DNA from: a virus
DNA: 31,049 bases
Direction: 5' to 3' (one strand)
IMG/VR virus record: IMGVR_UViG_3300044970_000297
Coordinates: 1 to 31,049 of that record
The notes beneath the pieces are model-generated. The model worked only from the letters and a program-made list of their open reading frames with translations, was not told the origin of the DNA and made no database searches. Position numbers and translations under genes: made by a program. This document shows, one piece after another, positions 1 through 31,049 of this stretch (its first letter is position 1; the number at the start of each line of letters is the position of its first letter).

Positions 1-127
1 CTTTGAGTAGTTGATAGGTTAATTTTTTCCATTTTTATTTAGTTTTTTATTTTATTTATACTACGGTTAAAGTAATTGCACCAGCAGAAGTACCAAGTCC
101 GAAAACATACCAGTTTGTTCCGTCACC
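1..127. repeat. Terminal identity, left copy (circular genome overlap)
   Basis: These 127 bases are identical to 30923-31049. They hold the first ~10 codons of the major capsid gene (ATG would be at 30-32 on the minus strand), the spacer, and the 3' end of the 140-aa gene. The overlap cuts through genes with no regard to function, and 127 is a common assembler k-mer length. I infer a circular assembly rather than a true terminal repeat. The unique genome is then 30,922 bp. Confidence 0.93.
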
Positions 128-478
128 AACTAATTCTACAAAGTCACCGATTGTATCAGCAGAAGCAGAAAAAGTAATTGTGTTTTCATCAGCTCCCGGT
201 ACGTTAGTACTATTCACGATTACACCACCTTGAATTTTGTTTGTAGCCGCTTTAATAGTCCATGCAGTTGTTGCGAATAACGCACCCACTACAAACTTGT
301 AAGATTGTCCAGCTCCATCGGCAACCGCTGGAAGTGTAATTTGCGCTCCAGCAGCAGCGTTTAAGATAAATACTTTACCGCTATCTTCAGCAGTTAAAGT
401 TGTTGCACCTGTCAATGTTTCAATTACACCTACTTGACGTAAAGAATCATTTGAGATACTTGTTAATGTTGTACTCAT
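56..478 (-). CDS. Putative head decoration or head-fibre protein (140 aa)
   Basis: This small beta-rich protein is rich in Ala, Thr and Gly, with no membrane segment and no cysteine. Its core (D32-SGKVFILN, then ITLP, ending NWYVFG near residue 125) follows a pattern common in phage fibre and decoration proteins. The 146-aa protein at 25805-26245 has the same layout (ANKVVELN, IVP, EWYLYG). Across the circular junction it lies 24 bp upstream of the major capsid gene and downstream of the scaffold candidate, a typical place for a capsid decoration protein. The role is inferred from context and composition; a fibre-like virion protein is the alternative. Confidence 0.7.
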   Translation of the reverse strand: MSTTLTSISNDSLRQVGVIETLTGATTLTAEDSGKVFILNAAAGAQITLPAVADGAGQSYKFVVGALFATTAWTIKAATNKIQGGVIVNSTNVPGADENTITFSASADTIGDFVELVGDGTNWYVFGLGTSAGAITLTVV

Positions 479-499
479 TTTTTATTTTTTTTTAAATTA

Positions 500-1081
500 T
501 TACTTATTTAGTTTGTTTAAAACTGAATCCATTATAGTACGTTGTCTTTTTGTAGCATACTTAAATATTTCAACTTTGTTTTCGTTTTCAGGGTTAAAAG
601 AAATTGGTTTAACTTCTTCAGATAGTTCTACCTCGTTTTCTTTAACCTCGTTTGACTTGCTTAATTCAGCTTTAAGCATTTCGTTTTCTTTTTTCAATGC
701 TTCAATTTCCGAAAAGAAACTTTCTTTAATTGTGCTTTCAACAACTTTTTTAGGGTTGCTTTTAGCCGTTTCCATTTCTTGTTCTTTTTTTGCTTCTTCT
801 TCGATAGGCTCTTCAACTTCAACTTCCTCTTCCTCTTCTTTTTCTTTTACTTCGGAAATAATTCCCTCTTCAACAACGATCAACATACGACCGTCTTCCA
901 TTTCGTATTCTCCTACTGGCACGGGTATTTTTTGTTCGTCTTCCGTTACTACGAAAATTTCGTTACCAGCTTCAAACATATCAGCTTCAAGAACTGTTAC
1001 GCCATCCATTAGTTTCATTTGTTCAAGTTTTACTTCCATTCCGAGTAAAGTTTTGATTTGATTGATTAGGCTATTTTTCAT
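500..1081 (-). CDS. Putative capsid scaffold protein (193 aa)
   Basis: The N-terminal ~75 residues resemble a domain I know from Bacteroidota phages next to capsid genes (DGVTVLEAD, IPVPVGEYEM and EDGRMLIVVEE motifs). A very acidic Glu-rich stretch follows (~78-105). Residues ~115-150 form a heptad coiled coil (IEALKKENEMLKAEL). The tail is basic (KRQRTIMDSVLNKLNK). An acidic, coiled-coil protein with a short basic C-terminus placed two genes before the major capsid protein fits a scaffold that binds capsid through its C-terminus and is removed by the XkdF-type protease encoded at 1627-2520. Family and position support this; the function is inferred. Confidence 0.75.
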   Translation of the reverse strand: MKNSLINQIKTLLGMEVKLEQMKLMDGVTVLEADMFEAGNEIFVVTEDEQKIPVPVGEYEMEDGRMLIVVEEGIISEVKEKEEEEEVEVEEPIEEEAKKEQEMETAKSNPKKVVESTIKESFFSEIEALKKENEMLKAELSKSNEVKENEVELSEEVKPISFNPENENKVEIFKYATKRQRTIMDSVLNKLNK

Positions 1082-1088
1082 TTTTATT

Positions 1089-1394
1089 TTATTTTAAACT
1101 TTCTAATTCTTTTTTTAATTCTTGCAACTTTTTAAAAGCTTCAGTTTTTTCAGGGTCAATACCAACCTCTTTTGCTTTTACGTTATAATCGTTTAAATCA
1201 GTATCAACTTTTTTCATAGTGTTGTCGTATACCGCTTTAATTTCTTTTTTAAGTTCCTTAATTTTCTTTATACCGTATTGCATTTCTACAACGTCAGTTT
1301 CTAAATTTTTCAAAGTACCTAATTCAACTTCGTGCGAAGCCAATTGTGTTTCTTCTTTGAATAGTTTTCCGAAAACTGTTTTTAGTGTATTCAT
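1089..1394 (-). CDS. Coiled-coil protein of the head module (101 aa)
   Basis: The protein is almost entirely helical and charged. Heptads run from about residue 20 to the end (KKIKELKKEIKAVYD, KLQELKKELESLK). No enzymatic motif, signal peptide or membrane segment is visible. It sits between the cysteine-motif protein and the scaffold candidate, 7 bp before the latter, so it is probably co-translated with the head morphogenesis genes. It could be a second scaffold component or a scaffold chaperone. I do not recognise the family with confidence. Confidence 0.7.
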   Translation of the reverse strand: MNTLKTVFGKLFKEETQLASHEVELGTLKNLETDVVEMQYGIKKIKELKKEIKAVYDNTMKKVDTDLNDYNVKAKEVGIDPEKTEAFKKLQELKKELESLK

Positions 1395-1431
1395 AACTTA
1401 TTAACTTTTAAAATTTTTACTTGTTCCTTTT

Positions 1432-1626
1432 TTAGCCGTTTTGCCGTACTATCGTGCGTACTCCGTTGTTATCTGTTACCGTTACGTTTTGCGGTGTTAC
1501 GCTGGCTGTTTTGCCTATCCCTTGCGCTTCTAAACTACCGTCACAACAATCTTTGTGGTATTTTCCGTCTTTACATAGGCATCCACGTTTACCACCACGG
1601 GGACTTACTTTACTTGCTGTTCTCAT
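1432..1626 (-). CDS. Small cysteine-motif protein of the head module (64 aa)
   Basis: The distinguishing feature is a compact motif near residues 14-30, GCLCKDGKYHKDCCDGS, with four cysteines and a histidine. It could bind a metal or form disulfides. The rest is a flexible Ser/Thr/Asn/Val-rich tail. I know similar short proteins (CLCKD...CCNG...QGIG) beside capsid genes in Bacteroidota phages and prophages, where they are called hypothetical. The start codon directly abuts the stop of the XkdF-like protease gene (1627), so translation is probably coupled. No function can be assigned. Confidence 0.72.
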   Translation of the reverse strand: MRTASKVSPRGGKRGCLCKDGKYHKDCCDGSLEAQGIGKTASVTPQNVTVTDNNGVRTIVRQNG

Positions 1627-2520
1627 TTATTTATTATCTATTTGTTCTAACTTTCTTTGCGCCCACTCAATACCAGCGTCACCACCCCACGCAAGCCACA
1701 TTAAACGACCGCATCCGTCCCCTAATTCCTTTTGTGAATTTTCTTTGTGGCGTGCAAATGAAGCCATTCGAGAAATTGTTTCTCTACTTATATTCTCACC
1801 GTTTGCAAGTTGGTTGGCACGTGCTTTTCCTACAGGCGTACCGCAGTCACCCCATCCATTTTCTTCAGCGTAGCGTAGTGCTATCTTCGCGTTTTCGCTT
1901 GCTTCTTTAGGATAGTCGTTGTACGTTTCTAATTTAGTATCCAGTATTTCTTTTAAGAATGCTATTATTTCGTCTTCTTCGTTTTGTTGTAAACTCATTT
2001 CGTATTGATCTACAAAGTGACCTTCAATACTGAATCCTTTTACTTCGCCATCTTTTACCTTCTGCCAAATTTCATCGTTGTTTACTTTCATTGAAATCAT
2101 CCACGTTCCTTTAGGTAAATTAAATCCGTATTTTGCTGATTTGTCTTGTTTCTCATCTTCAATTATCCAGCTTTCAACAACACTCATTCCGTCTAACATT
2201 TTACGTTCGTGTTCGTAGGTAGCGTTGTTTTGATTAGCTCTCATTAAAAACAATTCACTTGCTTTACGTACCGTATCCTCACTGAAGTAAATGTAAAATT
2301 CTTTGTCCTTATTTCTGCGGTAAATTTGTTTATTAGGCACTAAAGCCGCACCCATCAAAATACGTTTTTCAGCGTCAACCTCTTTTAGTTCAACTTCGTG
2401 CTTTTTTAAAGCTATAAAGTTTTCTTCGATCGCGGGACTTTCAACAACTGAAACGGCATTAATACCAGCCTCTAATTTTGTGTCGTCTATTAGTAGTTCT
2501 ATTATTTCAACTTTTGCCAT
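1627..2520 (-). CDS. XkdF-like prohead serine protease (297 aa)
   Basis: The first ~180 residues match the XkdF-type phage protease family (Peptidase_S78_2): IEENFIALKKHEVELKEV near the start, MGAALVPNKQIYRR (~56-69), FSEDTVRKASELFL, VVESWIIEDEKQDKSA, LPKGTWMISMKV and VKGFSIEGHF. The last ~95 residues form a separate module (YPKEASENAKIALRYAEENG to DGCGRLMWLAWGG) that I also know from phage head proteins. The protein should cleave scaffold and capsid N-termini during head maturation. It follows the tape measure gene after an 11-bp gap and leads the head gene block. Catalytic residues cannot be pinned down by eye. Confidence 0.85.
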   Translation of the reverse strand: MAKVEIIELLIDDTKLEAGINAVSVVESPAIEENFIALKKHEVELKEVDAEKRILMGAALVPNKQIYRRNKDKEFYIYFSEDTVRKASELFLMRANQNNATYEHERKMLDGMSVVESWIIEDEKQDKSAKYGFNLPKGTWMISMKVNNDEIWQKVKDGEVKGFSIEGHFVDQYEMSLQQNEEDEIIAFLKEILDTKLETYNDYPKEASENAKIALRYAEENGWGDCGTPVGKARANQLANGENISRETISRMASFARHKENSQKELGDGCGRLMWLAWGGDAGIEWAQRKLEQIDNK

Positions 2521-2531
2521 AACTATTAAAC

Positions 2532-4643
2532 TTATAAAGTTGCGTTTTGTACTCTATTCCTATCCAAAGCCTGTGCGCTTGTTACCTCTCCACTAACTAC
2601 GTATGCTTGTGTAGGCGTTTGTTGTAATTGTGCTAACTGGTTTATACCGCTTGAACCTATTGTGTTAAAATTAGCAGTCATAGGAGCAGCACCAGTTGGT
2701 GCATTTGAACCACCTGAACCGCCACTTGAACCGCTTGAATTAAATTGTTGTGAAGCTATCTTTTTAACGTTTACTAAACCAGCCGTAATAGCAGCAGCCA
2801 TAGCGATATAATTAAACGGGGGTGGTGAACTTGCCAAAGCCATATTTGCAGCCTTGTAAGTGTCTACTACTGCCGTTGCTATGTTAACCGCCTTTTGAAC
2901 TTGAAATGCTTTCTTTTGTTGTTTAACACTTTTACCAGCAAATAATTCAGCAAGGTTTGAAACAATTTGTAAAGAATCTTCAACTGATTTTACTCTATAT
3001 TCGTTTAATTGCTTAATGCGTTCTTTTTCCTTTTCGTCTTTTTCTTTTTGTTTTTCTTCTTCTTCTTTACGGTATTTTTCATTTATAGCAGCATAATCTT
3101 TATTGAATTTATCCGTAATAGCTTTTTCTATTTCAGCGTTACCGTTTGCGGCTGCTATCTTTTCATCGAATGCTAATTGTAAATCTAAAAGTTCTTGTTC
3201 ACGTTGTGAGTTACGCGCCTTTTGTAATTCTAACCATGCAGCATCTTCAGCTTTTATTTGTTGTTGTAACTTTAAATCTCGTGCGTCTTTTTCTATTTTG
3301 TCGTACTTATCATTAATTGCCTTGTCATCTAAACGTTTGCTTTCAATAGCTTGTGCAGTTAGTTTGTCATAATCTTCTTTTTTAAGTTTACCCTCTTTAA
3401 AGTTTTTATCAGCTTCTTGTTGTTCATATTTATATTTTATCCGTAACGCATCTAAATCTTTAGCACGACCTTCTTCCATCAAACGGTTTGTTTCTTCTTC
3501 CATTTGACGTGTAATATCTATTTGTTCTTTTGCCGCGTCTTTATTTGAATTTATATTATTTGTATTTCCTTGTGAGTTTATTCTATTACGTTCATCTTGC
3601 GCTTCTTTTTCAATTTGGTTGATTTGTATTTTATAACCAGCTTGTGTGTTTCGTAATTCAATCAATTTGTTTTCAGCTTCTTTAATTGCAGCGTCTCCTT
3701 CCGTATTTATTGCGTCAGGATTAAAAAACATATTAGCAAAATCATTTTCTTGTTTTGAAAATGCTAACGTTAAATTAAAATTTTCTCCCATTGCTTTTCC
3801 AACCGCGTCAACTGTTTCAAGTAAAAATTTTAACGGTTTATTAAGAAAATTAATAATACCCATTAAAATATCTTTATTTGCCTTTGCTGCTTCGTATTGT
3901 GCTTTTTTAGTTGCTTTTTGATTTGCTAAATTTGTTTCTGCAATTGCTATTGTAGCGTCTAATTCTTTTATTTTTATTTCAAGAATTTGTTTTTCAGTTT
4001 TTCCCTGAAGCCTTAAAATATTATCTTGTTTATTTAAACTGTCTACTTTTTCTTGTGCGACTTTTAAATTGGCTTCGGTTTTTTTGTTCAATTTAGTTTG
4101 TTCTTCAGAAACACCACTAACGGCTTCTTTTATATCGTCCCAATAAGCATATAAAGTTCCAACCGCAACTAATAATAAACCAATACCAGTTGCTGCAATT
4201 GCGCCTTTAATACCTTTAAAAGCATTTACCGCGACAACACCTAATTGTTTAAATGAATCCCTTGCCTCTCCTAATCCTTGCAACCCTTGAGATAAAGCCA
4301 TCGCACTTTGTACTTTAAGCATAGTTTTTTGCACGGCTTCACCTTCAACCCCAACTAATCCTAACGCACCCTCAAAAGCTTGGAATCCGTCTAAAACACC
4401 GCCAAAAGACTTTGTTAATGAATTAAATTTAGCATCAGGATTAAATGAGTCTACTAAATCTTTTGAAAATCCTATTTGGTCTTTTAATTCAGCGGCGGCC
4501 CGTGCCGCTTTTACGGCTTCCGCACTTGTTTCACCATAGGCAGCGCTTACTTTTTGAAGTTCTTGTACGGCTTCTCTATATTGCGCTTTTAGGCTTTTGC
4601 TATTGTCTTGTATTTCTAATTCTATTGTCCGTTTTTCTGCCAT
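2532..4643 (-). CDS. Tail tape measure protein (703 aa)
   Basis: Residues 1-60 are a helical, charged head (ELEIQDNSKSLKAQYREAVQ). A hydrophobic helix follows near 147-167 (IAATGIGLLLVAVGTLYAYW), typical of the membrane-interacting segment of tape measures. Long coiled coils rich in Lys, Glu, Gln and Ala cover ~190-560. A second Ala-rich region (~590-630) precedes a Gly/Ser linker and a short C-terminal tail. This is the second longest protein, encoded beside the large tail-tip genes. 703 aa is short for a siphovirus, predicting a tail of roughly 100 nm if about 0.15 nm per residue applies. The start overlaps the 54-aa gene upstream by 22 bp. Confidence 0.85.
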   Translation of the reverse strand: MAEKRTIELEIQDNSKSLKAQYREAVQELQKVSAAYGETSAEAVKAARAAAELKDQIGFSKDLVDSFNPDAKFNSLTKSFGGVLDGFQAFEGALGLVGVEGEAVQKTMLKVQSAMALSQGLQGLGEARDSFKQLGVVAVNAFKGIKGAIAATGIGLLLVAVGTLYAYWDDIKEAVSGVSEEQTKLNKKTEANLKVAQEKVDSLNKQDNILRLQGKTEKQILEIKIKELDATIAIAETNLANQKATKKAQYEAAKANKDILMGIINFLNKPLKFLLETVDAVGKAMGENFNLTLAFSKQENDFANMFFNPDAINTEGDAAIKEAENKLIELRNTQAGYKIQINQIEKEAQDERNRINSQGNTNNINSNKDAAKEQIDITRQMEEETNRLMEEGRAKDLDALRIKYKYEQQEADKNFKEGKLKKEDYDKLTAQAIESKRLDDKAINDKYDKIEKDARDLKLQQQIKAEDAAWLELQKARNSQREQELLDLQLAFDEKIAAANGNAEIEKAITDKFNKDYAAINEKYRKEEEEKQKEKDEKEKERIKQLNEYRVKSVEDSLQIVSNLAELFAGKSVKQQKKAFQVQKAVNIATAVVDTYKAANMALASSPPPFNYIAMAAAITAGLVNVKKIASQQFNSSGSSGGSGGSNAPTGAAPMTANFNTIGSSGINQLAQLQQTPTQAYVVSGEVTSAQALDRNRVQNATL

Positions 4644-4786
4644 AATTTGGAATGTTTTCTGCGTTCTTGTTTATAAATCTTTTTAATATTTCCAGTTAGT
4701 TCGTGTTTTCCTTTCGCCACGTCCACTATTTCACTCACTCCGAAGAAATCATCAGCTTTTAATAGTTCTAAAATTAATTGTATCAT
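4622..4786 (-). CDS. 54-aa basic micro-protein between tail gene and tape measure
   Basis: Reading starts at ATG 4786 in a 4-bp ATGA overlap with the stop of the 780-aa gene and ends at TAG 4622, 22 bp inside the tape measure start. The product begins MIQLILELLKADDFFGVSE and ends in a Lys/Arg/His-rich helix (KQERRKHSKLWQKNG). It fills the only gap between the two tail genes. The ATGA coupling and exact fit argue for a real gene. A small protein just upstream of a tape measure could assist its assembly, but I see no homology to tail chaperones. Confidence 0.65.
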   Translation of the reverse strand: MIQLILELLKADDFFGVSEIVDVAKGKHELTGNIKKIYKQERRKHSKLWQKNGQ

Positions 4787-7125
4787 TCTTGTAATATTGT
4801 TATTTGATTTGCCACTTGTTGCCCGTTGCCTAAAGTGTAAGTAATTGTTAAAATTATAACTTGCGTTGCCGAATTTTCCGTTATTAAGTTTTGAAATTCT
4901 TCAGTAATTAAACTATCTGAATTTTCTGCTAAAATGTTTGAAGGCGTATTCGTGTTTTCAGGAATACAAACGGTAATAGATTGACTACTTGTTATTGTAC
5001 TCGGTGTAATTGTAACACCGCCAAACGTTGTTGTAATATCAGCACTTACCGCACCGTTAACAAACTGAATCGGAACGTCTAAACATTGTGCGTCAAAACT
5101 TGATACGTAGGGTTTACCGCTTGTTAAAGGTCGAAAATCTAAATACAAACTAAAGTCAACTTGACCTGTAGTAAGGTTGCTTTTCATTTCGTTTATTATA
5201 TAGCGTTTATCTCTTATAATAAGACGGTCATTCAGTTGTAAATTAGTCAGTAAAGAAATAGGTAAATTCGTCTTTACGTTGACTAATCTATTCTTTAAAT
5301 TAAATAAATTAACTAAATACGGAAAATAATATTCAGCATATAAACCTTGTTGAATTGTTTCTAAATGAATTACTGAATTTTCAGCTCCAAAGTTTAAACT
5401 ATATTTTTCGTTTTGATAACTAAGGTCTTGACCGAATAAAGCGAATGAATCAATATTTAAATGCGTAGAACCAGTAAAAAATTTAATAGGGTGCGCGCTT
5501 AAATCATTGCTTTCGCCGTACAAATAAAGCAGCATCGGTTTTGGCGTGTATGCGTTAAGACTTTCGTTTAGCGTATAACCGAATATTGCGTATTGACCTG
5601 AAGAATGCGTTGAACGTGAAAATAATAAATTCTCAAAAGGAACTTCTATTACGTACTCGTCCCCGTCGTACGCAAATTGGTATTCCATATTTCCGTATTC
5701 GCTATTCGATATTTTAAAGAAATTACGATTAACAAAACTTTCGGATTGCTGATATTTAAAAGCTATTTTTTTATACAATTTAATTCGTTCAATATCTATT
5801 GAATCAATATCGGTATATTCTGTAATATCTACAATTGCACCTTGTGAATACCAATCTTCTAAAGGTAGTATTTCAAAAGTGTTTTCTGAAGTAGCTACGC
5901 AAGTTGCGTTAAACTCTTTTAAAACGCCTGAAAAGAAGTCGCTAACTTTCATATCAGGCAAAGTAGAATTTACGCTTACATTACCAGCTAAAACAGTTTG
6001 TACAGTGCTTATTTGTGCGTAATTACTTAATCCGTTTACCCCTGTTATTTGGTAATTGATTAACATATCAATATTCATAGGCGCAGTAGCTTTCATTTTG
6101 AAAGTCAAAGTCGTGTCTAATCCTGAAACGTTTTGAAAACTTATATTACCAAAAACTCCCGTAGTATTTCCTTCAATTGATTGATAAAAATTACCGTCTT
6201 GAAATACGTCAATATACCAAGTGCCTATTGTTGATTGATTTAATACCTCAAAACTAATTACACTAAATTGAACGTCTTGTGCAAATAATACATTTATTTC
6301 GTCTTGGTAAATATCTGTGTAAGTTAAATCAGCTGGGTTTGGTAACGTGTTATCTTCAATAACCGTTGCTATTACTTGGTCTATTATAACGTCCGTACTT
6401 TCAGTTAAAAAGGTATATTCATTCGTGTTTTTACCGTATAAAAATACTTGGTTAAATCGTGGATCACTTAAAAACGTTCCAGTAAAAGTAACGCCGTAAT
6501 CATTTTCAATAGCTTCAAATAACTTACTAATTTTTACCGCTGGAAATAATTCATCGTAGCGTATTGCTTTCGAATTAGTAGTTACGTCTTCAGTTCCTTG
6601 CCTATATTCCCAAACTCGGTTACTTGCAATTAACGGATAGCGAACGTCGTAATCTGTTGTTAAGTCAGTTATACGGTCGTAAACATCATTCGCAGTAAAC
6701 GAAAATTCCAAGCTGATTAAATCTAATAAGTTTAATTTATCTTCGCCAAACAAATCTTTTAACGTTCGTATTTCACCATAAAAAGTAAGCTGGTAATTTT
6801 CAGCATGACCGTTTTTTACATTCGCCTTTTCAATCTGAATTTTACCACGTCTGAAAGTAGTTAGGTCAATTTCAATTAATGCGCTCCTTCTTATGTTATG
6901 GTCAAATAACGTCGTAGGGTCTAACGGATCACCAATATCGGATTGATAAAAATGTTTAAATATTTGATTGTTAACGGTTGAAGCTGGTACCGTAAACGAC
7001 TGCGAGAAATCAGTAAATACTTTTGAAATATCGTTAATATTTTGAACGCTCGAAGTAACATTAATTTGTTCATCTTCAAATAGTTCAATCTTAAGTCCCT
7101 CAATATAAACTTGTACTTGCCTCAT
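4783..7125 (-). CDS. Large tail-tip / baseplate hub-like protein (780 aa)
   Basis: This is the longest protein in the genome, rich in Thr, Ser, Asn and aromatic residues and dominated by beta structure. The N-terminus (DISKVFTDFSQSFTVPAS, about 32-49, then IFKHFYQSDIGDP) is a signature I know from tail proteins of Bacteroidota phages and prophages. The C-terminal ~110 residues look like one or two Ig-like beta domains (VNGAVSADITTTFGGVTITP). Position beside the tape measure and the 358-aa gene suggests a tail-tip or hub role, perhaps contacting the receptor. No glycosidase or peptidase motif was found. Confidence 0.72.
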   Translation of the reverse strand: MRQVQVYIEGLKIELFEDEQINVTSSVQNINDISKVFTDFSQSFTVPASTVNNQIFKHFYQSDIGDPLDPTTLFDHNIRRSALIEIDLTTFRRGKIQIEKANVKNGHAENYQLTFYGEIRTLKDLFGEDKLNLLDLISLEFSFTANDVYDRITDLTTDYDVRYPLIASNRVWEYRQGTEDVTTNSKAIRYDELFPAVKISKLFEAIENDYGVTFTGTFLSDPRFNQVFLYGKNTNEYTFLTESTDVIIDQVIATVIEDNTLPNPADLTYTDIYQDEINVLFAQDVQFSVISFEVLNQSTIGTWYIDVFQDGNFYQSIEGNTTGVFGNISFQNVSGLDTTLTFKMKATAPMNIDMLINYQITGVNGLSNYAQISTVQTVLAGNVSVNSTLPDMKVSDFFSGVLKEFNATCVATSENTFEILPLEDWYSQGAIVDITEYTDIDSIDIERIKLYKKIAFKYQQSESFVNRNFFKISNSEYGNMEYQFAYDGDEYVIEVPFENLLFSRSTHSSGQYAIFGYTLNESLNAYTPKPMLLYLYGESNDLSAHPIKFFTGSTHLNIDSFALFGQDLSYQNEKYSLNFGAENSVIHLETIQQGLYAEYYFPYLVNLFNLKNRLVNVKTNLPISLLTNLQLNDRLIIRDKRYIINEMKSNLTTGQVDFSLYLDFRPLTSGKPYVSSFDAQCLDVPIQFVNGAVSADITTTFGGVTITPSTITSSQSITVCIPENTNTPSNILAENSDSLITEEFQNLITENSATQVIILTITYTLGNGQQVANQITILQE

Positions 7126-8198
7126 ATTACGTTGTTTATTGCATTGAAAGCAAAGTCAAACTCCAAAGAATAGTTAATCATTTTTTGGTTTATATTCTTA
7201 AATAGCTCCGTTGACTTCGTGTTAATCTTTACGGGTAAACTGTTTATTAATATTCTTTCGCTTGTCATTAGCTGCTCCAACAAATCATTGTAGCTTTCAG
7301 TTACCCAGTCCGTGTTTACTTTTATGCTACGTTTTGCCGTTGTGTTGAATACTTTGCGTTGACCTTCTAAAGTATTGTAATTAGGAAACGTGCTTTGCAT
7401 TAAATTGTATTCCGTGTTTTCAATGCTGAATGTATCGTTAGACGCTGCGAAAAACCAAGTTCTTTGCCAACTACCGTATTTGTTTACAAAGTCGCACAAA
7501 ACGGCTGTATAGCGGCATAGCTCGAAAGGTTTAAAATAACCAGTCCAAACAGTTACGTCAGTACCTAAAATATTAATTATTATTTCTAATTTATTTCCAC
7601 CAGCATAATAATTTTCATAAACGGTAGGAACGTCTAAAATAGAATTGTTTGTTAAGTTTTGTGTGAATGTAGCAGCCGTTGCCAAGTTAGTATATTTTGC
7701 TTTGTAGCTTGTCGCAGTTTTAACCATTATATGACCAGCCCTTCTACTTGAATTTGAACTTGGGTTTGTGCCATCGTAGTAATAGAAAAACGTTCCTTCG
7801 GCGTGTAATATGTCGTAGGTCGGCGTGTAATTATATCCTTGTTCATACCATCCAAAACCATCGTATGCTACGTAAGAATTTGTACTAAGTAGCGTGTAAA
7901 CGCCCCCGTCTAATTTGTATCTTTTTAGTTGAACATTGCACCATTGCGTAGTTTGACTTGCTGGAAAAGTATTGTAAATTTCTTGTCTTGTATTCCAACT
8001 GATATACTCACGAATGTAAGGTGAAATATTGTAATACGTCTTTACGTTGTTTGAAGCTGGTATTAATTTACTCAAAGTGTAACTTGGCGAAGCTGGTGCG
8101 CTCCCCGTACCGTTCCAAATAAATACTTCTAACTTAGAACCGTCTTGTCCTGTTTCCGATATTTCTACTATATAAGGTGAACGTGCAAAAATACTCAT
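7122..8198 (-). CDS. Distal tail / baseplate-like structural protein (358 aa)
   Basis: A beta-rich protein with many aromatic residues (FIWNGTGSAP, YYNISPYIREYISWN, GFGWYEQGYNYTP). It has no membrane helix, signal peptide or enzyme motif. Its stop overlaps the start of the 780-aa gene by 4 bp (ATGA), so the two are made together and probably act together at the tail tip. Its start overlaps the stop of the gp10-like gene by 4 bp. I know similar proteins paired with the 780-aa type in Bacteroidota phages, annotated as structural or hypothetical. The distal-tail role is inferred from gene order. Confidence 0.65.
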   Translation of the reverse strand: MSIFARSPYIVEISETGQDGSKLEVFIWNGTGSAPASPSYTLSKLIPASNNVKTYYNISPYIREYISWNTRQEIYNTFPASQTTQWCNVQLKRYKLDGGVYTLLSTNSYVAYDGFGWYEQGYNYTPTYDILHAEGTFFYYYDGTNPSSNSSRRAGHIMVKTATSYKAKYTNLATAATFTQNLTNNSILDVPTVYENYYAGGNKLEIIINILGTDVTVWTGYFKPFELCRYTAVLCDFVNKYGSWQRTWFFAASNDTFSIENTEYNLMQSTFPNYNTLEGQRKVFNTTAKRSIKVNTDWVTESYNDLLEQLMTSERILINSLPVKINTKSTELFKNINQKMINYSLEFDFAFNAINNVI

Positions 8199-8710
8199 TT
8201 TATATTCTTTAAATTTTGGTCTAATATTTCGTTTAAAAGCTGTTCGGCATCTAAACCGTACTTATCTATTAACGTGTCAGGTAAAGTTTTGTAGGCAGCT
8301 TCAAATGGCTTGGTAAAAAATAAGCTTGGTTTAATTCCGTATTTAAATACACTTTTAGCAATTGCAAATTGTAAACCTTTCCTACTTTGAAATTTTCCCG
8401 TTGCGCTTCGTGGTGCTATTCCTTTACGAACTATCCATTTATCAAACGCACTTGGCGGCGGCATTTTAGATTTATACGAATAAGGAGTATTAAATTTTCT
8501 TTGCGTTCCTGAAACCCCTTTGTCCTGAAAGTTACCGTAAGGCTCCATTTCAAAATAAACACCTATCGAGTTAGGCATTTCTTTAACGTCGCCTTTTATT
8601 GAATTCGATAATTTACCGCTGGTATCTTTACCCATCTTTTGTAAATTGGCTTTCGCTTCAGCTACTACCAAATCACGAAACTTTTGTAAGGCTTTTAATC
8701 TTTCACTCAT
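8195..8710 (-). CDS. HK97 gp10-like neck/head-tail completion protein (171 aa)
   Basis: The pattern of a helical N-terminus (LKALQKFRDLVVAEAKANLQ), a middle beta region with YGNFQDKGVSGT, and a C-terminal helix (IKPSLFFTKPFEAAYKTLPD) is typical of the HK97 gp10-like family, which sits at the head-tail neck. A TTG codon at 8716 would add two residues, but ATG at 8710 overlaps the previous stop as TAATG, so I use 8710. The gene lies between the tail terminator candidate and the tail-tip genes. Confidence 0.78.
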   Translation of the reverse strand: MSERLKALQKFRDLVVAEAKANLQKMGKDTSGKLSNSIKGDVKEMPNSIGVYFEMEPYGNFQDKGVSGTQRKFNTPYSYKSKMPPPSAFDKWIVRKGIAPRSATGKFQSRKGLQFAIAKSVFKYGIKPSLFFTKPFEAAYKTLPDTLIDKYGLDAEQLLNEILDQNLKNIK

Positions 8711-9165
8711 TAACAAACAGTCATTTCGTTAGGAACTAAAATATCAAAAGTCATAGTCCAACCAGCTAAATAGTTTTCAAACCTTTCAGCGAAGGCTTCT
8801 AAGGTTGGATTACCGTCTACTTGAAAAGCATCCGTAAATAAGTCACCTCGTCTAAGTTCTTCGTATAACCTATTCAATACTGAAAGCATAGTGTTAAGTA
8901 CGTAAATCTCGTTGTCGTTACCGTCAAATATATTTGTATCTTCGTCTTTTGACTTGTTGACAATATCCATTGCCATTAAACTCACGTTAAAACGAATTAT
9001 ATTACTTTCAAACGTTGCGTTATTTACTATAATATGAACTAAAGGAAATATTGTTTGCTTTGCTAAGTCAACCGCAAAAATATCGCCTTGAGTAACCGTG
9101 TTTACAAATGGATCGTTTTCTAAGTTTGTTTTTAACGTATCTAAAACAGTGTAATAATTAGCCAT
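8710..9165 (-). CDS. Putative tail terminator / neck protein (151 aa)
   Basis: A compact alpha/beta protein with the outline of tail terminator proteins: an N-terminal helix (YYTVLDTLKTNLENDPFV), a strand with FPLVHIIVNNATFE, long helices (IYVLNTMLSVLNRLYEELR) and a final strand (LAGWTMTFDILVPNEMTVC). It ends with TAATG into the gp10-like gene, the usual neighbour of a tail terminator. The assignment rests on size, predicted fold and gene order; the sequence alone does not prove it. Confidence 0.6.
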   Translation of the reverse strand: MANYYTVLDTLKTNLENDPFVNTVTQGDIFAVDLAKQTIFPLVHIIVNNATFESNIIRFNVSLMAMDIVNKSKDEDTNIFDGNDNEIYVLNTMLSVLNRLYEELRRGDLFTDAFQVDGNPTLEAFAERFENYLAGWTMTFDILVPNEMTVC

Positions 9166-9195
9166 GTCTTTGTATTTTTTTTAATTCTCTTTCTT

Positions 9196-9921
9196 CTATT
9201 TCTCGTTTTTGTCTTTCATAAGTGAGGTAGGTAAGACACTTTCTAACTCCCAGTCGGGTAACTTCATCAAACTTTGTAACGTCTCCTTGAGAAAGCGCAT
9301 AGATTGAATTGTACCATCCCCATCGTTTATTAAATTGCGTTCTTTCGCTAAAGTCATTATCTTCGGATTCTTCTGTATCTCCTTCTCCAAAGAGGTAAGC
9401 GTATGTTGTACTAAGTCGCTTCCTAAAGTCGAAAAAAAAACCGTTGCACCTAAAACAACATCCAATGAAGCGTACTTCATAACATCACTAAATTCGTCCG
9501 TGCCTACGTACTCAAATATTTCGTATCGGTCTTTTACTTTCTTTGTAATAGGTCGGTACATTACCGCCATTGCTTTGTGAAAAGTTTCTACGCTTGAAAT
9601 ATTACTTTCAAGATCAATGTACTCCCCGAAAGTCATATCTTCCAGATTAGGAATAAAACCAAATTCAGTGTCTTGAATTTTAAACGTAGCTTGAAATTTA
9701 GGCTTCGCTTTGAATATTTCGTTTAAATGTAGGGTTAAGCTTTTAACGTCGCTCCACTTTACTTTTACAACGTCTTTCATTTTCAGACCGCAAAATATTT
9801 CGATAGTCTTTTGACCTATGAACTCATCGTCATTAGATTTTTCGACTACCTTCATAAATTCTTGGTAGCTCTTTAAAGGTATTTCACTTAATGAAGTAGG
9901 TATTACAATTTCTGTTTTCAT
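9196..9921 (-). CDS. Unknown 241-aa protein of the tail module, chaperone candidate
   Basis: A mostly helical soluble protein. Its central part (FGFIPNLEDMTFGEYIDLES, about 88-107, followed by FHKAMAVMYRPI) is a block I know from Bacteroidota phage proteins encoded between the terminase and neck genes. It is the first gene after TerL, separated by a 91-bp gap that carries a weak promoter-like TATATTTA and one copy of the polar 10-mer. Tail assembly chaperones often have such helical make-up, but the usual position just before the tape measure and a frameshift product are missing. Function unknown. Confidence 0.6.
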   Translation of the reverse strand: MKTEIVIPTSLSEIPLKSYQEFMKVVEKSNDDEFIGQKTIEIFCGLKMKDVVKVKWSDVKSLTLHLNEIFKAKPKFQATFKIQDTEFGFIPNLEDMTFGEYIDLESNISSVETFHKAMAVMYRPITKKVKDRYEIFEYVGTDEFSDVMKYASLDVVLGATVFFSTLGSDLVQHTLTSLEKEIQKNPKIMTLAKERNLINDGDGTIQSMRFLKETLQSLMKLPDWELESVLPTSLMKDKNEK

Positions 9922-10012
9922 TCTATATATTAACTTTTAATTCGTGTTTTTGTAGTTTGTAAATATAATTCACACTATTTGCATACTTGAACAGGTGCGA
10001 AATATTATTTAT

Positions 10013-11173
10013 TTACCAAATATGATATTTACCGTAGTTAGAATTCATTCCTAACGTTTCCATTTCATGATAGCGCAGCGCATCAATACCATGATTATTT
10101 GTGTCAATCGGTTTGTTTAAGCGTGTGCCTTGTTTATCAGTGTCCCAGCAATACGCACGAAGTTCCTTAATTAGGTTGGTGCTGTTTGAAGTAACTAAAT
10201 ATTCATTACGTTGCATAACATCTATTCCGTAGTTTATTGAATCCTTACCCTTTGTAACGCCTTTAATTGTTATTCCGTAGCGTTTTATTTCTTCAATGCT
10301 TTTAGGTTCGCTGGAGTCAGCGTAAACAGGTACGTGTTTCGGTAGTGCGTTTGCAATATCACTGTTTAACATTCCCGTTTGGTACTTCAATTCGTTTATT
10401 ATCCTGGTACCGTTGTAATTGTATATTTCTATTATTGCACTCGGATCGTTCGTGTACCCGAAGTCTAATCCAATACCTATTAAATTCGCTTCTTTCGGTA
10501 GTATATCGATAGTTTTCCAATTACTGAATATAACGCCCTCGAGCATTCCTATTTCGCCAAGTCCGTAAACCCTCCACCAGTTACCCCAATATGCGCTTGT
10601 TTCCGCTTTTAAACGGTTCTTTTCTATTTGTTGTACAATACTATTGTCTAAGGCTTCGTTGTCTTTGTAGGTCAAAATTAAGAAGTCGCTGTCTTGTTCG
10701 TCTTTTAGTTCAGTATGTACCCAAAATTCATTCGCTGGGTTGAAATCTAAAAATACTTCTTTTTTAGTACGTATAGCAAGTTCATTATAAGATTCAAAGG
10801 TAACATTATTGCATTCGTTAATATAAAGAATATCACGCCGAGCACCACGTAACTTAGAGCTATCGTCCGCACTAAAAAATTCAAAAACACTTCCATTTTT
10901 AAAGTTATAGGTTAATAAAGATTTATTGAATTGTTCATCGTTAAATCGGTTAGTCCATTTAAGTATTTTAAGAAAGTCTTTTAATGCACCTCTACGTAAA
11001 TGAGGTATTGACTCAGCTACTACGCTTATTTCAAGTCCTGCTATTCTTGTTGCTTTATCTATGAGTACGGCTAAAATAGAATACGTTTTCGAAGCTGAAG
11101 TTCCACCTTGTATTATTTTAATTCGTCTTTTTAAAGCCAGTACCTTATTCGTTGCTGTCGTTCTCTGAAACAT
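10013..11173 (-). CDS. terL: Terminase large subunit, ATPase and nuclease (386 aa)
   Basis: This is the packaging motor that translocates and cuts phage DNA at the portal. The Walker A motif is QGGTSASKT (22-30) and the Walker B is DILYINE (114-120). The coupling motif is in or near FLDFNPANE (141-149). The RNase H-like nuclease carries acidic residues at D237 (GLDFGY), D286 (VYADSS) and D364 (NHGIDALRY). At 386 aa it is short for the family but has all key motifs. The start lies 29 bp inside the TerS gene, so the two are coupled. Confidence 0.95.
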   Translation of the reverse strand: MFQRTTATNKVLALKRRIKIIQGGTSASKTYSILAVLIDKATRIAGLEISVVAESIPHLRRGALKDFLKILKWTNRFNDEQFNKSLLTYNFKNGSVFEFFSADDSSKLRGARRDILYINECNNVTFESYNELAIRTKKEVFLDFNPANEFWVHTELKDEQDSDFLILTYKDNEALDNSIVQQIEKNRLKAETSAYWGNWWRVYGLGEIGMLEGVIFSNWKTIDILPKEANLIGIGLDFGYTNDPSAIIEIYNYNGTRIINELKYQTGMLNSDIANALPKHVPVYADSSEPKSIEEIKRYGITIKGVTKGKDSINYGIDVMQRNEYLVTSNSTNLIKELRAYCWDTDKQGTRLNKPIDTNNHGIDALRYHEMETLGMNSNYGKYHIW

Positions 11174-11480
11174 CAGGAAATAATGGTTGTTCTAAAATTG
11201 TTTGTTCTATTTGTTGTAATGGCGCACCGTAACCGCTATCCATTAAAGCCTTGTAAGCTGCTACATCTCCCTCACGTGCTTTTTTAATTAAAGCCAAAGT
11301 CATTAAGTCCTCTTGACTCATTGTTTCTTCAGTACCTGTTAAAGGGTTCTTTAGCTTTTGATTAACTTCTAACCAATACTTTGCTATTGTGCTGCGGTTT
11401 TTCGCTCCTTTAGGTCTACCGTTAGGGTTTCCGCTTTCGCCTTTTTGAAATTTATGTTGTTCAATATCTTTTGCTCCCAT
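11145..11480 (-). CDS. terS: Terminase small subunit-like protein with DUF5681 motif (111 aa)
   Basis: Residues ~14-29 carry the signature GESGNPNGRPKGAKNR, a basic Gly/Asn/Pro-rich DUF5681 motif often found at the N-terminus of phage TerS and DNA-binding proteins. A helical middle (LMTLALIKKAREGDVAAYKA) could oligomerise. The acidic C-terminus (FPDVSENDSNE) may contact TerL. Its 3' end overlaps terL, the classic position of TerS, which selects the packaging site. It is preceded by the methyltransferase gene. Confidence 0.85.
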   Translation of the reverse strand: MGAKDIEQHKFQKGESGNPNGRPKGAKNRSTIAKYWLEVNQKLKNPLTGTEETMSQEDLMTLALIKKAREGDVAAYKALMDSGYGAPLQQIEQTILEQPLFPDVSENDSNE

Positions 11481-11498
11481 TGTGCTGTAATTGTGCTG

Positions 11499-12530
11499 TT
11501 ATTTAAACCATTGATTATATATTTCAGTTGCTATCTGTGCAGTCATTACTGGAGGTACTGACATTCCAATTAAATAATTAGGTTCTATTTTTTTAAAATT
11601 ATAATCAAGTGGATATGTACCAATCATTTTAACTTCATTCATACATATTCTATTTGGAATATCGTGTCTTATTGGAACACTATCAGCCCCAGCACTTATT
11701 GTGTTTGGCGTTTGATTATCATTTATAAAAACAGCATTAAATCTTTTTGAAATTCCACTTATTCGTAAATGAATATCACATAAACTTTTATCAGTTGGTA
11801 TTCTTTTATTCCAAACTTCTATTGTTTCATTTGTTAATTTTGAACCTATTTCATTTGTTTTAAATTCTGAATAAGTTATATTTTTTTCACTAAACTTTAA
11901 TTCTAATTTAGGAAAATTTAAATCATTTCTTTGACAAATAAAAAATACCCGTTCGCGTTTTTGAGGTACCCCCATTGATGCAGCATTAAGTAAAAATAAT
12001 TGAACTTTATATCCTGCCTTTTCAAATTCGTCTTTTACTCGCTTTACATAAGTCTTTGCATTGCCTTGTAACATTCCTTTGACGTTTTCAGCAATAACAA
12101 CTTTCGGCTGTAATTTTTTTGCAAGTTTTATATAATCAAAAAATAAGTCGTCTAATCTTTGCTTTGCTTGTCCCTCACGAAATACTTTTTCTTTTCCCCA
12201 GTCTTTTTCCCTGTTACCTGCCATTGAAAAACTTGAACAAGGCGGTGAACCGTCTAAAATATCAAGGTTGTATAAATCTTCAGGAAATTCAGTTCTATTT
12301 GCAAATTCTCTTATATCCTCAACAAATAAATATTTTGGGTCGTGGTTTGTTTTATATACATCAGCAACTTGAGGGTCTATTTCAACACCTCCTAAATGTT
12401 CAAAGCCTGCTAACTTATAACCCATTGTAGAACCACCACCACAAATAAAAGTGCCAAATACTTTTAATCCGTTTTTTTGAGGATAACCGTCTTTTAAATA
12501 CCACTTATAATTAAATCTGTGCTTACTCAT
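11499..12530 (-). CDS. C5-cytosine DNA methyltransferase, orphan (343 aa)
   Basis: It transfers a methyl group from SAM to carbon 5 of cytosine in DNA. Motif I is FGTFICGGGSTMGYK (25-39), motif II around VEID (49-52), motif IV SPPCSS with nucleophile Cys98, motif VI ENVKG (148-152), motif VIII QKRERVFF (190-197) and a degenerate motif X (IGMSVPPVMTAQIA) near the end. The variable target-recognition part is short. No restriction enzyme is encoded, so it probably protects phage DNA from host restriction. The gene looks more AT-rich than its neighbours, which may mean recent acquisition. It overlaps the ParB-like gene by 8 bp. Confidence 0.93.
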   Translation of the reverse strand: MSKHRFNYKWYLKDGYPQKNGLKVFGTFICGGGSTMGYKLAGFEHLGGVEIDPQVADVYKTNHDPKYLFVEDIREFANRTEFPEDLYNLDILDGSPPCSSFSMAGNREKDWGKEKVFREGQAKQRLDDLFFDYIKLAKKLQPKVVIAENVKGMLQGNAKTYVKRVKDEFEKAGYKVQLFLLNAASMGVPQKRERVFFICQRNDLNFPKLELKFSEKNITYSEFKTNEIGSKLTNETIEVWNKRIPTDKSLCDIHLRISGISKRFNAVFINDNQTPNTISAGADSVPIRHDIPNRICMNEVKMIGTYPLDYNFKKIEPNYLIGMSVPPVMTAQIATEIYNQWFK

Positions 12531-13068
12531 TACCTAATAATTTCCAGATTGCTTGTTCAGGGGTTGCCGCTATTTCAGATAATTGTTGTTTAACAGTCCA
12601 GTATTCTGTTTCAGTAAAGTTTAATTTAATAGTCATTGTTTCATCTAAACTATCAATGTCAATTTCTTCGTTTTTTTCTGAGTAATCTACATTGTTAAAG
12701 TTAGGAATATCTAAACCCCAATCGTCTAACTTTTCTACGTCCCATTCATTTGCTAAACTATCCCAATCCCATTCTCCAAAACCTACATTATCTTTTATTA
12801 AGAATTCGTTTTTTTGTTCCTCAGTCCATTCGTCTGCTACTATAATCGGTATTTCTTTCAATCCTATTTCTTTGCAGGCTTTTAAACGCATATTACCGCC
12901 TAAGACAACGTATTTATTGTCCACGTCGGTAAAAACCACTAACGGGCGTTTATTTAGCATATCAGGAAATTCTTGAATAGAATTAACTAACTTTTGAAAT
13001 TTTCCGTCTTTTATTATTCTTGGGTTCTTCGGGTTGGGTTTAACCTCGCTTATCTTTACTAACTTCAT
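12523..13068 (-). CDS. ParB/Srx-like domain protein (181 aa)
   Basis: The N-terminal ~90 residues follow the ParB nuclease-like fold: VKISEVKPNPKNPR, then VVLGGNMRLKACKEIG (~53-68), the GxxR box region, then IPIIVADEW. The C-terminal half is acidic (FGEWDWDSLANEWDVEKLDD and EEIDIDSLDETMTI). No helix-turn-helix typical of true partition ParB is visible, and there is no ParA. Proteins like this lie beside DNA methyltransferases and TerS in many phages, where they may bind or process DNA before packaging or methylation. CTPase or nuclease activity is not provable here. Confidence 0.85.
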   Translation of the reverse strand: MKLVKISEVKPNPKNPRIIKDGKFQKLVNSIQEFPDMLNKRPLVVFTDVDNKYVVLGGNMRLKACKEIGLKEIPIIVADEWTEEQKNEFLIKDNVGFGEWDWDSLANEWDVEKLDDWGLDIPNFNNVDYSEKNEEIDIDSLDETMTIKLNFTETEYWTVKQQLSEIAATPEQAIWKLLGNE

Positions 13069-13210
13069 TTAATTTTTCTTCATAAGTTGTTGAACATATT
13101 GCTAACCGTTGGTCTATATCTTCGTATTCAAAAGTCATTGTATCGTCAATCATGCATCTTTGAACAAAGTCTTTTTTACTTTCGTCTTTTCGTGGCTTAG
13201 GAATTGGCAT
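13040..13210 (-). CDS. 56-aa conserved micro-protein (MPIPKPRKDE type)
   Basis: Reading starts at ATG 13210, 14 bp before the end of the upstream gene, and stops at TAA 13040, 29 bp inside the ParB-like gene. The product starts MPIPKPRKDESKKDFVQRCM and continues with MTFEYEDIDQRLAICSTTYE. This pattern (PxPKxxExKxxFxxRCM ... QRxAxCxxxWE) is one I know from small domains attached to or beside phage protease and portal genes in Bacteroidota. It has two spaced cysteines. It fills the only gap between its neighbours. Function unknown. Confidence 0.8.
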   Translation of the reverse strand: MPIPKPRKDESKKDFVQRCMIDDTMTFEYEDIDQRLAICSTTYEEKLNEVSKDKRG

Positions 13211-13595
13211 CTTCGTACGTGTTAAATAATATTTCTAATTTATTCATTACATCACGTAGACAAGAACCGCAAGAAGTTGGTTGCATATTTACTTTAAATA
13301 CTCTATTATAAATTCTTAATAGTTCCTTTTGTTCGGTAGGCTTCATTGAATAACGTGTTTCAGAATACCATTCTTTTAAATATTCGTATTCGTCTTTTAG
13401 TAAACATTCGGGTTTACGATACGGAAATAAAGCGTTTAACTTCGCTTTTCGTTCGTCGCATCCGCAGTCTTCACCCATTACCCATTTCGCAACTTTTGCT
13501 ACTCCAGTAATTTCTAAAACTTTTTCTACCGTGTCGCCTAACCCTTCGCTTTGTGCTGCTAATATTTCAGCTTTTGTACGTCTTTTTCGTGCCAT
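13197..13595 (-). CDS. Unknown 132-aa protein with CGCDERK motif
   Basis: The first 20 residues are basic (MARKRRTKAEILAA). Residues ~40-50 hold MGEDCGCDERKAKLN followed by LFPYRKPECL. A second pair of cysteines occurs near residue 112 (TSCGSCLRDVM). Four to five cysteines arranged as CxC, C and CxxC may bind zinc. I know similar GDCGCDxR(K)xxLN...FPY proteins in Bacteroidota phages near sigma factor and packaging genes, without a known role. The gene lies 7 bp after the 114-aa gene in the same operon. Confidence 0.75.
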   Translation of the reverse strand: MARKRRTKAEILAAQSEGLGDTVEKVLEITGVAKVAKWVMGEDCGCDERKAKLNALFPYRKPECLLKDEYEYLKEWYSETRYSMKPTEQKELLRIYNRVFKVNMQPTSCGSCLRDVMNKLEILFNTYEDANS

Positions 13596-13602
13596 AATTT
13601 AT

Positions 13603-13947
13603 TTAATTTTTAATTCGTTCAATAACATAATCTTTCGGGTATACCGCAACTACTTCTATTTTTTTACAACCTTCTTGCGAATAAATTACAGTACAATCAT
13701 TTTTAAAATCTATTAATAATTTACCGGGAATTGATAAAGTATATTCTTTGTAATCTGGTTTTACAACTCTAATGTAAGTCATTTTAGTTCTGCATTTTTC
13801 TTCATGTATTTCTTCAATTTCATCTATTAATGCTCCAAAATCATTTAAAGCGTTTGCGTGTGTTTGTCTACCAAGTTCTCCAAGTAATTGACTTGTAACC
13901 TCTAATAAAGTGTTTAAACCGTATATTTCTTTTCTTGTTCTTTGCAT
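13603..13947 (-). CDS. Unknown 114-aa protein downstream of sigma factor
   Basis: A soluble two-part protein: a helical N-terminal half (EIYGLNTLLEVTSQLLGELG, then FGALIDEIEEIHEEKC) and a beta-rich C-terminal half (YTLSIPGKLLIDFKNDCTVI, then KKIEVVAVYPKDYVIERI). No known motif, signal or membrane segment is seen. It starts 3 bp after the sigma factor gene stop, so it is transcribed and probably translated with it. A role as partner or anti-sigma factor is possible by position only. Confidence 0.65.
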   Translation of the reverse strand: MQRTRKEIYGLNTLLEVTSQLLGELGRQTHANALNDFGALIDEIEEIHEEKCRTKMTYIRVVKPDYKEYTLSIPGKLLIDFKNDCTVIYSQEGCKKIEVVAVYPKDYVIERIKN

Positions 13948-13950
13948 AAT

Positions 13951-14490
13951 TTATTTTATTAATTCGTAATCATGGTTCTTAAAATCTTCGTAATCTTCAC
14001 CTACATTTTCTTTCAATCGTTCCTTGCAAGTCTTAATTGTTTTCCATACGCTTTTAAAACTTATTCCTGTTACACCTTCTATTTGTCGTGTACTCATTCC
14101 TGAAGTTCTGTAAAGGTCAAATAATAGTTGGTCGTACCAGTGCCACTGTTTAACCTCTTTGTTTATCTTTATTTCTAATCGTTTCTTTGCTTCAAGTATT
14201 TCAGGTAAGTATTCGTCTTTCAGTTGGTAGGCTTCCGTTATGCTTACTTTTGTTATTCGTGTTTTGCTCTTTTTATAATCAAAAGTCATGTTTCTTAAAA
14301 CAGTCCAGACAAAGTTCTTATTCAGTTTGCCGTTTAAATAAAACCGTTCAACGTTATTTATTACCGCCATTTTTAAATACATTTCTTGAACTATATCTTC
14401 AGAGTAAAATTCCTCTCCAAAAGTGCCTACAATTTTAATCCAGTCTTTGTGGTGTTTACTTAGTTCTAATAAAAACTTTTCATTTACCAA
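13951..14490 (-). CDS. Phage-encoded sigma-70-family factor (179 aa)
   Basis: The layout is that of a small ECF-like sigma factor. Region 2 spans about 14-75, with EDIVQEMYLKM (31-41) and NFVWTVLRNMTFDYKKSK (59-76), which would melt and hold the -10 element. Region 4 spans about 118-162, with the helix-turn-helix SGMSTRQIEGVTGISFKSVW (130-149). It should redirect host RNA polymerase to phage promoters, most plausibly for late genes. It lies downstream of two promoter candidates and 7 bp inside the preceding small membrane gene. Its own target promoter is not identified. Confidence 0.82.
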   Translation of the reverse strand: MVNEKFLLELSKHHKDWIKIVGTFGEEFYSEDIVQEMYLKMAVINNVERFYLNGKLNKNFVWTVLRNMTFDYKKSKTRITKVSITEAYQLKDEYLPEILEAKKRLEIKINKEVKQWHWYDQLLFDLYRTSGMSTRQIEGVTGISFKSVWKTIKTCKERLKENVGEDYEDFKNHDYELIK

Positions 14491-14684
14491 AGTGAACTAA
14501 ATAACTGAATAACTAAAAAACTTAATAAACCTATTGTAACACGAAACATTGATTCCAATATTAATTCGTCTTTATATACCCACCTTTCAAATTTATGCGC
14601 ACTTTTCCAATATACCAAAACAAGAAAAACCCTATCTAAAATAAATAGGGTTGTCAAAAACGGTAGTAGTAGAATGTATCTCAC
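14484..14684 (-). CDS. Small two-helix membrane protein, GTG start (66 aa)
   Basis: Two hydrophobic segments (about residues 3-25, ILLLPFLTTLFILDRVFLVL, and 47-64, VTIGLLSFLVIQLF) flank a charged loop (KSAHKFERWVYKDE). The start is GTG at 14684, only a few bases after a TAATTTTG promoter element, so this reading would be leaderless. A terminator-like hairpin lies inside the first third of the frame (14625-14652). The open frame therefore may be real but poorly expressed, or fortuitous over a short RNA unit. If real, it could be an accessory membrane or antiholin-like protein. Confidence 0.5.
   Translation of the reverse strand: MRYILLLPFLTTLFILDRVFLVLVYWKSAHKFERWVYKDELILESMFRVTIGLLSFLVIQLFSSLW
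14625..14652 (-). terminator. Terminator-like hairpin upstream of the sigma factor
   Basis: On the minus strand an 8-bp perfect stem, AACCCTAT / ATAGGGTT, with a 9-nt loop is followed directly by a short T run. It begins ~40 nt after the promoter-like element at 14689-14696. A smaller hairpin (GTAG...CTAC) lies between them. It could end a short RNA or attenuate entry into the sigma factor gene. Confidence 0.55.
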
Positions 14685-14688
14685 ACTA

Positions 14689-14696
14689 CAAAATTA
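14689..14696 (-). promoter_or_regulatory. Bacteroidota -7 element TAATTTTG
   Basis: The minus-strand TAATTTTG matches the Bacteroidota -7 consensus TAnnTTTG and is identical to the -7 elements of the two strong promoters at 15083 and 23549. No TTG is present 19 nt upstream, so the -33 half is weak. Transcription would start about 14682, at the GTG of the 66-aa frame. Confidence 0.45.
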
Positions 14697-14710
14697 TACT
14701 TTTTTTTTAA

Positions 14711-15058
14711 TTATCTGTCATCACGCATTAATTCTTGGTAGTGTAAAATTTCTTCAGCTTCATCTTCGTACTCAAAACCAAATTCAGTTGGATCTTCGTA
14801 AATTAATTCCTCTAATGTTTCACAAATTAGTTTTGAATTACGGTTGTTTAATATTCCGTGTTTTACGTAACTACCTTCGTGGTCATATAAATCATATCTC
14901 GTAATATAAACTTGTAAATCTTCTACTTCGTTTCCATCTCTTGTAAATTCTACTTCAAATTGAAACTCCATTGAGCCAAACCTACCTAAGTTAATATCGA
15001 AATATCCTTTACGGTTGTAAAAATCTACTGCTTCAATTTTCCAATTACGTGTTTTCAT
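14711..15058 (-). CDS. Acidic unknown protein, first gene after the 15-kb promoter (115 aa)
   Basis: A soluble acidic alpha/beta protein (MKTRNWKIEAVDFYNRKGYF, FEVEFTRDGNEVEDLQVYIT) with a very acidic C-terminal part (EDPTEFGFEYEDEAEEILHY). No enzyme motif, HTH or membrane segment is visible. It is the first gene behind the TTG-N19-TAATTTTG promoter at 15083-15112 and so is probably made strongly. Small acidic phage proteins in such positions often bind host DNA-binding proteins or mimic DNA, but nothing specific can be shown. Confidence 0.7.
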   Translation of the reverse strand: MKTRNWKIEAVDFYNRKGYFDINLGRFGSMEFQFEVEFTRDGNEVEDLQVYITRYDLYDHEGSYVKHGILNNRNSKLICETLEELIYEDPTEFGFEYEDEAEEILHYQELMRDDR

Positions 15059-15082
15059 AGTGCTTTGCTTTAATTATTTCTT

Positions 15083-15112
15083 CAAAATTAATATAACTTT
15101 TTAAATAAACAA
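15083..15112 (-). promoter_or_regulatory. Strong promoter, TTG-N19-TAATTTTG
   Basis: On the minus strand, TTG (15112-15110) and TAATTTTG (15090-15083) are separated by exactly 19 nt, the Bacteroidota vegetative arrangement. Start would be near 15076, giving a leader of about 18 nt before the ATG at 15058. The bases just upstream of the -7 box (TATAT) also match the early promoter at 23549. It should drive the 115-aa gene and the genes beyond it. Confidence 0.75.
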
Positions 15113-15139
15113 CACTTTTATAAAAAAAATATAACAGTT

Positions 15140-15167
15140 GCTAAAAAATATTGAAACATCTTTTAGC
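15140..15167 (-). promoter_or_regulatory. Inverted repeat after the HTH gene (operator or weak terminator)
   Basis: A 7-bp perfect inverted repeat, GCTAAAA / TTTTAGC, surrounds a 14-nt loop just after the HTH gene and ~30 bp upstream of the -33 box at 15110. A run of eight T follows 11 nt later. It could be a weak terminator or a binding site for the adjacent HTH protein. Evidence is limited to symmetry and position. Confidence 0.35.
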
Positions 15168-15173
15168 TTTATG

Positions 15174-15383
15174 TTACATTCCTTTTTCATTTAGGTATTT
15201 CGCTAATCGCTGGATCGTTTTACTTGTTAAAGACTTACCATTTAAAAACGTGTGAATATTACTTTGATGCAATTTAGCATCCAAACAAAAAGCATTTAAA
15301 GATAGTTCGTGTTTTTGTAAGTACTCCCGTAACATTTTACGCGTTAACTCGTCGCTATTTGCTATTATTTTACTTGCTTTCAT
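15174..15383 (-). CDS. Small XRE-like HTH protein (69 aa)
   Basis: Residues ~18-65 form a single XRE/Cro-type helix-turn-helix domain: LREYLQKHELSLNAFCLDA, then LHQSNIHTFLNGKSL and IQRLAKYLNE. Nothing else is fused to it, so it is Cro-like in size. It ends ~60 bp upstream of the promoter at 15083-15112, where an inverted repeat could serve as operator. It is the only classical repressor-like gene seen. With no integrase present it more likely times transcription than maintains lysogeny. It follows the 81-aa gene with no gap. Confidence 0.8.
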   Translation of the reverse strand: MKASKIIANSDELTRKMLREYLQKHELSLNAFCLDAKLHQSNIHTFLNGKSLTSKTIQRLAKYLNEKGM

Positions 15384-15629
15384 TTAGAAATCATTTAAGA
15401 AGTCGGATATATCGTTTTTAGGCTGTGGCTCAGGCTGTTTAACCGCGTTTTGATTATCGCTTGGTATTTGCGCTTTTAAACTTATATAAGCGCCGTTGTC
15501 GCCTTGTTTTTTCCAACCAGCTAATTCGTACTTAATTCCGTTGATTGTTATACTACCTTTAAAATCAGGGTGTGAATCTTGTTTTTTAAATTTGTTGGTA
15601 GATAGGCTACCGTAGTTTTTTTTTTCCAT
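15384..15629 (-). CDS. DUF736-like protein with SSB-like C-terminal tail (81 aa)
   Basis: The core (HPDFKGSITINGIKYELAGW, about 20-39, then AYISLKAQIP) resembles a small beta-barrel family common in phages and plasmids, close to DUF736 by eye. The C-terminus is a Pro/Gln/Asn linker ending DISDFLNDF. An acidic-hydrophobic tip after a flexible linker is the hallmark of bacterial SSB proteins, which use it to recruit repair and replication proteins. Its place between recombination genes and a regulator fits a single-strand-binding or recruiting role. This is inference; an OB fold is not proven. Confidence 0.7.
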   Translation of the reverse strand: MEKKNYGSLSTNKFKKQDSHPDFKGSITINGIKYELAGWKKQGDNGAYISLKAQIPSDNQNAVKQPEPQPKNDISDFLNDF

Positions 15630-15630
15630 T

Positions 15631-15792
15631 TTACTTTTTATTTATTTTTACTTTTAACATTTTAATTACTAAAGAATCAGCATTTACAGTACCGCCTTCA
15701 TCTGTTACCGTTAATAAGGCTTTTACTAATTGGTTTAATTCTTTTAGTTCTTTTTTTAAGTCTTGTATTTCTTGGTTTACTTCGGGGTTCAT
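15631..15792 (-). CDS. 53-aa coiled-coil micro-protein
   Basis: Reading starts at ATG 15792 and stops at TAA 15631, one base before the next gene's start. Residues 4-27 form a heptad coiled coil (VNQEIQDLKKELKELNQLVK). The remainder is TVTDEGGTVNADSL and a Lys-rich tail. It fills a 174-bp gap between the 154-aa and 81-aa genes with good codon structure. Similar short coiled-coil proteins are common in phage replication operons; the role is unknown. Confidence 0.7.
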   Translation of the reverse strand: MNPEVNQEIQDLKKELKELNQLVKALLTVTDEGGTVNADSLVIKMLKVKINKK

Positions 15793-15802
15793 AACATTTG
15801 TT

Positions 15803-16267
15803 TTACCATAACCATTTTAAAAATCTTCTAATAATACCTAATTTATTTTGTTTAGTAGGTTTGTTTACTTGTTTTGCATTATTTACTTTTTCTTTCATCT
15901 TATCCTGATAAGATTTTGTTCGTGTTTTTGGCTTAGGTGGTAACGGCGTTTGTGGCATATCAAAATTTAATTTAGCTTGAATTTGTCTTTTCTTAGGCGG
16001 GTGCTTTACATTATTATAATAATATACGTGTTTTCTGAATTTTTCAATTAATTTATATGTAATTGGAATTTTTTCATTCCATTTAAGAAATTCCCCGTCT
16101 AAATAAATAATATTATTTTCTTTTAAAAACGGGTGCCAAATATGACTCATTTTCTTTTCTCTTAATAAATTAGTTAAATACTTATAATTATTTTTAGTTA
16201 TTTCGTTTTTAACTTCTTCTAAATTTTTAATCCAGTTAATAGCTGTTTTTTTACTTGGCTTTCTCAT
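15803..16267 (-). CDS. Unknown highly basic protein (154 aa)
   Basis: The protein is strongly basic and unusually AT-rich in coding sequence. It has a helical N-terminal part (TAINWIKNLEEVKNEITKNN), aromatic patches (MSHIWHPFLKENNIIYLDGE), a Pro/Lys/Arg linker (~95-125, MPQTPLPPKPKTRTK) and a C-terminal amphipathic segment, LGIIRRFLKWLW. That end could contact membrane or nucleic acid. The start overlaps the exonuclease gene stop by 4 bp (ATGA), tying it to the recombination operon. Not recognised. Confidence 0.65.
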   Translation of the reverse strand: MRKPSKKTAINWIKNLEEVKNEITKNNYKYLTNLLREKKMSHIWHPFLKENNIIYLDGEFLKWNEKIPITYKLIEKFRKHVYYYNNVKHPPKKRQIQAKLNFDMPQTPLPPKPKTRTKSYQDKMKEKVNNAKQVNKPTKQNKLGIIRRFLKWLW

Positions 16268-16938
16268 ATTAAGTCTATTATTTCGTTATAGTATTCGTTA
16301 CATTCTTCAATTCGTGTTTTAATAGCTTCGATAACATCTTCGTCTCGCTTCACTACGTGCGTTTTAACACGCTTTTCCTTAGGTATATGCCCGAATGTAT
16401 GTTTATCTTCTACAAAGGCTCTTATATCGTCGCTTTCTCCTATTACATTTTGTTTCCAGTGTTCCCTTCTAACTTCGTCTTCTACTATTTGTAAAGGCGT
16501 ATCAATCAAACAATAACACAATAAAGCCTCTTGTTTGTCAGTTAGCCACATATAACCCTGAAGCTGGTAATAATAATCTTTGTTATTTAGTTCGTTTTCT
16601 ATTACCTTGTCAAAAAACGTAAACGCATCCCAAGAACTTTTAACATCTATTAGTACATCCGTGTTTACATCAGGCTTTCCTGTTACCCATTCATTAGAAA
16701 ATTGTTCTTCATTCTTGTAAATAAAGCCTACGTCTAAAACACTTTCAGTTAATTTAATCGCTTCGGGTTCTACTTCGTTTCCTTTGTCCGTGTATCTACT
16801 CCAGAACTCTTTATGTATTCCGTATTTTTCTTGTATTGCTAATTCTAAAATATAGCTTTTAGTAGTTTGAGAAAGACGTTCCCCCTTTGTACGGGGGTTC
16901 GTCATTATTTTGCCGATTTGTGAACAACGTACTTTCAT
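16264..16938 (-). CDS. YqaJ/lambda-exonuclease-type recombinase (224 aa)
   Basis: This is a PD-(D/E)xK 5'-3' exonuclease that would resect DNA ends for annealing by the ERF protein. Visible motifs: KVRCSQIGKIMTNPRTKG at the start, a Glu-rich helix (NEVEPEAI, 54-61), the active site VTGKPDV (85-91) with IDVKSSW (97-103; D90, D98, K100), and YYYQLQGYMWL (122-132) typical of the YqaJ family. ERF and YqaJ proteins work as a pair. The genes overlap by 4 bp (ATGA), implying equal synthesis. Confidence 0.9.
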   Translation of the reverse strand: MKVRCSQIGKIMTNPRTKGERLSQTTKSYILELAIQEKYGIHKEFWSRYTDKGNEVEPEAIKLTESVLDVGFIYKNEEQFSNEWVTGKPDVNTDVLIDVKSSWDAFTFFDKVIENELNNKDYYYQLQGYMWLTDKQEALLCYCLIDTPLQIVEDEVRREHWKQNVIGESDDIRAFVEDKHTFGHIPKEKRVKTHVVKRDEDVIEAIKTRIEECNEYYNEIIDLI

Positions 16939-17453
16939 AATAACAAAGCTTTTTCTTGTGCTTCACTTAATTGAAATTTCTCTTTTAGCTTTTCGATAGT
17001 AATTTTACCTTCGTTAATTGCTTTTAAAGCATCGGTAAATCTTTTGTTATCCAAGCTTTCTTTTTTAGGCTTTTCCTGTTCACCTGAAGCGTCCGTGTCT
17101 TTGTCGGTTACTAATCCTAAAATTGAACTTAAACAATACCTACGAAAATACGTAACGCCCGAACCAAAACTTTGAAAGTCGTTCATTCCTTTTAATTGTA
17201 CGTATGGAATTAAAGTATTTGAATCAATCATTTCGCCGCTTTCAACGTGAAATAAAACCGTTTTAAGATAGTTTAATCCGTCTTGTGAGTTAATTAACTG
17301 CGTGAATCCTAATCCGTGTTTTTGTAGTAATGGATTTACTTCGCTAAATATTTTAGGGAGATCACTATATGAGTAACCATATCCTTGTGTTTCTTTGTGA
17401 ATTACTTTAACTTCTTGCTGGAACGCTGCCAGACTTTTCAATAAATGTTTCAT
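16935..17453 (-). CDS. erf: ERF-family single-strand annealing protein (172 aa)
   Basis: It anneals complementary DNA strands during phage recombination. The N-terminal domain has the ERF outline (YGYSYSDLPKIFSEVNPLLQ, about 25-44, then LGFTQLI). The diagnostic block GSGVTYFRRYCLSSILGLV lies at 97-115, followed by TDKDTDASG. The C-terminal ~45 residues are helical (DALKAINEGKITIEKLKEKF) and may bind the partner exonuclease, whose gene overlaps by 4 bp. A TATATTTG promoter element sits ~22 bp upstream of the ATG, so the pair has its own promoter. Confidence 0.93.
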   Translation of the reverse strand: MKHLLKSLAAFQQEVKVIHKETQGYGYSYSDLPKIFSEVNPLLQKHGLGFTQLINSQDGLNYLKTVLFHVESGEMIDSNTLIPYVQLKGMNDFQSFGSGVTYFRRYCLSSILGLVTDKDTDASGEQEKPKKESLDNKRFTDALKAINEGKITIEKLKEKFQLSEAQEKALLL

Positions 17454-17474
17454 ATAACTTTGTTTAATTTTCTA

Positions 17475-17482
17475 CAAATATA
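17475..17482 (-). promoter_or_regulatory. -7 promoter element TATATTTG upstream of erf
   Basis: The minus strand carries TTATATTTGTA, matching TAnnTTTG. It lies in the only sizeable gap of this operon, with start predicted near 17468 and the erf ATG at 17453. No clear TTG at the -33 position. The same 11-mer occurs in the gaps at 21239 and 23736. Confidence 0.55.
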
Positions 17483-17521
17483 ATATTAATTTTTAATATA
17501 ATAATAGTTTTAAAAAAAAAA

Positions 17522-17881
17522 CTACAAAAATTTCTTTAATCCTTGCACCGCATTCTCAATTGAGTTTGCACGTTCTTGAAGGCTTGTTATTTGTTCGATT
17601 ATAGTTTGCTTACAATCGCTTGTAAAATATCCTTGTGAGTTAGCTATTAAGGGAATTAAGCCATTTGAACGTATGTAATTAACCATTTTGCGTAAACGCG
17701 GACCAGTCATTTTAATTTTGTATCCGTGTAATTGTAGATACTGATTCATGCGTGTTACTATTAATTCGCTTTTTATCGGGTTCGTCTTTTTATACTGCCT
17801 AAATCCGTGAATTACTATATTTAATATTTCCATTTCTTCAGCTGTTAATTCGCTGGTGTGTTCTTCAAATCCCGTAATCAT
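17522..17881 (-). CDS. Winged-helix-like conserved phage protein (119 aa)
   Basis: The central part (NPIKSELIVTRMNQYLQLHG, then MTGPRLRKMVNYIRSNGLIP, about 61-80) looks like a small winged-helix domain with recognition helix GPRLRKMVNYIR. The C-terminus is helical (IEQITSLQERANSIENAVQG). I know this arrangement from Bacteroidota phages near recombination genes, usually annotated as hypothetical. It overlaps the 60-aa gene by 4 bp and is followed by the promoter gap before erf. A DNA-binding regulator is likely but unproven. Confidence 0.72.
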   Translation of the reverse strand: MITGFEEHTSELTAEEMEILNIVIHGFRQYKKTNPIKSELIVTRMNQYLQLHGYKIKMTGPRLRKMVNYIRSNGLIPLIANSQGYFTSDCKQTIIEQITSLQERANSIENAVQGLKKFL

Positions 17882-18060
17882 TTGTAAATATTTTTAATGT
17901 TATTCTTTTCAGCATATCTAATTACAAAGTCTTGCGCATCTTCCAACCTTTGACTTGAATAAAGATACTGCCTATTCCTACGAACGTAAAAATAATTATA
18001 AATGTAACCGTACTTGTTTTTTACCTTAGTTGGGTAAATCCATTTTAATTTAATTTCCAT
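17878..18060 (-). CDS. Small basic aromatic protein (60 aa)
   Basis: A very Tyr-rich and Lys/Arg-rich protein (YGYIYNYFYVRRNRQYLYSS, about 18-37) followed by a helix (LEDAQDFVIRYAEKNNI). The layout, a curled beta hairpin with a following helix, resembles a small AP2- or integrase-arm-like DNA-binding module, but this is only an impression. It is coupled by ATGA to the winged-helix-like gene, and a TACTTTTG promoter element lies ~21 bp upstream of its ATG. Confidence 0.65.
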   Translation of the reverse strand: MEIKLKWIYPTKVKNKYGYIYNYFYVRRNRQYLYSSQRLEDAQDFVIRYAEKNNIKNIYK

Positions 18061-18080
18061 ACTTATTTGTTTTGTTTTAC

Positions 18081-18088
18081 CAAAAGTA
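18081..18088 (-). promoter_or_regulatory. -7 promoter element TACTTTTG
   Basis: The minus strand TACTTTTG fits TAnnTTTG in the 53-bp gap between the NinG-like gene and the 60-aa gene. Start would be near 18074. The -33 position 19 nt upstream reads GAA instead of TTG, so it is probably weak. Confidence 0.45.
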
Positions 18089-18113
18089 ATATAAATTATT
18101 AATATAGTTCTAT

Positions 18114-18629
18114 TTACTTACATTTTTTTTTATAAGTTGCTATAATTTCTTTTAGTTCCTCGATCGTAAACTTCCGTGTTTTTGTAGCTTCAGCGCTTAA
18201 ATTCTCAAATTCTTCTATTCCTATTTTCTTTAATAGGTTTTCACGGTAGTAAATTAAGTTACCACTCAAATAAGTATTACAGTGTTCGCATTGTAAATGA
18301 ACGTTCATTTCATTAAAACGTACGGACCAATGATTATTAGCATTGTAGAAGTGTCCAGCGTTCTCTTTTAACGGTTTCTTTTGGCACGAAATACAAACGT
18401 TCCCGGCATCACGTAAACGAATGTATTTATTAAATACTTGCTGCGCTAATTTTATATAGTCCTGGACAGTCATTAAGTCTAATTTTAACTTCGCTTTTTT
18501 CTTTTGCCAGTTTTTTTGTTTTACTTCGTTTATCCATTCAGTTACGCAATTAGGGTCAAAGCAATTTTTTTGTAAAAACACGGACGGTTCAAAGGGTTGT
18601 TTACAGTACTTACATTTTCGTGTTTTCAT
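18114..18629 (-). CDS. ninG: NinG/Rap-like recombination nuclease (171 aa)
   Basis: The family resembles lambda NinG (Rap), a nuclease that acts on branched recombination intermediates. The N-terminal zinc-binding part has C6, C9, C23 and C28. The HNH-like core has C79 and C82 (CISCQKK), H93 (NAGHFYNANNH), N109 and the CEHCN pair (C114, C117). The C-terminus is helical and basic. Length is near that of the family. It lies upstream of the ERF and YqaJ genes, forming a phage recombination set, and overlaps the 126-aa gene by 4 bp. Confidence 0.9.
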   Translation of the reverse strand: MKTRKCKYCKQPFEPSVFLQKNCFDPNCVTEWINEVKQKNWQKKKAKLKLDLMTVQDYIKLAQQVFNKYIRLRDAGNVCISCQKKPLKENAGHFYNANNHWSVRFNEMNVHLQCEHCNTYLSGNLIYYRENLLKKIGIEEFENLSAEATKTRKFTIEELKEIIATYKKKCK

Positions 18630-19006
18630 AGTTTAACTGTTAGTTCTTCACCCGTAAGTGCAAAGTATAAGTTTTGAAGTTCGTGTACGTATTTTATACC
18701 ATTTGATAACCCAAACAATTTATTAATAACCCATCCTTTTTTAAATCCGTTTATGCTTCCATAATAAGCAAGTTCTAAATTATCATAAGGCTTAGGAAAA
18801 CTATAAGATATATCTAATATACATTCAAACCCTAATTTCAATAACCATTCTTCGGTTATTTTAATAGGCTCAAAATCTTCTATACTTCTTTCTGCAAAAG
18901 ATGAACTTTGAATTAATCCATCCCAAGTACAAAAGCCTTCAACTATTGTTATTCCTTTTCCTAATGGTGAAATATAATTACCTATTCTCAATTCATTTGC
19001 TTTCAT
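18626..19006 (-). CDS. Conserved phage protein, MKANELRIGN family (126 aa)
   Basis: The ends are diagnostic of a family widespread in Bacteroidota phages: MKANELRIGNYI at the start, ITEEWLLKLGFE in the middle (~50-61) and YVHELQNLYFALTGEELT near the end. It is a soluble protein with no catalytic motif known to me. It is coupled by ATGA to both neighbours (96-aa and NinG genes). Its constant presence in replication and recombination operons suggests a role there, but none has been shown as far as I know. Confidence 0.82.
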   Translation of the reverse strand: MKANELRIGNYISPLGKGITIVEGFCTWDGLIQSSSFAERSIEDFEPIKITEEWLLKLGFECILDISYSFPKPYDNLELAYYGSINGFKKGWVINKLFGLSNGIKYVHELQNLYFALTGEELTVKL

Positions 19007-19293
19007 AGTCCATCTATTAATTTTTCTACATTTATTTTTAAGCTCTTATTTTCTTGTTTTAACATTATGTTTTCAAGTTCTAATTCGTGGTTTCGTCTAT
19101 TCGTAGCCATTAACATTTTATCTACGTGGTTTAAATATTGCACCGCTTCGCCTACTTCGGTTAAACTCTTTTCCATTGAATTAATTAGGTCGGTACGGTG
19201 TTCGTGTTTTTCTTTAATATTATCTAAGCTAAATTTTATTTTCCAGTAAAGTACGTTTAAACCAGCTTTACGTTTTATAAATTCTAAACTCAT
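19003..19293 (-). CDS. Coiled-coil protein (96 aa)
   Basis: After a basic N-terminus (SLEFIKRKAGLNVLYWKIKF) most of the protein is helical with heptads, strongest at residues ~70-92 (NHELELENIMLKQENKSLKI). No membrane segment or enzymatic motif. Coupled by ATGA to genes on both sides. Function unknown; an oligomerising adaptor in the replication operon is plausible. Confidence 0.7.
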   Translation of the reverse strand: MSLEFIKRKAGLNVLYWKIKFSLDNIKEKHEHRTDLINSMEKSLTEVGEAVQYLNHVDKMLMATNRRNHELELENIMLKQENKSLKINVEKLIDGL

Positions 19294-19478
19294 ATTTGTT
19301 CTATTTCAAATTGAACCCTATACCAATATTCACGATTTTTATTTTCAAATGGTAATTCGTCTAATATTTCTTCAATAGCAATTAACACGCATTTCAAAAC
19401 TAATTCATCAGTACTTTTTAAGTCTAATAATTTAGAATATTTATACTTTAATTCAAAGGATTTTTCTTTAGGTGTCAT
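19290..19478 (-). CDS. Small conserved protein, MTPKEKxxEL family (62 aa)
   Basis: The family outline is a start with PKEKSFEL, a central helix with VLIAIEEILDEL (~31-42) and an end with YWYRVQFEIEQI. A second member lies at 22466-22681 (KEKAQEL, LIAVDEIL, YYWEEVKQEI), so the genome carries two diverged paralogues. Such proteins are frequent in Bacteroidota phages and have no known function. Coupled by ATGA to the coiled-coil gene. Confidence 0.75.
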   Translation of the reverse strand: MTPKEKSFELKYKYSKLLDLKSTDELVLKCVLIAIEEILDELPFENKNREYWYRVQFEIEQI

Positions 19479-19488
19479 ATTTCTTAAT

Positions 19489-20562
19489 TTAAAATGGCAT
19501 AGTCATTTCGCCATTTGCGTTTTCAATTGGTTTTAGTTCTTCAAATGCGCCTTGCTTCATTCGTTCGCTAAACGAAAGTAATTCTTTTCCGTTTACAATA
19601 TCAGGATTACGTACGGGAAAACTATTTGAAACGGGTCTTAATTCGTGTTTTTGTCGCATAGCGTATATTTTATTTCCTACAAAATCTTTAATATAATATT
19701 GATATTTTTCAACGTCTAAATACATTTTGTAAGTACCGTTTTTTGAAACGCCTTTAGGCTTGCTTTTAGCCACTTTTAAGTGTACTTCGTTTTCTTCATA
19801 TACATTACCTTCGGCATCCATTACTCCAGCGGGTGGACGCCACGGAATTAATACCGTTAAACCTTTTCTAAACCATACTTGACCGCCAGCAAAGTCGCGC
19901 GCCGTTGGCATAGGGTAAAATGTATGTCCGTTTTGTGTTACTGGTGCTTGATCACGTACGTGGTTTATAATACAGTTATGTCTTTTCGTCTTTCGGGCGT
20001 TTTTACGTGCCATTCCTAAAATTCTACTTAAATATTTATCTTCGCGACCTAAGTCCGAATGTATGTATTCTTCAGTAAGTTCGTTCCAGGGGTCTATTGT
20101 AGTTGTGTTAATTGTTATTTCTTGCGTTCGTTCAATTTCATCTACTAATTTATAGAAGTTTTCAAGCGTTAAATCTTCGTCGATAGGGTCAATTACTATA
20201 AAATGATCGTTAACAAACATTTCCGCAGCCACTTGTTCGCCTTGTGTCATGTTATTTTCGCCTATTGTGTACGGTTTACCTATATATTTATAGCATAATT
20301 CCGCGTAAATTTCGGCAGCATTACCCGTTTCAGGAGAAAATATTACGTGTTTCCAACCGTGTAAGCAACTTAAATTAATTAAAAACTCAAACCATATTTC
20401 AGTTTTACCACTTGCTGGTGCTGCTCCTATATAAGTTGTACATCCTTCTTTTACCGTGTACGGTATTTGGTCGAACGTCCAGCCTATTGAATTACCGCGT
20501 ACGTTCTTTTCGTGCCTTATATTGTGTAATTCCGTTTGTAGGTCGCTTAGTCTTTTATACAT
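19489..20562 (-). CDS. DnaB-type replicative helicase, RecA-fold ATPase (357 aa)
   Basis: It would unwind DNA at the phage fork. The protein consists of the RecA-like motor domain only, lacking the DnaB N-terminal primase-binding domain. Walker A is GAAPASGKT (46-54), followed by EIWFEFLINLS. Walker B is in TTTIDPWNEL (~153-162). A sensor-like INHVRDQAP (~199-207) and a C-terminal part with VAKSKPKG complete the motor. It starts one base after the DUF6291-like gene, a possible loader or initiator. No separate primase gene was recognised. Confidence 0.85.
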   Translation of the reverse strand: MYKRLSDLQTELHNIRHEKNVRGNSIGWTFDQIPYTVKEGCTTYIGAAPASGKTEIWFEFLINLSCLHGWKHVIFSPETGNAAEIYAELCYKYIGKPYTIGENNMTQGEQVAAEMFVNDHFIVIDPIDEDLTLENFYKLVDEIERTQEITINTTTIDPWNELTEEYIHSDLGREDKYLSRILGMARKNARKTKRHNCIINHVRDQAPVTQNGHTFYPMPTARDFAGGQVWFRKGLTVLIPWRPPAGVMDAEGNVYEENEVHLKVAKSKPKGVSKNGTYKMYLDVEKYQYYIKDFVGNKIYAMRQKHELRPVSNSFPVRNPDIVNGKELLSFSERMKQGAFEELKPIENANGEMTMPF

Positions 20563-20563
20563 T

Positions 20564-21121
20564 TTATTCGTGTATTATGTTAGGTGTATATGTTTTGAAT
20601 TCGTCTTTACGAATGTAGGGCAAAGTATTATTTAATTTGGTTTTCCAATTCTTAATTGGTTTATCGTTTCCGTCTTTCCATTCGTTTACTTTCCAACTTT
20701 CATATTTTAATTTAACTTGTTCTTTGTTTACGTTAGGCACTTGTTGTATAGCATATTGTAAAAATTCATCAAATTCGGGTATATATATATATTTATTATC
20801 TTTTACTATAACACTATCTTTATCTATTACGGCATTTTTGGTATCAGTTGGTATGCGTTCGGATGCGGTTGCATTCCATCGCTTTAATGCGTTCTCTTTA
20901 TTCTTCAGTCGAATACCTTCGTATTTCTGTAAATCACGTTTTAAACTTTGCTTAATAGGTTCAAATGCTATTTCCGTAATAATATCTTCAGGAATAGGGT
21001 CTTGGTCATTTACATACTTTAAAATATGTTTAAACAATTTACCCGCTTGTTCATCCGTTAGCTTTTCAACGGTGTGAATTACATCACAATATAAAATAAA
21101 TCCTTTTTTGTCTTTTGCCAT
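20564..21121 (-). CDS. DUF6291-like replication protein / initiator candidate (185 aa)
   Basis: The N-terminal ~95 residues fit the DUF6291 pattern of Bacteroidota phages: KGFILYCDVIHTVEKLTDEQ (about 6-25), GKLFKHILKYVNDQDP, then a basic helix KRDLQKYEGIRLKNKENALK. A linker follows, then a C-terminal domain with YESWKVNEWKDGNDKPIKNW, a helix seen at the end of phage replisome organisers. It is encoded directly before the helicase and behind the structured leader at 21140-21238, making it a likely regulated replication initiator or helicase loader. Confidence 0.8.
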   Translation of the reverse strand: MAKDKKGFILYCDVIHTVEKLTDEQAGKLFKHILKYVNDQDPIPEDIITEIAFEPIKQSLKRDLQKYEGIRLKNKENALKRWNATASERIPTDTKNAVIDKDSVIVKDNKYIYIPEFDEFLQYAIQQVPNVNKEQVKLKYESWKVNEWKDGNDKPIKNWKTKLNNTLPYIRKDEFKTYTPNIIHE

Positions 21122-21139
21122 TTGTCAAATTTTAAACAT

Positions 21140-21192
21140 AAAAAAACCCTCTCAAATCCACTGGAGTCTCACGTCAGTTTCATTGAAAGGGT
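21140..21192 (-). terminator. Terminator with structured apical loop before the replication genes
   Basis: On the minus strand a 10-bp stem (ACCCTTTCAA with TTGAGAGGGT, one G-U pair) is followed by seven T. Inside is a 4x4 internal loop (TGAA / GGAT) able to form tandem G-A pairs, then a 4-bp stem ACTG / CAGT and an 11-nt apical loop. The T run ends 18 bp before the ATG of the replication gene, which makes it an attenuator for that gene rather than a plain operon end. Confidence 0.75.
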
Positions 21193-21238
21193 AAATAATT
21201 CCTTTGCGGTTAACTATGTTTGAGACTCTAACCGTTTA
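21140..21238 (-). ncRNA. Candidate leader RNA switch with kissing loops
   Basis: Behind the -7 element at 21239 the RNA starts with hairpin P1: CGGTTA / TAACCG (21234-21229 with 21212-21207), loop 16 nt. The loop holds GAGTCTCA (21228-21221), complementary over 8 nt to TGAGACTC in the apical loop of the terminator hairpin (21171-21164). The same P1 loop also holds TCTCAAA (21225-21219), complementary to TTTGAGA in the terminator 3' arm (21156-21150). These pairings exclude each other, as in a termination/antitermination switch. I cannot match it by eye to a known riboswitch class. A ~100-nt free regulatory RNA is the alternative. Confidence 0.6.
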
Positions 21239-21246
21239 CAAATATA
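21239..21246 (-). promoter_or_regulatory. -7 promoter element TATATTTG before the leader RNA
   Basis: TTATATTTGTA on the minus strand matches TAnnTTTG. Transcription would begin ~7 nt later, at the very base of hairpin P1 (21234), so the RNA would start with the structured element. No TTG lies 19 nt upstream. The same 11-mer is found at 17475 and 23736. Confidence 0.5.
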
Positions 21247-21257
21247 ACAATAATTTT

Positions 21258-21575
21258 TTATTCGTAGCTATTTGTTAAATAATAATCCATAATTTTTATT
21301 ATCATATTGTAATTTGATAGCGTGTGTACTGTTACTTTGTAATTACCAAAGTCAAATTGATTAAGCTTATCGTTTGAAACATTTCTCCAATGCGCTGCGC
21401 ACCTTTTTAAATTTATAATATCACATTCGCTGTTTTGTTTGAAGTGATTTAATATAAACCATTTAATGTTTTTATCTTTTTGCCCGGACTTAATTAACGC
21501 TTCATTTACGCAATAAATAAAAAAAGACGAACCTTCATAATTTTCAAACTGTTTTTTTAATTGTTCTATTTCCAT
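21258..21575 (-). CDS. Unknown protein, last gene of the early block (105 aa)
   Basis: A soluble, mainly helical protein (IEQLKKQFENYEGSSFFIYC near the start, IKWFILNHFKQNSECDIINL in the middle) ending in IMDYYLTNSYE. No known motif. It directly follows the 49-aa micro-gene and is followed by the 137-bp gap with promoter, leader RNA and terminator. It thus marks the end of the early micro-gene operon. Confidence 0.65.
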   Translation of the reverse strand: MEIEQLKKQFENYEGSSFFIYCVNEALIKSGQKDKNIKWFILNHFKQNSECDIINLKRCAAHWRNVSNDKLNQFDFGNYKVTVHTLSNYNMIIKIMDYYLTNSYE

Positions 21576-21577
21576 AA

Positions 21578-21727
21578 CTACTTTATAATTACTGTTGGTA
21601 TTGCAGAATTAATTTCAAATATTTCGTCTATTTCTAATAATCCATTTGAATAAAACGCTCTGTAATACGTTAAATTCGTTTGTTGATCGTGGATTCTTTC
21701 TACTTCAGTTAAATAATATACTTTCAT
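21578..21727 (-). CDS. 49-aa early micro-protein
   Basis: Reading runs from ATG 21727 to TAG 21578, ending two bases before the 105-aa gene. The product begins MKVYYLTEVERIHDQQTNLT and ends NSAIPTVIIK, a small beta-type protein. It starts two bases after the 40-aa gene's stop. Continuous tiling with neighbours and a standard ATGAAA start support it. Function unknown. Confidence 0.65.
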   Translation of the reverse strand: MKVYYLTEVERIHDQQTNLTYYRAFYSNGLLEIDEIFEINSAIPTVIIK

Positions 21728-21729
21728 AA

Positions 21730-21852
21730 TTAATCAAATTCATTATTAATCCATTTTTTTAAAACTTTTCTTTTCCAGTATTGAAATACTCTATTGTTAC
21801 GCACCGTTAAAGGCTGGTGGTGATACCGTGTTAAATTACGTCTTACTTTCAT
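21730..21852 (-). CDS. 40-aa basic early micro-protein
   Basis: Reading runs from ATG 21852, in an ATGA overlap with the 97-aa gene, to TAA 21730. The product is very basic (MKVRRNLTRYHHQPLTVRNN, then YWKRKVLKKW), suggesting nucleic acid binding. Its position between two other early genes and the coupled start support expression. Function unknown. Confidence 0.62.
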   Translation of the reverse strand: MKVRRNLTRYHHQPLTVRNNRVFQYWKRKVLKKWINNEFD

Positions 21853-22142
21853 CTTACACCACGTCTTAAACCTTCAATAAACTGATGGCGTGTTACTACG
21901 CTTAACTTGTTTTTAAAGTCAAAGAATTCAAACACGCTACCTTCATATCCAAAATCTATTTTCTTCGCCTTAGATTGAATAGTAAAGAAATAGTTTATTT
22001 CGTCTTTTTCTATTTCAAATGTTTTGATTCCCTGATTTCTAAATACTAAAGAGTAAATTGTGCCGCCAAACTCCTCACTTTGCACAATAGCAAAAGGCGT
22101 ACGCGTTAAATACAATTCTTTTAAAGTTACTTCTGTTTTCAT
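21849..22142 (-). CDS. Unknown early protein (97 aa)
   Basis: A beta-rich soluble protein: TLKELYLTRTPFAIVQSEEF near the start, IYSLVFRNQGIKTFEIEKD in the middle, and a basic end (RHQFIEGLRRGVR). No known motif or membrane segment. It is coupled by ATGA overlaps to the 31-aa membrane micro-gene upstream and the 40-aa gene downstream. Confidence 0.68.
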   Translation of the reverse strand: MKTEVTLKELYLTRTPFAIVQSEEFGGTIYSLVFRNQGIKTFEIEKDEINYFFTIQSKAKKIDFGYEGSVFEFFDFKNKLSVVTRHQFIEGLRRGVR

Positions 22143-22234
22143 TTTTCGTTTATTTTATTATAAATAGATCCAATTACTATTGCTATAAAACCAACCGCAG
22201 CCAGTAATAAAGCCATTTTTGCTTCTTCTGCCAT
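22139..22234 (-). CDS. 31-aa single-helix membrane micro-protein
   Basis: Reading runs from ATG 22234 to TGA 22139, overlapping the next start as ATGA. The product is MAEEAKMALLLAAVGFIAIV followed by a short polar tail (IYNKINEK). One transmembrane helix covers ~7-25, with an acidic N-terminus and basic C-terminus. It follows the repeated junction sequence. Early single-helix proteins may act on host membranes or as antiholins; nothing specific can be shown. Confidence 0.65.
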   Translation of the reverse strand: MAEEAKMALLLAAVGFIAIVIGSIYNKINEK

Positions 22235-22251
22235 TCTATTCTGATTTAAAT
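22232..22251 (-). repeat. Gene-junction repeat, copy 1
   Basis: The plus strand reads CATTCTATTCTGATTTAAAT; the first 19 bases equal copy 2. Here the minus strand spells the last codons of the 72-aa gene (FKSE, stop) plus the next ATG, so the shared word is partly coding. Confidence 0.7.
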
Positions 22252-22454
22252 GTTTCTTTGTAGTATTGTTCAAATGATTCACAAGTTACTGCTATATTCC
22301 ATAATTCAATCATCTGCTCCCTCTCCATTTCTTTGGCTTGTTCAATTATTTCTTTTCTTTTTGCTTGATATTCATTTTTATTAATAAGTTTCATATCATA
22401 CTCATTATCCAAATAAAGTAATTCACTTGCCATAAAATCTACTGCTGTTTTCAT
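22236..22454 (-). CDS. Small helical early protein (72 aa)
   Basis: The pattern is a start MKTAVDFMASELLYLDNEYD and a central helix EIIEQAKEMEREQMIELWNI (about 35-54). I know similar 65-80-aa proteins (MKTAVExL...QAKxMEKxQ) as common but unassigned genes in Bacteroidota phages. It is bounded on both sides by copies of the repeated junction sequence, hinting that this gene cassette was duplicated or swapped. Confidence 0.75.
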   Translation of the reverse strand: MKTAVDFMASELLYLDNEYDMKLINKNEYQAKRKEIIEQAKEMEREQMIELWNIAVTCESFEQYYKETFKSE

Positions 22455-22475
22455 TCTATTCTGATTTAAAGGTTA
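22452..22475 (-). repeat. Gene-junction repeat, copy 2
   Basis: This 24-bp word differs from copy 3 (22679-22702) at one base. On the minus strand it holds the TAA stop of the 71-aa gene, a short A/T leader and the next ATG. It is therefore also the translation start region of the 72-aa gene. Confidence 0.75.
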
Positions 22476-22681
22476 ATTATTTCTTGTTTAACTTCTTCCC
22501 AATAATATTCATTAGTAGCCCACTGAAAATTTCCACCTCTATCTGAATCTTCACAACAAGGATTTGAATTTAGTATCTCATCCACTGCAATCAATGCAAA
22601 TGTCTTAGCTTCTCCTTCATGTTGAGCTCCTTTAAATGCAAATTTCAATACTAACTCCTGTGCTTTTTCTTTTGCTTTCAT
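22466..22681 (-). CDS. Small conserved protein, KEKAQEL family (71 aa)
   Basis: A paralogue of the 62-aa protein at 19290-19478: shared KEKxxEL start, LIAVDEIL helix (~26-33) and YYWEEVKQEI end (~58-67). It carries two adjacent cysteines (NPCCEDSD) missing from the paralogue. Frequent in Bacteroidota phages and of unknown function. Flanked on both sides by the repeated junction sequence. Confidence 0.78.
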   Translation of the reverse strand: MKAKEKAQELVLKFAFKGAQHEGEAKTFALIAVDEILNSNPCCEDSDRGGNFQWATNEYYWEEVKQEIINL

Positions 22682-22702
22682 TCTATTCTAATTTAAAGGT
22701 TA
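22679..22702 (-). repeat. Gene-junction repeat, copy 3
   Basis: 24 bp, 23 of them identical to copy 2. On the minus strand it spans the stop of the 89-aa gene, the leader and the ATG of the 71-aa gene. The three copies are 220-227 bp apart, one per gene. Confidence 0.75.
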
Positions 22703-22962
22703 CTTTTAATTACTAATTTTAATTCTCCATTAATATCGGATTCTACTTCTTCGTGAATTTTATCGACGTACTTTTGGCTAAATTCTATTTCGTGCCATTT
22801 ATCTGCCGTTAGAATACTTTTCTTTTGGTTGTGGTACGTTTCTACTCCCGAGCTAATTAACGCGCTTAAATCGCTTAAAATAGATATTAAATCGCCTTTC
22901 TCTGTCCATTCGAAAGTAACTGTAACTTGCTTAGTTCGTTTTTGCTTAATTCCGTAATTCAT
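22693..22962 (-). CDS. Unknown early protein (89 aa)
   Basis: A soluble alpha/beta protein: a basic start (IKQKRTKQVTVTFEWTEKGD), a helix (LISILSDLSALISSGVETYH) and a second half with WHEIEFSQKYVDKIHEEVES. No motif known to me. It overlaps the 56-aa micro-gene by ATGA. The junction repeat begins at its stop codon. Confidence 0.68.
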   Translation of the reverse strand: MNYGIKQKRTKQVTVTFEWTEKGDLISILSDLSALISSGVETYHNQKKSILTADKWHEIEFSQKYVDKIHEEVESDINGELKLVIKSNL

Positions 22963-23129
22963 TTTGTGTAATTTATTATAGCATCTAAATAATCATTGTA
23001 TAACTTTTCGTTGAAAGAACCGCCTTTATCTTCAGGACAAATTTTAGTTACCCATTTACGCTTTAAATAAGCTACGTTAGGACGGTGTGGAAAATACGTG
23101 TTAACCACGTTTTTAATTTTTGACTTCAT
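22959..23129 (-). CDS. 56-aa basic early micro-protein
   Basis: Reading runs from ATG 23129 to TGA 22959, with ATGA overlap into the 89-aa gene, and its start lies 17 bp inside the 48-aa gene. The product begins MKSKIKNVVNTYFPHRPNVA, continues KRKWVTKICPEDKGG and ends NDYLDAIINYTK. Short proteins ending this way are common in Bacteroidota phage early regions. It is basic and may bind nucleic acid. Confidence 0.7.
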   Translation of the reverse strand: MKSKIKNVVNTYFPHRPNVAYLKRKWVTKICPEDKGGSFNEKLYNDYLDAIINYTK

Positions 23130-23259
23130 CTCTTTTATTTTTAGAAATTAATACTAAAGATAAACATAATACGCCAGCACCTAATAATAAATAGCTTTCG
23201 TAGTTAGCACCCAACAAAATAATTATTGAGTTAATTAAAATTCCAGTTTGTTTTTTCAT
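23113..23259 (-). CDS. 48-aa membrane micro-protein
   Basis: Reading runs from ATG 23259 to TAA 23113. Two hydrophobic stretches, about 6-17 (GILINSIIILLG) and 23-40 (YLLLGAGVLCLSLVLI), end in a basic tail (SKNKRDEVKN). It would insert in the inner membrane as a hairpin. It lies in the early operon between the 71-aa and 56-aa genes. No function known. Confidence 0.65.
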   Translation of the reverse strand: MKKQTGILINSIIILLGANYESYLLLGAGVLCLSLVLISKNKRDEVKN

Positions 23260-23275
23260 AGTGTTTTGTTTAAAT

Positions 23276-23294
23276 GTGCGTTACCAAGTCGCAC
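23276..23294 (-). promoter_or_regulatory. GC-rich hairpin between early genes
   Basis: A 5-bp all G-C/T-A stem, GTGCG / CGCAC, with a 9-nt loop lies in the 50-bp gap after the 71-aa gene in otherwise AT-rich DNA. There is no T run, so it is not a terminator. It could be an RNA processing or protection site that sets the ratio of the first early gene to the rest. Confidence 0.4.
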
Positions 23295-23309
23295 CCCTTG
23301 TTTTTATTA

Positions 23310-23525
23310 TTATGCTATTTTAAAAACAGGACACATTGAATATTTACCTAACAAATAAACAAATTCCTCTCCATTGTAAACGTTTACTTTTTTACGTACA
23401 ATTTCGCCTTGAATAATTGCAATTACAAAATTTCCTTTTCTCTCAATTACTTTTGCAGTCCATACACAATTAGAATCGCAAATTGAAGTAGCTTTTAAAA
23501 TTGTATTTTTTTCAATTGTTTTCAT
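23310..23525 (-). CDS. First early protein, conserved (71 aa)
   Basis: A family I recognise from many Bacteroidota phages: KNTILKATSICDSNCVWTAK near the start, VIERKGNFV in the middle and YSMCPVFKIA at the end. Likely an all-beta, perhaps SH3-like fold, with two cysteines in SICDSNC that might bind metal. It is the first gene after the strongest promoter in the genome (23549-23579), so it should be the earliest and most abundant early product. Function unknown; a host-takeover role is plausible. Confidence 0.82.
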   Translation of the reverse strand: MKTIEKNTILKATSICDSNCVWTAKVIERKGNFVIAIIQGEIVRKKVNVYNGEEFVYLLGKYSMCPVFKIA

Positions 23526-23548
23526 ATCCTTTGTTTTTAATTATAGAC

Positions 23549-23579
23549 CAAAATTAATATAAAAATTTAATATAACAAA
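23549..23579 (-). promoter_or_regulatory. Main early promoter, TTTG-N19-TAATTTTG
   Basis: On the minus strand TTTG (23579-23576) and TAATTTTG (23556-23549) are 19 nt apart, the full Bacteroidota vegetative pattern. Start near 23542 gives a ~17-nt leader before the ATG at 23525. It shares TATATTAATTTTG with the promoter at 15083. Host sigma factor alone should read it, fitting immediate-early expression. Confidence 0.8.
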
Positions 23580-23621
23580 CATTTTAACAAAATATTTTAA
23601 AAAAAGTTTCAAAATCATATT

Positions 23622-23662
23622 GTTGAAGTCAACGAAATGATAAAACCGTTACAATTTGTAAC
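23622..23662. promoter_or_regulatory. Two dyads upstream of the early promoter (operator or origin candidate)
   Basis: Two perfect palindromes lie 14 bp apart: GTTGAAGTCAAC (23622-23633) and GTTACAATTTGTAAC (23648-23662). They sit in the longest gene-free stretch of the genome (23526-23748, 223 bp), between the early promoter and the late terminator, in AT-rich DNA. They could be operators for a dimeric regulator or part of a replication origin. The rest of this gap holds the early promoter, the late terminator and a -7-like element. Confidence 0.45.
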
Positions 23663-23672
23663 CAGTTGAAAT

Positions 23673-23697
23673 AAAAAACCCCTACCGAAATAGGGGT
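23673..23697 (-). terminator. Terminator at the end of the late (lysis) operon
   Basis: A perfect 7-bp stem ACCCCTA / TAGGGGT with a 6-nt loop (TTTCGG) is followed by a run of six T on the minus strand. It lies ~50 bp after the last lysis-region gene and separates late from early transcription. Confidence 0.85.
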
Positions 23698-23735
23698 CAA
23701 TCATAAATTAAACAAAGCATCGTATGAAATGCGTA

Positions 23736-23743
23736 CAAATATA
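23736..23743 (-). promoter_or_regulatory. -7-like element TATATTTG just before the late terminator
   Basis: The minus-strand TTATATTTGTA is identical to the elements at 17475 and 21239. A start here would give an RNA of only ~60 nt, with a GCAT...ATGC hairpin, before the terminator at 23697. No TTG at -33. It may be a small RNA promoter or a chance match in AT-rich DNA. Confidence 0.35.
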
Positions 23744-23748
23744 AAAAA

Positions 23749-24036
23749 TTATTTTCCTACTTTGAAACGTCTTAAAATAAATTTTACTATTCTTTTAGCA
23801 ATTGCCTTCCACAAAACCCCCTTCGCCTCAACTTTCACCTCAACGCCCTCGGGGGTCTTTTCCACGTGAATATCTATATTCTTTGAATCTAAATTAAATT
23901 CTTTGTTTATTTCGTCACGTACTATTTTAATGTCTACGTTCTTCGTGTCAATGTCTACTTTTAAGCTTGTACCATCTTTTTCTAAATTTAGATCGAAGTT
24001 ATCCGTATCTATTTTAACTGTTTTTTTCTTTGCCAT
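23749..24036 (-). CDS. Repeat protein with antimicrobial-peptide-like C-terminus (95 aa)
   Basis: The first ~70 residues contain three beta repeats with an exact 20-residue period: DTDNFDLNL (10-18), DTKNVDIKI (30-38), DSKNIDIHV (50-58). Residues 73-95 (VLWKAIAKRIVKFILRRFK) form a cationic amphipathic helix like a membrane-active peptide. It is the last gene before the terminator, 6 bp after the M15 endolysin. No spanin (lipoprotein box, Rz-like coiled coil) is visible, so it could take the outer-membrane disrupting role of the disruptin type. This is inference from charge pattern and context; a host-modifying membrane protein is the alternative. Confidence 0.7.
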   Translation of the reverse strand: MAKKKTVKIDTDNFDLNLEKDGTSLKVDIDTKNVDIKIVRDEINKEFNLDSKNIDIHVEKTPEGVEVKVEAKGVLWKAIAKRIVKFILRRFKVGK

Positions 24037-24042
24037 AATTAT

Positions 24043-24417
24043 TTATTTAGTCCAACGTGCAGCCGTGCCGCGAGTGTCGTAATGTATCCACGTACTATAT
24101 ATTCCTAAACCGCCTTGTTTCATTTTACCTGAAGCTATTAATTTTTCAATTATTGCCGCTACTTGTTTAGGGGTGTAACCTTCAATCTTTAAATCCGCAG
24201 CTTGTCCCGTAATATGACGCGATTTACTTGCTCCTTTAATCTTAGCATTAAATTCCGCGTTTCTGTAACCGCTCGTTATCTTAATAGGCTTCTTTACTTC
24301 ATCACGTAAAACTTGTAAGTTCTTCGCAAGTTCTTGAATGTTACGCAAAATAGTTTCAGTAAGCGGAAAATTATGCTTATTGAACTCGTTTAAATTAAAA
24401 TTATTAGTTAGCTTCAT
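24043..24417 (-). CDS. M15-family peptidoglycan peptidase, endolysin (124 aa)
   Basis: It should cut peptide bonds in peptidoglycan at lysis. The M15_3-type zinc site is visible: SRHITGQAAD (66-75, with H68 and D75) and WIHYDTRG (110-117, with H112). The upstream motif ITSGYRNAEFN (47-57) is also typical. There is no signal peptide and no separate wall-binding domain, so a holin is needed for release. It lies between the holin-like gene and the 95-aa repeat protein, together a lysis cassette. Confidence 0.92.
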   Translation of the reverse strand: MKLTNNFNLNEFNKHNFPLTETILRNIQELAKNLQVLRDEVKKPIKITSGYRNAEFNAKIKGASKSRHITGQAADLKIEGYTPKQVAAIIEKLIASGKMKQGGLGIYSTWIHYDTRGTAARWTK

Positions 24418-24420
24418 AAA

Positions 24421-24672
24421 TTATTTTTTCGCTAATTTACGATTTTTATTTTCAAGTACCGCTACCGTGTCACTTTTTACACTTGGTAAAGTCGGTTGTT
24501 TTTCTTCAATAGGTTTTCTATTGTAATATTCGTTTTTATCTAAACAGTTGTATAAACGCTCTTTAACGTCTTGCACCTCGAAATGCGTGTACGTTAACCA
24601 TAATGCAAGTACACCGACTGCGCCTTGTTTTTTTATCACTTCTAAAAATTGTGTAATAGGTATCATTTTCAT
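24421..24672 (-). CDS. Holin-like single-helix membrane protein (83 aa)
   Basis: One hydrophobic segment near residues 16-30 (QGAVGVLALWLTYTHF) follows an amphipathic N-terminus, and the rest is charged (VKERLYNCLDKNEYY, then KNRKLAKK). The arrangement, QG-rich membrane helix then acidic/basic helix, recalls BhlA/UviB-type holins. It lies 3 bp before the M15 endolysin, the expected place. ATG at 24666 would remove two residues. Alternatively it could be a spanin-like anchor, but no coiled coil of spanin length is present. Confidence 0.65.
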   Translation of the reverse strand: MKMIPITQFLEVIKKQGAVGVLALWLTYTHFEVQDVKERLYNCLDKNEYYNRKPIEEKQPTLPSVKSDTVAVLENKNRKLAKK

Positions 24673-24675
24673 AAA

Positions 24676-24903
24676 TTAGTTTTCAATTGGTGGAAAAGGT
24701 GAAGGCTTAGGCTCGAACGGACTCAAAGAAATATCTAATAAATATGCATATTCAGTTGGCTTAATATCTGCCTCATCCTGTTCACTTAAGAATAAAAAAT
24801 ATACATCATTAATATCTTGAACAAAGTTAAAGAATGTATCTGAATCAAAGAATACTCCTTGTAATTCTTCTGCTTGTTGGTTTGTTACTATTCTACCTTC
24901 CAT
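24676..24903 (-). CDS. Small acidic protein after the fibre gene (75 aa)
   Basis: The pattern QAEELQGVFFDSDTFFNFVQ (about 10-29), then DINDVYFLFLSEQDE, and a Pro-rich end (PFEPKPSPFPPIEN) is one I know from small genes following tail fibres in Flavobacterium phages. It is coupled to the fibre gene by TAATG and may be a fibre chaperone or tip attachment factor. The short Pro-rich end could be a peptide ligand. No experimental role known to me. Confidence 0.72.
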   Translation of the reverse strand: MEGRIVTNQQAEELQGVFFDSDTFFNFVQDINDVYFLFLSEQDEADIKPTEYAYLLDISLSPFEPKPSPFPPIEN

Positions 24904-25802
24904 TATACTTGTCTACTTAAAGTTGTTTGATATGCTTGAACAGCTGTGTAAAAGTTAGCTGCATCCGTATCTGTTAAGCCGTCACCTATTGAAGCAAAGG
25001 CGCATTGTTTAGTTGAATAAGAACTTATTACACCAAGTGTTGTATTATTTGAAGCCCCTATAAATAAATTACCATTTGGCAAAGAATTTACATTCGTACT
25101 TGTGTTTGTTCCTAACGTAGTATTATTTTTATATAATTTATGATTTGTACTTGTTGTTCTTGCACTTATATAAAAACCAGTTGAAGCAGCTATTGAAGCA
25201 GATATTCTTTGATTATAATTATAATGGTCAGATATTTCAGCTCCTACAGTTGTTCCTAATGCCATGGTTGGATTATCTCCAGCTTGATATATTGCTATTT
25301 CTCTTTGAACTGCTGAAACATTAGTTCTTGAATAGAAACTTAAATGAGTTGAATTTAATGTTAAAGCAGAACTTGGGTTTAAAAAAGTATTGGCATAAGC
25401 ACTTGAACCATTAGGCGTCATCCCTGTACTTGAATGTGTCCACCCAGTTGCAAAAGTCAATCTGAATGCAGCATCTAAATCTCTTGGGTCTTTTAAATTC
25501 CATTTGTGACTTGCAGCAGTACCACCAACTATTGGATAAATTGCTTTGAACTTTGTCCAAAGTGAATAACCTTTTAAGTCAGTTACCAAAGTATTTATTG
25601 CACCTTGTTGAGTAGTGTCTGTTATTGAAGCGGCTGTTATGAATGCTTGTGCGTCAGGGTCTGTTGTAATACCTACAATATCCGTTAAACCCGCCCAACT
25701 ATCTGCATGAATATCACCCCAACCTATTGCATTATTTGCACCTTGCCCCCAACCTATTGTATTATTTGAAGCACCGTCGCCCCATCCATTTGCATTTGCC
25801 AT
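24903..25802 (-). CDS. Putative tail fibre / receptor-binding protein (299 aa)
   Basis: The N-terminus has repeated Gly/Trp/Asn motifs (NGWGDGASNN, IGWGQGANNA, IGWGD; residues 5-31), which I know from fibre-like proteins of Flavobacterium phages. A helical part (~50-80, FITAASITD and INTLVTDLK) precedes a beta-rich Ser/Thr/Asn-rich domain (~100-299) of likely concanavalin-A or jelly-roll type (YSLWTKFKAIYPIVGG, LSFYSRTNV). Composition and site before the lysis genes fit a receptor-binding protein. No depolymerase motif seen. Confidence 0.72.
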   Translation of the reverse strand: MANANGWGDGASNNTIGWGQGANNAIGWGDIHADSWAGLTDIVGITTDPDAQAFITAASITDTTQQGAINTLVTDLKGYSLWTKFKAIYPIVGGTAASHKWNLKDPRDLDAAFRLTFATGWTHSSTGMTPNGSSAYANTFLNPSSALTLNSTHLSFYSRTNVSAVQREIAIYQAGDNPTMALGTTVGAEISDHYNYNQRISASIAASTGFYISARTTSTNHKLYKNNTTLGTNTSTNVNSLPNGNLFIGASNNTTLGVISSYSTKQCAFASIGDGLTDTDAANFYTAVQAYQTTLSRQV

Positions 25803-25804
25803 TT

Positions 25805-26245
25805 TTAAGTAGTTAAATCACCGTATAAATACCATTCGTTTGTGTCTCTTTTGTATAAAGTAGCAACCGAATATTGAGCAGTAGTTTTGTTTTTACCGCC
25901 ACTGCTTCTCAAAGTTACTCCCGTATCTCCTATAATAGTAACTTGTCCAGCTCCGTATTGTGCCAAAGTTATTATCGTACCGCTCGGAAAACCTACGCTT
26001 GCATTTGTAGGAACTATTAAATTATTACCACCTGAAAAGTTTAGTTCAACTACCTTATTCGCATCGCTTAAAACTAACGTGTGTTGGCTTGTGTGCGTTG
26101 CTCTTGCTCTATTCCGTACTTCAGCACCCGTTACATACTTACTTGCGAATGTACCGCCGCCCGTGTCTTGTGCAATTGCCAGCCTATCTGAAGCTTCTAA
26201 ATTACTTCCTTTCGCCGTTAATTGACTTATCTTTACGTTTGCCAT
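25805..26245 (-). CDS. Fibre- or decoration-like beta protein (146 aa)
   Basis: After a short N-terminal motif (VKISQLTAKGSNLEASDRLA, typical of phage fibre attachment segments) comes a beta domain: LSDANKVVELNFSG, IVPTNASVGFPSGTIITL, VTIIGDTGVTLRSSGG and YKRDTNEWYLYGDL. The layout parallels the 140-aa protein at 56-478, so the two may share a module. It stands 2 bp before the 299-aa fibre gene and could be a linker or adaptor fibre. Confidence 0.7.
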   Translation of the reverse strand: MANVKISQLTAKGSNLEASDRLAIAQDTGGGTFASKYVTGAEVRNRARATHTSQHTLVLSDANKVVELNFSGGNNLIVPTNASVGFPSGTIITLAQYGAGQVTIIGDTGVTLRSSGGKNKTTAQYSVATLYKRDTNEWYLYGDLTT

Positions 26246-26309
26246 TTTGCTTACTTAAATAGGTTAATAATTTTTTTATGTTTTCGTCTTTTGGTTTGTA
26301 GTTCTTCAT
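26202..26309 (-). CDS. 35-aa basic micro-gene candidate, overlapping
   Basis: Reading starts at ATG 26309 in an ATGA overlap with the adaptor gene's stop and ends at TAA 26202, 44 bp inside the next gene. The product is Lys-rich (MKNYKPKDENIKKLLTYLSK, then QNGKRKDKS). It covers the 60-bp gap exactly, as other micro-genes here do. The overlap with the next gene and the short length keep confidence low. Confidence 0.4.
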   Translation of the reverse strand: MKNYKPKDENIKKLLTYLSKQNGKRKDKSINGERK

Positions 26310-27040
26310 AAATACCAGCCAGTATAATTATTGTTTGTATCGGGATACATATCACCATTTGAATTACTATTATATTCAGGAAATAAATCGTTATTAAATG
26401 ATATATAATCAATGAATCTTTCAGTATAGTGTTGTGCAATAGAACGCTCTTTTTCTATTAAGAAGTCAATTTCTACCTTTTCTACATTAGTAGCGTTTTC
26501 CGAATTGTGTTTATATACCCCTTTGTTTGCTATTGTGTAAGCCGCAAAGGGTAAATATTCAACCATTGCCCAGTGTATAAGCATAGGCTTTACATACGTA
26601 ACTAAAAGGTTATTATAATCAGTTGGTATTGTGTAAATTGAACTTATTGTAACCGCTCCATTTGTGCCGCCCGTTACCGTTGCCGTATTTCCTACCGTGT
26701 AACCCGTGCCAGCCGTGTTAATTGTAGCTGCCGTAATTAAACCACCAGCCTCCGTAATATTTAATTTTAAGCCCGTACCCGTTGCGCTTGTTGTATTTAT
26801 AGCAGTTCCCGTAGTGTATCCCGTTCCTTGGTTGCTTATTGTAATTGCTGTCGGTATTCCTGAAGCCGCTAAAATAATTTCAGACTTTAATTTTTCAAGT
26901 AAATCAGTACCCAAGTAATTTTGTATGTGAATGTCTTGCGCTATTTTGACGTACTGAATGAAATTGTCAGTGTCCACGTTGCCATTCATTGCAGTGAACT
27001 TAACAACGTCGTTTCTTGTAATTAAAAGTGCTTCTGCCAT
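26306..27040 (-). CDS. DUF6712-like head-tail adaptor with beta-repeat insertion (244 aa)
   Basis: The start (ALLITRNDVVKFTAMNGNVD, then IKYAQDIHI-like YVKIAQDIHIQNYLGTDLLE) and the second half (YVKPMLIHWAMVEYLPF, IEKERSIAQHYTERFIDYI) are the two halves of a helical adaptor resembling DUF6712/gp6-like connectors. Between them, about residues 60-132, is a Gly/Thr-rich insertion with two repeats (NQGTGYTTGTAIN and TAGTGYTVGNTAT) usually seen in fibres. It follows the portal gene (TAATG) and should form the ring under the portal. Confidence 0.78.
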   Translation of the reverse strand: MAEALLITRNDVVKFTAMNGNVDTDNFIQYVKIAQDIHIQNYLGTDLLEKLKSEIILAASGIPTAITISNQGTGYTTGTAINTTSATGTGLKLNITEAGGLITAATINTAGTGYTVGNTATVTGGTNGAVTISSIYTIPTDYNNLLVTYVKPMLIHWAMVEYLPFAAYTIANKGVYKHNSENATNVEKVEIDFLIEKERSIAQHYTERFIDYISFNNDLFPEYNSNSNGDMYPDTNNNYTGWYL

Positions 27041-28923
27041 TATCGTGTTATTTCTCGTTTAGGTTGCGGATTGCTTGGTAAAAAACCATAATTAGGCATA
27101 TCAACAGGGCGCTTACTTACTAACTCCGAATTCTTTACAACGTATCCAAGTTTTTCGGCTTTCTTTACCGCAACTTGTTTTAATTCTTTGCTATTAACAT
27201 CTATTGCTTTACCGCTAAATGTAGCGTAAACCCTTTTATTCCAGCGGTGGTGACAATTTCCACCGCCTTTATAAAACCAAATAGAATACGTATCTGCACC
27301 TCGAGGTCCCCAACCTTCATTTACTACTTGCGAACCCATCTTTATAATGTCTTCTTTACGGTAAATCTTATTCGCCGCCATCATTTCACGACAAAATTCA
27401 CGTTCGGCATCTTTAGCACCAGCGTAAACGTATCGAGTTATGAATTTAATACCTTCAATTACTTCGTCTTGCTTACTTGAAATATTAGGTCTATTATCGC
27501 CAGTTGAAACTAAGTTTACTATTTTGCTTAAAAACGATTGTTTAGGCTCTTTAGAAAGCGTTTCATTCTCTTTGTCGTCCGAATCATAATCTACTTCGTA
27601 TTCGTCTATTAGAATCGAATTTTCGGGTTCGTCTTCGCCTAAATTAATTAACGCTTCAGCTATCTTAAAATCTTTGCTTAATAGTTCAGGCGCTAAATCG
27701 TTACCGCCTTGTTCAGGGGGTAAACCTACAATACTACGAATTTCGTTAGCCGTTAACGTTTCAATTACTTTATTCGCTACTAAAGGACTTAAATTATTTA
27801 TTGAATCTAATAAACGTTTCTTATCGCTATTAGTTGTTAAATCTCCAGCCGAATCCAGCGGGTTTAACGTTTCAAAATACATCTTTAAAGTAATTCCGTT
27901 ATAATGTAGAATAGTTTCAAATGAATCTATAATTTGATCTTGAATAGGTTTTACAACCATGTTTTCAAATAACACTTGGGCGTTGCGTAATTCATCAGCA
28001 TTCGAACTAAAACCATTTGCCGAACCTAAACCGAAAAGAAGTGGCGAAGTAACGTTATGCGCTAACATAATTTTCTTTACGCATTCCTCACTTAATGAAT
28101 TATACAAGTCTGGAGCATCGTTAACGGGCATTGTGTCAACCGTTGTTTTGCTTTCTTGGTTATTATTAAATCCTATAATTACCTTTTCACCACGTGGTCC
28201 CGTTAATTGGCTTTTTACTTTTCCAGTAATAATTTGTTGTTGTTCTTCAGTTGGTACCCCGTTATTAAAGTTAATTACAACCCGTCCAGCGAAGCCTTTT
28301 TGAACTTCGTTAATTAAATAATCAGCAATTTCTTCTTCTAACTTTGCATAAGGTAACCCTCCCTGATAATCAGGCAAAGCGTAGTATTTCATTCCCACCG
28401 CGTACGGCTTAGAATAAAGTATTTCTATTTGTTCATTTGAATATCCGAAAGCTGGTATTCTTTTAGGTGCGTATTTCTTAACGTCCAACCAATTATCTGA
28501 ATAATAATAACCTTCTATTTCTCCGTCTTTATTGCACTTTTCTGCACGTAATAAATTAACTGGTATATGATAAGCCTTTAAAATTCTTTTGTGGTCTTGT
28601 GAGTAATGTATTTGCATTGCAAATTGACCAAACATTTTTCTATCCAGTACTATTTTACGAATACAATCAGCATGAAATAAAGCCATCATTTGAGCGTACT
28701 CATTAGGCTTTTTACTTGCATCTAACGCACTCAACCCACGACCGTAAATTAAACGACTTACATTGTTTATTACCGAGCTATTAGTAGTTGAATTAACGTA
28801 CCTATCAATAATAAACTGAAAGTAATTGTTATCCTCGCCAAACTCAACCCAAGCATCTCTTTTCGACTCTTGAATTACTGGCGTTGTATAAGAACTTAAT
28901 TCTAAAACGTGTATATTACTCAT
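27040..28923 (-). CDS. Portal protein with MuF-like C-terminal domain (627 aa)
   Basis: The portal is the 12-fold DNA gate of the head. Residues ~1-430 are portal-like: WVEFGEDNNYFQFIIDRYVN (26-45), IYGRGLSALDAS, FALQIHY-like FGQFAMQIHYSQ, and a long helical wing (LSEECVKKIMLAHNVTSPLL). The last ~150 residues are a separate domain with REFCREMMAANKIYRKEDI and YKGGGNCHHRWNKR, resembling MuF/gp7-like morphogenesis proteins. A fused portal-MuF gene explains the absence of a separate MuF. It overlaps the 110-aa gene by 8 bp. Confidence 0.85.
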   Translation of the reverse strand: MSNIHVLELSSYTTPVIQESKRDAWVEFGEDNNYFQFIIDRYVNSTTNSSVINNVSRLIYGRGLSALDASKKPNEYAQMMALFHADCIRKIVLDRKMFGQFAMQIHYSQDHKRILKAYHIPVNLLRAEKCNKDGEIEGYYYSDNWLDVKKYAPKRIPAFGYSNEQIEILYSKPYAVGMKYYALPDYQGGLPYAKLEEEIADYLINEVQKGFAGRVVINFNNGVPTEEQQQIITGKVKSQLTGPRGEKVIIGFNNNQESKTTVDTMPVNDAPDLYNSLSEECVKKIMLAHNVTSPLLFGLGSANGFSSNADELRNAQVLFENMVVKPIQDQIIDSFETILHYNGITLKMYFETLNPLDSAGDLTTNSDKKRLLDSINNLSPLVANKVIETLTANEIRSIVGLPPEQGGNDLAPELLSKDFKIAEALINLGEDEPENSILIDEYEVDYDSDDKENETLSKEPKQSFLSKIVNLVSTGDNRPNISSKQDEVIEGIKFITRYVYAGAKDAEREFCREMMAANKIYRKEDIIKMGSQVVNEGWGPRGADTYSIWFYKGGGNCHHRWNKRVYATFSGKAIDVNSKELKQVAVKKAEKLGYVVKNSELVSKRPVDMPNYGFLPSNPQPKREITR

Positions 28924-29248
28924 AAACTATAAATTCATTTGTGGTACTATTAGCAGTATATTGGTTTTTGTTTACTGAAAAACTCGAAACACTTTGATTA
29001 GTACAAAATATTCTATCCTTATAAACTACCGTAGCACCGTTAATAAATACCAAATCGTAAAAATGATTTTCTACTAAATTAAATTCAGCTTCAAACGTAT
29101 CGTAATATTCCCCTTGTGTGTAAGTGTAACCCGTTATTTCAGTTGTTACGTTCGTTTGATCGTCCGTAATTGCTACATAATCAAAAACTTTACTTCGTGG
29201 TATAAACACAAAGTCTTGGTCATTTGTCGAAGTAGTTAGAATAATCAT
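28916..29248 (-). CDS. Beta-rich structural protein upstream of portal (110 aa)
   Basis: An all-beta protein (FVFIPRSKVFDYVAITDDQT near the start; FYDLVFINGATVVYKDRIFC around 62-81). I know such proteins next to portal or adaptor genes in Bacteroidota phages, annotated as hypothetical. It lies behind the second capsid-region terminator, with no promoter recognised in the 92-bp gap, so it may depend on read-through. Likely a minor virion or connector protein. Confidence 0.68.
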   Translation of the reverse strand: MIILTTSTNDQDFVFIPRSKVFDYVAITDDQTNVTTEITGYTYTQGEYYDTFEAEFNLVENHFYDLVFINGATVVYKDRIFCTNQSVSSFSVNKNQYTANSTTNEFIVYE

Positions 29249-29286
29249 ATATTATAAACGATTAAAGGTCGATTTTGTCCTTAAAC

Positions 29287-29311
29287 AAAAAACACCTACC
29301 GAAGTAAGTGT
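29287..29311 (-). terminator. Terminator after the tail tube gene, UUCG tetraloop
   Basis: The minus strand has stem ACACTTAC / GTAGGTGT (8 pairs, one G-U) closed by a TTCG tetraloop in the very stable C(UUCG)G context, followed by six T. On the plus strand the stem has a C-A mismatch, so it is built for the minus-strand RNA. Partial termination here would make capsid and tail tube far more abundant than portal. Confidence 0.8.
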
Positions 29312-29340
29312 CTTTTGCGCAAGTATATAGAAGAAAGAAA

Positions 29341-29913
29341 TTATGCAGTAACTATTTGTGCGTCTACTCCAGCGCCATCTTCAAACAAAGTTTTCAATTG
29401 TGCTTCAGTTGAAACATCAAGGAAATTAGCAGGCGAAACTTCCATAGCTTCAAATGTTAAATTATATCCGTTAAAATCGCCAAGGGCAGATCCCGAAGAA
29501 ACGGTCCCAGCTGTCACGTCAGCGCCCTGCGTTAAGCCCATCAAGAAGAATTGGTCAGTCATTGTTCTAACTACAATTCTTGGTCTACCATAAGCCAAAA
29601 GTTTAACGTTTTTATGCGTTGTAACGTCTTGTCTTTTTAATTGAATAGTAAGTGTTTGTTGAAAGAAAGTAGTACCGTTATCGCGGCTTGAATTAATTGT
29701 AGTTTCAAAACTATTAGCACCTTTTAATTCGTATTTATACAATTGTAAAGCACCAGCATTAATTGGCGTCCAGTCATTAATTTCGTCAGTTCCTGAAACA
29801 TACGTAACGCTATCGGGGTTTAAGTCATCGTAGTTTATAAAGTAAATCGCTTTCAATCCTGAAACCGAGTCTTTACATTGTTCTATTCGACCGTTTGTTA
29901 TATCACAACTCAT
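29341..29913 (-). CDS. Putative major tail tube protein (190 aa)
   Basis: The start MSCDITNGRIEQCKDSVSGL with a following YFINYDD is a pattern I associate with tail tube proteins in Bacteroidota phages. The remainder is beta-rich (FETTINSSRDNGTTFFQQTL, about 69-88, then VKLLAYGRPRIVVR, GYNLTFEAMEVSPANFLD), consistent with a tail tube fold. It sits right after the capsid gene between two terminators, implying high-level synthesis expected of a tube subunit. Alternatively it could be a capsid accessory protein, since the other tail genes are far away. Confidence 0.6.
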   Translation of the reverse strand: MSCDITNGRIEQCKDSVSGLKAIYFINYDDLNPDSVTYVSGTDEINDWTPINAGALQLYKYELKGANSFETTINSSRDNGTTFFQQTLTIQLKRQDVTTHKNVKLLAYGRPRIVVRTMTDQFFLMGLTQGADVTAGTVSSGSALGDFNGYNLTFEAMEVSPANFLDVSTEAQLKTLFEDGAGVDAQIVTA

Positions 29914-29937
29914 TTTATTTATTTTTTAAAGTTTAAC

Positions 29938-29967
29938 AAAAAAAAAGGTGGTGTATATTGCACCACC
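29938..29967 (-). terminator. Terminator between capsid and tail tube genes
   Basis: A perfect 7-bp GC-rich stem, GGTGGTG / CACCACC, with a 7-nt loop is followed by nine T on the minus strand. No promoter is visible before the next gene, so leakage must supply the downstream head genes. It probably tunes major capsid protein above the rest. Confidence 0.85.
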
Positions 29968-29988
29968 CTTTATTATAGTTTATGTTTT

Positions 29989-30954
29989 TTAGTTAGCCGA
30001 GTTAACGATTCCGTAAGTAACTAAGTCAGAAGCAAAACCGTATTTCGCATCAGCAGTAAATCTCATTACTACACGTACATTTTGCGAACCGTCTATATCT
30101 CCCATATCAATAACTTTAACTTCGTTCATGTCATTCATTAAACCAGTCGCAAAGTATAAGTTAGAAGTTTGAGAAAGTAAAGCAGTGTTTGAAGCAAGTC
30201 CGTTAGCTAAGAATATTTTAACACCGTCAAAATACAAGTCATTCAATACTTGGTTGTTTCCTTTGTTGTCATAACCGTTAGCGCCTTGACCTGAAGCAGC
30301 GAAGCCACCTAAAGCACGAACGTAAGCTCTATAAATGTTATTAGAAACATAAAGAGTTAAATCTTCTTTACCGTACAAAGCAGCTGGCAAAGCGTCAACG
30401 ATAGAACCTAATTGAGCAACTACGTTAGTAGCGTCAACAGTAGTACCCGCAATTTCTTGAGCAGCTGGTAAAGCAGCATCAGTAGTTAATTGTGTCATAA
30501 TACCAGCGAACTGTCCAGCCGTTGCGTTAACACCTCTCCAAATTGAAGTTTCCATTCCAGCAGCAACTTTTTCAGCAGCGTGAGCGATTAAGAAATCAGC
30601 AAAAGACTTCGGCAAAACGTCGAATGCAGAATATCCCATTTGAATAGCGTCCCAGTCTTGTCTAAAATCACTTTTACACAATTGTAAGTTAACTTGAAAA
30701 GATTCAGGTTGAAGAATTCTTTCAGTTAAAGTTACTGTAGAAGTAGGGTCAAAATCACAAGTAGCGTTTTTGATAATGTCATCAGTTGCAACTCTTTTAA
30801 TTACTTGTTTGTACTTTACATTCGGGTATATTGTAATACCATTTTTCTCCAAGGTTGGAGCGCTTAACAAAGCAGCAGCGATATATTTTCCAGCGAACTC
30901 ACCAGCATACGTAGTTGTAATACTTTGAGTAGTTGATAGGTTAATTTTTTCCAT
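29989..30954 (-). CDS. Major capsid protein (321 aa)
   Basis: This is the main shell protein. It begins MEKINLSTTQSITTTYAGEF and shows features of Bacteroidota phage HK97-fold capsids: a spine-helix region (FADFLIAHAAEKVAAGMETS, about 137-156), GRVNATAGQFAG-like WRGVNATAGQFAGIM, an axial-domain part (LTLYVSNNIYRAYVRALGGF) and an end VRVVMRFTADAKYGFASDLV. The codons look enriched for GC- and alanine-rich sequence compared with neighbours, fitting high expression. The preceding genes are scaffold and decoration protein across the junction; a strong terminator follows. Confidence 0.88.
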   Translation of the reverse strand: MEKINLSTTQSITTTYAGEFAGKYIAAALLSAPTLEKNGITIYPNVKYKQVIKRVATDDIIKNATCDFDPTSTVTLTERILQPESFQVNLQLCKSDFRQDWDAIQMGYSAFDVLPKSFADFLIAHAAEKVAAGMETSIWRGVNATAGQFAGIMTQLTTDAALPAAQEIAGTTVDATNVVAQLGSIVDALPAALYGKEDLTLYVSNNIYRAYVRALGGFAASGQGANGYDNKGNNQVLNDLYFDGVKIFLANGLASNTALLSQTSNLYFATGLMNDMNEVKVIDMGDIDGSQNVRVVMRFTADAKYGFASDLVTYGIVNSAN

Positions 30955-31049
30955 TTTTATTTAGTTTTTTATTTTATTTATACTACGGTTAAAGTAATTG
31001 CACCAGCAGAAGTACCAAGTCCGAAAACATACCAGTTTGTTCCGTCACC
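30923..31049. repeat. Terminal identity, right copy
   Basis: Identical to 1-127. It ends the linearised circular genome and repeats the capsid gene start and the end of the 140-aa gene. Confidence 0.93.
30978..31049 (-). CDS. Duplicate 3' end of the 140-aa gene (artefact of linearisation)
   Basis: This is the same gene as 56-478, cut by the window edge; its stop lies at 30978. It shows that the 140-aa gene precedes the capsid gene by 24 bp on the circle. It should not be counted twice. Confidence 0.9.
   Translation of the reverse strand, partial: GDGTNWYVFGLGTSAGAITLTVV

Follow-up and report, generated by a model that had tools for sequence, protein, structure and literature searches.

It is an open question by what means spanin-less phages breach the outer membrane. 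Phages of this kind are listed in PMC6139136, and 13% of the tailed phages of Gram-negative hosts have no identifiable spanins according to the figure that PMC12819732 quotes from Kongari 2018 (PMC6139136). The question is raised anew by a gene, here termed Q, in the IMG/VR virus record IMGVR_UViG_3300044970_000297, of which positions 1 to 31,049 (31,049 nucleotides, the whole stretch analysed) are termed the window. The original prediction was that Q encodes a possible new lysis effector, a set of 20-residue beta repeats fused to a cationic amphipathic helix, which may destabilise the outer membrane in the final lysis step.

Gene Q and the lysis cassette of the window

The gene order in the window is an 83-aa holin-like gene, an M15 endolysin gene, Q and a terminator, all on the minus strand. 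The holin candidate (24421..24672) has one moderately hydrophobic segment and is weakly assigned by position; none of its segments exceeds the 19-residue transmembrane (TM) cut-off, and its best PHROG match is to phrog_2429 at only E 0.087. The endolysin (24043..24417) is a 124-aa M15_3 peptidase that matches PF08291 at E 5e-20 and the endolysin family phrog_894 at E 6e-34. Q itself (23749..24036) is translated into 95 amino acids, MAKKKTVKIDTDNFDLNLEKDGTSLKVDIDTKNVDIKIVRDEINKEFNLDSKNIDIHVEKTPEGVEVKVEAKGVLWKAIAKRIVKFILRRFKVGK, and an intrinsic terminator at 23677..23698, directly past its stop codon, ends the late/lysis transcript. Q had been described as the last gene after holin-like and M15 genes, and the terminator directly behind it bears this out. 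The reported lack of a recognisable spanin holds as well: a scan of the window revealed no lipoprotein open reading frame suited to be an o- or u-spanin, and the Q protein has no lipobox.

Two other open reading frames of the window are of interest. One, at 23113-23259 beyond the terminator, encodes a 48-aa membrane protein that follows Q in 21 related loci and is a possible extra holin-like gene. The other, at 24903-25802, consists of 299 amino acids without a family match and starts with short repeats, NGWGDGASNNTIGWGQGANNAIGWGD, possibly the attachment segment of a tail fibre.

The Q protein has a Lys-rich amino terminus, three 20-residue beta repeats and a cationic C-terminal helix. The repeat motifs are DTDNFDLNL at residues 10-18 (23983..24009, minus strand), DTKNVDIKI at residues 30-38 (23923..23949, minus strand) and DSKNIDIHV at residues 50-58 (23863..23889, minus strand); the second is the best-conserved stretch of the family. 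The exact 20-residue spacing originally noticed is confirmed by the translation and by shuffling. When residues 8-66, limits that were set after the repeat had been seen, are shuffled 5000 times, the lag-20 self-similarity is never matched; shuffling of the whole protein matches it in 2 of 5000 cases, and the best local self-match is equalled in 0/2000 shuffles. The three repeats are not due to chance.

Of the cationic amphipathic helix that was also proposed, the charge is upheld, with a net value of +8 for residues 73-95, and the amphipathicity is only mildly above what composition gives. The helical moment over 18 residues is 0.56, and as 14% of random rearrangements of these residues attain this value, amphipathicity beyond composition is modest in the window member. 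The helix is placed at residues 74-92 (23761..23817, minus strand) by DSSP in both of two AlphaFold models, which are of low confidence (pLDDT 62, pTM 0.5). The two models agree on seven short strands (residues 5-71) that form a meander and are followed by the helix. Since the predicted strands form a meander, each 20-residue repeat would represent a hairpin, and the alternation of hydrophobic and charged residues suggests a sheet with one hydrophobic face; both readings depend on models with a pLDDT of 62.

Structure comparison with Foldseek detected three short viral proteins in BFVD, A0A516MG98, A0A6J5NSC8 and A0A6J5N5W7 (E 1.6e-5 to 2e-3, 29-34% identity, lengths 75-107), which are probably members of the Q family already present in databases, and no match at E < 0.001 in the PDB. 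OspA, the CPAP G-box and the phi92 spike were considered as fold relatives with VIA-align and rejected, as their Z of ~7 is within the background stated for the tool. The Toastrack family DUF4097 (PF13349) has a similar style of short beta repeats. Its best E among 12 Q members is 9e-4, but the member L249 scores 17.2 bits, below the curated cut-off of 22.9, and the window protein is not listed at E <= 0.1; a distant fold relation is possible.

A family found behind five types of endolysin

The Q family is previously undescribed. The window protein has no significant match in Pfam, PHROGs or the PDB, and one of its relatives matches phrog_3255 at E 0.0017. Each profile scan of IMG/VR viral contigs yielded 207-274 confirmed relatives. 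No relatives were confirmed in bacterial genomes in two scans limited by their pattern seeds, and a tblastn search of named phages gave nothing usable; low-complexity masking was modest there, and distant relatives would score too low. In 32 records examined with the profile, Q is always present as one copy, second pieces being the same or a directly adjoining open reading frame.

Members are 63-107 aa long and share a core, [DN]-I-[ND]-I-D-T-K-N-V-D-I-K-I-x-R-K-D-G, found two or three times over; their start is rich in Lys and their C-terminus basic. The 24 C-terminal residues of all 135 unique sequences have a positive net charge, between +2 and +9, and the median pI is 9.5. Purifying selection is indicated by a median dN/dS of 0.12 (28 pairs). 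No TM segment was detected in 153 Q cores (cut-off, a 19-residue window >= 1.6), and cysteine is found in one of the 153. Putative in-frame hydrophobic N-terminal extensions lie upstream of Q in L115, L063, L090 and L160. In the group with M15_4 endolysins the extension begins 4 nt inside the endolysin stop, and that of L160 is TM-like.

More than 140 viral relatives were fetched by homology to Q alone, so that lysis genes had no part in the search by which the context loci were collected; these are environmental IMG/VR records, which may be incomplete or fragments. The same gene does occur after endolysins elsewhere. After deduplication there were 150 loci in which a gene precedes Q. In 142 of them this gene encodes a peptidoglycan hydrolase, with Q immediately 3′ of it, and the hydrolases are of five unrelated types: LDT-like (53), CHAP (49), M15_3 (22), Amidase_2 (11) and M15_4 (7). 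One further locus is a gene-calling artefact in which a CHAP scan gave a CHAP endolysin on the same contig. The start of Q is at most a few bases away from the endolysin stop, with median gaps of -4 to +6, and a terminator-like hairpin follows Q in 67/143 loci vs 20/154 after other genes. That Q is a lysis-cassette gene is strongly supported.

Homologues away from lysis genes, which had been thought to speak against a lysis function, exist to a limited extent, with the 142 lysis-linked loci set against seven (L049, L183, L234, L238, L247, L248 and L249) in which the homologue is flanked by the genes for the major capsid protein and a connector-like protein. These seven carry an extra C-terminal domain that resembles small post-capsid proteins, and their position next to the major capsid gene means that the Q beta module is not confined to lysis. 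In G010, which has a capsid-linked homologue, the lysis cassette is separate from it and encodes a signal-plus-TM protein but not Q.

The LDT-like type corresponds to the endolysin family phrog_33083 and has a conserved H and SxGC. Putative endolysins of this kind in Q cassettes (L044:5474-6022 and relatives) also match phrog_3000 and carry the H..SxGC motif; distant relatives are found in crAss-like and Bacteroides phages (L275, L276, L277). The 182-aa gene was not accepted as a proven L,D-transpeptidase, as it displays only the motif and the phrog_33083 endolysin match, with no significant match in Pfam or the PDB. A signal-plus-TM protein is encoded just upstream of the LDT-like endolysin in L251 (5872-6150, minus strand) and in L482; the relative in L482 has a lipobox and that of G010 has none.

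Spanins of Flavobacterium phages

Cultured Flavobacterium phages offer a comparison. The CHAP endolysin of Q cassettes is 57.5% identical to Fpv5 gp17, the end of which is overlapped by 11 nt by gp18 (L281 19301-19885). Gp18 has a lipobox, LIIGC, and a C-terminal TM segment and on this basis represents a u-spanin. The same two features are found in 6H gp36 (L285 29452-30006, minus strand) and 11b gp49 (L286 28129-28593), which also directly follow the endolysin, and in FCV-1 gp20 (L282 11428-11811) and hemulen6-1 gp03 (L283 1382-1771), u-spanins located three or four genes past it. The endolysins of hemulen6-1 and FCV-1 share 59% and 74% identity with Q-cassette endolysins. The five u-spanins were previously unannotated, and phrog_5885 is common to three of them. 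In P12024L neither a u-spanin nor Q was found. A u-spanin-like open reading frame is thus present in 5/6 cultured comparison phages vs 0/24 records with Q in a lysis cassette.

Mutual exclusion was assessed at loci anchored on CHAP, M15_3 and LDT-like endolysins. By a strict rule (lipobox plus TM), u-spanins occur in none of 56 loci with Q vs 22 of 133 without it (Fisher p 2.5e-4), and by a relaxed rule (N-terminal signal plus C-terminal TM) in 0/56 vs 33/133 (p 2e-6), p-values that ignore shared ancestry. At CHAP loci alone the values are 0/47 with Q vs 7/12 without. The lipobox scan gives a few false positives, from overlapping frames or multi-TM open reading frames, and the rule misses some real u-spanins and so undercounts in the group without Q. 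By these criteria many cassettes without Q likewise lack a u-spanin, so that a missing spanin does not in itself prove replacement. The TM proteins at positions -2/-3 of CHAP cassettes were considered as hidden i-spanins and set aside, since no partner lipoprotein was found; attempts to establish their homology with 6H gp38/gp39, which are arranged in a similar way, did not succeed.

Q and the u-spanins (T1 gp11 type) of Flavobacterium phages occupy the same place in the late lysis cassette, immediately behind the endolysin or not far from it, and no tested locus contained both. Beta structure is also described as abundant in u-spanins (PMC6139136). Q, unlike them, has no signal, lipobox or TM segment, nearly always lacks cysteine and for these reasons is not itself a spanin; its profile gave nothing significant against the Flavobacterium u-spanins. 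As it sits where cultured relatives carry a spanin, Q probably replaces one.

Possible mode of action and rival explanations

The favoured explanation, somewhat probable on the sequence evidence, is that Q is a third lysis-cassette gene, a spanin replacement that leaves the cytoplasm by way of the holin lesion to destabilise the outer membrane. Q would be made late, together with the holin and endolysin. With no signal, lipobox or TM segment, it would stay in the cytoplasm until the holin lesion opens, and through this lesion it would enter the periplasm. The endolysin would then remove the wall, after which Q would destabilise the outer membrane, most likely by binding of the cationic C-terminal helix to the anionic inner face. 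The helix may be presented or clustered by the repeated beta module, the D-T-K-N-x-D turns of which are invariant.

Exclusion of u-spanins, placement in the lysis cassette and position at the operon end are what one would predict for an effector that acts on the outer membrane in place of spanins, and to this extent the original prediction of a destabiliser in the final lysis step is partly supported; the membrane action assigned to the helix fares less well, given its moment and the pLDDT of 62. From the models, the helix as the disrupting part is weakly supported, and the chief alternative is that, instead of acting on membranes, it simply lies against the hydrophobic side of the sheet. The closest functional analogue, only provisionally, is the PhiKT disruptin (Holt 2022), which PMC12819732 describes as a short amphipathic helical peptide. 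Compared by that description, both are cationic and soluble, with a predicted helix that in Q is only mildly more amphipathic than its composition gives, in a phage without a recognisable spanin; Q differs in its repeated beta module, which brings the total to 63-107 aa. By this analogy, Q might work as a disruptin does.

Four rival explanations account for parts of these observations. A role in assisting or regulating the endolysin or holin (as a chaperone, inhibitor or lysis-timing factor), with no effect on the outer membrane, would fit a start only a few bases from the endolysin stop and an operon and terminator in common, but partnership with five unrelated endolysin families disfavours a specific enzyme partner and u-spanin exclusion is left unexplained, which makes this reading unlikely. 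Still less likely is a membrane-tethered spanin derivative, in which the beta domain would span or bridge the membranes, anchored by the helix and, in some lineages, by the N-terminal hydrophobic extension. Occupation of the u-spanin position and the in-frame hydrophobic upstream extension of some members, TM-like in L160, agree with such a derivative; most members, that of the window included, are without signal, TM, lipobox or cysteine, however, and the Q profile does not significantly match the u-spanins it would derive from.

Similarly improbable is a virion or capsid-associated protein whose place after the endolysin would only reflect the end of the late operon. The seven homologues between major capsid and connector-like genes, fused to a post-capsid-like domain, are what this reading calls for, but it must contend with the 142/150 loci that are lysis-linked, with an extra domain that is missing from the other members and with an exclusion of u-spanins for which it does not account. 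Passenger genes are often found at the end of late operons, and no family match points to a function for Q. It might therefore be a passenger unconnected to lysis, acting in superinfection exclusion, host takeover or anti-defence. Passengers are usually patchy, whereas the placement of Q is fixed across five endolysin types under strong purifying selection, and this has the slightest chance of the four.

The spanin replacement remains the preferred reading of Q. There is a nearly even chance that Q represents a widespread family of soluble outer-membrane disruptors that displaced u-spanins in Flavobacterium-like phages across the five unrelated endolysin types. If so, spanin substitutes would be known as a family defined by homology and not as a single peptide. 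The diversity of disruptins complicates their systematic prediction (PMC12819732). A family that can be identified from sequence, keeps to the spanin slot and does not occur alongside spanins would open part of the question of how spanin-less phages breach the outer membrane to direct tests, and it would offer a route to finding more spanin-substitute genes.
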